Positions 1 through 64,000 of a DNA stretch of 64,000 bases are shown piece after piece. Source of the DNA: Prochlorococcus sp. AG-402-I20. Its GTDB lineage: Bacteria; Cyanobacteriota; Cyanobacteriia; PCC-6307; Cyanobiaceae. The notes under the pieces were generated by a model that was not told where the DNA came from, made no database searches, and saw nothing but the letters and a program-made list of their open reading frames with translations. The position numbers and the translations under genes are program-made. Location of the stretch: positions 96,908-160,907 of the forward strand of contig QCHY01000003.1 of assembly GCA_003216975.1 (NCBI GenBank), in the 5' to 3' direction. Numbering within the stretch: position 1 is the first letter of the stretch; every line of letters begins with the position of its first letter.

Positions 1-2
1 GA

Positions 3-542
3 ATAAGCAAAAATAATAACTTATCCGACAAAAGCTGGAATATCGATTTAGAAAATAATCAATCTATTAGTCAAGATTATATTGTCATTTGTTCTGCATT
101 AAATACTCAAAAATTATTAAAACCATTAGATCATGAAATATTTTTAGAACCAATATTAGGACAAGTTATTGAATTAGAATTAAAAAAAGAAGTTTCAAAT
201 TGGAAAGAATGGCCTGCAATATTAAATTATCAATCTATAAATTTTATACACCATCATCCCAATCATATGCTTATAGGAGCAACTATAGAACGAGGTACTA
301 AGGCAAACATTATATATAAACAAAAAATGATAAATATGAATAATACCGCTCCAAAATGGATGACAAATGCAAGAGTACTCCATGAGTGGAGCGGAATAAG
401 AGCCAGACCAACAAATGAACCTGCTCCTTTGTTAAAACAATTAGAACCCGGTTTATTAATTAATACAGGTCACTATAGAAATGGTGTTTTGTTAGCTCCT
501 GCATGCGCTGAATGGATTGGACTTAAAATAGAGGGCAAATAA
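3..542 (+). CDS. FAD-dependent oxidoreductase (DAO/glycine oxidase-like), C-terminal part, 5' truncated by window edge
   Basis: The frame is open from position 3 through the listed ORF (267-542). The C-terminal HYRNGVLLAPACAEWIG motif is typical of DAO-family oxidoreductases. Confidence 0.7.
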   Translation: MSKNNNLSDKSWNIDLENNQSISQDYIVICSALNTQKLLKPLDHEIFLEPILGQVIELELKKEVSNWKEWPAILNYQSINFIHHHPNHMLIGATIERGTKANIIYKQKMINMNNTAPKWMTNARVLHEWSGIRARPTNEPAPLLKQLEPGLLINTGHYRNGVLLAPACAEWIGLKIEGK

Positions 543-563
543 ATATTAATTAATAATACCTAT

Positions 564-2456
564 TTATTTTGTTTCAGTAAAATCAGCATCAATGACATCA
601 TCTCCATCGTCTTTACTCTTAGAAGTAGAATCTTCAGCAGCCTGAGACGCAGCATTTGCTTGTTGATATACAGAAGCACCTAGGGAATACAATTCTTGTT
701 GAAGCTCTTCAACTAAAGACTTCATACTTTCATAATCATCTTTTTCAGTGGCTTCTTTCAACTTGACGCGTTTCTCTTCAACTTTCGCTTTTGCAGCTTC
801 ATCAACTTTATCGCCAAGCTCAGATATTTGTTTTTCAGCCTGATAAACAAGTGTTTCAGCTTGATTTTTAATATCAATTTTTTCACGTTTTTCTTTATCA
901 GCAGAAGCATTCATTTCTGCATCTTTAACCATTTTATCAACTTCGTTATCAGACAAAGTGGATGCACCCGTAATAGAGATACTTTGCTCTTTACCACTTC
1001 CTTTATCTTTTGCATTAACGCTTAGAATTCCATTTGCATCGATATCAAAAGTCACTTCAATTTGAGGTACACCTCGAGGGGCAGGAGGAATTCCATCTAA
1101 TCGGAAAGTTCCTAGACTTTTATTGTCGGAAGCCATCTCACGTTCGCCCTGTAAAACGTGAATTTCTACATTAGTTTGGCCATCAACAGCGGTTGAATAA
1201 GTTTCAGCTTTTTTAGTTGGAACAGTAGTGTTTCTCGAAATCATTTTTGTCATTACACCACCCAAGGTTTCAACCCCAAGAGATAAAGGAGTTACATCAA
1301 GAAGCAAAATATCTTTGACTTCACCAGCAAGAACTCCACCTTGAATAGCTGCTCCAACTGCTACTACTTCATCTGGATTAACTGTTTGATTTGGATCTTT
1401 AGTAGTTACTCTTTTAACTAACTCTTTAACTGCGGGCATTCGTGTAGAGCCACCAACCATAACAATCTCATCAATTTCTCCAGTAGATAACTTTGCATCT
1501 TTTAACGCTTGTTCTACAGGAACCCTACAACGATCAATAAGGTTTGAAGCTAATTCCTCGAACTTTCCTCTTGTGAGGGTCAAATCAAGATGCTTAGGAC
1601 CTTCGGGAGTAGCTGTGATAAATGGAAGATTTATTTCACTTTGAGTAGCATTTGATAATTCAATTTTGGCTTTTTCAGCTGCTTCGGTTAAACGTTGTAG
1701 AGCTTGCTTATCTTGGCGTAAATCAATACCTTCATTACCTTTGAATGTGGAAGCCAAATGATCAACTATGACTCGATCGAAATCATCTCCACCTAAATGA
1801 GTATCTCCGGATGTAGAAAGCACCTCGAATACACCATCACCTACTTCTAGTACAGATACGTCAAAAGTACCTCCACCCAAATCAAAAACTAATATCCTTT
1901 CATTACTTTTTTTATCCAATCCATAAGCTAATGCAGCAGCAGTAGGCTCATTGATAATCCTGAGAACTTCTAAACCAGCGATTTTTCCCGCATCTTTTGT
2001 TGCTTGTCTCTGTGAATCATTGAAATAAGCAGGTACTGTAATTACAGCTTGAGTAACTGTCTCACCTAAATATTTGCCCGCATCATCAGAAAGTTTTCTT
2101 AAAACTTGAGCACTTACTTCTTCAGGAGAAAACTGCTTATCAAGTATTGGACATTTTAATTTGACGTTGGAGCCTGCTTTTTCAACTCCATAACTTACTT
2201 CCTTAGATTCGTCATTTACTTCATCAACTCTACGACCAACGAATCTCTTTGAAGAATAAAATGTATTTTCTGGATTCATCACCGCTTGACGCTTAGCAAT
2301 TTGCCCAACCAATTGATCTTGATTTTTCGTGTAAGCAACAACAGATGGAGTTGTCCTAAATCCTTCAGCATTTGCTATTACTGTAGGCTTACCGCCTTCC
2401 ATAACAGCAACGCAACTATTTGTAGTTCCTAGATCGATTCCGACAACCTTCCCCAT
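564..2456 (-). CDS. dnaK: Molecular chaperone DnaK (Hsp70)
   Basis: [22 protein letters not shown] start, Hsp70 motifs, C-terminal [10 protein letters not shown]. Confidence 0.97.
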
Positions 2457-2574
2457 GGGTGAGTAACTCCTTTAATTTCTTTCTTTAGGTAACATCCTCG
2501 TCAGTGAAACCTATTTGAGGCGAGGCGTGGTTCCCGAACAGTCTCTTGGCAATTTTGAATCAACATCACCAAAA

Positions 2575-3462
2575 ATGAGTACTATCACTGGAAAAACTAA
2601 TCTGGTAGGACTTTTAGGACAACCAGTAAATCATTCACTTTCCCCAATTATGCATAATGCCGCATATGAAGAGATGGGACTTGACTGGTCTTACTTGGCA
2701 ATGCCTTGCGAGAGTAAAAATCTGGAGCAAGTAACAAAAGCATTAAGGTGTTTAGATTGCAAAGGATTAAATATCACTATTCCTCATAAGCAAGAAGTAT
2801 TAAAGGCTTGTCATAAATTAACTGAAATTGCAAGTAATATCCAAGCGGTCAATACACTTATACCTGAAAAAAATAATCAATGGATAGGCGCAAATACTGA
2901 TGTAGACGGATTCTTGGCACCATTAAAAAATCATCATTTAAAGGATAAAAGTGTGATTATAATAGGTTGCGGAGGCAGCGCTAGAGCAGTAGTAATGGGA
3001 TTAAGTAAATTAAATATTAAAAAAGTAACAATAATTGGCAGGAACAAAAGTTCTTTAGATATTTTTATAAAGAATATGAGTAATTTATTATCAAGCAAAA
3101 ATATATTAATTGAAGGTATTAATAATCAAAGATTAAATATTTCTCAATATATACAAGAAGCCGATTTAATTATTAATTCAACTCCAATAGGGATGAATAG
3201 CAACAATACTAAAGAAGAAAATATTCCTCTTGGTCATAAAATATGGGACTGTCTATCTAATAAGACTATTTTATACGATTTAATTTATACTCCAAGACCA
3301 ACAAACTGGTTAAAAATTGGACAACAAAAAAATTGTTTGACAATTGATGGTCTTGATATGCTTGTCGAACAAGGAGCTTTTTCAATAAGGCTTTGGAGTG
3401 GTTTTAATGACGTACCGGTTCAAATAATGAAATCATCTGCAGAAAAATATTTAATGGTTTAA
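2575..3462 (+). CDS. aroE: Shikimate dehydrogenase
   Basis: GLLGQPVNHSLSPIMHNAAYEEMGL, NITIPHK and NTDVDGF motifs. The ORF is open from 2515; the likely start is the ATG at 2575. Confidence 0.93.
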   Translation: MSTITGKTNLVGLLGQPVNHSLSPIMHNAAYEEMGLDWSYLAMPCESKNLEQVTKALRCLDCKGLNITIPHKQEVLKACHKLTEIASNIQAVNTLIPEKNNQWIGANTDVDGFLAPLKNHHLKDKSVIIIGCGGSARAVVMGLSKLNIKKVTIIGRNKSSLDIFIKNMSNLLSSKNILIEGINNQRLNISQYIQEADLIINSTPIGMNSNNTKEENIPLGHKIWDCLSNKTILYDLIYTPRPTNWLKIGQQKNCLTIDGLDMLVEQGAFSIRLWSGFNDVPVQIMKSSAEKYLMV

Positions 3463-3478
3463 TCTTAAAGAAATAAAA

Positions 3479-3943
3479 TTGATTATGCCATCACTAGGAA
3501 CAAGACTATTAGGTATTCTTCTATATATGATTCCATGGACTGATTCGCTTATTTTTGGTAATCATTTATTTATAAAATATCCTTTTATTCAAATTATTCA
3601 AGTACCTGCAATTCCAATAATATTAATTGAAAGATCAATACCTTTTGGAAGTTTATTATTATTTTTAGCTATCTTTCTTGGACTGGTTAGAAATAGTAAA
3701 ATATCTTATTTTTTACGTTTTAATGCGCTTCAATCATTGTTAATCAATATTGGGATAATAATAATTAGTTTTATTTTTGAGATTATATTTAGTCCTTTTT
3801 TAAACTCATTAATTATTAGAACCTTCTCGAGTACATTATTTATCAGTCTGTTTTCAGTGATTATTTATTGTGTGTGGTCTTGCACACAAGGAGATGAGCC
3901 TAATCTTCCCGGAATAAGCCAAGCAACAAAAATGCAATTGTGA
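3479..3943 (+). CDS. Tic20 family membrane protein (Ycf60-like)
   Basis: Hydrophobic protein with [13 protein letters not shown], typical of the cyanobacterial Tic20/Ycf60 family. Confidence 0.75.
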
Positions 3944-4019
3944 AAAGTTACCGCTTCAGTATAAGATTATGAATCCGTCGCTCCTAACGAGCCATAAAGT
4001 CCTAGTCGGAGTTCCACCC

Positions 4020-4451
4020 ATGTCTGAACAACCTTATTACGAGACTATGTACATTCTTCGTCCGGACATACCGGAAGATGAAGTTGATAGCCACCTAAAA
4101 AAATATAGTGAACTTCTCGAGAAATCAGGCACTGAAGTATTGGATAGTCAAATGAGAGGTAAGAGAAGATTGGCTTATCCCATTGCTAAACATAAAGAAG
4201 GAATATATGTACAACTAAGCCACAAAGGTAATGGACAACAAGTTGGAATCTTAGAAAAAGCTATGAGGTTGAGTGAAGACGTTATTCGTTACCTTACCGT
4301 TAAGCAAGATGGTCCTCTACCGACACCCAAATCAACTCCTAAAGATGATGAACCTGATACATCTGAAACCGAAACAGAAGAAATAAAATCTACCCAAGAT
4401 AAAACAGAATCAACTACCAAAGACGAGAATCAAGAAGACGTCAAAGAATAA
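4020..4451 (+). CDS. rpsF: 30S ribosomal protein S6
   Basis: [22 protein letters not shown]... GKRRLAYPI. The ORF is open from 3969; the likely start is the ATG at 4020. Confidence 0.93.
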
Positions 4452-4487
4452 ATTTAAAAGCTAAAAATAAAATCCAAACAATTCTCT

Positions 4488-5690
4488 TTACTTGTTTATC
4501 CAAGACCAGATTCGACTTGGCAAGCCCCAAATATAAATAAATCCTTCAGCAGATTTGTGATTGAACTTATCCTCTTTTCCGTAAGTAGACATATCTGAAA
4601 TATATAAACTATTATTTTTTGACTTGCGACCAATCACATCAGCATTACCCTTAAAAAGCCTAATCCTTACTGTTCCATTAACTTGCTTTTGAGAATGATT
4701 AATAAATCCATCTAAAGCTTCTTTTAACGGACTAAACCAGAAACCTTGATAAACCAAGTCGGCCCATTGTCTTTCCAATCTGGATTTAGTATTTAATAAA
4801 TCAGCAGGTAAAGTTAAACTCTCTATTTCCTGATGAGCTTTAATTAATAAAAGCAAACCTGGAGTTTCATAAATTTCTCTACTTTTAATTCCTACTATTC
4901 TATCTTCAATAATATCCAAACGTCCAAAACCATGTTTTCCTGCAAGGCTATTAGCCTTTTTGATCAAAGATACTGGCTCCATTAGTTCTCCATCAATTGC
5001 GATTGGAAAACCATTTTCAAACAAAATATCGACTATCTCTGGTTCATTAGGTGAATCAGTAATGGAAGAAGTGATACCAAAAACTTCTTCTGCTGGCATC
5101 TCAAATGGATCTTCAAGAGGACCTGCTTCAATGCTTCTCCCCAAAAGATTCAAATCAATCGAGTAAGGATTTTTTTTGCTTACAGGAGGTACTATTCCAT
5201 ATTTTTCTCCATAAGCAATTGTTTCTTCCCGACTCATACCCCATTCCCTAGCTGGTGTAAGCAATTGCAAATCAGGAGCTAACGCTCCAATTGTGACATC
5301 AAAACGAACTTGGTCATTACCTTTCCCCGTACAACCATGCGCGACTCCATCAGCATTTAATTGTCTTGCTATTTCAACAAGTTTTTTTGCAATTAATGGT
5401 CTAGCTAATGCCGTTGAAAGAGGATATTTCCCTTGATACAAAGCATTAGATCTAATTGCTGGAAAAGCAAAATCTTCAATAAAAGGCTTTACTAAATTGC
5501 CTATAAGTGATTCGGATGCTCCAGCTGAAATAGCCTTTTTTTTAATTTCATCAAGTTCATCCCCCTGGCCAAGGTCTGCTGCAAAAGCAATTACATGCTC
5601 TACTCCGTACTCCTTTTTCAAATAAGGAATACAAACACTAGTATCGACTCCTCCTGAATAAGCCAAAACAACTTTTTTAGCTCTTCCCAT
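4488..5690 (-). CDS. argG: Argininosuccinate synthase
   Basis: [38 protein letters not shown]. The listed ORF extends to 5717 but the likely start is at 5690. Confidence 0.96.
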
Positions 5691-5814
5691 ATGGTTCTCT
5701 CCTTTAAAGAAATTCAATGCTCCATACCAAATATAGAGAACTGTTGGACAATATTTCTGATTTAGATAACCATCGCTGATTAAAATATTTGCAAGATCTC
5801 AAAAAATTCACAAC

Positions 5815-6024
5815 TTATTCCCATGGCTGCTTAATTGATTTTTCTGATTTGCTTTCGCTCAAGAAACCTATCAACCAGACCGCAACAAAAGCCAAAGAAG
5901 TTAAACCAAAAAAAATAAGTACATAAATTAACCAAGTATTAATGTTCTGACCGAAAATCAATAAATCTTGAACATCATTATTTGAAGTAAAAATAAAAAA
6001 GTAATTTAAAAACTTTAAAGTCAC
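5815..6024 (-). CDS. Small single-TM hypothetical protein
   Basis: 69 aa ORF with a central hydrophobic segment in a conserved-size intergenic slot. Confidence 0.5.
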   Translation of the reverse strand: MTLKFLNYFFIFTSNNDVQDLLIFGQNINTWLIYVLIFFGLTSLAFVAVWLIGFLSESKSEKSIKQPWE

Positions 6025-6037
6025 TTAAAAATCGAAA

Positions 6038-6244
6038 TTAACTTGAAGTATTTAAAGAGAAAGATCTCTTAACCAAAAAATAAATTAAAAGTAAAAGAGA
6101 AGGGCCAAAAACCAAAAACCAAACCAAAAAATGGTTTATGTGAAAAGAGTTAGGATGAATTATACCTCCTGCACGAAGAGCAATGCTAACTAAAAAAGCC
6201 ATGACCCAAGTACAAGTCATCAATATCAGCTTTGAAGTCAGCAT
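6038..6244 (-). CDS. Small membrane protein, hypothetical
   Basis: 68 aa ORF with two hydrophobic segments, adjacent to and codirectional with 5815-6024. Confidence 0.5.
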   Translation of the reverse strand: MLTSKLILMTCTWVMAFLVSIALRAGGIIHPNSFHINHFLVWFLVFGPSLLLLIYFLVKRSFSLNTSS

Positions 6245-6302
6245 AAAGATTAGAAAATTAATCCATAATGCATTATCTTAATTGATCGATCATAATATTC
6301 AT

Positions 6303-6578
6303 ATGAGCGATCTAGAAAAAATCAATTTATCAGATTTAGACGGTATTAACCCCGGACTAACCCGCTATGGCAGACAAGAACCTGCACCTGTCCTTCCACT
6401 AAGAGAAGAACCCGATTTATTATCTTGGTTAGAAACGAGTGGAAGATTAGTTTCTGATGAAGATTCAAATGATCAAGAAATAAGTACAGTTGAAGAAGAA
6501 GAGCTCTCAGCTTTAATGGGAGAAAAAGAAGACTATAAAGCTGAAGAAGAACCAACAGATGAAGAATGGGAAGACTAA
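6303..6578 (+). CDS. Conserved cyanobacterial protein (DUF3134-like)
   Basis: INPGLTRYGRQEPAPVLPLREEPDLLSWLETSGRLV resembles the DUF3134 family; ATG at 6303. Confidence 0.65.
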   Translation: MSDLEKINLSDLDGINPGLTRYGRQEPAPVLPLREEPDLLSWLETSGRLVSDEDSNDQEISTVEEEELSALMGEKEDYKAEEEPTDEEWED

Positions 6579-6586
6579 TTTAAGTT

Positions 6587-7702
6587 TTGGAAAAATCTAA
6601 AAAAATTTTAGATAGAAAAAAAATATCATTATTTAATAATATTAATAACCAAATAGTAATTTTATTTGGATTAGTTTTAATTATTTGTATCTTTTCTGAT
6701 TTGTATTTTAAAAATAGTTATCTAACGATTCCTTTTATAATTACAACACTTCTATCCACAATTATTACTTTTGTAGGTATACCTAAATTAAAAAAGATAG
6801 AAATTAAACAAATCATTAGAGAAGAGGGTCCAAAAAATCATTTTATTAAGCAAGGAACACCAACAATGGGTGGGATTTTTTTTATTCCTATTGGAATAAT
6901 AATAGGTAACATTTTTTATTTAAATAAAAACGATTATAAAATTATTTTGACGTTAAGCTTTCTTATTATACTTTTTATGTTTATTGGTTTTATAGACGAT
7001 TTTCTAAGTTTAAAAAAACAATTGAATACTGGCCTAAGATCTAATCAAAAAATAATTTTACAATTTTTTATTAGTCTTATTTTTATTACAATTTGTGCGT
7101 CAAATCATTTAATACCTAGCACTATTCAGATAGCAAATAAGATGTTTAATATAGGAAATCTAATTTATCCTTTAGGAATATTTGTTTTATTAGCTGAAAG
7201 TAATTCAACAAACTTAACAGATGGTTTAGATGGTTTATTGAGTGGTTGTAGTGTATTAATTTTTACGGGTTTAGCCCTTACTATTTTAATAGAAAATCCA
7301 ACTAATAATTTTACACTAGCCTCTCTATGCATAATAATGGCTGGAGCTTGTATGGGATTTCTTTTTCTAAATAAATACCCTGCAAAATTATTTATGGGGG
7401 ATTCAGGATCTCTAGCGATAGGAGCATCTTTAGGTGGAATAGCTTTAATATCAAATAATCTTTGGTCTCTTTTAATTATGGGAGGAATACTTGCTGCAGA
7501 ATCTATATCAGTAATAATTCAAGTAAGTATTTTTAAAATTTCTAAACTAATAAAAGGAAAAGGTTATAGATTATTTTTAATGACTCCGCTACATCACCAT
7601 TTTGAACTAAAAGGTAACGATGAGGTTCTAATTGTAAGTAGCTTTTGGTTCATTACATTATTATTAGTCATAATAAATATAATTTTTTTCATTAAATCCT
7701 AA
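6587..7702 (+). CDS. mraY: Phospho-N-acetylmuramoyl-pentapeptide-transferase
   Basis: GPKNHFIKQGTPTMGGIFF, NLTDGLDGL, FMGDSGSLAIG and MTPLHHHFEL motifs. Confidence 0.95.
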   Translation: MEKSKKILDRKKISLFNNINNQIVILFGLVLIICIFSDLYFKNSYLTIPFIITTLLSTIITFVGIPKLKKIEIKQIIREEGPKNHFIKQGTPTMGGIFFIPIGIIIGNIFYLNKNDYKIILTLSFLIILFMFIGFIDDFLSLKKQLNTGLRSNQKIILQFFISLIFITICASNHLIPSTIQIANKMFNIGNLIYPLGIFVLLAESNSTNLTDGLDGLLSGCSVLIFTGLALTILIENPTNNFTLASLCIIMAGACMGFLFLNKYPAKLFMGDSGSLAIGASLGGIALISNNLWSLLIMGGILAAESISVIIQVSIFKISKLIKGKGYRLFLMTPLHHHFELKGNDEVLIVSSFWFITLLLVIINIIFFIKS

Positions 7703-7718
7703 CTTTGAAATTTAACTA

Positions 7719-7967
7719 ATGACGTATTTTACCTGGAAAGAAGAAGGACTAACTAAAGACTGTGAAACTCTAGATTCTATGGCCGCTCGATTTGAAGAGT
7801 CTGCAAGACTGATGAGAAAAATGTCAGCAGAAGGTTTTAAAGTAGAAAAAAGAAATAAACGACAAATTATCACTCATTTAGATTCAAAAATTTTTAATGA
7901 TTGGGGATTTGTTAGCGAAGAGCCACCATATCAACAACTTACACTAATACTTGAAGAAGAAAAATAG
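7719..7967 (+). CDS. Conserved hypothetical protein
   Basis: 82 aa ORF directly following mraY. No family assigned. Confidence 0.6.
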   Translation: MTYFTWKEEGLTKDCETLDSMAARFEESARLMRKMSAEGFKVEKRNKRQIITHLDSKIFNDWGFVSEEPPYQQLTLILEEEK

Positions 7968-7973
7968 TAAAAA

Positions 7974-10100
7974 CTATTGAGTTTTCAAAAATCTAAAATG
8001 TTTTAAACCATCTATAACGCTATCTTTACTATCAGAAAAGAAAACTCTTTGTTGAGATCTCAATCCATCAAGGGATGGATCATGATCACGTGGAATAACA
8101 CTCGTAGTCAATCCCCTTATTAACTCAGTATCACCTTGTTGACTGGCTACTATAAGAACTTTGTCTAAAGACAACCCCCAGCGTAAAATCAGAAATCTAA
8201 TAGCTTCTGCGCGTGACGCACGCAAAGGGACAACATCTAAGTACCAATGACATTTCAAATTGGGAGAGGCAGAAAGTCCAGACTGCCTCAGTCTTTTTCG
8301 TACTAAAGGTAAAATTGCATCACTAGGTTGTTTTAATATATAACTAACCTTATAAAGTCCTTGATGTTCAGTTGATTGAAGCTCTAAATAATCTTTTAAA
8401 TCGAACAGAACTTTTTCTACTCCTTTGCGATTCCAATCAACAGCTATTGAATCTTGCCAAAAAATATCTGATTTGTTTTCATCAGAATAATAAATTTCAG
8501 TACCAGCTTGACATATCCAAACCGCAGGTTTGGGTAGTTGTAATTCTGCATATCGAAAACGAGCTGCTTTAATTGATCTTCCAGTTAAAATTCCTAGTCG
8601 GATATCATGATTCATGGAGTAATCTTTTAATTTATCTCTCAATATTGATAATTTATTTGCTTGCTCAAGGTAGTTATCTAAATCAAGAAATATTAGTTTT
8701 TGACCGATTGGACTAGCTTCTTTAATTTTTCCAAATGTCCAGTGTCGAGGTGCAAGAAATTTGAGACGCTTCTGCATCAATGCAATGTAATTACAAACAT
8801 GAGCATCCCAACTGAAATGCCTGCTGACTCCCTCCAGTCCATTGTTACTCCAAGTTTTCCATAAAGAAAGGTTTGAGCCAGCCGTCTCTAAAGCATCTCT
8901 AAACGCCTCTAAATCAGTTACATCTACAAGCAAACCATTTTCACAACGAGAAAGAATATCCTTTGGGCCACCATCATCAGTAGCAACCATCGGCAACCCA
9001 CAGGCCGCCGCTTCCAATAATGTCAAGCCAAATGGCTCAGTTAAAGCAGGATTAACAAATAGTCCTTTTCTTTCTGCAGCCCAACGATAAATTGATGGAA
9101 TTTGATCTCTTCTATGTTGTTTTGGAAAAGCAACTTTTCCATATAAATTATATTTATCAACCAATTCGAAAATCTGCTGAAAAACTTCTCTTTGCTGCTT
9201 GTCAAGCTGACGTGAATCTTCTCGACAACCTAAAATTAATATGAGGTTATGTCTTTGCTGCAAAATTGAGGAACGTCCATAAGTCTCAATTAATGCAGGG
9301 ATATTTTTTCTCCTTACTGCTCTGGAAATAGCTAATAGTGGAGGAAGATTTAAATCTCTTAAAAAAGGTTTGAAAAGTTTATTTAATTCTTTTTCTTCTT
9401 CGCTTAAATTTAAATTTCTTGAATGAAAACGATTTAAATCAACGCCAGGAGGAATTATTTCTACATTTTCTGAGCTAAACCGTCCATAACGAGAGTACTG
9501 TTCATCTGATTCCTGCTTTGTGCTGGTTATGAGTAAGTTTGAATGTGCTAAAGCTAATTCTTCTGCATCAATTCTTTTACTAATTGAATAAGTTTGCTCT
9601 ATTTGATCATGATCTATTCCAGCAGCCAATAATCTTCTAAGTTTTTCACGACCTAATGAATGTCCAGTAAAAACTAATGGTAAACCTAATCTTCTGCTGA
9701 CTAACGATCCAACATAACCAGCATCTGCGTAATGAGCATGAATCCAATCAGGCAAATGATTATCTTTCTGTAATCGTTCAACTATTTGATCAGCCAAATC
9801 ATCTAAATAAGGCCACAACAATTCTTTCCTGATATAACGCTTAGGACCAAAAGGTAGTCGAATGATTTCCGCACAACTTGAAACCTTTTCAACAGGATTT
9901 GAATAATCAGAAGATACTCTCCTATCAATAATTAATCTGGTAATAAGTTCAACTTTTTCAACTTCAGGTCTTGCTGCCAGTCCTTTTACTAATTCTAAAA
10001 CGTATAAAGTTTGCCCTCCAGTATCTGAATCTCTACCCAACTCAAGATCATGTGAACGGATTAACCCATGCAAATTTAAATGTAAAAGTCTTAATCCCAA
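7974..10100 (-). CDS. sps: Sucrose-phosphate synthase with C-terminal HAD/SPP-like domain
   Basis: N-terminal MGLRLLHLNLHGLIRSHDLELGRDSDTGGQTLYVLEL, glycosyltransferase family 4 core PALTEPFGLTLLEAAACGLPMVAT, C-terminal HAD-like region. Confidence 0.9.
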   Translation of the reverse strand: MGLRLLHLNLHGLIRSHDLELGRDSDTGGQTLYVLELVKGLAARPEVEKVELITRLIIDRRVSSDYSNPVEKVSSCAEIIRLPFGPKRYIRKELLWPYLDDLADQIVERLQKDNHLPDWIHAHYADAGYVGSLVSRRLGLPLVFTGHSLGREKLRRLLAAGIDHDQIEQTYSISKRIDAEELALAHSNLLITSTKQESDEQYSRYGRFSSENVEIIPPGVDLNRFHSRNLNLSEEEKELNKLFKPFLRDLNLPPLLAISRAVRRKNIPALIETYGRSSILQQRHNLILILGCREDSRQLDKQQREVFQQIFELVDKYNLYGKVAFPKQHRRDQIPSIYRWAAERKGLFVNPALTEPFGLTLLEAAACGLPMVATDDGGPKDILSRCENGLLVDVTDLEAFRDALETAGSNLSLWKTWSNNGLEGVSRHFSWDAHVCNYIALMQKRLKFLAPRHWTFGKIKEASPIGQKLIFLDLDNYLEQANKLSILRDKLKDYSMNHDIRLGILTGRSIKAARFRYAELQLPKPAVWICQAGTEIYYSDENKSDIFWQDSIAVDWNRKGVEKVLFDLKDYLELQSTEHQGLYKVSYILKQPSDAILPLVRKRLRQSGLSASPNLKCHWYLDVVPLRASRAEAIRFLILRWGLSLDKVLIVASQQGDTELIRGLTTSVIPRDHDPSLDGLRSQQRVFFSDSKDSVIDGLKHFRFLKTQ

Positions 10101-10297
10101 GCAAATCTCCTATAAAGGATGTTGGATTAATAATTGATTTTTTACTCTTTAAATCTAAAGAAAGCATAATATTTTTTTATTAAAAAAAAATAATTTCTGA
10201 AAACCTTTCTATTACTGAATTTTTAGCTTATTTATTAATCAAAATCAACCAAATCTTCCTTAAAGATTAAGGAATGTGTACAAAATCGGAAAAATAT

Positions 10298-13246
10298 TCA
10301 AACTGTTTTAGGAGGATGTAGTTCCAAAACCTTTTTTAAATAGTTACCTGTATGACTATTTGAATCACTTGCCACTTCTTCAGGAGTTCCCATCGAAATA
10401 ATCTCACCTCCTCGATTACCTCCTTCCGGACCCATATCAATAATCCAATCAGAACATCTAATAACATCCAAATTATGCTCAATAACAATAATTGAGTTTC
10501 CTTTGTCTACCAATCTCTGTATAACATCCATTAATTTATGAACATCATAAAAACTTAAACCAGTCGTAGGTTCATCAATTAAATAAAGAGTTTTACCAGT
10601 AGCTCTTCTAGATAACTCAGTAGCAAGTTTTACTCTTTGAGCTTCTCCACCAGATAATGTTGGAGCAGGTTGACCAAGCTTAATATATCCAAGGCCAACA
10701 TCTAAAAGTGTCCTTAATCGATCTGCAGCTTGAGGTATAGCAGAAAAAACATCAACTGCTTGCTCAACAGTCATTTCTAAGACATCGGAGATGGAATAAT
10801 TTTTATATTTCACTTGTAATGTCTCTCGATTAAATCGAGCACCTTTACATACATCACATTGAACATAAACATCAGGAAGAAAATTCATCTCAATTACGTT
10901 CACACCTTGACCACGACAAGCTTCACATCTTCCACCTTTGACATTAAAACTAAATTGCCCAGCTTGATATCCTCTAGCTTTTGCTTCAACAGAAGTAGCA
11001 AAAAGTTGGCGTATTGGATCAAATGCACCTGTATAAGTAGCCGTATTAGATCGTGGGGTTCGACCAATTGGAGATTGATCAATAACAATAACTTTATCAA
11101 TAGATTTAATACCTTTCAATTCTTTTAATCCTTTTGGAAAAGGAACTTTTAATCCTAAAGAGTGATTTAAAGCAGGATGAAGTAATTCATTTATTAGAGT
11201 ACTTTTTCCGCTTCCACTAACTCCTGTAACGGCAACTAATCTACCTAATGGAAAATCTACTGAAACATTTTTTAGATTATTTTTATCACAATCAATCAAA
11301 CGTAATTTTCTTTGTACTGAGTCTCTTCTACTAGAAGGCGTAGGAATAGATGAGCGCCCACTAAGATACGCACCAGTCAATGATTCTTTTGCAGTCAACA
11401 AACTATCTAAAGATCCTTCAGCGATAATTTCGCCTCCATGCACACCAGCACCTGGGCCTATATCTACCAAATGATCAGCTGCTCTTATAGTATCTTCATC
11501 ATGTTCAACAACAACCAAAGTATTGCCAAGATCACGTAGTTTTTTTAACGTAGATAATAATCTATCATTATCTCTTTGATGTAGTCCAATGCTAGGTTCA
11601 TCCAACACATAAAGAACGCCTGTCAAACCTGCACCTATTTGCGTAGCGAGTCTTATTCTTTGAGCTTCCCCCCCAGACAAGGTCATAGCTGGCCTATCAA
11701 GAGTTAAATAATCCAGTCCAACATCCAACAAAAATTGAAGACGTAATCGAATTTCTTTTAAAACTAATTCCCCAATCTTGCTTTGCTTGTTGGAAAGTAA
11801 TTGCTTTGATTTTTTATTTGTATCAAGACCCATTAATTGTTCAACATTCTCAAGTGTGGTAGAAACACTTGATGAAGTGAGATCAGTGATTGCATAAGGT
11901 CCAAGTTTTACAGCAAGAGCCTCAGGACGTAATCTCTTACCATGGCAGCTTGCACAAGGTACTAATTCGAGATATTTTTCTAACTTTTGACGAACGGCTT
12001 CACCATTTGCGTCCTGTAACTGTCTTTCTAGAATAGGTAAAATACCTTCAAACGGTCTTTTAAATCCAGAGTCTTGTTTATATCTACTGTCTACCTTTAT
12101 AAGAATAGGTTCTTTACTACCATTTAACAAAATATTTTTTTGCTCTTCTTTTAAATCTTTCCAAGGAGTTTTTATCTCAAAACCAAATGCCTCTCCAACT
12201 GAAAATAATAATGAAAAATAATATGAATTATCTTTATCACTCCATGGAGCAACAGCAGCATAAACAGGTAGTGATGGATCAGGTATAACTCTCTCACAAG
12301 TGAATTTTTTTAAGTGACCTAGACCATGGCAATCAGGACATGCTCCATATGGACTATTAAATGAGAATAATCTTGGAGATAATTCTTCAATCACCGCTCC
12401 ATGAACTGGGCAAGCAAAATTTTCAGAAAATAATCTTTCTCTATCGATACCTTTTGGTAATTCTTCATTCTTTTTAGGTACTACTTCGACTATTGCTAAA
12501 CCATCTCCCCTTTTCAAAGTAGTGCTTAATGAATCAGTTAATCTCTCTTCAATTCCCTCTCTCGCAATCAATCTATCAACGACAACCTCAATAGAATGAA
12601 CTTGATTTTTATCTAATTCAATATTATCTGCCAATTCTCTAACTTCTTTATTAATTCTTACTCGAACAAATCCTTCTGCAGCAAGTCCAGACAAAAGTTT
12701 TGAGTGTGTCCCCTTTTTACCTCTAACTACCGGCGCAAGTAATTGATATCGAGTTCCTTCTGGAAGAGTCTTAATTTGATCAACCATCTCATCAATACTT
12801 TGAGGCTTAATTGGCCTAGAGCATTCAGGGCAATGAGGTTCACCTGCTCTACCAAAAAGCAAACGAAAATAGTCATGTATTTCTGTAACTGTTCCAACTG
12901 TTGAACGAGGATTATGACTTGTTGATTTTTGATCAATAGAAATTGCTGGTGATAATCCTTCTATTGAATCAACATCTGGTTTATCAACCTGACCTAAAAA
13001 TTGTCTTGCATAAGCCGACAAACTCTCAACATATCGCCTTTGTCCTTCGGCAAAAATAGTATCAAAAGCTAAAGAACTTTTACCACTACCACTAACACCT
13101 GTAAAAACTACCAATTTATTTCTTGGAATAGTTAAATCAACGTTTTTTAAATTGTGTTGTCTTGCACCACGAATAGTTATGACTTCTTCACTTGAAGAAC
13201 CAATATTTAATTTCTTTGTTTTTGAATTAGTTTTTTGACTTCCCAT
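10298..13246 (-). CDS. uvrA: Excinuclease ABC subunit A
   Basis: Two ABC ATPase modules, CPVHG and CPDCHGLGH zinc motifs, LSGGEAQRIRLA and LSGGEAQRVKLA. Confidence 0.97.
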   Translation of the reverse strand: MGSQKTNSKTKKLNIGSSSEEVITIRGARQHNLKNVDLTIPRNKLVVFTGVSGSGKSSLAFDTIFAEGQRRYVESLSAYARQFLGQVDKPDVDSIEGLSPAISIDQKSTSHNPRSTVGTVTEIHDYFRLLFGRAGEPHCPECSRPIKPQSIDEMVDQIKTLPEGTRYQLLAPVVRGKKGTHSKLLSGLAAEGFVRVRINKEVRELADNIELDKNQVHSIEVVVDRLIAREGIEERLTDSLSTTLKRGDGLAIVEVVPKKNEELPKGIDRERLFSENFACPVHGAVIEELSPRLFSFNSPYGACPDCHGLGHLKKFTCERVIPDPSLPVYAAVAPWSDKDNSYYFSLLFSVGEAFGFEIKTPWKDLKEEQKNILLNGSKEPILIKVDSRYKQDSGFKRPFEGILPILERQLQDANGEAVRQKLEKYLELVPCASCHGKRLRPEALAVKLGPYAITDLTSSSVSTTLENVEQLMGLDTNKKSKQLLSNKQSKIGELVLKEIRLRLQFLLDVGLDYLTLDRPAMTLSGGEAQRIRLATQIGAGLTGVLYVLDEPSIGLHQRDNDRLLSTLKKLRDLGNTLVVVEHDEDTIRAADHLVDIGPGAGVHGGEIIAEGSLDSLLTAKESLTGAYLSGRSSIPTPSSRRDSVQRKLRLIDCDKNNLKNVSVDFPLGRLVAVTGVSGSGKSTLINELLHPALNHSLGLKVPFPKGLKELKGIKSIDKVIVIDQSPIGRTPRSNTATYTGAFDPIRQLFATSVEAKARGYQAGQFSFNVKGGRCEACRGQGVNVIEMNFLPDVYVQCDVCKGARFNRETLQVKYKNYSISDVLEMTVEQAVDVFSAIPQAADRLRTLLDVGLGYIKLGQPAPTLSGGEAQRVKLATELSRRATGKTLYLIDEPTTGLSFYDVHKLMDVIQRLVDKGNSIIVIEHNLDVIRCSDWIIDMGPEGGNRGGEIISMGTPEEVASDSNSHTGNYLKKVLELHPPKTV

Positions 13247-13290
13247 TAGGGAAAAACATTAATAGTCAATTGTATAAAAAAATATGCTCA

Positions 13291-14976
13291 TCATGCAGCT
13301 TTGTGTTCCAGCAAGCTCGCCGCATAAGCATTTGCTTCTACGATTTCACCCCCAGCCAATAAAGCCAATTCCCTTTGCCTGTCTACGGTTTCCTTCAAAT
13401 TAACAACAATAGACTTTGTAGAGCCGGAGATAACACTCTTCTTTAAAGCAAAATGATTATCAGCAAATGCTGCAATTAAAGGCTGATGAGTCACACAAAA
13501 TACCTGTTGATGCTTTGACAATTCACGAAGCACCTTAGCTACGTGACTACTAACTGATCCACTAATGCCTGAATCAATTTCATCAAAAATCAATAAATTA
13601 GCTTGATCAAATGTAGAAAAAATTGCCTTTATTGCAAGAAGAACTCTAGACTTCTCACCACCAGAAGCTGTTTCTGCAAGAGGAGCTAAAGGTAAACCTG
13701 GATTTGCTGAGAACATAAATTTAACTTTATCAATTCCATTAATTGTTGGTGCACATTCTTCAAAAACAACTTTAAAACGAACATTAGGAATACCCAAGTT
13801 TTGTAAACAATTAATCAATTTATCTTCAAGTTGTGAAGCAATAATTTTTCTTAGAATGGATAAATCTTCATTAGACTTGTCTCTTAAAATTCTTTTATTA
13901 TTTTCAAAAGAAGAAAGTTCATTGATATTATTAGAAATATCCTGCAATGATAAGCAATTAGTTAATTCATTCTTATAGCTAATAAGATCAAATAAATTCC
14001 TTTGATATTTTTTTTGATAAAACTTCAGAGTAGATAGTCTAACTTGTAAATCATTTAAAAAAGATGGGTCAATATCTAATGTTTTCTCGTAATCATTGAT
14101 CTGATAAATTAAATCATTAAGATTATTAATTATTCTATAAAAACTTTCAAAAATTGGTTCTAAAGAAGAATCAATTTTAGATAAGATTTTTAATTCATTA
14201 ATACAAAAATTAGTATGATCTAAAATTGATGGATACTCATCTAAGCTCTCATTTAAACGAGTTAATATAGATTTAACCCCTTCTTTTAATCTTAAGATAT
14301 TAGATAAACGATTCTGATCTGTTTCTAACTTAATTTGCTCGTTTGGATCTTCTAATTGTAATTTGTCTAAATCTTGATATATATATTGTATTTCCTCCAA
14401 CTTCTTTTTGGAATCTAAGATTTTATCTCTCGCTTCTTCTAATCTAGAATTCGAATCATGCCATATTTTCCAATTTTGCTTTACTTTAGCAATAGATTCT
14501 TGAATTCTTTTTGAACCTAAAGAATCTAACAAGCTTAATTGATGCAATGAATCATTCAAAGTATAAGTATCTCCTTGAAGCGTAAAATCAAACAAAAGTG
14601 ATCTTAACTCTGATATTTGATCTCTATTAACTAATACACCATTTATTCTGAATCTAGATTTATATTTTTTTTCTTTTAAACGCCATTCTCTAGTCACAAC
14701 TAATTCTTCCTCAATATCAAATTCCTGATTAATTAGCCAATCTTTTGTATTTTGCAAAACAGAAAAAACAGCTTCAATTGACGAAAAAACACTCCCTTTA
14801 GCTACCAATCGATTATCCAGAGAAGTTGTTTTTTTCGCCAATAAAGCATTTAACGTATCAATAAATATTGATTTGCCTGAACCAGTTTGCCCTGTAAATA
14901 CAGTAAATCCTTTGTCAAAGTCTATCTCTAAATTACCAAATAGAGCTATATTCTGAAAACGAAGGCTGTTTAGCAT
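13291..14976 (-). CDS. recN: DNA repair protein RecN
   Basis: SMC-like: MLNSLRFQNIALFGNLEIDFDKGFTVFTGQTGSGKSI, ASGGEKSRVLLAIKAIF, LIFDEIDSGISG. Confidence 0.94.
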   Translation of the reverse strand: MLNSLRFQNIALFGNLEIDFDKGFTVFTGQTGSGKSIFIDTLNALLAKKTTSLDNRLVAKGSVFSSIEAVFSVLQNTKDWLINQEFDIEEELVVTREWRLKEKKYKSRFRINGVLVNRDQISELRSLLFDFTLQGDTYTLNDSLHQLSLLDSLGSKRIQESIAKVKQNWKIWHDSNSRLEEARDKILDSKKKLEEIQYIYQDLDKLQLEDPNEQIKLETDQNRLSNILRLKEGVKSILTRLNESLDEYPSILDHTNFCINELKILSKIDSSLEPIFESFYRIINNLNDLIYQINDYEKTLDIDPSFLNDLQVRLSTLKFYQKKYQRNLFDLISYKNELTNCLSLQDISNNINELSSFENNKRILRDKSNEDLSILRKIIASQLEDKLINCLQNLGIPNVRFKVVFEECAPTINGIDKVKFMFSANPGLPLAPLAETASGGEKSRVLLAIKAIFSTFDQANLLIFDEIDSGISGSVSSHVAKVLRELSKHQQVFCVTHQPLIAAFADNHFALKKSVISGSTKSIVVNLKETVDRQRELALLAGGEIVEANAYAASLLEHKAA

Positions 14977-15051
14977 AACTCAAAGCAATCAAAAAGACGC
15001 AAACTAGGCGTAAAATGGATTAGAAGGAATCTAGAACATTGCAATAATAAA

Positions 15052-16911
15052 ATGGCCGAAGAATTAAGCGATTTTATTGAAGCCTCAGGTCTACTGGAGT
15101 ACGACCCAGTGGCTATTGACTCAATCTACAAAAAAAATCCAATTCGTCTACTGCGCAGACTTTGGCAGACACTTTTACCAATTGGATTATTTTTACTCGG
15201 AGTTGGATGGGAAAAATTAATTGGTACCTTAGAAAAAAACGATAGAAAAATTTTTAGAGCCAAGGAATTTACAAAACTCCTTGTAGATTTGGGCCCAGCA
15301 TTCATAAAAGCTGGACAAGCATTATCTACAAGACCAGATATTGTTCCGCCAACAGTTTTAGAAGAGCTTGCACAACTACAAGATCAACTACCAGGTTTTG
15401 AAAGTAAACTTGCGATGGCATGTATTGAACAAGATTTAGAAGATAAAGTAGAAAACATTTTTCTAGAAATAGATAAAGAACCAATTTCAGCAGCGTCTTT
15501 AGGTCAAGTACACAAAGCAATACTCAAAAATGGTGAAAAAGTTGCTGTTAAAATACAAAGACCAGGTTTAAGAGAACAAATTACTTTAGATTTGTACATA
15601 GTAAGAAATATAGCTATTTGGTTTAAAAATAATATTGGGATTATTAGAAGCGACCTTGTGGCATTAATAGATGAACTAGGTAAAAGGATTTTTGAGGAAA
15701 TGGATTACATTAATGAAGCTAAAAATGCAGAAAAATTTAAGGACCTGCATAGCAAAAATAATAAAATTGCAGTCCCAAAAATATATAGAGAAGCAACAAG
15801 TAGACGAGTGCTTACAATGGAATGGATAGATGGTATAAAATTAACAAATATAGAAGCTGTGAAAAAGTTAGGGATTGATCCAAATGAAATGATAGAGATT
15901 GGTGTAAGTTGTAGTCTTCAACAATTAATTGAGCATGGTTTTTTTCACGCTGATCCCCATCCAGGAAATATATTAGCAATGAAAGATGGTCGATTATGTT
16001 ATTTAGATTTTGGGATGATGAGCGATATTACACAACAGTCTAGGGTTGGTTTAATAAGAGCAGTTGTTCACCTTGTAAATAGAAGATTTGATAAACTTTC
16101 TAATGATTTTGTTCAACTAGGCTTTCTTTCTGAAGAAGTTGATTTAAAACCCATTGCTCCGGCATTTGAAAGTGTTTTTACCAGTGCTTTAGAAATAGGA
16201 GTAAATAAAATGGATTTTAAAGCAGTAACAGATGATATGTCTGGGATAATGTACAAATTTCCATTTAAATTACCACCTTATTACGCACTTATAATTAGAT
16301 CTTTAATTACTTTAGAAGGGATAGCACTAAGTGTTGATCCTAATTTTAAAATACTTGGAGCTGCATATCCTTACTTCGCAAGAAGACTCATGGAAGATGA
16401 AAATCCAGAACTAAGAAATAGTTTAAAAGAAATGTTATTTGATGAAAACAATCTTAAATTAGAAAGATTAGATGATCTTTTAACAAGTGCTACTAAAGAA
16501 AAACAACTAGATAGCGAAAAAATATTAGATCAAACAATTGATTTTTTATTTTCAGAGAAAGGTATAATTCTTAGAAATGAATTAGTAAATATTTTAGCTA
16601 CTAAAATAGATTCAATAAGCTGGAAAGCTGTAATAAAGTTGAATGATAAGCTCCCTTTAAAAATTCGTTCAAAAACAATAGAAAAATCATCTAAAATTAA
16701 TACTAAAAAAACTTTTGATATGACATCAATAAATAAAATGTTCAATACATCAAAAATAAAGCCTGGTTTTAAAAGAAAAATATTTTTTAAAAAGCTGCCA
16801 AAAATTCTGATTACAAAAGATACTTATAAAATGGGTTTAGGTTTAATGAAAAAAACATCTGAAAAAGGAATTATAAGATTAGTTAAGGTTGCCGCTGGAG
16901 TAAGACAATAA
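15052..16911 (+). CDS. ABC1/AarF/UbiB family atypical kinase
   Basis: GPAFIKAGQALSTRPDIVPP, AAASLGQVHKA-like motif, FHADPHPGNILAM, LCYLDFGMM. Confidence 0.93.
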   Translation: MAEELSDFIEASGLLEYDPVAIDSIYKKNPIRLLRRLWQTLLPIGLFLLGVGWEKLIGTLEKNDRKIFRAKEFTKLLVDLGPAFIKAGQALSTRPDIVPPTVLEELAQLQDQLPGFESKLAMACIEQDLEDKVENIFLEIDKEPISAASLGQVHKAILKNGEKVAVKIQRPGLREQITLDLYIVRNIAIWFKNNIGIIRSDLVALIDELGKRIFEEMDYINEAKNAEKFKDLHSKNNKIAVPKIYREATSRRVLTMEWIDGIKLTNIEAVKKLGIDPNEMIEIGVSCSLQQLIEHGFFHADPHPGNILAMKDGRLCYLDFGMMSDITQQSRVGLIRAVVHLVNRRFDKLSNDFVQLGFLSEEVDLKPIAPAFESVFTSALEIGVNKMDFKAVTDDMSGIMYKFPFKLPPYYALIIRSLITLEGIALSVDPNFKILGAAYPYFARRLMEDENPELRNSLKEMLFDENNLKLERLDDLLTSATKEKQLDSEKILDQTIDFLFSEKGIILRNELVNILATKIDSISWKAVIKLNDKLPLKIRSKTIEKSSKINTKKTFDMTSINKMFNTSKIKPGFKRKIFFKKLPKILITKDTYKMGLGLMKKTSEKGIIRLVKVAAGVRQ

Positions 16912-17472
16912 ATGAATTTCAAATATAACTTTATTATATTACTAATATTTTTTTTAAATCCAAGTGTAAAAGGAGCAGAAACCCTTTTCCTATATAAAGG
17001 AACATTTAGCAGAACAATAAAAATTGAAGAATTATATAAATTTAAAGTAACTAAAAAACCTAGTAATAAGTTAAAAAATCTAATGAAAATTACAAATCAA
17101 AAAGAAAAAGAACTTCATAAAGTTCTATCTTTAAAAATAAAAGTGCCATTAAAGGCAAGCAGCAAATTGATGAATAGTAAAATAGGAGAAGTTTTTTTAA
17201 GCAGATTATCTGAAATTATATATCCCAATAAAATATTAAATAAAGAATTAAGTACAAAAGCAATTAGATCTGGAATTTTATTAAGTTCTTTTAATAACAA
17301 TCAAAAAATTAATCTAATAGATTTTTTTAAAGCATATCCAAATAAAAATGTTGCCATCGATCTGAACTCGCTAAGTAAAACACTTAAAAAAGTAGAGTCA
17401 TTAAAGGAGCTAATCGAATTCTATACAGATTCACCTTTCAAAAAACTGAAAGATGGAAGGTCTAACACTTAG
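16912..17472 (+). CDS. DUF1400-like secreted protein (alpha/beta hydrolase-associated N-terminal domain)
   Basis: Signal peptide followed by AETLFLYKGTFSRTIKIEELYKF. ATG immediately after the upstream stop. Confidence 0.6.
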   Translation: MNFKYNFIILLIFFLNPSVKGAETLFLYKGTFSRTIKIEELYKFKVTKKPSNKLKNLMKITNQKEKELHKVLSLKIKVPLKASSKLMNSKIGEVFLSRLSEIIYPNKILNKELSTKAIRSGILLSSFNNNQKINLIDFFKAYPNKNVAIDLNSLSKTLKKVESLKELIEFYTDSPFKKLKDGRSNT

Positions 17473-17498
17473 ATTGTTTAAAATTGATCAGCTAAGCA

Positions 17499-18605
17499 GT
17501 GGCATTTTCTAAAAAATTAAAACAATTGTTCTCTTCTGCCCCAAAAAAAAATAAGTGGGATGGACTTATTGAAGCATATAAACCCTGGTTACCTGTAACA
17601 AAAAACACACCCATCATTACTTTAAAAGAAGGCGCAACTCCTCTTATAGAAGTCAAATCAATAGCTAATCGAATTGGAAAAGGAGCAAAAGTATATATCA
17701 AATATGACGGTTTAAATCCAACAGGGTCATTCAAAGATAGAGGTATGACAATGGCAATTAGCAAAGCTAAAGAAGCCGGTTGTGAAGCTGTAATTTGTGC
17801 AAGCACAGGTAATACTTCAGCATCTGCAGCTGCTTATGCAACCAAAGGCGGAATGAAGTCTTTTGTTGTTATCCCAGACGGATATGTAGCTCAAGGTAAA
17901 CTAGCTCAAGCTCTAGTTTACGGAGCTGAAGTAATAGCTATTAAAGGTAATTTTGATAAAGCACTAGATATTGTAAGAGAATTATCTGAAAAGTATCCAA
18001 TAACGTTAGTTAACTCCGTTAATCCCTATAGATTACAAGGACAAAAAACAGCCGCTTTTGAGATAGTAGAAAATCTTGGAGATGCTCCTGATTGGTTGTG
18101 CATTCCAATGGGTAATGCAGGAAATATAACGGCTTACTGGATGGGATTTAAAGAATTTTTTCACGCTAAGAAATCAAAACAACTTCCAAGGATGATGGGT
18201 TTTCAAGCAAGTGGTTCCGCTCCTTTAGTTGAAAATAAAATCATTAACAATCCAGAAACAATTGCAACCGCAATAAGAATTGGTAATCCTGTTAATAAAG
18301 AAAAAGCTCTTTTAGCTAAAGAATCAAGTAATGGTAAATTTACTTCTGTAACAGATTCAGAAATAATCGAATCATATAAAATACTTGGTAGAGAAGAAGG
18401 TATTTTTTGTGAGCCTGCTAGTGCAGCTTCGGTAGCGGGTTTATTAAAAGTAAAAGATGATGTACCAAAAAATTCAACAATTGTTTGCGTTTTAACAGGA
18501 AATGGTCTTAAAGATCCTGATTGTGCAATCAAAAATAATGATTCAATTTTTCATACGGGTATAGATCCAGAAATAAATTCAATAATTAAAACTATGGGGT
18601 TTTAA
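17499..18605 (+). CDS. thrC: Threonine synthase
   Basis: [30 protein letters not shown]-lysine motif; GTG start at 17499. Confidence 0.94.
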
Positions 18606-18978
18606 AATATATAAACATCCAAAAAAAAAAGTGTCTGTTGATTTCGATCTATTATTTTATTTTATTTGTGGAAAAAAAGCTAAAAAAGCTAAGCTATTGA
18701 TAAAGCCCTTTTCCACAGACTCAAGTTTTTGTGGATAAGAATATTTTTGTCCACGTTTAAAAAATTTTTTCCACAAATAAAAATTCCGATACCGGTATTG
18801 AATACTATGATTTTTGGATTAACCACAGAAACCACAATAACTACTACTACTAATTCAATTTCATATCAAGAATAAAGAATTAGAATAGAAACGAAAAAAA
18901 TTTTTATTTTCAGGGTATTGCTTTTTTGAAATAGCTATGAAATTCTTATATCAGCAGATTTTTATTTGAAATAACAGA
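18606..18978. other. Candidate chromosomal replication origin (oriC) next to dnaN
   Basis: AT-rich intergenic region with DnaA-box-like 9-mers: TGTGGAAAA 18667-18675, TTTTCCACA 18709-18717, TGTGGATAA 18730-18738 (exact complement of TTATCCACA), imperfect TTGTCCACG 18747-18755, TTTTCCACA 18767-18775. Confidence 0.75.
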
Positions 18979-20139
18979 ATGAAATTAAATTGTTCTCAAT
19001 CTGATTTAAATATTGCTCTTCAATTGGTTAGTAGAGCTGTTTCTAATAGACCAACCCATCCTGTATTAGCTAATGTTTTACTAGCTGCTGATGAAGTAAC
19101 TGGTAAACTTCGTTTAACTGGTTTTGATTTAAGTTTAGGAATACAAACTTCAATATCTGCATCTATAGAAAGTAGTGGTGCTATAACTTTACCTGCTAAA
19201 TTATTTGGTGAAATTGTTTCTAAATTGTCAAATGATTCTCCTTTAATTTTAAGTTCTGATGAAATAAGTCAACAAGTTGAATTAACGAGTAAAAGTGGTA
19301 CATATCAAGTTAGAGGTATGCTTGCAGATGATTTTCCTGATTTACCTTTAGTTGAAAGTGGTACTTCGCTTAAATTAAATCCTTTATTATTATCTAACGC
19401 TATAAAATCAACTTTATTTGCAAGTAGTACTGATGATGCTAAACAATTACTTACAGGAGTTAATCTTACATTCGATGGATATGGTATTGAATCTGCCGCT
19501 ACTGATGGTCATAGATTAGCTGTTTTGAGTTTAAATAATATTTTATCTGATGGAAAAGATAAAGATGGAATCACAGATATTGATAAATTTTCTATTACAT
19601 TACCATCAAAATCTTTAAGAGAAGTAGAGAAATTTTTAAGTACTTGCGATACTAGTCAACCTATTAATTTTTTTATTGATAAAGGACAAGTAGTTTTTAT
19701 ATCTGTAGATGAAATTATAACCATAAGAGCTTTAGAGGGATCTTATCCAAATTATGCACAATTATTACCAGATTCTTTTGAAAACGTATTAGAATTTGAT
19801 AGAAAGGAATTTATCTCTTCATTAGAAAGAATAGCTGTTTTAGCAGATCAACATAATAATGTTATTAAAATATCTACAGATACCTCTGCAAATTTAATTA
19901 AAATAAGTGCTGATGCTCAAGATATTGGAACAGGTCATGAGTCTTTACCTGCTTCTTTTAAAGGAGAATCATTTCAAATAGCATTTAATGTAAGATATTT
20001 ATTAGATGGACTAAAAATTATAGATTCTAATCTTATTAAATTAAGTTGTAATGCACCTACTACACCAGCTGTTTTTTCACCTATAAACAGTGATGTTAAT
20101 TTTACTTATCTTGTTATGCCTATACAGATACGGAATTAA
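18979..20139 (+). CDS. dnaN: DNA polymerase III beta subunit (sliding clamp)
   Basis: MKLNCSQSDLNIALQLVSRAVSNRPTHPVLANVLL ... TDGHRLAVL ... LVMPIQIRN. Confidence 0.97.
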   Translation: MKLNCSQSDLNIALQLVSRAVSNRPTHPVLANVLLAADEVTGKLRLTGFDLSLGIQTSISASIESSGAITLPAKLFGEIVSKLSNDSPLILSSDEISQQVELTSKSGTYQVRGMLADDFPDLPLVESGTSLKLNPLLLSNAIKSTLFASSTDDAKQLLTGVNLTFDGYGIESAATDGHRLAVLSLNNILSDGKDKDGITDIDKFSITLPSKSLREVEKFLSTCDTSQPINFFIDKGQVVFISVDEIITIRALEGSYPNYAQLLPDSFENVLEFDRKEFISSLERIAVLADQHNNVIKISTDTSANLIKISADAQDIGTGHESLPASFKGESFQIAFNVRYLLDGLKIIDSNLIKLSCNAPTTPAVFSPINSDVNFTYLVMPIQIRN

Positions 20140-20142
20140 ATT

Positions 20143-20925
20143 TTGACTATTCCTTCTAATTTGCTATTTAGCGATCTACTAAAACATAACGTACGTTGTG
20201 AAAATGGTATTGATCATGGTCCTGTGATTAGTCCATGGATGCATCCTCCCGTTCATAGGATTTTAGGATGGGTAAGTCGTCCTTCTACTTTTAGACTTGA
20301 AAGAGAAGTTTGGAGATTGAATCAATTCAAAGGTATAAATCAACAAGAAGTTTATGTAAAAGGATCATGTTCTATTTCTGATGATCAAACTTTGGAACGT
20401 TTTCCTACTCTTTTGAATTCGAATATTTTTAATAGAAGTGGTCAAAAAATTGGTCAAATAGCCGATTTTGTCTTTGAGTTAAAGACAGGATACATTAAAT
20501 ATTATTTAGTTAGTCGTTCAAATCCTTCAATTCCAGGTACAAGTAGATGGCGTTTATCAAAATCTCAAATTATTGATAAACAACCAGGTTCAATATCTTG
20601 CGATTTAGATACATTTGAAGATTTACCAATAGAAAAAACAAGTTTAAAGGAACAATTTCTTGCTAAGAGTAGAAAATGGAAAATTCAATTTAATGATTTG
20701 ACTCATAACGCTTCCGATAGACTTGAGGGATGGATTGATGACCAAATTATTGAGTCTGAGAGCGAACTTGATCAAGAGCCTTATAAAATTGATAATGATC
20801 GAGATTCATATGATGATTGGATAGATAATTTAGATATAGATACTTCTGAAGAATTCAATACAATGAATAAGCGTAAGAGCAATACTAATTCACTCAATGA
20901 AAGAGATCTTGATCCCTGGATTTAA
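20143..20925 (+). CDS. PRC-barrel-domain-like conserved cyanobacterial protein
   Basis: GSCSISDDQTLERFPTLLNSNIFNRSGQKIGQIADFVFELKTGYIKYYLVSRSNP. TTG start, sits between dnaN and purL. Confidence 0.7.
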   Translation: MTIPSNLLFSDLLKHNVRCENGIDHGPVISPWMHPPVHRILGWVSRPSTFRLEREVWRLNQFKGINQQEVYVKGSCSISDDQTLERFPTLLNSNIFNRSGQKIGQIADFVFELKTGYIKYYLVSRSNPSIPGTSRWRLSKSQIIDKQPGSISCDLDTFEDLPIEKTSLKEQFLAKSRKWKIQFNDLTHNASDRLEGWIDDQIIESESELDQEPYKIDNDRDSYDDWIDNLDIDTSEEFNTMNKRKSNTNSLNERDLDPWI

Positions 20926-20928
20926 GTA

Positions 20929-23340
20929 ATGACTTTTTTTTCCGACAATAATGATTTTGATCAACTAATCAATTCGTCAAAATTTTCTATTGAATATGAT
21001 TTGTTACCGTCGCTCAAGCAAGAAGGATTAAAAAAGAGTGATTATGTAGAAATTTGTAGAAGACTTAATCGAGCGCCTAATAGAAATGAACTTGGAATGT
21101 TTGGAGTTATGTGGTCTGAACATTGTTGTTATCGAAATTCTCGACCTTTGTTAAAAAATTTCCCTACAACAGGTCCTCGAATTCTTGTTGGTCCAGGAGA
21201 AAACGCAGGAGTAGTAGACATTGGATTAGGTCAACGATTGGTTTTTAAAATCGAGAGTCATAATCATCCATCTGCTGTAGAGCCTTTTCAAGGAGCAGCG
21301 ACTGGTGTAGGTGGAATATTGAGAGATATTTTTACAATGGGAGCTAGACCAATAGCTTTATTAAATGCCTTAAGATTTGGACCATTAGATGATGAAAATA
21401 ATATTAGTTTATTGGAAGGTGTTGTTGCAGGGATTGCACACTATGGAAATTGTGTAGGTGTTCCGACAGTTGGAGGTGAAGTTGGATTTGATAGTAGTTA
21501 TTCAGGTAATCCTTTAGTTAATGCAATGGCTTTGGGTTTAATGGAGACTAAAGAAATAGTTTGTTCAGGAGCGAGTGGAATTGATTTTCCAGTTCTATAT
21601 GTAGGAAATACTACTGGTAGAGATGGAATGGGAGGAGCAAGTTTTGCTAGCTCTGAACTTTCAAAAACTTCAATAGATGATAGACCTGCTGTACAGGTCG
21701 GCGATCCTTTTCTTGAAAAAGGATTAATAGAGGCTTGTTTAGAGGCATTTAAAACGGGCGATGTCATTGCTGCGCAGGATATGGGAGCCGCAGGGTTGAC
21801 TTGCAGTTGCTCTGAAATGGCTTCAAAAGGTGACGTAGGAATTGAATTGAATCTTGATCAAGTTCCAGCAAGAGAAAAAGGAATGACTGCGTATGAATTT
21901 TTGTTGTCTGAATCACAAGAACGAATGTTATTCGTTGTGAAGCCTGGTTCAGAATTAGAGTTAAGACAATTATTTATGAAATGGGGATTATATGTAGAAG
22001 TTGTGGGAAAAGTTTTAAAAGAAAAAGTCGTTAGAGTGATACATAAAGGAGAAGTAGTAGCAAATTTACCAGCATCCGCACTTGCTGATGATACGCCTAT
22101 AGAGGATCATTTATTAATTAATAAAACGCCTGAATATTTAGAAGAACATTGGAAATGGACAGAAGATTTATTACCTAAAAATTTAAATAATGGAATTATT
22201 AACTTAAAAAATAATTCATTGATTAGCTGGAATGATGTTTTACTAGAATTGTTAAGTTCACCTTCTATAGCTTCAAAAAATTGGATATATAAACAATATG
22301 ATTATCAAGTACAATCAAATACAGTTGTCTTTCCTGGGGAAGCTGATGCAGCTGTGATTAGAATTCGTTCTCAAAATGACTTTATAAATAAATCAGTTAA
22401 AGATAGAGGAATAGCATCTGTTGTCGATTGCAATGATAGATGGGTTTATTTAGACCCTCTACGAGGAAGTATGTCTGCTGTTGCAGAGGCTGCAAGGAAC
22501 TTAAGTTGTGTAGGTGCTGAACCTATAGCAATTACCAATAATTTGAATTTTTCCTCTCCCGATAAATCCGTAGGTTTTTGGCAATTATCTATGTCATGTG
22601 AAGGGATAACTAATGCTTGTAAAGTGTTAAATACTCCAGTTACGGGAGGAAATGTGTCCTTATATAATGATACAAAATTGTCAAATAATACCGTTTTACC
22701 AATACATCCAACGCCAGTAATTGGTATGGTTGGATTAATAGAAGATATAAATAAAGTTTGTAAAAAATCTTGGTTTAATCCCGGAGATCAAATATGGATG
22801 ATTGGAATACCTCTAGAAATTAATAATAAAAAAGATAAAAGAATTTCACTTTCAGCTTCTTCTTTTTTAGAGTATATTCATGGAATAAAAACTGGAAGAC
22901 CGCCTGAAATAGATTTATTTTTAGAAAAACAAGTACATTCCTTTTTAAGGAATATAATAAAAAAATCTATTATTAACTCAGCTCATGATTTAGGTGATGG
23001 GGGGTTAGCCGTGGCCTTAGCTGAGTGTTGTATTTCTTCTGGATTTGGTGCAAATATTATTCTTCCTTCAAGCCAATCAAGATTAGATCGACTCCTTTTC
23101 GCTGAGGGAGGAGCAAGAGTTTTAGTTAGTTGTTCAGATGATCAAAGTTTAGAATTAAAAGAATATTATAAAAATTTTTCATTAGAAGAATCAAATACTT
23201 TTTCAATTAGTCATTTAGGTACTGTAAGTAAACAAAAAAAATTATCAATATATCAATTTGATAATATAATAATAGATGTTAATATTTTAGATTTGAAAGA
23301 GATATATAAAAATTCTATACATAAAAAAATAACTAAATAA
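20929..23340 (+). CDS. purL: Phosphoribosylformylglycinamidine synthase II
   Basis: [39 protein letters not shown]. Confidence 0.96.
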
Positions 23341-23399
23341 AATCATCTATGATTTATAATTTTAAAATTAAATCTATTTTTTAACCTAGGAATATAATT

Positions 23400-24857
23400 A
23401 TGTGTGGAATTGTAGGAGTTGTCTCATCAGATCAATGTAATCAACAAATTTACGATAGTTTGTTATTACTGCAACATAGAGGCCAAGATTCCACTGGTAT
23501 AGCAACAATGGATGGTAGTGTTTTTCATATTAATAAATCTAAAGGGCAAGTAAGGGAAGCCTATAGAACTAGAGATATGAGAGCGTTAATAGGAAAGATT
23601 GGATTAGGACATGTAAGATATGCCACTAAAGGAGCAGCTCATCGAGAAGAAGAAGCACAACCTTTTTATGTCAATGCTCCCTACGGTATTATTCTCGTTC
23701 ATAATGGTAATTTAACTAATACGAGAGAATTAGAAAAAGAACTTTTTAAAGTTGATAGACGGCATACAAATACTTCAAGTGATACCGAAATGTTATTAAA
23801 TGTTTTGGCAACAGAACTAAATACATCAATTAAAGGAAAGGATATAAATCCAGACGATCTTTTTAATGCGGTTAAAACACTTCATTCAAGAGTCGAGGGA
23901 TCTTATGCTTCCATCGCTTTAATAGCTGGTCATGGTCTTTTAGCTTTTAGAGATCCTTTTGGGATACGCCCTCTGGTTATTGGTAAAAGAGTTAAAGATA
24001 ACAATAAACCTGAGTGGGTAATCGCGAGTGAATCATTAGTTATTGAAAATAATGATTATCAAATTGTGAGAGATGTCGATCCAGGAGAGGCTATTTTTAT
24101 TACTTCAGATGGAGATTTTTTCTCGAAACAATGTTCAAATAATCCTCAATTATTTCCTTGTTCTTTTGAATATGTTTATTTAGCTAGACCTGATTCAATA
24201 ATGAATGGTATTTCTGTTTATGAGTCAAGATTAAGAATGGGAGATTTATTAGCAGAAACGATAAAAAAACAAATTTCTCATGGAGATGTTGACGTAGTAA
24301 TGCCAATACCTGATTCTTCTAGACCTGCTGCTATGCAAGTAGCAAGACAGTTAGGTATTGAATATAGGGAGGGATTTTTTAAGAATCGTTATGTTGGTAG
24401 AACATTTATAATGCCAGGACAATCTTTAAGGAAACGTTCTGTTCGTCAAAAGTTAAATGCAATGAGTACTGAATTTAAAAATAAAAATGTGTTGATAGTA
24501 GATGATTCTGTTGTTCGAGGAACAACCTCTCAGCAAATAGTTCAAATGGCAAGAAGTGCAGGGGCTAATAAAGTTACTTTTACATCAGCTGCTCCACCCA
24601 TTAGATATCCCCATGTTTATGGAATTAATATGCCTAGCAAGTATGAATTGATTGCTTATAATAGAAATATAAAACAAATAGAAGAAAATTTATTAATCGA
24701 TAAAATGATTTATCAAGAAGTAAAAGACCTTACTAAAGCTATTACTAAAGATTCTAAGATTAAGGAATTAGATTTATCTTGTTTTACAGGAAAATATGTT
24801 ACAGGAACAGTTACTGATGAGTATTTAAATTGGGTTGAGCAAACGTCCTTATCTTAA
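23400..24857 (+). CDS. purF: Amidophosphoribosyltransferase
   Basis: [11 protein letters not shown]...[34 protein letters not shown]. Confidence 0.97.
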
Positions 24858-27337
24858 TCTTTTTCTGGTATTATCATTGTAAAAGTAGATTTGATAATTT
24901 CGTTATCTTCTAATTCTACATTTAATAATTTTTCTTTTTTATATAAACTATTATCAATTTGATTTGTTTCTATTTTTTTATATTTATCTTTATCAGTTTT
25001 TATATAAACATTTTTATTATTTAAAAAACAATTAATCACTCTATTTTTTGATTTTTTATTATCTTTAAAAGTAATTCCCATTGTACCCAACTCACCTTTT
25101 TTCGATGTTTTTATTTCTTTAGTATTATGCTTTATAAAAAAACCTTTATTAGTTATTAAAACTAGGTCTTTCACTTCTTTATCTTGAACATTTAAAGCAC
25201 CAATGATATTTTCACCTGGTAATACTTTCATTATACTGGTTCCCTGAGCTAATTTTCCCATACATGGGAAGATCTTTTCTGTGATTTTTATTTTAATAAT
25301 TCTGCCTATATCGCTTACTGTGTATAGATAACTATTCTCTTTACAAAGAAGGCAAGACTTAAGTTCAATTCCTTCTTTTAATTTTAAAATTGTTGTTGAT
25401 CTATTAGAAATATCTGTAATTTCACTGATTAAAATTCTTTTAAATTTTCCATCACTACTTAATACTCCTAAACTAATATCTTTTGTTTCAGGTAATGGAA
25501 TAAGGTTAATTATTTGATCTTTTTCTAACCCTGCTGGTAAAAACTGGCCTAGGGGTCCAGGCTTCTGTCCTGCAAATTCCCATTTAAGAAGACCTATTTT
25601 ACCAAATTTAGTGATAGCTAATATTTTTGGTTCATTTTTAATTGGCCATATTAGTTTTGAAGGCAGAATATCTTTTCTTTCGTGGTTACTATCTTTCAAT
25701 TTTAACTTTTTTATTGTTATTGAAGGAATTATCTTTATTTCATTATTTGCTTGAATAATAATTTCAGAATCTATTGATAATTCCTTTAGAGCATTTATTC
25801 TTTGTAGTTCTTTATTAGGTCTTTGATTTGCTATTCTTTCAGCAATTAACGCATCTCCACCTGCAATTAATTTTGTTCTTCTCTTACTACCAAATCTTTT
25901 TTTCAAATCTTTAAGTTCTTTAATCATTACTGACATTAAGTGTTCTCTATTGTTAATAATTAATTCCAGCTGATCTCTTTTGTTTTTTAAATCTTTTATT
26001 TCATTTTTTAATGAATTTTTTTCAAGGCTTGTTATTTTTTTTAAAGGCATACTTAAAATCCCGTCAGCTTGTCTTTCATTTATTTTTAAGCTATTAATTA
26101 AAGTATTTTTTGCTTCAGCTGTATCTTTTGATTTTTCAATTAAATTGATTATTTCTCTGAGATTATTTATAGCTTCGATAAGAGCCTCAACTATTTCTTG
26201 TCTATTTTTTATATTATTTAATAAATAATTGCTTCTAAGTAAAATAGTATTTTCTCGAAATTCTAGAAAATTATCTAGTAATTGCCTTAATGTAAGTTGG
26301 ATTGGCTGACCATTAACTAATGCAAGTAAAATTGCTCCAAAATTACTTTGTAATGAGGTTTTTTGATATAAATAGTCAAGAATTTTTTGTGGGTCAGAGT
26401 CCCTCTTGATTTCCACAAGAATTCTCATTCCATCTCGATCACTTTCATCTCTTATATCAGCTATTCCAGAAACTTTTCCATTGTTTACAAGATCTGCTAA
26501 TTTCTCAATCCAACTAGCTTTGTTTAATTGATAAGGTAATTCAGTAATAATAATTCCACTTCTTTTATGTTTACCTTTTCCTGGATGAATTTCTTCAATA
26601 TGAGCTATTCCTCTCATTGTTATGCTTCCTCTACCTTTTGTGTAAGTTTCTTTTATTCCATTGCTAATTAAGATTTCTCCCCCTGTTGGAAAGTCGGGAC
26701 CAGGTATTAGCTTTAATAATTTTTCTTCGTCTAAGGAGGGTTTTTTTATTATTGCTATTAAAGCCTCTACTACTTCGTTTAAGTTATGAGGAGGAATGCT
26801 TGTTGCCATTCCAACAGCAATACCCGCACTACCATTTAAAAGGAGGAAAGGTAGTTGAGCTGGTAAAACATCTGGTTCTTGCTGTGAACCATCAAAATTT
26901 GGAGAGAAATCAACAGTCTCTTGATCTATTTCACTTAAAATTGCGACATTAGATATTGGTGCTAATCGAGTTTCTGTATATCTCATTGCAGCTGGGGGAT
27001 CATCATCAATAGATCCAAAGTTTCCATGACCATCAAGAATTGGGTATCTGGAACTAAAAATTTGAACTTGTCTTACAAGCGCGTCATAAACAGCTTGATC
27101 TCCATGGGGATGGTATTTACCAAGAACATCTCCCACAACACGTGCACATTTTCTATAAGGTCTGTCGGGTGTAAGTCCTAATTCGTGCATTGCAAAAAGA
27201 ATTCTTCTTTGCACTGGTTTCAATCCATCTCTTGCATCTGGCAATGCTCTTCCAACGATTACGCTCATCGCGTATTCGAGATAAGAACGCTGCATTTCTT
27301 GGTGCAACGATATAGGTTTCAGGCGTTCCTTGGCCAT
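24854..27337 (-). CDS. Type II topoisomerase A subunit (GyrA/ParC-like)
   Basis: [42 protein letters not shown] catalytic-Tyr region. Confidence 0.93.
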
Positions 27338-27419
27338 CTTTGAGTTTTAAGAGGCCTAAATTTCTTTATTTAGGCTACTAACTATTTTGTTAAAAACCAG
27401 TTTTTTGTTAAACATTAAT

Positions 27420-28292
27420 TTATTTATTTTTTTCTTTTGCGTTTCTAACTACTTTATCCATTTCTGTTGTTTGAAACAAAAGTTGTGCTGATTTTTGTAA
27501 TTTCTTACCCCACAATTGTTTTGATTGATAGTCTTTTGAAACATATTGAGGATTAGAATTTAACGCATTTTTAGCTAAGTTTAATGATTCAAGAGATTTA
27601 TTATTTGAGACATATAATGCTACTGCAAGAGCTAGCATTGGTTCAGCATTATTACTAATTTCAAGTGCTGATTTAAATTTTGATATAGCTTCTTTTGGTT
27701 TATCTAATTCATATAAAACAAGACCTTCATTATTGATAGATTGCCAAAATTTTGAATTAATTTTTGAAGATTTTTTAAATGCAACTAGTGCAGATTTATA
27801 ATTATTTAACATTATTTCAGCGTTCCCTAGTTGAAAATAACCTCTCTCATCATTTTTATTAACTAATAAACCTTTTTTTATAAAAATCTTTGCTTCTTTA
27901 GGATTATTTAAATCCATATATATTGAGGCTATTTGAAAATATATATCCTTATCATTTGGTTTTAATTTGATCGCTTCATTTAAAGATGATAATGCTTGAT
28001 ATTTTTTATTTGATCTAATCTGTGCTTCTGCCAGACTTATCCATATGTCTTTTTCTTTAGGATTTAATTTTATTGCTAGTTTTAAAAGTTTAATTGCTTC
28101 CTCATTTTGACCAAATTGAATAAGCTGTATAGCTGTTTTTCCAATTTGTATTGAAGTAGATTTTAACTCTTGTTGACTTGGTTCATTAATTGTTGGAACT
28201 AAAGAGTTTGATGATTTATTTATAAGAAAAAATTCTAATATACATAGATAAAGTATCAATTGATAAATTTTTAAAATTTTTCTTGCATTCAT
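27420..28292 (-). CDS. TPR repeat protein with N-terminal signal/anchor
   Basis: Multiple TPR-like repeats (AIKLNPKEKDIWISLAEAQIRSNKKYQALSSLNEAIKLKPNDKDIYFQIASIYMDL). Confidence 0.85.
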   Translation of the reverse strand: MNARKILKIYQLILYLCILEFFLINKSSNSLVPTINEPSQQELKSTSIQIGKTAIQLIQFGQNEEAIKLLKLAIKLNPKEKDIWISLAEAQIRSNKKYQALSSLNEAIKLKPNDKDIYFQIASIYMDLNNPKEAKIFIKKGLLVNKNDERGYFQLGNAEIMLNNYKSALVAFKKSSKINSKFWQSINNEGLVLYELDKPKEAISKFKSALEISNNAEPMLALAVALYVSNNKSLESLNLAKNALNSNPQYVSKDYQSKQLWGKKLQKSAQLLFQTTEMDKVVRNAKEKNK

Positions 28293-29236
28293 TATTTATT
28301 AGTTGATATTGAATTTATATTTCTACGCCACATCCATGGCTTAATTCGTTTTAATGCTGAATTATTTAAAGTTTCTTTCCATTTTGAATCACTCCAAGAT
28401 AAAGCATCTTTTTTGGTCATGTTTACTATCCATTCAGATATCTGAAGATCGGGTTCTGTTGTAATTGGAATATTTCTTTGATTCCATGGACATACATCTT
28501 GACAGATATCACAACCAGCAATCCAATTACCCATTTTATTAATAATATTTTGTGGTAATTCTTGCTCTCTGTTTTCTAAAGTGTGATAAGCCAAACATTT
28601 GTTTGAGTTGACAATAAATGGTTCTTCTATTGCTTTAGTTGGACAGGCTTCAATACATTTTTCACACTCACCACATATAGATTGAGAAGGTTTATCTGCT
28701 TTCAAAACTTCAGTTGATAAAAGATGACCTAAAAACATCCACGACCCGATTTTTGAGTTAATTATATTGCTATTTTTCCCTATCCATCCAATTCCAGCTT
28801 CTTCGGCCCATGCTTTGTCCAAAAATGCACTTGTATCGACACATATCTTCCATTTAGAGTTTGGCCTTTCTTTTTTTAAAAAATTCGCAATTTTTTTTAA
28901 TTTTCTTTCAATAACCTTGTGATAATCCTTTCCCCATCCATATCTTGCTATTGATATGTCTTTAGGGGCGCTGTCGGTCTCTACATAGTAATTAAGTCCA
29001 ACGGCAAGAACACTTTGTACGCCAGGAAGCATGTTCTCTATTTTTTTTCTTCTTGGACTTTTCATCCATTCCATTTTTGCTTGATGTCCAGCTTCTAGCC
29101 ATCTTTCTAACGAAGCGGTTCGAAGCTTGATTCTTGAAGATCCTGGAACATTTGCAATTCCTACTGCATTAAATCCTTCCTCGAAAGCTTTTTCTTTGAT
29201 TTTTCTTGTTAGATCAATTGATTTTTTCAAGTTCAT
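28292..29236 (-). CDS. queG: Epoxyqueuosine reductase
   Basis: CGECEKCIEACPTKAI and CDICQDVCPWNQ 4Fe-4S motifs in the QueG context. Confidence 0.93.
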   Translation of the reverse strand: MNLKKSIDLTRKIKEKAFEEGFNAVGIANVPGSSRIKLRTASLERWLEAGHQAKMEWMKSPRRKKIENMLPGVQSVLAVGLNYYVETDSAPKDISIARYGWGKDYHKVIERKLKKIANFLKKERPNSKWKICVDTSAFLDKAWAEEAGIGWIGKNSNIINSKIGSWMFLGHLLSTEVLKADKPSQSICGECEKCIEACPTKAIEEPFIVNSNKCLAYHTLENREQELPQNIINKMGNWIAGCDICQDVCPWNQRNIPITTEPDLQISEWIVNMTKKDALSWSDSKWKETLNNSALKRIKPWMWRRNINSISTNK

Positions 29237-29419
29237 AGGCAGATTTTCATGAATAGTTTTTTACTTTGAATTAAAAGGTTTTTTCCAGTCAATTTCGACT
29301 GTATTTTGCTATCAAATACTTTCTTTAATGTTTTATTTCTATTAATACCTTAAATTATTTAATTAATGCACTGAATTTGGTTAGATTGTATATATACACA
29401 CTTTTCGGACTCTCTTTAT

Positions 29420-30145
29420 TTGGTGCAGTCCTCTCCTAAGGAAGATCTGACTCTTGGCTCAAGGCTTCAGCAGGATCTTAAAAATGACCTAATTGCTGGT
29501 CTTTTGGTGGTTATTCCCTTAGCTACCACTATCTGGCTGTCTACAATTGTCAGTCGCTTTGTGCTGGCAATATTAACGTCAATACCAAAACAATTAAACC
29601 CCTTTATTACTCTTAACCCTTTATTGCAAGATCTAATTAATCTTGCGTTGGGTTTAACAGTTCCACTTCTAGGAATTTTGTTGATAGGTCTAATGGCCAG
29701 AAATTTTGTAGGAAGATGGTTGCTTGAGTTCGGGGAAGGAACTCTCTCTCGCATACCTCTTGCGGGATCAGTTTATAAAACTCTTAAGCAACTTTTAGAA
29801 ACTTTTCTGAGAGATAACTCAACCAGATTTCGCCGAGTTGTGCTAGTTGAATATCCTCGTGAAGGCTTATTTAGTGTTGGTTTTGTTACTGGTATTGTGG
29901 GCCCTTCTCTACAAACTGAACCAGATAAACCTTTATTAAGTGTTTTTATACCTACAGCACCGAATCCCACAACTGGTTGGTATACCTTAGTGCCAGAGGG
30001 TTCTGTTAAAGATCTAGATATATCTGTTGAAGATGCATTTAGAACAATTATTTCTGCGGGAATTGTAAATCCTGACGATCGAAATAACTCTACAAACACT
30101 TCTTTTTCTAGTTTATTTTCTCAGTTAAGAGCCTCATCTTCGTAA
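29420..30145 (+). CDS. DUF502 family membrane protein
   Basis: LIAGLLVVIPLATTIWLS, RIPLAGSVYKTLKQLLET, VFIPTAPNPTTGWY. Start TTG 29420 or GTG 29423. Confidence 0.85.
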   Translation: MVQSSPKEDLTLGSRLQQDLKNDLIAGLLVVIPLATTIWLSTIVSRFVLAILTSIPKQLNPFITLNPLLQDLINLALGLTVPLLGILLIGLMARNFVGRWLLEFGEGTLSRIPLAGSVYKTLKQLLETFLRDNSTRFRRVVLVEYPREGLFSVGFVTGIVGPSLQTEPDKPLLSVFIPTAPNPTTGWYTLVPEGSVKDLDISVEDAFRTIISAGIVNPDDRNNSTNTSFSSLFSQLRASSS

Positions 30146-30164
30146 AGCATTTTTAGTTATAGTT

Positions 30165-30791
30165 ATGCAATTAAAATCAATTTCGAGAGAATTAGCTCTT
30201 TTACTTTTAGGACAAGTTAAAAAAAAAGATACAAATAAAGTTAATCTTGAAAGTTTACTTAGTAAGGCGATCGAATCTTTAACCCAACATTGGCGAGAGC
30301 AATTAGATTCATGTGCATCACAATTAGAAAAAGCCAATAAGGAATTATTGGATAGCGAATTTCAAGAAGATTTTGGAGTTTTAATAAAATCTCGTAATCA
30401 TTTAAAAACTTGCCTGATTGACTCAGAGAACATACTTAATTGCTTGTCTGAAAGTATTGAATTACCAAAACTACTAGGATTAGTTGATCAAAAGGAAATA
30501 CGAGATGAAGCTCTTAAGCGCGTGCATCTAGTTATTGAAAAGCAAGATAAGATTGATCAGAATCTTGATAGTGTGATGGAAGGTTGGCGTTTAAAAAGAT
30601 TACCAAGAATTGATAGAGATATTTTGAGACTAGCAATGGTTGATTTGATTGATTTTAATACTCCTACCGCTGTTACTTGCAATGAAGCTGTTAATCTAGC
30701 TAATCGTTATAGCGATGACCAAGGACGGAGAATGATTAATGGAGTTTTAAGGAAACTTCAAAATTCTACTTTGAAATTAAATTTAAAATGA
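30165..30791 (+). CDS. nusB: Transcription antitermination factor NusB
   Basis: RLPRIDRDILRLAMVDLIDFNTPTAVTCNEAVNLANRYSDDQGRRMINGVL. Confidence 0.93.
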   Translation: MQLKSISRELALLLLGQVKKKDTNKVNLESLLSKAIESLTQHWREQLDSCASQLEKANKELLDSEFQEDFGVLIKSRNHLKTCLIDSENILNCLSESIELPKLLGLVDQKEIRDEALKRVHLVIEKQDKIDQNLDSVMEGWRLKRLPRIDRDILRLAMVDLIDFNTPTAVTCNEAVNLANRYSDDQGRRMINGVLRKLQNSTLKLNLK

Positions 30792-32083
30792 CAGAAAAAT
30801 CTTATCAGGATGAAAAAAATCTCTCTAATATGAATCAAATTGAGAATTCTACATCCGGTGATGATGCCTCTTTAGATTGGGCAAAACAAGCTTACTTGCA
30901 ACTTAAACAAAAGCAAAAAGAGGAGAAAGAGTTACGTCAAAAAGAACTTGAAGAAAAAGACATACTTAATAATAAAAACAATATCAAAGAGAATTTGAAA
31001 TTAAATATTGAAGATGAAAAGAAACTTCAAGTTTTTCAAGATTCGAAAGTAGAAGACGAGCCTCAACTTGGCGATTTTGATGATACTTTTACATGGTCTG
31101 CTGAGATTTTAGCGGCACAAGGAAAAAAAATTGATCAATTTTCATTAGATGAAATTGATTGGTTGAGTAGATTAAAACAAGGTTTAGAAAAAACTCGTAA
31201 AGGCTTTGTTACTGAATTATTAGATCAATTAGGTGACGATCCACTTACACCCGAAGTTCTTGATGATTTAGAAACTCTTTTACTCAGATCAGATGCTGGG
31301 GTTTCTGCTACTGATCAAATTTTGGATTCTTTAAGAAGTAAGTTAAATGAGGAAGTTGTTGAAGCTTCTGAAGGTTTGCGTTTTTTAAAAGAACAATTAG
31401 TGAATATTTTAGAAAAGCCAATAAAGGAAAGTGGCGTTGATTTACTTTCTCCAAAAAAAGGTTGCTTAAATATTTGGATGTTAGTAGGTGTTAACGGAGT
31501 GGGTAAAACAACGACCCTAGGTAAATTGGCAAGTGTTGCAAAAAGAAGTGGTTTTTCTGCAATGATTGCTGCTGCAGATACTTTTAGAGCTGCAGCTGTT
31601 CAACAAGTCAAGGTTTGGGGCAACAGGACAGGTGTGGAAGTTATCGCAAATGAATCTAAGAATGCTGACCCTGCATCAATAGTATTTGATGCTATTGGTG
31701 CAGGCAAATCAAAAAATATAGATTTATTGTTGGTAGATACTGCAGGAAGATTACAAACGAAAAATAATTTAATGGAGGAATTAAAAAAAATTAGAAAAAT
31801 TATTGATAAACTTGCTCCTCAAGCAAATGTCGAATCTTTGCTAGTCTTAGATTCTAGTCAAGGTCAAAACGGGCTAAGACAGGCTTTAGCCTTTGCTGAT
31901 TCAGCTGAATTAACAGGAGTTATACTTACAAAACTTGATGGATCTTCCCGAGGAGGTGTAGCTATGGCGGTTGCATCAGAGGCAAAACTTCCTGTTAGAT
32001 TTATCGGAGCTGGAGAGACAGTTAGGGACTTACGACCATTTAACAGCTTTGAATTTATTGAGGCACTTTTAGCTAATAGATGA
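30788..32083 (+). CDS. ftsY: Signal recognition particle receptor FtsY
   Basis: VGVNGVGKTTTLGKLA, DTFRAAAVQQVKVW, DTAGRLQ, TKLDGSSRGG. Overlaps nusB by 4 nt. Confidence 0.96.
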   Translation: MTEKSYQDEKNLSNMNQIENSTSGDDASLDWAKQAYLQLKQKQKEEKELRQKELEEKDILNNKNNIKENLKLNIEDEKKLQVFQDSKVEDEPQLGDFDDTFTWSAEILAAQGKKIDQFSLDEIDWLSRLKQGLEKTRKGFVTELLDQLGDDPLTPEVLDDLETLLLRSDAGVSATDQILDSLRSKLNEEVVEASEGLRFLKEQLVNILEKPIKESGVDLLSPKKGCLNIWMLVGVNGVGKTTTLGKLASVAKRSGFSAMIAAADTFRAAAVQQVKVWGNRTGVEVIANESKNADPASIVFDAIGAGKSKNIDLLLVDTAGRLQTKNNLMEELKKIRKIIDKLAPQANVESLLVLDSSQGQNGLRQALAFADSAELTGVILTKLDGSSRGGVAMAVASEAKLPVRFIGAGETVRDLRPFNSFEFIEALLANR

Positions 32084-32141
32084 TTTTTATAAAATTTTTT
32101 TATACGTTGCTATATTTTAATTTCTTTATTCTTGGAGAATA

Positions 32142-33542
32142 GTGAAAGAAAATTCTTCAATATCACAACAAGAATATTTAGATTCAGCTAACTCCTTATC
32201 AAGTGCTGCATCTAAGTCTTTAAAAGATTTGCTTCATAGTCTTTCTCAAGAACAAATTATCAACCAAGATTTGTTGCTTTCATTAAGCTTTTCTTTGCGA
32301 AGTTTTACTAATTTAAAGCGTTTTCTTGAACTTATTCCACTTCTCGTAACTCAATTATTAGGTGTTAAAGGCTCTTTATTAATCCCTTTTCAAGATAATG
32401 GAAGTCTTTGGCGTGAACAATTACAAATGGTTCCTACTGATGAAGATCATGAACTTTTTAGAAAATTATTTCTTTTAGAGGAGGGCAAGAAAATCGGTTT
32501 TGGAATGAAGGAAAAAAATATATTAATGTTAGATCATTTGGTTCAAAGACATTTTGAGTCTTCTAATGTAATTGCTACCTCAATAGTTTCTCGAGGAAGG
32601 CAACGAGGTCGATTGTATGCTTTTGACAAGAAAGAAATTGTTTTTGGTAGTAATATTCATCGAAAGCATATTCAAATAGTTGCTGATCTAACTGGAGTAG
32701 CAATAGAAAATGATGTCATATTTCAGGTAATTCGGAATCATGAAAAAGTTGATAGACAAATAAGTATTGGCGCTGAAATTCAATCACAATTATTACCTGA
32801 TCAATGCCCAATAATTGACGGTGTTGAATTAGCTGCTTGTTGTAGGCCTGCTTTTCAAGTAGGGGGTGATTATTACGATTTTATGCCTACACGTCCAGAT
32901 TTGACTGAAAGGGCAAAATCAAGTGGTCGCTGGGCTTTTGTGATTGGTGATGTTATGGGTAAAGGTGTTCCTGCTGGATTGTTGATGACTATGTTGCGAG
33001 GAATGCTAAGAGCAGAAGTTTTAACAGGTTTACCCCCTGATTCTATTTTGCATGACTTAAATCAATTAGCTCTCGAAGACTTGACTCAGTCTCATAGGTT
33101 TGTAACTTTGTTTTATTCTGACTATGATCCGCAATCAAGAAAATTACGTTTTGCTAATGCAGCTCATAATCCTCCTTTGCTATGGAGTGCAAAGTCAAGA
33201 TCAATAAATAGATTAGATGCTCCTGGTTTATTGATAGGTCTTCAACCTGAGGCTGAATATGGATGTGGAGAAATATTTCTTCAGCCTGGGGATGTTCTTC
33301 TTTACTATACAGATGGTGTTACCGAAGCACCTGGTATATCAGGAGAACGATTTGACGAAAATCGTTTGATAAGTTTTTTAGATAAATTCGCTAGAGAGGG
33401 TTTAGGCGCGAAACAAATATTACATAAACTTTTTGAGAGATTAGATGGTTTTGTTGGTGTGAGTGATCATCATCTTGAAGATGATGCTTCAATGGTGGTT
33501 TTAAAAGTTAATCAAGAATTAACTCTTCCTGCATTAACTTAG
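32142..33542 (+). CDS. PP2C-type (SpoIIE/RsbU-like) phosphatase with GAF-like region
   Basis: EIQSQLLPDQ, GDYYDFM, GDVMGKGVPAGLLMTMLRGMLRAE, YTDGVTEA. GTG start. Confidence 0.9.
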   Translation: MKENSSISQQEYLDSANSLSSAASKSLKDLLHSLSQEQIINQDLLLSLSFSLRSFTNLKRFLELIPLLVTQLLGVKGSLLIPFQDNGSLWREQLQMVPTDEDHELFRKLFLLEEGKKIGFGMKEKNILMLDHLVQRHFESSNVIATSIVSRGRQRGRLYAFDKKEIVFGSNIHRKHIQIVADLTGVAIENDVIFQVIRNHEKVDRQISIGAEIQSQLLPDQCPIIDGVELAACCRPAFQVGGDYYDFMPTRPDLTERAKSSGRWAFVIGDVMGKGVPAGLLMTMLRGMLRAEVLTGLPPDSILHDLNQLALEDLTQSHRFVTLFYSDYDPQSRKLRFANAAHNPPLLWSAKSRSINRLDAPGLLIGLQPEAEYGCGEIFLQPGDVLLYYTDGVTEAPGISGERFDENRLISFLDKFAREGLGAKQILHKLFERLDGFVGVSDHHLEDDASMVVLKVNQELTLPALT

Positions 33543-33590
33543 TAAAATGCCTGACAATTGTTAAGACTCTTGCTTTATTTATATTAGTAA

Positions 33591-34982
33591 ATGGAAAATG
33601 CATTGAGCAAAACCTGGAGCGATAGATTTGATAAAGGACTTAATCCTTTTATAGAAAAATTTAATGCCTCTATTGAGTTTGATATTTGTTTATTAGAAGA
33701 AGATTTGGATGGATCAATTGCCCATGCACGTATGCTTGGAATTCAAGGAGTTATTACTAAAGAAGAGGCTATTAAATTAGAAAATGGTCTTCAACAGATT
33801 AGGAAAGAGGCTTCTGATGGATTGTTTCAACCTGTTATTTCAGATGAAGATGTACATTTTGCAGTAGAAAAAAAATTAATAGATTTAATAGGTCCTGTAG
33901 GAAAAAAACTTCATTCTGGTCGTAGTCGCAATGATCAGGTTGGAACAGATATGAGATTGTGGCTTAGAAAGCGTATTGATGAAATTGATTTGGATTTAGA
34001 ACGTCTTCAGAAATCTCTGTTTTTATTAGCAGAACAAAATCTTCATACGTTGATTCCTGGTTATACGCATTTACAAAGAGCACAACCTTTGTCTTTAGCT
34101 CATCATTTATTGGCATATGTTGAGATGGCACAAAGAGATAGAAATAGATTAAAAGATGTTAGAAAAAGAGTAAACATTTCACCACTAGGTGCAGCTGCTC
34201 TAGCAGGGACTTCTATTTCTATAAATAGAAATATTACTTCTTCAGAATTACATTTTCAAGACATTTATTCTAACAGCTTAGATGCTGTAAGTGATCGAGA
34301 TTTTGTTGTAGAATTTTTAGGAGCCTCAGCGTTAATTATGGCTCATTTAAGTAGATTATCTGAAGAAGTTATTTTGTGGGCATCTGAAGAATTTGCATTT
34401 ATTCAATTAACAGATCGATGTGCCACTGGAAGTAGTCTTATGCCTCAAAAAAAGAATCCTGATGTTCCAGAATTAGTTAGAGGTAAGTCAGGGAGAGTAT
34501 TTGGACATTTACAAGCTATGCTTACCATGATCAAAGGATTACCTTTGGCATACAACAAAGATTTTCAAGAGGATAAAGAAGCAATCTTCGATACTGTGAA
34601 AACAGTTCAGAATTCGTTAATTGCTATGTCAATATTGTTTGAAGAAGGTTTAATTTTTAGAAAAGAAAGATTGAATCATGCTGTTTCATCGGATTTTTCA
34701 AATGCTACTGATGTAGCCGATTATTTAGTGGGTAAGGACATACCATTTCGAGAGGCGTATCAATTAGTTGGAAAGATTGTGAAAACCTCTTTGCAAGAGG
34801 GAATTTTATTAAAAGATATCCCGTTGGAAAGATGGAAAACATTTCATAAATTATTTGAAAAAGATATTTTTGAAAAGCTTTTGCCTTCTAGTGTGGTTGA
34901 GTCGCGCTTGAGTGCTGGTGGAACTGGATTTGAGAGAGTTCAAGAACAACTTATTTTGTGGCGTGAAAAATTATTTAAGTAA
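33591..34982 (+). CDS. argH: Argininosuccinate lyase
   Basis: [40 protein letters not shown]. Confidence 0.97.
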
Positions 34983-35109
34983 AAAAATTGTTTTAAATCT
35001 ATTTGAGGGCTTTCGGTATTAAAGTGTTTAACGATAACTCATTTTAGAGTTATTAATTTTGGCTTTTCATAGCCTATTAGTTACATTTTATTTTCAGTCC
35101 AATTTTCAA

Positions 35110-35628
35110 GTGAGTATTTTTGTCGGCAACTTACCCTTCCGCGCTGAGCAGGAAGATGTCATTGAATTGTTTTCTCCTTTTGGGGAGGTAGCAAATTGTT
35201 CTTTACCTTTAGAACGAGATACAGGACGCAAAAGAGGTTTTGCTTTTGTTGAGATGGCTGATGAAGCAGTTGAAGCTTCAGCAATTGAATCTCTACAAGG
35301 CGCTGAGCTTATGGGACGTCCTTTGAGAATCAACAAAGCTGAACCTAGAGGCAGTGCGCCCAGAAGAGGCGGTGGCGGTTACGGCGGTGGCGGCCAAGGT
35401 GGCGGCTATGGCGGTGGCGGTTACGGCGGTGGCGGCCAAGGTGGCGGCTATGGTGATCAATCAGCTCAAGACAGGCCTTCTGGAGCTAAAGGTTGGGAAG
35501 ATCGTAGTCATGGCAATGCTTCTCAAGATGCAAATGGCTTTGATCAAGGACGTAGTAGAAGAAGAAGAGGTGCTTCACCTGAAGGAGGAGATGAATCTAC
35601 TGCAGATTATGGTGGAGCAGAATCTTAG
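35110..35628 (+). CDS. Glycine-rich RRM RNA-binding protein (Rbp type)
   Basis: SIFVGNLPFRAEQEDVIELFSPFGEV...GRKRGFAFVEM (RNP2/RNP1) followed by a G/Y/Q-rich tail. Likely GTG start at 35110 within the longer ORF. Confidence 0.93.
   Translation: MSIFVGNLPFRAEQEDVIELFSPFGEVANCSLPLERDTGRKRGFAFVEMADEAVEASAIESLQGAELMGRPLRINKAEPRGSAPRRGGGGYGGGGQGGGYGGGGYGGGGQGGGYGDQSAQDRPSGAKGWEDRSHGNASQDANGFDQGRSRRRRGASPEGGDESTADYGGAES
35371..35454 (+). repeat. Two tandem 42-bp repeats encoding GGGYGGGGQGGGYG
   Basis: Copies at 35371-35412 and 35413-35454 differ only at the final base. Confidence 0.95.
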
Positions 35629-35646
35629 AGATTTTGTTTCTTGTTT

Positions 35647-36654
35647 TTATTGCCCAGCATCTTCAAGTTGTTGGGCAATTTTTTTTAAAATGGAAATGTC
35701 AGCTTTCTGATTTTGACTTTTTTCACTTAATTCTTGTCTCAAAATTTTTGCTTTAGGAATATTTTCTATTAGATTTAAAATGTGTTTAGAAATTTGCCAA
35801 AGACGTCCGTTATTTTCTATATGTTTTTGAGCAAAAGGAATCATTTTTTTAATTATTTTTGATCTAGAGAGATATTCTTCTTTTTCTCCATAAATTATAG
35901 AATCTATTTTTGTCCAAATAAATGGATGTGAGTACGCAGCTCTGCCTACCATTGCCCCATCAAATACTTTGAGAGTTGTAATACAATCATCTAAGGTATT
36001 TATTCCACCGTTAAGTTCGATAATTAATTCAGGTCTGTTGCGTTTTAATTTTTCAACTCTTTCATATTGAAGTGGTGGAATTGTTCGATTTTCTTTTGGA
36101 TTTAATCCATTTAGCCAAGCTTTTCTTGCATGAATTATAAATCTGTCTGCTCCTGCAATTGAACAATTATCAACAAATTGCATAAGGTAATCATCACTAT
36201 CAAGATTATCAATACCAAGTCTATGTTTAACTGTTATTGGGATATTGCATGATTTTTTCATTTTCTCAATACAACTTGCCACTATCATTGGTTTACCCAT
36301 TAGACATGCTCCAAAGTTGCCAGACTTTACTTTTGGACTTGGGCAGCCAATATTTAAATTAATTTCGTCATAGCCCCAATCTTCAGCCATTTGAGCTGCT
36401 TCAGCTAAAAGTTTCGAATTGTCTCCTCCTAGTTGTAAGGAAATAGGATGCTCAATCTCATCAAAATCTAATAATTTATTCCTGTTTTTGCTGTAATGCA
36501 GTGCTTGTGCAACAACCATTTCTGTGTATAGAAGCGATTTCTTTGTGATTTGGCGCATAAGGACACGAAAATGCCTATCTGTGCAATCCATCATTGGAGC
36601 AATGCTTAACCTGTAGTTAGCTATTTCATTTGTTTTTAAAGAATTGGAAATCAT
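35647..36654 (-). CDS. dusA: tRNA-dihydrouridine synthase (DusA-type)
   Basis: SIAPMMDCTDRHFRVLMRQI, NLNIGCPSPKVKSGNFGACLM, HARKAWLNGLNPKENR. Confidence 0.92.
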   Translation of the reverse strand: MISNSLKTNEIANYRLSIAPMMDCTDRHFRVLMRQITKKSLLYTEMVVAQALHYSKNRNKLLDFDEIEHPISLQLGGDNSKLLAEAAQMAEDWGYDEINLNIGCPSPKVKSGNFGACLMGKPMIVASCIEKMKKSCNIPITVKHRLGIDNLDSDDYLMQFVDNCSIAGADRFIIHARKAWLNGLNPKENRTIPPLQYERVEKLKRNRPELIIELNGGINTLDDCITTLKVFDGAMVGRAAYSHPFIWTKIDSIIYGEKEEYLSRSKIIKKMIPFAQKHIENNGRLWQISKHILNLIENIPKAKILRQELSEKSQNQKADISILKKIAQQLEDAGQ

Positions 36655-36724
36655 TTTTATGAATTAATTTTTTCAACTTTTAGGGAGGAAATTTTATTAA
36701 GATTCATCGAGTTGAGAAATTTCT

Positions 36725-37210
36725 TTGAAGCGTAGATTTTTTATGCTTGGACTCTTGAATACTCTTTTTGGTTTTACTATCAAACCAAAAAGTTCTTTTG
36801 CTGCACCTAAACCTATGGAAAACTATAAAACTTTAACGGATAAAGAATGGGAAAATCGTTTAGCCAAAGACGCTTTTTACGTTTTACGTAAGGAAGGAAC
36901 AGAGAGACCGTTTTCAAGCCAATTGAATAATGAAAAAAGGAAAGGAGTTTTTCATTGTGCAGGATGCGGGCTTGCTTTATTTTCTTCAAAAACAAAGTTT
37001 GACAGTGGAACAGGCTGGCCAAGTTTTTTCGATCATTTACCTGATGCCATTGAGACAAAAACAGACTTCAAATTAATTGTCCCTAGAACTGAATATCATT
37101 GTCGACGATGTGGTGGGCATCAAGGGCATGTTTTTAATGATGGTCCAAGGCCAACTGGTAAAAGATATTGCAACAATGGTGTAGCTCTTGCGTTTGAAGT
37201 TGATTCGTAA
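36725..37210 (+). CDS. msrB: Peptide-methionine (R)-S-oxide reductase, with signal-like N-terminus
   Basis: GVFHCAGCGLALFSSKTKFDSGTGWPSF; RYCNNGVALAF. Confidence 0.94.
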   Translation: MKRRFFMLGLLNTLFGFTIKPKSSFAAPKPMENYKTLTDKEWENRLAKDAFYVLRKEGTERPFSSQLNNEKRKGVFHCAGCGLALFSSKTKFDSGTGWPSFFDHLPDAIETKTDFKLIVPRTEYHCRRCGGHQGHVFNDGPRPTGKRYCNNGVALAFEVDS

Positions 37211-37300
37211 ATAATTTTTTTTGTTTAATAGGTGTGGGCTTCCGTAGCTTGTACAAAAAACCCTTTCCAATCAACATGTATTAATAGCTGACCGAATTAT

Positions 37301-38080
37301 ATGAATTCAGACGTTTCCTCCTCAGAACATGAATTATTTCAAGATGGTTCATCACAAGATGATTCTAATGAAAATTCTGTAAGTTCACATACAAGTAATG
37401 AATCACTCGAACAAGTTGAGCTTTCTGATAATCCTGAAGTTGAGTCTAAATTGAAAAATGATTCAGTAGATCCAGAAAACGATCAATCTTCAACTAGCTC
37501 TGATTCAAATATTAAAAGTCCAGATACTGAAGCAAGATTACAGCAATTAGAAAAAGAGCATGAAACTTTAAACGGCCAATACATGAGAATAGCTGCTGAC
37601 TTTGACAACTTCCGAAAGCGTCAGACGCGTGATCAAGATGATCTAAAAATTCAACTTACTTGCACTACGCTTAGTGAAATACTTCCTGTTGTAGATAATT
37701 TTGAAAGAGCAAGACGGCAATTAAACCCAGAGGGCGAAGAAGCTCAAGCATTACATCGAAGTTACCAAGGACTTTATAAGCAATTAGTTGAAGTTCTTAA
37801 GCAACTAGGTGTAGCTCCAATGCGTGTCGTTGATCAAACTTTTGATCCTTCTTTGCATGAAGCTGTCATGAGAGAGCCCAGTGATGAAAAGGCTGAGGAT
37901 ATTGTGATTGAAGAATTACAAAGGGGCTATCACTTGAATGGTCGTGTTTTAAGGCATGCTTTGGTTAAAGTTTCTATGGGACCAGGACCGAAAGTAGCTA
38001 GTGCAGCGATTCCTGATCAGAGTGCTGCTAATGAACAACAAAGTCAATCTTCAGAAGACTTAACTAAAGATGAGAATTAA
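37301..38080 (+). CDS. grpE: Nucleotide exchange factor GrpE
   Basis: [33 protein letters not shown]; followed by dnaJ. Confidence 0.94.
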
Positions 38081-38124
38081 CTACATGATGATCGAAACGG
38101 AATTGAATTTGTTTAAATGAACTA

Positions 38125-39255
38125 ATGGCTGATTTTTACGATCTATTGGGTGTCAGCAGAGATGCTGATGCTGACACTTTAAAAAGAGCTTATAGACAGC
38201 AAGCTCGGAAATATCACCCTGACGTGAATAAAGAAGCAGGAGCAGAGGATAAGTTCAAAGAAATAGGTAAAGCATATGAAGTGTTAAGCGATTCTCAAAA
38301 GAGAGCTCGTTACGATCAATTTGGAGAAGCTGGAATAGGTGGGGCTGCTGGGATGCCGGATATGGGAGATATGGGCGGCTTTGCAGATTTGTTCGAGACC
38401 TTTTTTAATGGCTTTGGTGGTTCTGGTTCTCCAGGAGGTTCTCGCCCTCAAAGACGTGGACCTCAACAGGGAGACGATTTACGTTACGACCTAACGATTG
38501 ATTTTGACAAAGCTATTTTTGGACAAGAAAAAGAGATCACGGTACCTCATTTAGAAACTTGTGATGTTTGTAGAGGGACTGGGGCTAAGAAAGGCACTGG
38601 TCCTGTTACTTGTCCTACATGTAGTGGTGCAGGTCAAGTAAGAAGAGCTACTCGTACTCCTTTTGGAAGTTTTACCCAAGTCGCTGAATGTCCAACTTGT
38701 GGAGGTTCTGGACAAGTGATTAAAGATCCTTGTAATGCTTGTGGAGGAAAAGGGGTTAAACAAGTAAGAAAAAAATTAAAAATTAATATTCCTGCTGGAG
38801 TTGATAGCGGAACACGATTAAGAGTTTCAGGAGAGGGTAATGCTGGATTAAAGGGTGGTCCATCTGGAGATCTATATGTCTTCTTAAAAGTTAAAAATAA
38901 TCCTAATTTAAAGAGAGATGGATTGACAATTTTATCTGAGGTTAATATTAGTTACCTGCAGGCAATTTTAGGAGATACTATTGAAATAGATACTGTAGAT
39001 GGCCCTACTAAGTTAAAAATTCCAGTAGGAACACAACCTAACTCTATTTTGAGTTTAGAAAATAAAGGAGTGCCAAAATTAGGCAATCCTGTTGCTAGAG
39101 GTAATCATCAAGTCTCAGTAAAGATTAAATTGCCTACAAAATTATCAGATTCTGAAAGAAATTTATTAGAAGAATTAGCTGGACATTATTCTGCACGTGG
39201 CCCTCAACATCATTATCATAAAAGTGGTTTATTTAGTAAGTTATTTGGTAAATAA
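38125..39255 (+). CDS. dnaJ: Chaperone DnaJ
   Basis: J domain with HPD (YHPDVNK) and four CxxCxGxG zinc motifs. Confidence 0.97.
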
Positions 39256-39258
39256 ATA

Positions 39259-39498
39259 GTGGATAAAAATATCTTTATTGATCATTATTTAGATTTGCGT
39301 GGCTTTGCTTGTCCAGTAAATTTTGTTAAATGCTGTTTGGTTTTGGAAAACTTATCTTCAAACCAAGTTTTAAAAGTAGATCTTGATATAGGTGAAGCAG
39401 AGACTAGTGTCATCGATGGTTTACAAGAGAAGGGTTATAAAGTAAAAATATTGAATAAAGATTCTAAAGAAGTAACTTTGATAATATCGAGTGAATAA
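39259..39498 (+). CDS. TusA/SirA-like sulfurtransferase
   Basis: LDLRGFACPVNFVKC (CPxN-type motif variant); GTG start. Confidence 0.8.
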   Translation: MDKNIFIDHYLDLRGFACPVNFVKCCLVLENLSSNQVLKVDLDIGEAETSVIDGLQEKGYKVKILNKDSKEVTLIISSE

Positions 39499-40429
39499 TA
39501 ACAAATCTAATAAATTAAAAGGTATTGTTGTTGCACTTAAGGCAAATTTTTTAATTGTAGAGATTGATTATCAAGATTTAAAAGATGAATCATTGGAACA
39601 ATTTTCTGAAAAAATAAGATTCCTTTGTACACGAAGAAGTAAGTTAGATTATCAAGGTTTATTTATAGATGTAGGTGATATAGTTTGCATTGAGTCTATA
39701 GATTTTAAAAATAAAAAAGCTGTAATTTCACAAGTGGAGCCGAGAAAAACTTTTTTAAAGCGACCAGCGGTGGCAAACGTTACATTAGTTTCTATTTGTA
39801 TCTCAGTTGATGAGCCGTTATTTGATATGGAGCAAACAAGCCGTTTTTTATTAACCGCTGAATGTGCAAATATAAAGCCTTTGATAATTTTAACCAAAAT
39901 AGATTTAATTACAAAGAATGATTTGGTTTTATATATCAATAAATTAAAATCTTGGGGTTATGATTGTATACCAGTATCTATACATAATTCTCAGGGTATT
40001 GATTCATTAATAGAACGATTTCGAAAAACAAAATTAACTGTACTTGCTGGTCCTTCGGGCGTAGGAAAGACAAGTTTAATTAATCATTTAATCCCTACCG
40101 TTTCATTACCGACTTCATCTGTTTCAAAAAAATTAAAGAGAGGTACACACACGACTAGGCATGTGGAACTTTTTGCAATTGGAAAAGGATCACTTCTTGC
40201 TGATACGCCTGGGTTTAATCGTCCAGAAATAATATGCGAGCCATCTCGTTTTGCTTCTTTGTTTCCTGAGTTTCGAACTCAGTTAAGTAAGTCAAAATGC
40301 AAGTTCCGAAATTGTTTGCATAGAGATGAGCCTGGTTGTGTAATAAATAAAGATCTTGAAAGATATCCTTTTTATCGTGAGAACCTTGAGGAAATGATTA
40401 ATTCTCCTCTCCCATACCAGGCAGGTTAA
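39491..40429 (+). CDS. rsgA: Ribosome small-subunit-dependent GTPase A
   Basis: Circularly permuted GTPase: [28 protein letters not shown]-terminal Cys/His zinc motif [14 protein letters not shown]. Confidence 0.94.
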
Positions 40430-40745
40430 GCTTGAATCCACCGGTTAAATCTTCCATTCGTTCTTTCATCGTCGAAGTTGAAACTTCATGAGCAGATGTC
40501 ATAGCATCTAGTATGGCGTCTTCGATTACTGCTTTTTCTTCAGAAAGAAGAGATGGATCAATATCTACTCGTAAAGGTTTTTGATTGCCTGACATCCATA
40601 CTTTTGCCCTATTGTCATTATTTGATCCCTCTATTTCCATCACCTCAAGCTCTTCTTGCAGTTTTTGAGCATTCTGTTGAATTTGTTGTGCTTTTTTAAA
40701 AGCTTCAGTGAGTTGTCCAAAATTTGGTAGTCCGAATCCAGCCAT
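40398..40745 (-). CDS. YbaB/EbfC family nucleoid-associated protein
   Basis: [40 protein letters not shown]. Confidence 0.92.
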
Positions 40746-40782
40746 AAGAATGTCCTATTGTTTTTGATTTTAGGGTTTAAAT

Positions 40783-41658
40783 TTAAAAGCCACATTGTTT
40801 GACTTCTGTTTCTAACAAGATTCCATAAGAATTAAAAACTCTTTTTTGAATATATTTAATTAATTCTCTGACGTCACAAGAGGAAGCTTTGTTTGCGTTA
40901 ATTATAAAATTTGAGTGCATTTTGGATATTTCCGCTCCACCAAAGCGCAATCCTTTTAAACCAAGTTCTTCAATTAATTTTGCAGCTTTCAACGGTTCTG
41001 GATTACGAAAAACACTGCCGCAGGTTTGGGCTTGATAAGGTTGAGTTTTTAATCGATGATGAAGGTTTTCATTTGTTACCAGTCGAATTTTTTCTGCATG
41101 ACCTGATACCAGCTTGAGTCGAGCAGATAAGACAATCAATTTCTCATTTTGAAGCAGACTGTATCGATATCCAAAATTGAGATCTTTTCCTTTGATCGTT
41201 TTGTATTCACCTGTTAAAGATAGCGTTTTAATACTTTCTAGATAGCTAGATATGCAATGTTCTTGTGCTCCTGCATTCATAACTACTGCTCCGCCAATTG
41301 TTCCTGGTATTCCTACAGCCCATTCGAGTCCATGAAGTCCATTTGCAGCTGCTTTTCTTGACAAAGTTGGAAGCATTTCACCGCTTAGGACTTCGATAAT
41401 TCCACTATTTTTATCAATTTGAATTCCTTTGAAATTACGCATACATAGGCTTAAACCTTTAATTCCTTTGTCATTTATTAAAAGATTTGATCCAGCACCA
41501 AGAATATTGCAGGGAATTTTTTTCTTATTTATCCAATTAATTAAATATTTAATTTCTTCAATATTTTTTGGTTGAGCAATCCATTCTGCAGGACCACCTA
41601 TTCTCCAAGTGGTGAAATTTGATAAGGAAATATTTTTTTCTAATTGAATGGTATTCAT
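40783..41658 (-). CDS. murB: UDP-N-acetylenolpyruvoylglucosamine reductase
   Basis: TTWRIGGPAEWIAQP, ILGAGSNLLINDKG, GIPGTIGGAVVMNAGA, CGSVFRNP. Confidence 0.95.
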   Translation of the reverse strand: MNTIQLEKNISLSNFTTWRIGGPAEWIAQPKNIEEIKYLINWINKKKIPCNILGAGSNLLINDKGIKGLSLCMRNFKGIQIDKNSGIIEVLSGEMLPTLSRKAAANGLHGLEWAVGIPGTIGGAVVMNAGAQEHCISSYLESIKTLSLTGEYKTIKGKDLNFGYRYSLLQNEKLIVLSARLKLVSGHAEKIRLVTNENLHHRLKTQPYQAQTCGSVFRNPEPLKAAKLIEELGLKGLRFGGAEISKMHSNFIINANKASSCDVRELIKYIQKRVFNSYGILLETEVKQCGF

Positions 41659-41661
41659 TTA

Positions 41662-43110
41662 TTAAGCAGCTAAATTACCACTGATCAATTTATTATTAAT
41701 GTATTTTAAAAATAAATTTGTACATATCTTATTAATATCTCCTGCTCCCATAATTAGAATTAAGTCTTTTTCAATTGTATGTTCTTTTATTAGATTTATT
41801 AAATTCTGATTATTATCTAGAGTATATATTTCTAGATTAGGTTTTAATTTTTTTATTTCATCTCCAATAGTCTTATTACTTATTCCTTCGATTTCAACTT
41901 CTCCGGCAGAGTAAATTGGTGTTATGAATACTAAATCAGATTTACTTAGGCTTTTTGCAAATTCCTTGTGAAATTTTTGAGTTCTACTATACCGATGAGG
42001 TTGAAATATAGTAACTAATCTTTTAGGTGTTATTTTTGAAAGGTTATGTTTTTTCTTAATGATAGTAGAGGCAATTGATATCGCAGCATCAATTTCGGTA
42101 GGATGATGAGCATAATCTTCAATTATTATTCTGTTTTTCCATGATCCTTTATTTTCAAATCTTCTTGAAGGTAGCTGTAAATTATTAATTCCTTTATTTA
42201 TGTCTTTAAAATCAATTCCAGCTATTCTACATGCAGCTATAGCAGCAACTGCATTGCTTAAATTGTGTATTCCAGGCACAGGTATTTTTATGATATCAAT
42301 AAATTTTTCTTTTTCATAATATTCAGCCACGATTTCATAACCATTAGATTCTTTTGGAATTAGTGCAAAATCTATATTACTAATTTTTTCAATCGAAAAC
42401 CATTTTGAATCTGCTATATTATGTCTAAGATTCTCACAGTCAAAATTGGTAATTAAGTATTCACATTTTTGAGAGAATTTTTTCATAGTTTTTATTAAAT
42501 CTTCTAGGTCTACATAATGATCAACGTGTTCAAGCTCTAAATTAGTTATTACTCCGATGTTTGGATTAAATTTTACTAATGATCCGTCTGATTCATCTGC
42601 TTCTGCAATTAAGAATTCACCATCACTAACATTATAGTTTTTTTTGTATAGAGGTACTATTCCACCAATGATGGCTGTTGGATTCCTTTTTGCATAAGAA
42701 AATAATGTTGTAATATAAGTACTTGTTGTTGTTTTACCATGAGATCCTGAGACAATTATTGATCTCTTTTGTTCAATTAAAAACGCTAATATTTCAGAAC
42801 GATGATTGATTTTTAAATTATATTTTTTTGCTTTAGATAATTCTAAATTATCTTCATGTATTGCTGAACTTCTAACAATTAATATATCTTTTCCATGAAC
42901 TTCAAGAATTTTGTCGATATTAGATTCATCTTGAGTTTGAAAGATATTAATATGATTTTCGGCTAATTTTTTTAAAGTCAGGCTTTTTGTTTTGTCTGAG
43001 CCAGATATAGAGTATCCATTTTTAGCAAGAATCATTGCAAGAGCAGACATGCCAATACCTCCTATTCCAATAAAGTGAATATGAGGTGGTAACTTTTGTG
43101 TCTTCTTCAA
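41662..43110 (-). CDS. murC: UDP-N-acetylmuramate--L-alanine ligase
   Basis: [36 protein letters not shown]. Confidence 0.95.
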
Positions 43111-43295
43111 TGTCGCTTGAGTGACGAGTGAAAGATAACTCTTCGTGGATCTAAAGGCACATTTTTTAAAGAATTAGAGAGTTTTTGTACTTTTTATTTC
43201 CTTAACGCTTCAATTATTTTGCAAAATGCACAGAAAATGATCATCGTTCTGTATGATCAGCGGCCAGTAGCTTATGCGGTTTTACCGTTTTTGAA

Positions 43296-44318
43296 ATGAC
43301 TTTGCGTGTTGCGATTAATGGTTTCGGAAGAATTGGACGCAATTTTATGCGTTGTTGGCTGAGCAGGGGTGCAAATACAAATATTGAGGTTGTCGGTATT
43401 AACGTCACTTCTGATCCAAAGACCTGTGCCCACCTGCTCAAATATGACTCTATTCTGGGTGCTATTAACAATGCTGAAATCTCACATACTGATGATACAT
43501 TTCAAATTAATGGTAAAACTATTAAATGTTATTCAGATAGAAACCCATTAAATCTCCCTTGGAAAGAGTGGGGAATTGATCTAGTAATTGAATCAACAGG
43601 TGTCTTTAATACAGATGTTGGTGCTAGTAAGCATTTACAAGTTGGAGCTAAGAAGGTAATTCTTACAGCACCTGGTAAGGGTGATGGAGTAGGTACGTAT
43701 GTGGTTGGTGTTAATGCTGATCAATATTCTCATGAAGATTTTGATATTCTCAGTAATGCAAGTTGCACCACCAACTGTTTAGCTCCGATAGTAAAAGTTT
43801 TAGATCAAAAGTTGGGCATTAACAAAGGCCTAATGACCACAATTCATAGTTACACGGGAGATCAAAGAATTCTGGATAATGCTCATCGTGATTTACGTCG
43901 TGCAAGAGCTGCCGCAATGAATTTGGTTCCTACATCAACTGGAGCAGCAAAAGCTGTTGCTCTTGTTTATCCAGAAATGAAAGGGAAACTAACTGGTATT
44001 GCGATGAGAGTTCCCACTCCCAATGTTTCTGCAGTGGATTTGGTTTTTGAATCAAAACGTAAAACTAGTGCAGAAGAGGTCAATGCATTATTGAAAACAG
44101 CTTCACTGGGAGAAATGAAAGGAATCATCAAATACGGTGATCTACCTTTGGTTTCTACTGATTATGCTGGAACTAATGAATCAACAATTGTTGATGAAGC
44201 TTTAACGATGTGTATAGATGACAATATGGTTAAAGTTTTAGCTTGGTATGACAATGAGTGGGGTTATAGCCAAAGGGTTGTTGATTTAGCTGAAATTGTT
44301 GCTCAGAAATGGAAATAA
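43296..44318 (+). CDS. gap: Glyceraldehyde-3-phosphate dehydrogenase
   Basis: [44 protein letters not shown]. Confidence 0.96.
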
Positions 44319-44332
44319 ATTTCAATATCAAC

Positions 44333-45316
44333 TTAAAAATGTTGAAATCGACTCGATTGTTCAATATTAATTTGTTCTAAGTTATCCCAGAAAATATTGG
44401 GTTTACCTTCTTTTATAAACCCAATAATATGGGCAGATCTGAATTTTTTTAAAAAAGCTTCAGCCCATTCCTTAGGAATACTTAGTATCAATCGATAGTC
44501 TTCTCCTCCATTAAGGACCCACTCATTCCACGAGGGGTCTTTTGGCCAATCAGGATCTGTAAGAATAGAAGTTTTTGATAAGACTGCCTGGCAATTACTG
44601 CTTTGGCAAATTCCTCTAATTGATTCCATAAGCCCATCACTGCTATCAGTCCCTGCGGCTCTCCAACTAGCTGACTTAGGCTTGCACTCCTTGAGTGCTT
44701 TGAGTGCCTCTACAGCTGGATATGGACGTTTATGTGAATTGATAGCTCTATCCATAAGCTGAGGACTTATTTGTACCTCACTAGGTAGTTTTCCTGATGT
44801 TAAAAGCGCTAAACCTAACCTGCTTAATCCGTGGACTCCGGTACTAACTAAAAAATCTCCTGGTAAAGCATTGCCTCTATGCAGTTTCGGCAGGTTCATT
44901 TCTCCAATTGCTGTAATTGAAATCATTTTTGTTTCTCCACTAGAGCAATCTCCACCAATTATTTCTCCTCCATATTTATGCATCGCTTCCGACATTCCTT
45001 CATATAGATCTTCTACCCATTTCCAATGTGTGTTGGGTGGTAAAACAAGCCCAACAGTAAATGCGGTTATGTTTTCTGAACCGCTGCAAACAAGATCAGA
45101 AATATTTGTAGTAATACATTTCCAGCCAATATCTTTCGCATTAGATATATCTTCAGAGAAATGAATTTTCTCTACAAGCAAGTCAGTATTAATTAATAAA
45201 CTTTTGTTGATTATATTTATTTCTGCAATATCATCATCTATCTGCCCAGATCGCATAAATTTTTTTAAACGATTTAGTAATTCTATTTCACCTAAATCTT
45301 TAATGGTAATTGCCAC
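44333..45316 (-). CDS. thiL: Thiamine-monophosphate kinase
   Basis: NISDLVCSGSENITAFTVGLVLP; GGDCSSGETKMISITAIG; NGGEDYRLI. Confidence 0.92.
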   Translation of the reverse strand: MAITIKDLGEIELLNRLKKFMRSGQIDDDIAEINIINKSLLINTDLLVEKIHFSEDISNAKDIGWKCITTNISDLVCSGSENITAFTVGLVLPPNTHWKWVEDLYEGMSEAMHKYGGEIIGGDCSSGETKMISITAIGEMNLPKLHRGNALPGDFLVSTGVHGLSRLGLALLTSGKLPSEVQISPQLMDRAINSHKRPYPAVEALKALKECKPKSASWRAAGTDSSDGLMESIRGICQSSNCQAVLSKTSILTDPDWPKDPSWNEWVLNGGEDYRLILSIPKEWAEAFLKKFRSAHIIGFIKEGKPNIFWDNLEQINIEQSSRFQHF

Positions 45317-45328
45317 TTTCTTTGAAAT

Positions 45329-46405
45329 CTAAGCTTTAAGTTTTAGATTTTCTGAACCACTTAATACTTTAATTTCAATAATTTTATCATCTACCCCAAG
45401 TTTATTTAATATCTCCGAACCTTCTATTACGTAGCCAAAAGCTGCGTTTCTTCCATCAATCAGATTACGTCCAGCTGGATTTAATTCAGCTTCATATAGG
45501 AAGAAGAAAAACTGAGATGAGCCATCATTTAAATCTGTATCAGAGTGAGCCCATCCAAGTGTTCCTAAGGTTGCGAAAGGAAGTACAGGGATTTCTGTAT
45601 AAAGACCAACTTCCTCGAAAGTTTGTCCATACAGTGTCTCTTCAGCATTAGGTGTTCTTATTTCTAATGGAACTCTTCTCAACTCATTATTAGCAGGATC
45701 TATATATCCAATCGCTTCTCCTTGAGGATCACCTGTTTGAAGAATAAAAAATTCTTCAGCTCTGTTAATTGGTAACCCATCGTAAAAACCCTTCAATGAG
45801 AGATCTATAAATGTACCAGCTGTTAATGGAGCATTATAACCATCAATAATTGCATTCATATTTCCTTTTGATGTTTTTATTTCTACATTTGCTCTGCCTA
45901 ATAGTCTTGGTAAATTATCATATTCACTTGGTATATTATAGGGAAAATTATTAGTGATTAGAAGAGATTCTAAGTCATCAATTGTCTTTAAACTTTTACG
46001 TCTGACTTGTAGAAATGAGGCTTTATTTTTTTCGTTAGATATTTGCCCTAATTCATCAAGCTCTGCTTTTAAATTAGAAAGTAGATTATCCGCTTGTTCT
46101 TTATTTTCCTCTGGTATTGAGTTAAGAATTTGATTTTTTCTGTTACTTACTAAGAATTGACTTCTTGAGGTGGCTTTGTTGATAGCTGACCATCGACTTC
46201 CTCTTAGATCGTCGCTTGTATCCTCTAGTTTGTTTTGTAATTCACGTAATTCTTTTTGGTCAATCGGTAAAGAATTTCTTAAGATTGCATATGGATCTTT
46301 TTGTCGATTACCATTCGGAAGGCTTGCAACGGCAGGGTCAATCCATGGAGAGCTTAGAGAAAATAGGATTGTTATCAGGGCAAGAATGCAAATCTTTTTT
46401 GCCAT
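45329..46405 (-). CDS. Cyclophilin-type peptidyl-prolyl cis-trans isomerase, exported
   Basis: Signal peptide, then a helical N-terminal region and a cyclophilin-like domain (DGLPINRAEEFFILQTGDPQGEAIGY). Confidence 0.85.
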   Translation of the reverse strand: MAKKICILALITILFSLSSPWIDPAVASLPNGNRQKDPYAILRNSLPIDQKELRELQNKLEDTSDDLRGSRWSAINKATSRSQFLVSNRKNQILNSIPEENKEQADNLLSNLKAELDELGQISNEKNKASFLQVRRKSLKTIDDLESLLITNNFPYNIPSEYDNLPRLLGRANVEIKTSKGNMNAIIDGYNAPLTAGTFIDLSLKGFYDGLPINRAEEFFILQTGDPQGEAIGYIDPANNELRRVPLEIRTPNAEETLYGQTFEEVGLYTEIPVLPFATLGTLGWAHSDTDLNDGSSQFFFFLYEAELNPAGRNLIDGRNAAFGYVIEGSEILNKLGVDDKIIEIKVLSGSENLKLKA

Positions 46406-46468
46406 GTTAATTCTATGTTTTGCATGACTTTGGCACAGACTTATGATCGTTTGGTATCTTTTGTGTGA

Positions 46469-47032
46469 ATGATTTCAAGTAACGACTTTCGCACTGGCAC
46501 TACAATCGAGTTAGACGGTGCAGTTTGGCGTGTTATTGAATTTCTACATGTCAAGCCTGGTAAAGGTTCTGCGTTTGTCAGAACTAAGTTAAAAGCCGTT
46601 GTGAGCGGTAGTGTTGTCGAGAAGACTTTTAGGGCTGGTGAAATGGTTCCACAGGCTCTATTGGAAAAATCTAAGTTGCAACACACATACATGGATGGAG
46701 ATGATTTTGTATTTATGGATATGACTTCTTATGAAGAAACACGTCTAACTGCTAAACAAATTGGAGAAAGTCGGAAATATCTAAAGGAGGGGATGGAGGT
46801 TAATGTAGTGTCCTGGAATGAAAAACCTCTTGAAGTTGAATTGCCCAATTCAGTTGTTTTAGAAATAAAAGAAACTGATCCTGGGGTAAAAGGTGACACT
46901 GCTTCGGGAGGTACAAAGCCTGCAATCTTGGAAACAGGAGCTCAAGTAATGGTTCCATTATTTATTTCAATTGGTGAGAAAATTCGAGTAGACACTCGAA
47001 ATGACAGTTATCTAGGCCGAGAAACACAATGA
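46469..47032 (+). CDS. efp: Elongation factor P
   Basis: [42 protein letters not shown]. Confidence 0.97.
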
Positions 47033-47526
47033 CTATGAATCTTGATCACGAAGAGCTTCATCGCTTATTGGCAACTTTAGCTGAGAGCGATATTCAAGAG
47101 TTTCGACTTGAAGGAGAAGATTTTTACTTGGAAGTTAAACGCAATCTTGGTAATTCTTCAGATTCAATAACTTCACCAAAGAAAACTACATCAGAAGAGA
47201 TTGATCTCCCCTCCCCTCAACGTAAAATTGAGGCCTCCACAGTACCAAGTACGCCTCCTCCTTCTGTTCCAGGATCACGCTCTGATTTGGTTGAAGTAAC
47301 TGCTCCTATGGTTGGGACCTTTTATCGCGCACCAGGGCCAGAAGAGCCTCCTTTCGTGGAAATCGGATCGAGAATCAGTGTTGGACAAGCTGTATGTATT
47401 CTTGAGGCAATGAAATTAATGAATGAATTAGAGTCAGAGGTGAGTGGTGAAGTTATTGAAATTCTTGTTGAGAATGGAACACCAGTTGAGTTTGGTCAAG
47501 TTTTAATGAGATTAAAACCAGTTTAA
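47029..47526 (+). CDS. accB: Acetyl-CoA carboxylase biotin carboxyl carrier protein
   Basis: C-terminal [20 protein letters not shown] biotinylation motif. ATGA overlap with efp. Confidence 0.95.
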
Positions 47527-47535
47527 ATGTATTTC

Positions 47536-48564
47536 TTATCTAGAAAGAAGCCAGGCATTATTGATTGCAGCAACCATGCTTGTTTCTCTTGCTTTGAACT
47601 TACCTGCAATATCAAGTGCAGTGCCATGATCAGGGGATGTCCTAACAAAAGGTAGCCCAAGAGTTGTATTAACAGCTTCATCAAAGGCAATCAGCTTTAC
47701 TGGTATGAGACCTTGATCGTGATACAAAGCAAGAATTCCATCTGGTGCATTATTCTTGTTGTTTGAAGTGTCATTCCATGCATTTGCCGATGAAATCCAG
47801 CAGGTATCTGGAGGCATTGGCCCACGAATTTGGATAGTTGGATTATCTGACTTCCATTGATTTAAAACAGGGATAACTAATTTTTCTTCTTCTATTCCAA
47901 TCTTTCCTTCTTCTCCCGCATGGGGATTTAAACCAGCTATCTGTATTAATGGTTTTTCCTTAAACTGACGACAAAAATTCAATAAAGTATTTAACTTATA
48001 TGTAATTAATTCTTTTGTTAATTTATTATTTATTTCATTAACAGGTATATGTGTTGTAGCTAATAAAGTATTAAATCTCCATCCATTATTTGGTGATATT
48101 GCTGTAAAAAGCATAGATGTTTTTTTGTTAGTTAATTTACCTAATAGTTCAGTTTGTCCTGCAAATTTATGCCCAGCTTTGTGCCATGCAATTTTTGAAA
48201 TAGGTGCTGTAACAAGCGCTTTCCCTTTTCCTTCTAAAAGTATATTAGTGGCATTCACGAGCCATCTAAAACTTGCTGAGCCACTATGTTTATTAACTAT
48301 TCCTGGAGTGATTTTATTTTCTAACGGTATATCAACAATATCCAGTTCTTTTGGATCAGGGATATTATTTACTCCGTGATTAATTAACTTTGTATAAGTT
48401 TGATAAATATTATTTTTGCAGCCAACTAGTAAAGGCTGTATTTTCTCATTTAAGTACTTTGAACCTAGAGCTTTGAGTGTTATTTCAGTTCCTATTCCTG
48501 CGGGGTCACCCAGTGCAATAATAAGAGTATTTTTATTATCCTTTGGTATTTGAAATTGTTTCAT
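47536..48564 (-). CDS. pdxA: 4-hydroxythreonine-4-phosphate dehydrogenase
   Basis: ALGDPAGIGTEITLKAL; ALYHDQGLIPVKLIAFDEAVNTTLGLPFVRTSPDHGTA. Likely start at 48564; ORF is open to 48591. Confidence 0.94.
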   Translation of the reverse strand: MKQFQIPKDNKNTLIIALGDPAGIGTEITLKALGSKYLNEKIQPLLVGCKNNIYQTYTKLINHGVNNIPDPKELDIVDIPLENKITPGIVNKHSGSASFRWLVNATNILLEGKGKALVTAPISKIAWHKAGHKFAGQTELLGKLTNKKTSMLFTAISPNNGWRFNTLLATTHIPVNEINNKLTKELITYKLNTLLNFCRQFKEKPLIQIAGLNPHAGEEGKIGIEEEKLVIPVLNQWKSDNPTIQIRGPMPPDTCWISSANAWNDTSNNKNNAPDGILALYHDQGLIPVKLIAFDEAVNTTLGLPFVRTSPDHGTALDIAGKFKARETSMVAAINNAWLLSR

Positions 48565-48621
48565 ATTTCGATGTATTTTATAAAAAAACATTAATTAGGT
48601 TAATTTGCAAAATAAAGAATT

Positions 48622-49542
48622 TTATAATTTTGAGAAACAATGTTTTAACCCAGATTTAAAATCAGGGTGAATTAAAGAATAGCCAAGTTTTTTACATAAC
48701 AACTGATTATCAACTTTTCGATTCTCTTCCCAAAAAGATAGTGCCATTGGGCTCATTGTTTTTTTCGCAACTTCAAAAGGTATTGTTGATGGTAGAGATT
48801 TTTTGGCTATTTTCGCTGCAAAAGCTATCACCTCAAGATTATTTGTTGGCAAGTTATCAGCCACATTAATTACAGGTGGATTCTTGCCTTGGGAAAAGAG
48901 ATTAATTAAAAATAAGACAGATCCAGCAATATCATCGACATGAATTCTTGAAAATACTTGTCCAGGTTTATCAATCATTTTTGTCGTGCCATTCGAGAGA
49001 CTTTCAAATGCAGATCTTCCAGGTCCGTAAATACCTGGCAATCTTAGTATTTGAAGAGGAAGTTTTGTTTCTACCCATTGCTGCTCGCAAGATAATCTAC
49101 GAATACTTCTTTCTTGTTGAGGATTAGGAGAGGTATTTTCATTGACCCAGCTACCTTTTGTATCTCCGTATACACCAGTTGTCGACAAGTAACCCACCCA
49201 CTTTAAATTTTTTGTATTCAGCAATTGATTTTTAATTTTAAGCAGTACGGGATCTTCTCCATTTAACAAAGGTGGTATACAACTTAAGACATGTGTTGCT
49301 CCCTCGAAAATTTCATTAGAACATTCTTGATCAGCGTTAAATATAAAATCAGCTCCTTTGCTATTTTCTCTTCTTCTACTGCACAAAACTTTTGTTCCTA
49401 ACTGTCTTGCTACACGTGCGATTCTTTGACCACTAAATCCGCCTCCAAATATGATTAATTTTGATTTAGGGGGCAGAGGATCTAATCGCTTGACAATATC
49501 TTCTATCATTAGTACAAATGTATTATGTTGGTTATTTAGCAA
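48622..49542 (-). CDS. NAD(P)-dependent epimerase/SDR family protein
   Basis: LIIFGGGFSGQRIARVARQLG Rossmann motif; YLSTTGVYGD; LRLPGIYGPGRSAF. Confidence 0.87.
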   Translation of the reverse strand: MLNNQHNTFVLMIEDIVKRLDPLPPKSKLIIFGGGFSGQRIARVARQLGTKVLCSRRRENSKGADFIFNADQECSNEIFEGATHVLSCIPPLLNGEDPVLLKIKNQLLNTKNLKWVGYLSTTGVYGDTKGSWVNENTSPNPQQERSIRRLSCEQQWVETKLPLQILRLPGIYGPGRSAFESLSNGTTKMIDKPGQVFSRIHVDDIAGSVLFLINLFSQGKNPPVINVADNLPTNNLEVIAFAAKIAKKSLPSTIPFEVAKKTMSPMALSFWEENRKVDNQLLCKKLGYSLIHPDFKSGLKHCFSKL

Positions 49543-49766
49543 TGATTGCTTCTTATTTAAAGCCTAGTCTGAATTCCATTAATGGTACTAGCAAATTAAG
49601 GAACGAAAAAAGATTATATATACAAAAGAAAAATCAAAACTTTGTAAAACCTTTGATGGCCTCGATTTGCTTTCTTCTTTGTACAATTGTTGTCCCTGAG
49701 AAGCCCTCTCAATTTGCCTCCATTTGTGAAAAATATAATTCTTCAGCAGCTTGTCAAGTTTGGTAG
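49518..49766 (+). CDS. Small hypothetical protein, possibly secreted
   Basis: 82 aa ORF with an internal hydrophobic segment and C-terminal Cys residues; divergent from 48622-49542. Weak evidence. Confidence 0.35.
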   Translation: MYYVGYLAMIASYLKPSLNSINGTSKLRNEKRLYIQKKNQNFVKPLMASICFLLCTIVVPEKPSQFASICEKYNSSAACQVW

Positions 49767-49770
49767 ACCT

Positions 49771-50187
49771 TTAAGCTGCTTGCCAGGAAAAATTTAAATC
49801 TTTGTTCAATTTGGATTTTGAGCTTTCTAGACTTTTATTCTGTTTAGGCTGAGCCCATTTTAGAAGTCTTAAAGCTAATCTTACGTCTCCTTCAGTCCAC
49901 GCTCTTATTGCCATGGAGCGTCTTGGATCGTAAAAACGTTGTTTTCTGTACCATTCAAATGCGTCATTATCTGTTTTGCTTCCATTACACGAAAGGCAGG
50001 CAGGTACACAATTTTCAGTGATGCTTAACCCACCTTTACTTCGAGGTAAGACATGGTCAATTGATTCTGAATTTTGCCCACAATATATACATCTTTTACC
50101 GGTAAATTCATGTAATGATTTACGCCATCTTCGGTCACGTAGTTTTGGGCATAGATCTTCCAAGAAAACCGCATCCCTGTTATGCAT
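49771..50187 (-). CDS. HNH endonuclease family protein
   Basis: CIYCGQNSESIDHVLPRSKGGLSITENCVPACLSCNGSKTD, a canonical HNH fold with CxxC zinc pairs. Confidence 0.92.
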   Translation of the reverse strand: MHNRDAVFLEDLCPKLRDRRWRKSLHEFTGKRCIYCGQNSESIDHVLPRSKGGLSITENCVPACLSCNGSKTDNDAFEWYRKQRFYDPRRSMAIRAWTEGDVRLALRLLKWAQPKQNKSLESSKSKLNKDLNFSWQAA

Positions 50188-50329
50188 ACGTAGTAATTAA
50201 CTAATTGAATTCTGCCTTGATCGACCAAGAAGTCAATGTATCGAAAATTGCATTTTTAGATTTTATAAGATTAATTTTTTTGAATTAGAGTTACTTCCTT
50301 GCTTTTGTATTTATATATACTTAATTTAA

Positions 50330-50752
50330 TTAATAATTATAACGATCAATATATTTTCCTTTAGGAGTTTTTTCTGTGTTCTCGTTTGATGAAGTAACTT
50401 CATTTTCTAATTCTTGATTGTTTCTAACCTTTATTGTGCTTGAGTCACCTGTATATAGATCTCCTAAATAATTAATGCAATCTTCATATTTTGTAGGATC
50501 TTGAACTACTTCTTCAACAATTAATGAGGCAGCTTGTTTTGGAGAAGTTTTGAATAAACCTTGCTTTTTATTTTTTATAAATTGATAAGCTGCTTGCCAG
50601 CTGGGTTCATGAGTGTTGCCTCCATTCCTCATAAAGCAATATATATCTGCTCCGTTTGTGATAGCTGCGTTAACTTTCAAGCCTAAAGTGCTACCGCACA
50701 CTAAACACATTATTGAAATTGGTAAAAAGTTTCGCTTTATCCCAAATAGCAT
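50330..50752 (-). CDS. Conserved secreted cyanobacterial hypothetical protein
   Basis: Signal peptide, ADIYCFMRNGGNTHEPSWQAAYQFIKNKKQGLFKTSPKQAA. Confidence 0.65.
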   Translation of the reverse strand: MLFGIKRNFLPISIMCLVCGSTLGLKVNAAITNGADIYCFMRNGGNTHEPSWQAAYQFIKNKKQGLFKTSPKQAASLIVEEVVQDPTKYEDCINYLGDLYTGDSSTIKVRNNQELENEVTSSNENTEKTPKGKYIDRYNY

Positions 50753-50983
50753 GATTTTAAGAGAATTATCAATTTTAAATTATCTATTTTTCTTTCTTCT
50801 GTCTAGCTTTAGTTAGTATTAGTTTTTTCGTTTTATTATCTAATTTTGATGAATTTTGTTATGAAAATAATCGTTAAATGAATTTTTTTTACTTTTGATC
50901 TCGCTCATTTTTTTAATATGACTAAAATATCCCTTTTTTGATATAGTGATTTCACAAAATTGTTTGTACTTACAAATTTAATA

Positions 50984-51172
50984 ATGAACGCAGTACAAGT
51001 AAAAAAACAAGCATTTTTAAAAGAGGCTGGTTATTTCTTTAAGAATGCATCAGTGCATGCTGATGAAGGAGATTTGCAATCATGTGCTGGTTTGATCTTG
51101 AAAGCACTCGATAAAGAGAGAAGGGCTGGTGGGGTTGGACCTCAAGTCCTTCATCTAATTAAAACTACATAG
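50984..51172 (+). CDS. Small conserved hypothetical protein
   Basis: MNAVQVKKQAFLKEAGYFFKNASVHADEGDLQSCAGLILKALDKERRAGGVGPQVLHLIK. Likely start at 50984 within ORF 50960-51172. Confidence 0.6.
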   Translation: MNAVQVKKQAFLKEAGYFFKNASVHADEGDLQSCAGLILKALDKERRAGGVGPQVLHLIKTT

Positions 51173-51195
51173 TTATGTTATTAATTTTGCAAATA

Positions 51196-52350
51196 TTATT
51201 CGTTATTTAGTATGGAAATTGTTTTTGCAATACCTTGGCCAATTGGGACGTTGGTTTTACCCATTTTATGAAGAGTGCTTTCTAATGCTGATATGACACT
51301 AATAATATCTCTATCATTAACAAATCCTAAATGACCGATTCTAAAGATTTTTCCTTTTAAGTGATCTTGTCCTCCAGCAAGGAGTATGTCGAAGTCATTC
51401 TTTATTGCTTTTCTTATATTTTCTGCATCTATATTCTCAGGCTCGACAGCTGTTATTGCTGGACTGCCAAAATTTTCTTTTGTAAATAGTTTTAGTCCCA
51501 TTGCTTTGATTCCTTCTTGCGTTGCTCTTTGATGGCGACTGTGACGTGTAAATATATTATTTAACCCTTCTTTTTGCATCATTGTTAGTGATGCTTCCAA
51601 AGCAAAATATAAATTGATTGCTGGTGTAAAAGGATTGCTATTTTTATTTACTGTCTTTAAATATTGTTTTAAATCTAAATAAAATTTAGGTAAATCTGAT
51701 TGATCGTTTGCTTCCCATGCTCTTTTGCTCATAGCAACAAAACTAAGACCAGGTGGAATCATATAACCTTTTTGAGAACCTGAAGCTATGACATCGATTC
51801 CCCATTCATCCATTGGAATATTACATGCACCGAGACTTGTTACACAATCAGCAATAGTAATAGCTTTACCATGATTTTTTACTTCGTTATTAATTGATTT
51901 AAGATCATTAATGACTCCTGTTGAAGTTTCTGAGTGAGTTAAAATTACTGCTTTTATTTGTTTATTATTGTCTTCTTCAAGAATATTCTTGAATTGATTT
52001 GGATTAAGAGGAACTCCCCAATCAGCTTTTACTACTTTTACATCTAGCCCATATGCTTTTGCAACTTTTACCCATCTTTCACCAAATTTTCCATTAACGC
52101 CGCATATGACTTGATCGCCTTTGCTTAATGTATTAATTATTCCTGCCTCCATTGCGGCTGTTCCACTTCCTGTAATTGTTAGGACGTCTGCAGTTGTTTG
52201 GTGAAGCCATTTTAATTGCTCAGTTGTTTTTTGAACAATGTTTTGAAAATCTCCACTCCTATGACCTATCGGGTGTCTACTCATAGAACTCAAAACATTT
52301 TCTGGTACCGGTGTTGGTCCAGGAATCATTAGATTGAGTTTGTCTTTCAT
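51196..52350 (-). CDS. Class V aminotransferase (serine-pyruvate/alanine-glyoxylate type)
   Basis: LMIPGPTPVPENVLSSMSRHPIGHRSGDF; SGSQKGYMIPPGLSFVAMS PLP lysine. Confidence 0.92.
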   Translation of the reverse strand: MKDKLNLMIPGPTPVPENVLSSMSRHPIGHRSGDFQNIVQKTTEQLKWLHQTTADVLTITGSGTAAMEAGIINTLSKGDQVICGVNGKFGERWVKVAKAYGLDVKVVKADWGVPLNPNQFKNILEEDNNKQIKAVILTHSETSTGVINDLKSINNEVKNHGKAITIADCVTSLGACNIPMDEWGIDVIASGSQKGYMIPPGLSFVAMSKRAWEANDQSDLPKFYLDLKQYLKTVNKNSNPFTPAINLYFALEASLTMMQKEGLNNIFTRHSRHQRATQEGIKAMGLKLFTKENFGSPAITAVEPENIDAENIRKAIKNDFDILLAGGQDHLKGKIFRIGHLGFVNDRDIISVISALESTLHKMGKTNVPIGQGIAKTISILNNE

Positions 52351-52429
52351 TTACTTATTTAAATCTAGATTATTATTATTTTAAAAAATTAATTAGGGAA
52401 TTTCCTTTATCGTCAGCTCTTCCAATGAT

Positions 52430-53572
52430 TTGAATGAATTTACTCTGCCAGTTTGGGTAGTTGCGGCTGCAAAGTCTGCAACAAACGTTCTTATTGGAAA
52501 TAAATTTAGAGATTCTGAAAAGATTGATCTACCAAATAAACAAGAATCAATTTCGGTACCTATATGTTCTTCAGCATTACTTGATAACGGTGAGCGATCT
52601 TTAGCAATCACTTGTTGTCAGTCTGGATTGCCTCTTGACATAACAAAAGGATTAGAAATTTGGGCTTATATTCAATTAACTAAAGCAAGTTGTCAATCAG
52701 AAAATCGAGTTAAAAAGGACTTTCCAGATTGGCTTGATTTTCATGCAGGTTATGGAGTAGGTAAATTTCAATCATCTGGTCAGCCATGTATATCTAAGTT
52801 TGCGCGTGATTTGTTATGTATTAACCTTTACCCCCTGTTACCCAAAGACAGTTCAATTAAAGTCGAGATTGTTTTACCTGAAGGTAAAGATCGTGCTTTA
52901 AAGACAAGTAATGAAGCATTTGGAGTAGTAGATGGATTGTCTCTCATTGGAACACAGGCTGAGGTTCAAATTAGTGCGTCTCCCGATCAGCTGAAAAACT
53001 GTCATGAGATTTTGCAGCACAAATGCTCTAACTCAACATTTAATGGATGTTTGACTTTTGTGATTGGTGAAAATGGAATGGATTTAGCAACAAAATTTGG
53101 ACTTCCAGCTAATCAAATTATTAAAACAGGGAATTGGTTAGGCCCTCTGCTTGTAGCTGCTGCTGAAAATGGAGTTAAAAAACTTTTATTATTTGGGTAT
53201 CATGGAAAGCTAGTAAAGCTCTCTGGTGGAGTTTTTCATACCCATCATCATCTTGCCGACGGAAGAATTGAAATTCTTACTTCACTTGCAGTTAGAGAAG
53301 GTATCTCTTTTGATTTGATTGAATTAATAAGTAAATCAACGTCTGTGGAAAATGCTTTATTAACTCTTGAAGCAAGCGACTCAGAAGCGGTCTCTTTGCT
53401 TTGGCGTAGGATGGCTAATGAAATTGAAATGAAAAGCCGGAAATATGTGAATCGATATTTGTCTTCATCGATGGGAATCGGATCTGTTTTGTTTGACCGT
53501 AAAAGGCAAATTCGATGGGCTGGTTTTGAAGGTTTGAAACAAATTAACTCTTTAGGGTTAATTCTTAAGTGA
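52430..53572 (+). CDS. cbiD: Cobalt-precorrin-5B (C1)-methyltransferase
   Basis: FTLPVWVVAAAKSATNVLIG... GVGKFQSSGQPCISKFAR... GNWLGPLLVAAAENGVKKLLLFGYHGKLVKLSGGVFHTHHHLADGR. TTG start. Confidence 0.9.
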   Translation: MNEFTLPVWVVAAAKSATNVLIGNKFRDSEKIDLPNKQESISVPICSSALLDNGERSLAITCCQSGLPLDITKGLEIWAYIQLTKASCQSENRVKKDFPDWLDFHAGYGVGKFQSSGQPCISKFARDLLCINLYPLLPKDSSIKVEIVLPEGKDRALKTSNEAFGVVDGLSLIGTQAEVQISASPDQLKNCHEILQHKCSNSTFNGCLTFVIGENGMDLATKFGLPANQIIKTGNWLGPLLVAAAENGVKKLLLFGYHGKLVKLSGGVFHTHHHLADGRIEILTSLAVREGISFDLIELISKSTSVENALLTLEASDSEAVSLLWRRMANEIEMKSRKYVNRYLSSSMGIGSVLFDRKRQIRWAGFEGLKQINSLGLILK

Positions 53573-53641
53573 AAGGCATATTTCTGTTCTCTTAATTAGT
53601 CTATTTGATAAGAATGTTTTATAAAGATTCATCAGGTTGAT

Positions 53642-55228
53642 ATGACTTCAATGATTTCAGAGGACAAACGTAATCCAGCAATCGTAATTCTCGATTTTGG
53701 TTCTCAATATTCAGAACTAATTGCTCGAAGGATTAGAGAGACAGAGGTTTACTCATTAGTGATGAGTTACACAACCTCTGCGGAACAATTACGTTCTCTT
53801 AAGCCTAAAGGGATTATTTTAAGCGGAGGACCTGGATCTGTTTATGAAGAAGGTGCTCCATATTGTGACCCAGAAATTTTTAAGTTAGGGGTTCCTGTAC
53901 TGGGTGTTTGTTATGGAATGCAATTAATGGTTCATCAGCTAGGAGGATCAGTAAAACCTGCAACTGGAAAAGCTGAATATGGAAAGGCTCCTTTAGAAGT
54001 TGATGATCCAACAGCGTTGTTAACTAATGTTATGACAGGATCAACAATGTGGATGAGTCACGGGGATTCAGTTCAAGAATTACCCAAGGGATTCGTTAGA
54101 TTAGCTCATACTTCAAATACTTTAGAAGCAGCTATTGCTTTGCATGATAAGAGATTTTATGGAGTGCAATTTCATCCGGAAGTTGTTCACTCTACTCAGG
54201 GGATGGTTTTAATAAGAAATTTTGTATACCATATCTGTTCATGTGAGCCTGATTGGACAACAAACTTATTCATAGATGAAGCTGTTTCTCAAGTACAGCA
54301 ACAAGTAGGTGATAAAAAAGTTTTATTGGCTCTATCTGGTGGTGTTGATTCATCAACTCTTGCATTTTTATTAAATAAAGCAATAGGACCTCAATTGACG
54401 TGCATGTTTATTGATCAAGGTTTTATGAGAAAAGGTGAGCCAGAATTTTTAATGTCTTTTTTTGATGAAAAGTTCAAAATTAATGTTGAATATATAAATG
54501 CTAGAGAACGATTTATTTCAGCATTAAAAGGAGTAACTGATCCTGAGCAAAAGCGTAAAATTATAGGTAGAGAATTTATTAGGGTTTTTGAAGAGGAGAG
54601 TCTTCGTTTGGGACCATTTGATTACTTGGCTCAAGGCACGCTTTATCCTGATGTCATAGAAAGTTCAGGAACAAATATTGATCCGAAAACTGGTGAAAGA
54701 ATAGCGGTTAAAATTAAAAGTCATCATAATGTAGGAGGGTTACCAAAAGATTTACAATTTAAATTGGTAGAACCTTTGAGACGTTTATTTAAAGATGAAG
54801 TTAGAAAAGTTGGAAAATCACTGGGATTGCCAGATGAGATTGTACGAAGACATCCATTTCCAGGTCCAGGATTGGCAATAAGAATTTTAGGAGAGGTTAC
54901 TCATGAGAAACTAAATTGTTTAAGGGATGCAGATTTAATTGTGCGAGAGGAAGTTAACAATGCTAAATTGTATAACACGATTTGGCAGGCTTTCGCTGTC
55001 TTGTTGCCTGTATATTCAGTCGGTGTAATGGGAGATCAAAGAACCTATGCGTGGCCAATTGTTGTTCGTTGTGTTTCAAGTGAAGATGGAATGACCGCCG
55101 ATTGGTCTCGTCTACCGTATGAAGTGTTAGAGAAAATTTCCAATAGAATAGTTAACGAAGTTAAGGGAGTTAATAGAGTTGTCTTGGATATAACAAGTAA
55201 ACCTCCAGGCACCATTGAATGGGAATAG
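53642..55228 (+). CDS. guaA: GMP synthase (glutamine-hydrolyzing)
   Basis: [43 protein letters not shown]; ends [13 protein letters not shown]. Confidence 0.97.
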
Positions 55229-55267
55229 TTTAGGGCAGTAAAACCCAGTCCACCACACAAAGTCGTT

Positions 55268-55347
55268 GTTCCCCGTAAGTTCCCCGTGGGAATGACGTGA
55301 CGAAGTGACAAGGGTTTTGAGCAGTAAGTTCCCCGTAAGTTCCCCGT
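55268..55347. repeat. Left-end paired iterons: four GTTCCCCGT copies
   Basis: Copies at 55268-55276, 55279-55287, 55328-55336 and 55339-55347. Each pair has an 11-bp start-to-start period; the pairs are 60 bp apart. Confidence 0.95.
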
Positions 55348-55392
55348 GTCACTTAGTCACCTTCTCTGTGGAGACATCGTAGATAGTTCATT

Positions 55393-55428
55393 TTCTCTAC
55401 ACCTCAACCGTAGAGAACTTGTAGAGAA
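55393..55428. repeat. TTCTCTAC / GTAGAGAA inverted and direct repeats
   Basis: TTCTCTAC 55393-55400 is the inverse of GTAGAGAA 55410-55417, which is repeated directly at 55421-55428 (11-bp period). Confidence 0.85.
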
Positions 55429-55572
55429 AACGTATTAGACAACTATTTTATCTTGACTACTTGAATGAGGTTATTGCAAACCACCTTTTGATTCTTTCTA
55501 CTAAAAATTGTCTAAAGAGGTTCTCTCTGCACTTGAAGTAAAATGAATGGATGAGGATTACTTGATTCTTAC

Positions 55573-55956
55573 ATGAAGAAACGAACTACTGTTATTGGTA
55601 CTTTGATGTCATTGCTGTCTTTCGGACAACCTCTGCTAATTGGAACTGGCACTGTTTTAACGAGTGCTGCCGTGATGCTTTCTGTTCCTGAAAGGGTATG
55701 GGCAGAAAAAGCAGATGTCTATTTGCGGCGTGGGAGCAGTAAATCTCGCCGAAAGGATTATCACGGAGCAATAATTGAATACTCTAAAGCAATTGATATT
55801 GGAGGTGAATTATTACCAGAAGTATATGTGACACGTGGAATTGCGAAGAAAAATATAGGAGATATAGGGGGCGCTTGTTCTGATTTTAAAGAAGGAATCT
55901 CTCTTGGATATTCCGGGGGATTTGTACGTCATTGGATAAGAACTTTGTGTGATTAA
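55573..55956 (+). CDS. Exported TPR/Sel1-like small protein
   Basis: Hydrophobic N-terminal segment, then ADVYLRRGSSKSRRKDYHGAIIEYSKAIDIGGELLPEVYVTRGIAKKNIGDIGGACSDFKEGISLG. Confidence 0.75.
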   Translation: MKKRTTVIGTLMSLLSFGQPLLIGTGTVLTSAAVMLSVPERVWAEKADVYLRRGSSKSRRKDYHGAIIEYSKAIDIGGELLPEVYVTRGIAKKNIGDIGGACSDFKEGISLGYSGGFVRHWIRTLCD

Positions 55957-56003
55957 GTAAGATCGATTTAGGTTGTATTTATGAATGATCGACTTGCTTT
56001 CTC

Positions 56004-56762
56004 ATGAATAGGTTTCGGCGAAAACTTAATAACCAAATCACTAATCAGAGTGAAGGAAGCGGAACGTCGTTATTCAATAAGTTCAGTGGACTTGCTATCG
56101 CGATTTCAATTTTATTAGCGGTACTTGAGACTGAGAGTCATATTGAAATTCATTTTGGTGAGTTAATCCGAAAGATAGATTTGATAATTGGATCATTCTT
56201 TTGTATTGAGTATGTCTGTCGTTTATGGGTTTCTCCTCTGCAGCATCGTTATGGAAGAGGAATAAAGGGTGTTGTGAGATATATGTTTTCTCCTTTAGCA
56301 CTTATTGATGCAATAGCGATATTTCCAACATTCATAGGTGTTCTTGGTTCTCAGTTCTATATTTTGAGAGTTATTCGTCTGTTGAGAATTGCAAAAGTTG
56401 GACGTTCTAGAAGATTTCAGCAAAGTATTTCTCATTTTAACTTTGCAATAAGTTCTAAAAGGCAGGAATTGCAATTAGCAGCGATTTATACAGGACTCTT
56501 ATTGCTTGTTAGTAGCACTTTGATGTATTTGGTTGAATCTAATGTTCAACCTGAATTATTTGGTTCAATTCCTAGGTGTATTTGGTGGGCGATTAATACT
56601 GTCACAACAGTTGGATATGGAGATACGGTGCCAATTAGTTCTTTAGGAAAAATCTTTGCTTCGATCACTGCATTGCTTGGAATCGGTGTTATCGCAGTTC
56701 CAACTGGAATTATTGCTGCAGGATTTAGTGAATCTATTTCAAAGAGTAGGCAAAAATATTAG
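56004..56762 (+). CDS. Voltage-gated-type potassium channel
   Basis: Selectivity filter TVTTVGYGDTVP; S4-like ILRVIRLLRIAKVGRSRRFQ; multiple TM segments. Confidence 0.9.
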   Translation: MNRFRRKLNNQITNQSEGSGTSLFNKFSGLAIAISILLAVLETESHIEIHFGELIRKIDLIIGSFFCIEYVCRLWVSPLQHRYGRGIKGVVRYMFSPLALIDAIAIFPTFIGVLGSQFYILRVIRLLRIAKVGRSRRFQQSISHFNFAISSKRQELQLAAIYTGLLLLVSSTLMYLVESNVQPELFGSIPRCIWWAINTVTTVGYGDTVPISSLGKIFASITALLGIGVIAVPTGIIAAGFSESISKSRQKY

Positions 56763-56771
56763 GCATAGAAT

Positions 56772-57905
56772 TTAAATGAGGTCTTGGAATTTATTTAACT
56801 GAGATACAAAATTCTCTGCTAATTCTGCATTGCTAAACATATATTTTTCATAAATCCCTGTGTTGGACCTCAGTGTTATTTCTCCGTAACGCATAACAGG
56901 TATTTGTCTATTGTCTGAAAATCTTTTATCTCTACTACCATCTTTATTTGTTTTCTCCCATACCTCGCCTACTTGTTCAGAATCATTTGGAATTGATTCA
57001 GTCTCTAAGAAATTAGATACTTCAAAACTCGCTTCTACATTGGTTATTTCAAGAATTCCAAAATTTTCAGGATTGTTATACATAACAACAAAACCTGGAT
57101 ATAGATATATATCTGCTCCGTTTATATTTGAGAAACAGAGTGCATTATATGAAGATGTAATTCCTGGTAATTTATCTTGCCTTAAGGATGCTCTTTCTCT
57201 TTCAAGCGTGGAAGATGCTGCAGAACGAGTTCTCACTTGATCAACATCAGTCGCTGAAGTTATATCCCAAACATAGTTAGATTTGCCAAGTTCTTGGAAT
57301 GAAGGGATTAATTCTTCGAATGCATTTCTTGCTTCTTCCTCCATTTCTAATTCTAGTTCAACTTCAGATTGGTTAATTCCTTGTTTGACTTCTTCGGTTG
57401 CCTTCTGCATCGAAGCAAGATTGCTATTGAGTTTTCTTTTAATAAACGGGAGCAAATAATATAACAGTGTTAGTTGAGATATCAGTTTCAATAATTGAGT
57501 AGTGAATATTGACGTTTTAATTTCAGTTAAGTCTTTCTTTAATTGAATTTTCTGCTTATTCGCTGCAAGCACTGCTTCTTGTAGTGCCATAAGACCATCT
57601 GAAGTTATATCTAAAGGATCTTCACTGACAAATACCTCATCAGGTTGAGAAATTTGTTCTTCGTATTCCTGAGGATGAACACGTTTTTCTGATGGATTAT
57701 CGAGAATAGAATTTTTTCCGCCCCCTATTTTTCTTCTTGAATAAATACCTGTTCCAGGAATTCCAACGTTTGCATAGGTTCCTCCTTTGCCACCAAGAGT
57801 GATAGAAGCACCTCTAACTCCAATGGATGCGGTAACACCGCTTTTGCTTAGATTGAGTCGAACACCTGGAATAACTCTTATTCGTCTTCTAAATAACCAA
57901 GACAA
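56772..57905 (-). CDS. DUF4236 domain-containing protein
   Basis: N-terminus MSWLFRRRIRVIPGVRLNLSKSGVTASIGVRGASITLGGKGGTYANVGIPGTGIYSRRKIG matches the DUF4236 signature, followed by coiled-coil and C-terminal regions. Confidence 0.85.
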   Translation of the reverse strand: MSWLFRRRIRVIPGVRLNLSKSGVTASIGVRGASITLGGKGGTYANVGIPGTGIYSRRKIGGGKNSILDNPSEKRVHPQEYEEQISQPDEVFVSEDPLDITSDGLMALQEAVLAANKQKIQLKKDLTEIKTSIFTTQLLKLISQLTLLYYLLPFIKRKLNSNLASMQKATEEVKQGINQSEVELELEMEEEARNAFEELIPSFQELGKSNYVWDITSATDVDQVRTRSAASSTLERERASLRQDKLPGITSSYNALCFSNINGADIYLYPGFVVMYNNPENFGILEITNVEASFEVSNFLETESIPNDSEQVGEVWEKTNKDGSRDKRFSDNRQIPVMRYGEITLRSNTGIYEKYMFSNAELAENFVSQLNKFQDLI

Positions 57906-58103
57906 TGTTTAATATGCATTTTATGCACCTTAAAGAGATCCTCTGATCAGGGGATCAAAAATAAAGCGATCACATAGAAACTTGTAACAGGAAAGTATCT
58001 ATTGAACTTTTTGAAACAAATGGTTTCATCTCTTTTTTGATACATTCTTCGAGCAAGAAGTCCTATAAGAACTAGCATTTATATATTAGTTACCAATAAA
58101 TGC

Positions 58104-58343
58104 ATGAATGGTTTTCTTGCTGCAGCAACAATTGCAAATCCTGTAATTGCTTCAGTACTTACTATTTTGTTTTATCTAGAGCGAAAAAAATTAGATGAAC
58201 GATCAAAGCAACTTCAAAATTCTATTACTACTTGCTCTGAATCTGTAGCAACAGAAGTACAGACTTTATCCACTCAAATTAATGCCAATACTCAATCTTT
58301 AAATGAAGTTAAAGACACACTTAAAGAGGTTGTAAATATTTAA
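58104..58343 (+). CDS. Small TM plus coiled-coil hypothetical protein, first gene of helicase operon
   Basis: 79 aa: hydrophobic N-terminus (AAATIANPVIASVLTILFYL) followed by a predicted coiled coil. Stop is 4 nt before the next start. Confidence 0.6.
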   Translation: MNGFLAAATIANPVIASVLTILFYLERKKLDERSKQLQNSITTCSESVATEVQTLSTQINANTQSLNEVKDTLKEVVNI

Positions 58344-58347
58344 AGAT

Positions 58348-59112
58348 ATGCAAGAGGATTTAAGTACAAGATATCTTCTCTACTTACGTGATATGAGTAG
58401 GCAAATTATTTTTAGTACATCTAGTGGTGCCGGTAATTATTCACAAGTACTTATACAAGGAAGGAAAAAAAATAAGGATGAGAGGTTTTCAAGGATTACT
58501 GACTATTCACTTTCAAAGATCGAATTAAAAGGTTCCGAAGCATATAGAGCAGATATTAATCTTGCTGCTAAAGGATTTGGATTATTTTGTGCCTTAGGAA
58601 TCCTGTGTGGAACTTATATTCCAAAGAATAAGAAAAATAGTTTGAGACTTTTAGCAGCACCAATTATTTATGGCAGATTGCTGTTTGAGGAAGAAGGTGA
58701 TTGCGATATTAGTGAGTGGATAGTTAACTATGATCTTGCTACTTGTCTGTATTCTGAACAAACAGATGAATCAGAGGAGATGGACTATCTCTTCAATGAT
58801 GAAAAAGTTTCAGGGTCAAACACGATCCGAGAAATTGAATCGTTTCTGGAACACAAATCTAAAAATGATTTACAAAATATTCTCAAACAAGGCGATATAT
58901 TTGTAGACGATTTTTCAAAAGTTGCTGAGATACCATTTGTTGTTTGCAAGACACCACTTGAGGCAGCACAATCTGCAATTGAGGCAAGAGATAATGGTCA
59001 AAAAATGCTTTATTATTGTCCAGGTGATTGGGTCTTTAATGCACCTGTTCCTGATGGATTGAATACTTATACAGCATTAGATGAGATTGCTAAAGAATTA
59101 CAGGAGGTATAA
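58348..59112 (+). CDS. Helicase-associated hypothetical protein (possible detached N-terminal region of the helicase)
   Basis: 254 aa ORF in the same frame as the downstream helicase, separated by TAA-CTA-ATG. Codirectional. Confidence 0.75.
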   Translation: MQEDLSTRYLLYLRDMSRQIIFSTSSGAGNYSQVLIQGRKKNKDERFSRITDYSLSKIELKGSEAYRADINLAAKGFGLFCALGILCGTYIPKNKKNSLRLLAAPIIYGRLLFEEEGDCDISEWIVNYDLATCLYSEQTDESEEMDYLFNDEKVSGSNTIREIESFLEHKSKNDLQNILKQGDIFVDDFSKVAEIPFVVCKTPLEAAQSAIEARDNGQKMLYYCPGDWVFNAPVPDGLNTYTALDEIAKELQEV

Positions 59113-59115
59113 CTA

Positions 59116-61659
59116 ATGTCAACACTTAATAGGTTACTAGAATCTGTTTTTGAAGGTAGAAGATTTGAACATAAACATACACCTTTATCAAATGATGATA
59201 TTGAAAAGGCAATTAAAGAAATACCATTTACGTTGTCTGCTGCCCAGAAGAGTAGTGTTTTTCAGGCATTAAATAATGATATTACTTATATACAAGGACC
59301 ACCAGGGACAGGTAAGTCTTATACGATTTCAGCACTCGCAATACTTGCTTCTAAATTAGGTTTGAAGACATTAGTCGCTTCGCAAAAAAAACCTGCTGTA
59401 GAGATTGTTTATTCCAAAGTTTCTGAACTTATAGGAGAAGAAGGTTGTCTATTCCTGTCTGATAACCCAGAAAGAAAAGAATCTACAAAAGATCTCCTTC
59501 AATCAATTTTAAGTTGGACTACTAGTAGTCAACTCACAAGAAATAAACAAATCTATCGCCAACAAGATACTGAAGTTCAAGACTTAATAAAAGAGAGAGA
59601 TCGTTATGCTGAAAGGATTAAAGACTATCAACAAGACATTAAACAGTTTTTTGAATCTAATGAGACAATTCAGAGATTGCAAAAGAATTTATTAGATACT
59701 TTGGGTTTACCAGAACAGGTCTTACGTAAAGTAAAAAGGTTAGAAAATAATGAGATTAGGGATAAATTAATTGAGTACATTGATGAATGTAGACGTCTAC
59801 GTAAAAAGTCATTTGATAATGATGGAAGACTAGGTTTTGCAAATAAGATGAGATTGAATTTATTAGTAACGACAATTCTAAAAAATTTAGAACTTGATAT
59901 TGATGTATATAAAAAGTATCAAGAAGAAATTTTAGAGCAAATTGTCCGATATTCAAGAGAAGCAAGAAAAAGTATTAGCAGGCAAAATCTAATTAGGAAT
60001 CATCCGATTGATAGTTTACGTGTTTCTTTAAATGACATTACTAATCAGTTATACCCCCAATCAAATACATCAACTAGTTTGTTATCAAAGAGACTTAAGT
60101 TAAAGACAAAAATCAAGATAGAGGAACTTTTAGAAGATCGTTCATATGTAAATACTTTGAGCGATTTTAAAAGGAGATTGCATTGGAGGACTGCAAGGAA
60201 AGTAAAGGAATGGAATAGAAAAATTAATTTTGAGAAATTATTTGAGATCTTTCCCATCGTGCTTGGTGAGATAAGAACACTTCACCCTTTCTTACCTTTT
60301 AAAGAAGAACTCTTTGATCTAGTGATTGTTGATGAAGCATCACAAGTCAATTTGGCAGAGATTATTCCGATTCTTTTTCGTGCAAAGCGTTTTTGTATTG
60401 TTGGTGATCATAAGCAACTTGGTATAAAAGCAGGAGGGGTGATTTTTTTGAATAAAGTTCTAGAAAGACTTGTTTGGCAGAAAAGATTTGATGATTTACA
60501 TAAAATTAATTTGTCTCCTACCGCTGCTAAAGAAAGAGATCTTCTCGTCTCAACCTCATCAATATTGGATCTGATTAGAAATGAAAATAACGATATAACC
60601 TCAGTACCTGTTGTTTTAAATGAGCATTTTCGTTCAATGCCTATGCTCGCAGAATTTACTAATAATGAATTTTATAAATCAGGTAGTGAGCATAGCGGTT
60701 TGAAAATCATGACTGCTTTACCTCAAAATAAATGTCTAAATTCATTCATGGATATCCCAGTCAAAACGAAAAGAGAGAATACAGAAAATGTGAACACTGG
60801 TGAAGTGAAGAAAGTCGTTTCTTTAATTAAGTCCATAGCAGCACAAAAACCGATTGCAGAAACTAAAGAACTTTTCTCTCTTCCTCCTCTGACAGGAAAA
60901 GTAATAACAGTAGGGGTTGTCTCTTTTATGCGTGATCAAGTTAAAAAGATTGATGAGGAAATCTCATCAACGATTTCTTCTGATCAGTTAGAGAAAATTG
61001 ATTTTATGGTTGGAACGCCAGAAGACTTTCAAGGAAATGAAAGAGATGTAATGGTCATTGCACCTGGTGTAGATGAGGATTGCTCTCGGTCCAGAGCATT
61101 TATGGAGAATGAAAATAGATTTAATGTTGCCAGTAGCAGAGCAAAGTTCTACACATACTTTGTTCATGGCGAATTACCCTCAAATATGATGAGGATGAAA
61201 GGAATGTTGAGTCATATGGGGATCGAGAATGAAGAGACAAGCGGACAAGTTGAATTCACTCCTATAGGTTGGGACTTCTCTAGATCAGATTGCGATTCAG
61301 ATTTTGAACATCTTGTTGCCGATAATATTGAGGACTTCATTGAAAACGAGGCACCTAACAAATTGATGCTTTTTAATCAAGTGAATTCATGTGGTTATTT
61401 TCTCGACTTCGTTGTTTATGACAAACAAACTAAAAAGTCACTAGCAATTGAGGTGGATGGCAAGCATCATTTTTTCTCTGATGGCAGTACTCATACAGAT
61501 GAACACTTAGAGCGAATAATGACTCTTAGACGTGCAGGATGGGATACACATCATCTTGATTATTGGAATTGGTTCCAAGACGGATGGATAGAAAAAGATT
61601 CACCTGCTGTCGAAGGACTAAAAGAAAAACTTAGAACATATTTTCTATATCCTCGCTAA
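59116..61659 (+). CDS. SF1 (UPF1/DNA2-like) helicase with C-terminal PD-(D/E)XK/Vsr-like nuclease domain
   Basis: Walker A GPPGTGKS; motif II VIVDEAS; GDHKQL; NEHFRSMP; GTPEDFQGNERDVMVI; NVASSRAK; C-terminal FLDFVVYDKQTKKSLAIEVDGKHHF...HLERIMTLRRAGWDTHHLDYWNW nuclease-like block. AGGAGG 8 nt upstream of ATG. Confidence 0.9.
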   Translation: MSTLNRLLESVFEGRRFEHKHTPLSNDDIEKAIKEIPFTLSAAQKSSVFQALNNDITYIQGPPGTGKSYTISALAILASKLGLKTLVASQKKPAVEIVYSKVSELIGEEGCLFLSDNPERKESTKDLLQSILSWTTSSQLTRNKQIYRQQDTEVQDLIKERDRYAERIKDYQQDIKQFFESNETIQRLQKNLLDTLGLPEQVLRKVKRLENNEIRDKLIEYIDECRRLRKKSFDNDGRLGFANKMRLNLLVTTILKNLELDIDVYKKYQEEILEQIVRYSREARKSISRQNLIRNHPIDSLRVSLNDITNQLYPQSNTSTSLLSKRLKLKTKIKIEELLEDRSYVNTLSDFKRRLHWRTARKVKEWNRKINFEKLFEIFPIVLGEIRTLHPFLPFKEELFDLVIVDEASQVNLAEIIPILFRAKRFCIVGDHKQLGIKAGGVIFLNKVLERLVWQKRFDDLHKINLSPTAAKERDLLVSTSSILDLIRNENNDITSVPVVLNEHFRSMPMLAEFTNNEFYKSGSEHSGLKIMTALPQNKCLNSFMDIPVKTKRENTENVNTGEVKKVVSLIKSIAAQKPIAETKELFSLPPLTGKVITVGVVSFMRDQVKKIDEEISSTISSDQLEKIDFMVGTPEDFQGNERDVMVIAPGVDEDCSRSRAFMENENRFNVASSRAKFYTYFVHGELPSNMMRMKGMLSHMGIENEETSGQVEFTPIGWDFSRSDCDSDFEHLVADNIEDFIENEAPNKLMLFNQVNSCGYFLDFVVYDKQTKKSLAIEVDGKHHFFSDGSTHTDEHLERIMTLRRAGWDTHHLDYWNWFQDGWIEKDSPAVEGLKEKLRTYFLYPR

Positions 61660-61684
61660 TTCAAAAAAATCGTTTTTTTTAAAT

Positions 61685-61704
61685 GTTCCCCGTATGTTCC
61701 CCGT
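61685..61704. repeat. Right-end paired iteron: two GTTCCCCGT copies
   Basis: 61685-61693 and 61696-61704, 11-bp period, same motif and spacing as the left-end pairs. Confidence 0.95.
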
Positions 61705-61763
61705 GCTATATTACATTTAAGAAACCCAGTCACTCACTACGTTTTTGCCCCCTATTTTCCACA

Positions 61764-61784
61764 GGAACTATTGAGTGGGAGTAG
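61764..61784 (+). pseudogene. Displaced guaA 3' end remnant (GTIEWE-stop)
   Basis: gga act att gag tgg gag tag encodes the same six terminal residues and stop as guaA, with four third-position differences. Confidence 0.8.
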
Positions 61785-61823
61785 CGGAAACGTCTACTTT
61801 CCAGTGATAACTTGATTTATATG

Positions 61824-61893
61824 GTTTCACGTGAGAAGAATGACGTTGATATGACTAGGGTTTTGATGGGTTGGTTTCACGTAGGTTTCACGT
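61824..61893. repeat. Diverged iteron module: three GTTTCACGT copies
   Basis: 61824-61832, 61874-61882 and 61885-61893; the last two have an 11-bp period. Arrangement is collinear with the left-end module of element 1. Confidence 0.92.
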
Positions 61894-61916
61894 GGCACAC
61901 TTTTACCGTCTCCATG

Positions 61917-61997
61917 GAGAAATCGTAAAAAGTCGTTTTTCTCTACACTCGTGGTTTTTTGATGGACCAGTTTCCAACAATCTTTTTACGATTTCTC
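61917..61997. repeat. 16-bp perfect inverted repeat GAGAAATCGTAAAAAG / CTTTTTACGATTTCTC
   Basis: Arms 61917-61932 and 61982-61997, 49-nt spacer. Confidence 0.93.
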
Positions 61998-62020
61998 TAC
62001 GCAATGAGAAATTCTTCGTA

Positions 62021-62320
62021 TCAAAAAAGTTCATTTTTTTCTATTACTAAATCGACTAATTGTTTTTTATTGAGTTTGGAAATTTTGTCTATGCCAACCA
62101 GCAGTGCCCTCAATTCGCTATTGGTCTTTTGCATCAGTACCGATTTCTGATCAACAAATATTCCTTTCTTTAGGATGGAAAGAAGAGTTGAGAAGGCATC
62201 AAAAATTGCCATTGAAGCGATGATGCAAAACATCATCACAGAATCAGCAGTGGTAGTTAAATTCATTGGTTTTGAGGAAATAATTTTTGGTTTGTTAGGC
62301 AACTTCTGGACTCCATCCAT
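62021..62320 (-). CDS. Hypothetical protein
   Basis: 99 aa ORF with a hydrophobic middle and a C-terminal KLNKKQLVDLVIEK helix. No clear SD; overlaps the upstream ORF. Confidence 0.4.
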   Translation of the reverse strand: MDGVQKLPNKPKIISSKPMNLTTTADSVMMFCIIASMAIFDAFSTLLSILKKGIFVDQKSVLMQKTNSELRALLVGIDKISKLNKKQLVDLVIEKNELF

Positions 62321-62579
62321 TTTGTAAGACCCTCTTCTTTTGCCAGTTCAGGCAATGCTTTGTGAGATGTTCACCTTGAGGGATAAGACGTTGGTGAAGT
62401 GGATAAGTCAAAAGCGTGACGCATGACTTATCGCACGTGTAAGTGAAGTGATCACACGTAAGACAAACAGAACTTCCTCTGGACTTCACCATTTCCAGAC
62501 CAGTGAAATAACTCCACTCTTCTGGATTCTCTAGTGCTTCAACTGGAGCAACAACTTTTGGTGTTTTAATTCGACCCAT
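62295..62579 (-). CDS. Small Cys-rich (possible zinc-binding) protein
   Basis: MGRIKTP start preceded by AAGGAG; CLTCDHFTYTCDKSC...LIPQGEHLTKHC pattern. Confidence 0.6.
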   Translation of the reverse strand: MGRIKTPKVVAPVEALENPEEWSYFTGLEMVKSRGSSVCLTCDHFTYTCDKSCVTLLTYPLHQRLIPQGEHLTKHCLNWQKKRVLQNGWSPEVA

Positions 62580-62604
62580 CTTGGTTCTCCTTGTGAGAAG
62601 AGGC

Positions 62605-62638
62605 AAAAAAAGCACGATGCTTACTTCGTGCTTTTTTT
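62605..62638. terminator. Bidirectional-type hairpin terminator
   Basis: AAAAAAAGCACGA ... TCGTGCTTTTTT, 12-bp stem (62606-62617 / 62626-62637) flanked by A and T tracts. Confidence 0.8.
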
Positions 62639-62721
62639 GGCGGTTTAGTGATGGGGATAATGCTAATACAAATGTACTATATTTGTCTATTAGGTCAAGT
62701 TACTTATTTTTTCCATTAAAG

Positions 62722-62750
62722 AAGGGAGCGAGACTTTGGTCGCTCCCTTT
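62722..62750 (+). terminator. Rho-independent-type hairpin
   Basis: AAGGGAGCGA 62722-62731 / TCGCTCCCTT 62740-62749, 8-nt loop. Confidence 0.7.
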
Positions 62751-62818
62751 GAGTCAAGCACTCAACTGACTGAACTAAATTTCCATCCTTTATTTAACTT
62801 TGACCCACAGAAGGTGCT

Positions 62819-63067
62819 GTGACTCCTAATTCATTAATAACAAATCCAGATCAGGTGAACATGAGAAAAAACTCCTGTTTAACCAACCACCCAATAATCT
62901 TTGTGTTTTCTGAGAATGAGTTTGAGAAGATCGAGAATCATCCTTTGTACCTCAATATTTCAACTGAAAGTAATAAGGAACAAGGTGTGGAAGTGTTCCA
63001 AGTGAGATTAAAAGGACAGAAAACCAAAGAAAGATCGATGAAAGAGTATTCGACCCATTGGATCTGA
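62819..63067 (+). CDS. Hypothetical protein
   Basis: 82 aa ORF from GTG, internal ATG at 62861. No recognised family. Confidence 0.35.
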   Translation: MTPNSLITNPDQVNMRKNSCLTNHPIIFVFSENEFEKIENHPLYLNISTESNKEQGVEVFQVRLKGQKTKERSMKEYSTHWI

Positions 63068-63115
63068 AACTACGTGTTGCTTGCATAATTAGATCTGTTG
63101 TTAGTTCAATGTTTT

Positions 63116-63301
63116 TTAGTAGTCCATTGAGCAGTTGCCAAACTGCAAACATTCATTCTCGTAATCGACCTCATCAAAATCAGTTTCATAATTCGAAACC
63201 AGATCGCACCAATCGTTCCCTTGCATAGGAACTCCACAAGATTTCGAGAATGTTTCCTTTACGTCTTCGATTGCATGTTTAAAAGGATTGCCGCATGACA
63301 T
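63116..63301 (-). CDS. Small acidic Cys-containing hypothetical protein
   Basis: 61 aa ORF with a strong SD (AGGAGGTCAAACC-ATG on the minus strand). Confidence 0.55.
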   Translation of the reverse strand: MSCGNPFKHAIEDVKETFSKSCGVPMQGNDWCDLVSNYETDFDEVDYENECLQFGNCSMDY

Positions 63302-63322
63302 GGTTTGACCTCCTAATAGTGC

Positions 63323-63595
63323 CTTGATTTATATCTACTCCTCCTAATCCAAAAAATCTATAGGACAAAAACCCTAAAGTATTAACTCTGATTACCGCAC
63401 AAAGAAAGACCCCTGAAACTAATCAGGGGTTTGGGTTGTTCCGACCATTGCAGAGACCGCACGAAAGGTGACTCTGTTCACATCAGGAGGTGTTAGATGC
63501 CTCCTTAGAGTCAATGCATATTTTCCCTTTTTAATATCTTCGAGAGTGCGATGACTCTTGATTTATCTCTACTCCAACTAATAAAAAATATCTAT
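63323..63595. repeat. Diverged direct repeat (33/39 identical)
   Basis: CTTGATTTATATCTACTCCTCCTAATCCAAAAAATCTAT at 63323-63361 versus CTTGATTTATCTCTACTCCAACTAATAAAAAATATCTAT at 63557-63595. Confidence 0.85.
63409..63430 (+). terminator. Hairpin followed by T-rich stretch
   Basis: ACCCCTGA 63409-63416 / TCAGGGGT 63423-63430. Confidence 0.6.
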
Positions 63596-63713
63596 GCAGA
63601 GAACCCAAATATAGAAATACTTTGGTGTTCTTACCCATAGCAATTTCCATTCAGTAGTAGTAAAACAGTCTCAGGAGTCAACGCACTTCCTTAGGTCTGG
63701 AGTGATGGACCCA

Positions 63714-63741
63714 AAGGGGGCGACCAAAATCTCGCCCCCTT
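63714..63741. terminator. GC-rich hairpin
   Basis: AAGGGGGCGA 63714-63723 / TCGCCCCCTT 63732-63741. Confidence 0.6.
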
Positions 63742-63761
63742 ACTACTTTTGAGGTATATCT

Positions 63762-63932
63762 ATGACCAGAAAAAGAGACAAGATCTGGACAGCAATTATT
63801 GCAACTAAGCAATGGTTCACCAAACTTTTTACAAGTGAGGCAGATGCTTTAGTTGATAACTTCGGAAATAATCCACCACCAGAGATAGGACCTCAATCTT
63901 ATTCAGGAGATATTCACGATAAAGGAGACTGA
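63762..63932 (+). CDS. Small hypothetical protein (56 aa, below the supplied ORF-track length)
   Basis: MTRKRDKIWTAIIATKQWFTKLFTSEADALVDNFGNNPPPEIGPQSYSGDIHDKGD*, with GAGG upstream of ATG. Confidence 0.45.
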   Translation: MTRKRDKIWTAIIATKQWFTKLFTSEADALVDNFGNNPPPEIGPQSYSGDIHDKGD

Positions 63933-64000
63933 TTTCATTCATTTCAATTGCATTAAGAAAGGGACCCTGCTGCTTCAGCGACCTTGAGTCCCTCTCTTCA

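Follow-up and report, generated by a model that had tools for sequence, protein, structure and literature searches.

The window, i.e., the whole stretch of 64,000 nucleotides from Prochlorococcus sp. AG-402-I20 that was analyzed, corresponds to C3:96908-160907 of a 43-contig genome (92% complete), and contig C3 stops where the window stops (160907). It contains guaA on the forward strand (53642..55228), which encodes GMP synthase (Pfam GATase, 2.9e-46; GMP_synt_C, 1.4e-45) and represents the integration target. The 3' end of guaA forms an attachment core (55208..55228, +; GGCACCATTGAATGGGAATAG), the first among repeated cores, and is followed on the same strand by two left arm pairs of element 1 (55268..55287 and 55328..55347, both GTTCCCCGTAAGTTCCCCGT) and by a distal palindromic block (55362..55440, +; TCTCTGTGGAGA..TTTTCTCTACA..TGTAGAGAAAA). 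The cargo of element 1 (55573..61659, no single strand assigned) comprises a 127 aa TPR-like protein (weak match), an ion channel, a DUF4236 protein, a 254 aa protein of unknown function, and an 847 aa helicase-nuclease, while an integrase is absent from this interval. The helicase-nuclease (59116-61659) matches AAA_11/12 and MTES_1575 and partially matches the defence proteins MkoA (1.4e-39), PDC-S37, and ProA; the 254 aa protein (58348-59112) is encoded before it, and it is possible that the two together represent anti-phage cargo. Element 1 ends with a right arm pair (61685..61704, +; GTTCCCCGTATGTTCCCCGT).

Downstream of this pair, a second core (61764..61784, +; GGAACTATTGAGTGGGAGTAG), which is a displaced guaA 3' end with a copy of GTIEWE*, marks the junction between the right end of element 1 and the left end of element 2. 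The latter consists of a first arm pair of which a single word remains (61824..61832, +; GTTTCACGT), a second arm pair (61874..61893, +; GTTTCACGTAGGTTTCACGT), and a distal palindromic block (61908..62003, +; TCTCCATGGAGA..TTTTCTCTACA..GATTTCTCTACG), followed by a body with several small open reading frames of unknown function (62004..64000, no single strand assigned). The named blocks of both modules, given with their positions in the initial annotation, were each recovered where they had been placed: AATGACGT at 55291 in module 1 and 61839 in module 2, GGGTTTTGA at 55312 and 61858, TGGAGA-N-ATCGTA at 55369 and 61915, and CTCTACAC at 55395 and 61941. The near-identical spacing that had been claimed for them holds from GGGTTTTGA onward, where it is the same, while small indels are present upstream of GGGTTTTGA. 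Within the window, the iteron GTTTCACGT is restricted to positions 61824, 61874, and 61885 (chance mean 0.15), and GTTCCCCGT to 55268, 55279, 55328, 55339, 61685, and 61696 (chance mean 0.05). The alignment of the two modules after the stop codon scored 143 (z = 12.4), while sequences with shuffled dinucleotides scored 66.9 +/- 6.1. In many relatives, both words of the first arm pair are present, of which module 2 retains one of two.

For a comparison within the genus, the DNA downstream of guaA was taken from 36 relatives. Nearly every relative with a readable guaA 3' end carries the same kind of module after guaA, most of them have a head-to-tail run of cassettes there, and the last codons of guaA (GTIEWE*) are repeated downstream in up to several copies; in one relative (G011), only a partial left module was found. 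Left and right ends were each modeled as profiles based on the guaA 3'-end copies in relatives, and these profiles revealed a junction order of right end, guaA 3'-end copy (core), and left end, with 170 left-end matches on the guaA strand and 0 on the opposite strand. The island was delimited in six complete genomes, where guaA and a PBP2-like gene enclose 10 to 51 kb with 4 to 11 detected junctions, counting the one at guaA. As a general pattern in complete genomes, iteron pairs are confined to this interval and to the guaA strand, and a reversed iteron-pair pattern used as a control gave zero matches in them; in draft genomes, some pairs were found on other contigs, which is consistent with contig breaks. 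Cassettes have a median length of 2.5 kb and reach up to 97% identity between strains. The dyad was matched by a two-word regular expression in 52/171 modules, an expression that is too strict to be informative.

With regard to cargo, the most common family in the arrays of 33 genomes is a TPR family (131 ORFs) with many copies per array (e.g., L010:4169-5377), and the member that was scanned has a TylF/Methyltransf_24-like C-terminus. In one genome (G001:C1:36768-55672), guaA and the PBP2-like gene at the other island boundary are on opposite strands, which suggests an inversion.

Such a regular occurrence after readable guaA genes would also be compatible with a conserved 3' untranslated or terminator region of guaA that was duplicated without involvement of a mobile element, an outcome that would have overturned the initial annotation. 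However, the module is absent after guaA, with unrelated sequence in its place, in the MED4-like genome G154, in other Prochlorococcus genomes (G078, G076, G059, G075, G051, and G052), and in Synechococcus G146 and G123, and therefore it is not a 3'UTR. Since differing module types within one genome, intact copies adjoining an integrase, and the existence of an empty site speak against it as well, we consider this explanation as good as refuted. Modules were also found in other genera (G049, G055, G043, G091, G141, G062, and G068).

The empty site was identified by a comparison with G225, whose right junction, from the core on, aligns with the sequence downstream of guaA in its congener G146 (344/421), while the left junction does not align to that sequence. 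For the right ends of G293 and G289, the corresponding alignments were less clear. This comparison was used in place of a per-window boundary check on shared cassettes, which was blurred by indels. A minimal element of 139 bp was observed after guaA in a high-light-type Prochlorococcus (G128, L228:377-540); it has two cores and one GTTTTACGT pair and is devoid of cargo.

The arm words themselves follow the cassettes. The two left arm pairs match each other at 8/9 bases or more in 98% of cases, and left and right words of the same cassette do so in 74%, compared to 28% for all pairings; the observed mean agreement was reached by 0/2000 permutations, in which cassettes were taken as independent despite the kinship of strains. 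Across a junction, i.e., between different cassettes, agreement drops to 18%. It should be noted that a simple rule based on tandem matches was used to identify the arms, leaving a few wrong entries in the word table. Thus, the iteron word is a property of the cassette and not of the junction. Left and right words agree in 87% of first cassettes and in 66% of later ones, and cores are less exact the farther they lie from guaA (p = 0.0002, permutation within genomes). The outward decay of the core and the association of the word with the cassette are both predicted by insertion at guaA with outward displacement of older cassettes. With a total of 174 junctions, with arms concordant within cassettes and not across junctions, and with the empty site of a relative, the proposal that two guaA-targeting elements are stacked in the window is supported.

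The suggestion that element 2 runs beyond the window was borne out by a third guaA remnant on contig C26 (G000:C26:1203). In four relatives (G004, G006, G024, and G033), homologues of the window end and of the start of C26 lie approximately 360 bp apart; therefore, C26 is very likely the continuation of the window's array, as inferred from synteny. Element 2 would accordingly extend past the window by these approximately 360 bp plus 1.2 kb (approximately 1.6 kb) to the third core. While a remnant was thus found at the expected far end, the accompanying pair did not match the prediction: the right end carries a GTTCCACGTGAGTTCCACGT pair at C26:1124, i.e., GTTCCACGT and not GTTTCACGT. Element 2 is a mosaic with GTTTCACGT left arms and GTTCCACGT right arms, and since these differ, its left end has been exchanged. 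Furthermore, approximately ten strains share the body of element 2 (61985 onward) at 93-96% identity while having different left arms, namely GTTCCCCGT, CACTTCCACACC, CACTTCCACGTG, or GTTCCACGTG. Homologous recombination has clearly reshuffled cassette ends.

This raises the question of whether RecA-type homologous recombination between repeated ends is the main route by which the cassettes spread, with site-specific integration being ancient and already over in the genus. The occurrence of the same cargo behind different left arms, the disagreement between left and right ends, both in element 2 and in roughly one cassette out of four, the near identity of some cassettes between strains, and the fact that no intact integrase of the guaA type was found in arrays of this genus are all in line with such a scenario. 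It is opposed by the intact integrase-bearing copies in other Prochlorococcus and Synechococcus, which take the first place beside guaA, and by the matched arms of most first cassettes. We therefore keep it as a serious possibility, albeit not the one that we favor. Our preferred interpretation, which we hold with considerable though not complete confidence, is that the feature represents the left attachment end of another cassette lacking an integrase, the second in a guaA-anchored tandem array that has grown by site-specific accretion.

Neither of the window elements encodes an integrase, a point that was not raised in the initial annotation, and integrases were found in relatives. In the guaA islands of the window's genus, no PF00589 gene and no intact guaA-type integrase at guaA was found, and six of its genomes contain integrase remnants. 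An 85 aa ORF fragment after a left end in G027 resembles an integrase N-terminus. An integrase behind guaA that is interrupted by one stop codon was detected in G095, and its C-terminal part was used to search 400 genomes of the family. This revealed full-length homologues with reading frames of 463-518 aa in nine genomes besides the query's own; further searches added G521, G513, G493, and G518 as well as a truncated integrase in G251. All intact tyrosine integrases (13/13), from other Prochlorococcus and Synechococcus genomes, are located directly after guaA and the same module, and these integrase-bearing copies occupy the first position, adjoining guaA. In G312, an integrase element is followed by integrase-less cassettes, although this does not demonstrate movement. 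The Pfam scan of the cyanobacterial integrases returned PF00589 and weak DUF6538/SAM-like matches, and the sequences contain catalytic motifs, among them YxLRH and the region of the terminal tyrosine. Without an alignment, AlphaFold gave a pLDDT of 34.5, so that no claim about the fold is made, and no sequence match was found in the PDB. Some intact elements measure 7 to 9 kb up to the right end, and representative ones also encode an HUH Rep (PF23343, 2.9e-7), an unknown protein of approximately 330 aa, and a resolvase-like gene (PF00239). Outside the cyanobacteria, the alphaproteobacterium SAR116 bacterium AG-335-B03 (L137) has a distant integrase (24% identity, 9e-15) close to a guaA-type core.

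The arms seen with the integrases behind guaA are ACTACCCCGTG, GTTTGTTGCGG, GTTTCACACG, GTTTCACCC, GTTTCACGT, GTTTCCCGT, GTCTCACCC, and ATCACACAC. Among these, GTTTCACGT, the word of element 2 in the window, forms the arms of the integrase elements of G293 and G289, while no integrase was found for the GTTCCCCGT type in the searched samples of the family, which do not cover it as a whole. For 11 non-redundant integrases, arm-word similarity correlated with the identity of the integrase N-termini (Mantel r 0.65, p 0.0004), also with the catalytic part held constant (partial r 0.54, p 0.002). This supports the idea of co-diverging recombinase-binding motifs, although binding of the arm words by the integrase N-terminus is inferred from a correlation in 11 sequences only, without binding data. 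Alternatively, the paired words could serve the HUH replication protein as iterons or a regulator as operators, considering that intact elements also encode a Rep and that the arrangement of direct repeats close to a dyad is reminiscent of origins and operators. However, the words occur at both ends, at a near-fixed distance from the recombination core and in the layout of integrase arms, they track the integrase N-terminus beyond the catalytic part, and the Rep gene is one to several kilobases away, which renders this alternative improbable.

In intact elements, the equivalent of the distal palindromic block of element 1 sits between the arms and the integrase start, with its palindromic TCTCTACAGAGA / TTTCTCTACA words just upstream of the integrase gene. 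These words are retained in integrase-less cassettes (55362-55440 and 61908-62003 in the window), and they may have a role in recombination or serve as a homology patch for arm exchange.

Other sources of a recombinase were considered as well. A tyrosine recombinase of approximately 390 aa (e.g., L054:6069-7226 (-); G000:C8:66342-67499), possibly Xer-like, is conserved and usually single-copy in 126/131 picocyanobacterial genomes. That this core enzyme acts on the cassettes in trans could be proposed based on its presence in almost every genome, including those with arrays. Yet it is equally present in genomes without modules, which led us to reject it as the recombinase; moreover, it is 88-94% identical within the genus across genomes with many different arm words and thus cannot explain them, and dedicated integrases exist at guaA. 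We rate its involvement as very improbable. PF00589 integrase loci elsewhere in the genus (L039-L059) were likewise dismissed, as they have no iterons or modules, and no core apart from one chance-like word. Viral scans for the core, GTTTTACGT pairs, and the dyad returned nothing, and searches against phage DNA gave no match; fourteen viral contigs with GTTCCMCGT pairs lack the module, consistent with chance. Among 50,697 phage records, only one distant relative of the integrase was found (24.5% identity), and none in viral contigs. The close relatives in phage collections that would be expected of a prophage or phage satellite were thus not found.

Under the favored site-specific accretion, parent elements would have had a tyrosine integrase gene immediately after the left end, as their intact relatives do. 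This integrase is inferred to insert a circular form of the element at the final codons of guaA by recombination, with its N-terminal domain presumably reading the paired, 11-bp-spaced arm words and with the core CTATTGAGTGGGA being common to all. Each insertion would restore guaA and displace the older left end, which then lies farther downstream and is preceded by a duplicate of the guaA tail. Array members in the window's genus have lost the integrase while keeping both ends; their excision is an inference, as is their movement, either in trans or alongside an element that carries an integrase. Arm words diverged alongside the integrase N-terminus, and left ends were also exchanged between cassettes. 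Since an intact integrase at guaA was not found in the genus and none was found for GTTCCCCGT, current mobility in the window's genus remains unproven.

Both the target and the mode of growth have precedents. Tandem accretion with decayed cis-mobilizable elements (CIMEs) is established for ICEs and IMEs (PMC5704250), where incoming elements use the regenerated site and therefore stack in tandem. Like CIMEs, the window cassettes are decayed, have lost integration and transfer genes, and lie in tandem at a gene 3' end; they retain attL-/attR-like ends together with a copied 3' end of the target gene, and they lack their own integrase while deriving from integrase-bearing relatives. In contrast to CIMEs, there are up to about ten cassettes per array and many arm-word types per genus, and left arms are exchanged. 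No conjugation gene was noticed in the cassettes, without a specific search. The guaA 3' ends with the core GAGTGGGA are established integration sites, for example, of ICERspD18B and GIsul2 (PMC7775301, PMC9376610), and the elements described here share the target, this core at the guaA 3' end (compared with PMC7775301), and a tyrosine integrase with GIsul2, ICERspD18B, ATE-1, and an IncP island. However, while guaA-island integrases have been described as often being of the P4 type, with AlpA (PMC7775301), the Pfam scan revealed no P4-type N-terminal domain in the cyanobacterial ones, and their elements additionally encode an HUH Rep and a resolvase-like protein of the serine type. Tycheposons, which adjoin tRNA genes (PMC10872708), are likewise integrative elements that carry cargo and tyrosine recombinases and occur in the same hosts, but the site here is guaA, no tRNA gene is present in the window, and the tyrosine recombinase is missing from the window elements and present only in intact relatives.

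Similar to integron cassette arrays, those behind guaA are unidirectional, consist mostly of integrase-less cassettes, and apparently grow by insertion at one end. They differ from them in their ends, which are long modules with double arms that surround a core derived from a gene, and no integron integrase was detected (TIGR02249, 19.2 bits compared to a cut-off of 265). It is conceivable, and we propose this only tentatively, that they constitute an integron-like cassette system with exchangeable recombinase addresses, in which arm swaps at the shared core and dyad turn cassettes into substrates for the integrase subtype that enters, based on a specificity code between arm word and integrase N-terminus. 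In the open literature on Prochlorococcus, guaA, and integrases, no report of these cyanobacterial islands was apparent from titles and abstracts, with many subscription papers being outside this scope. While guaA targeting and tandem accretion are already known, the cyanobacterial family, its scale, and the arm code look new.

The array represents a large and variable Prochlorococcus island with a readable growth rule, i.e., insertion at guaA and decay outward, and with a cargo that is dominated by TPR-containing proteins and includes a defence-like helicase-nuclease. Since the same cargo occurs with different arms across strains, the retargeting of non-autonomous elements becomes testable. 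Furthermore, the intact relatives provide a natural series of matched pairs of integrases and arm sites, with about eight words, by which arm-site recognition by tyrosine integrases is directly testable.
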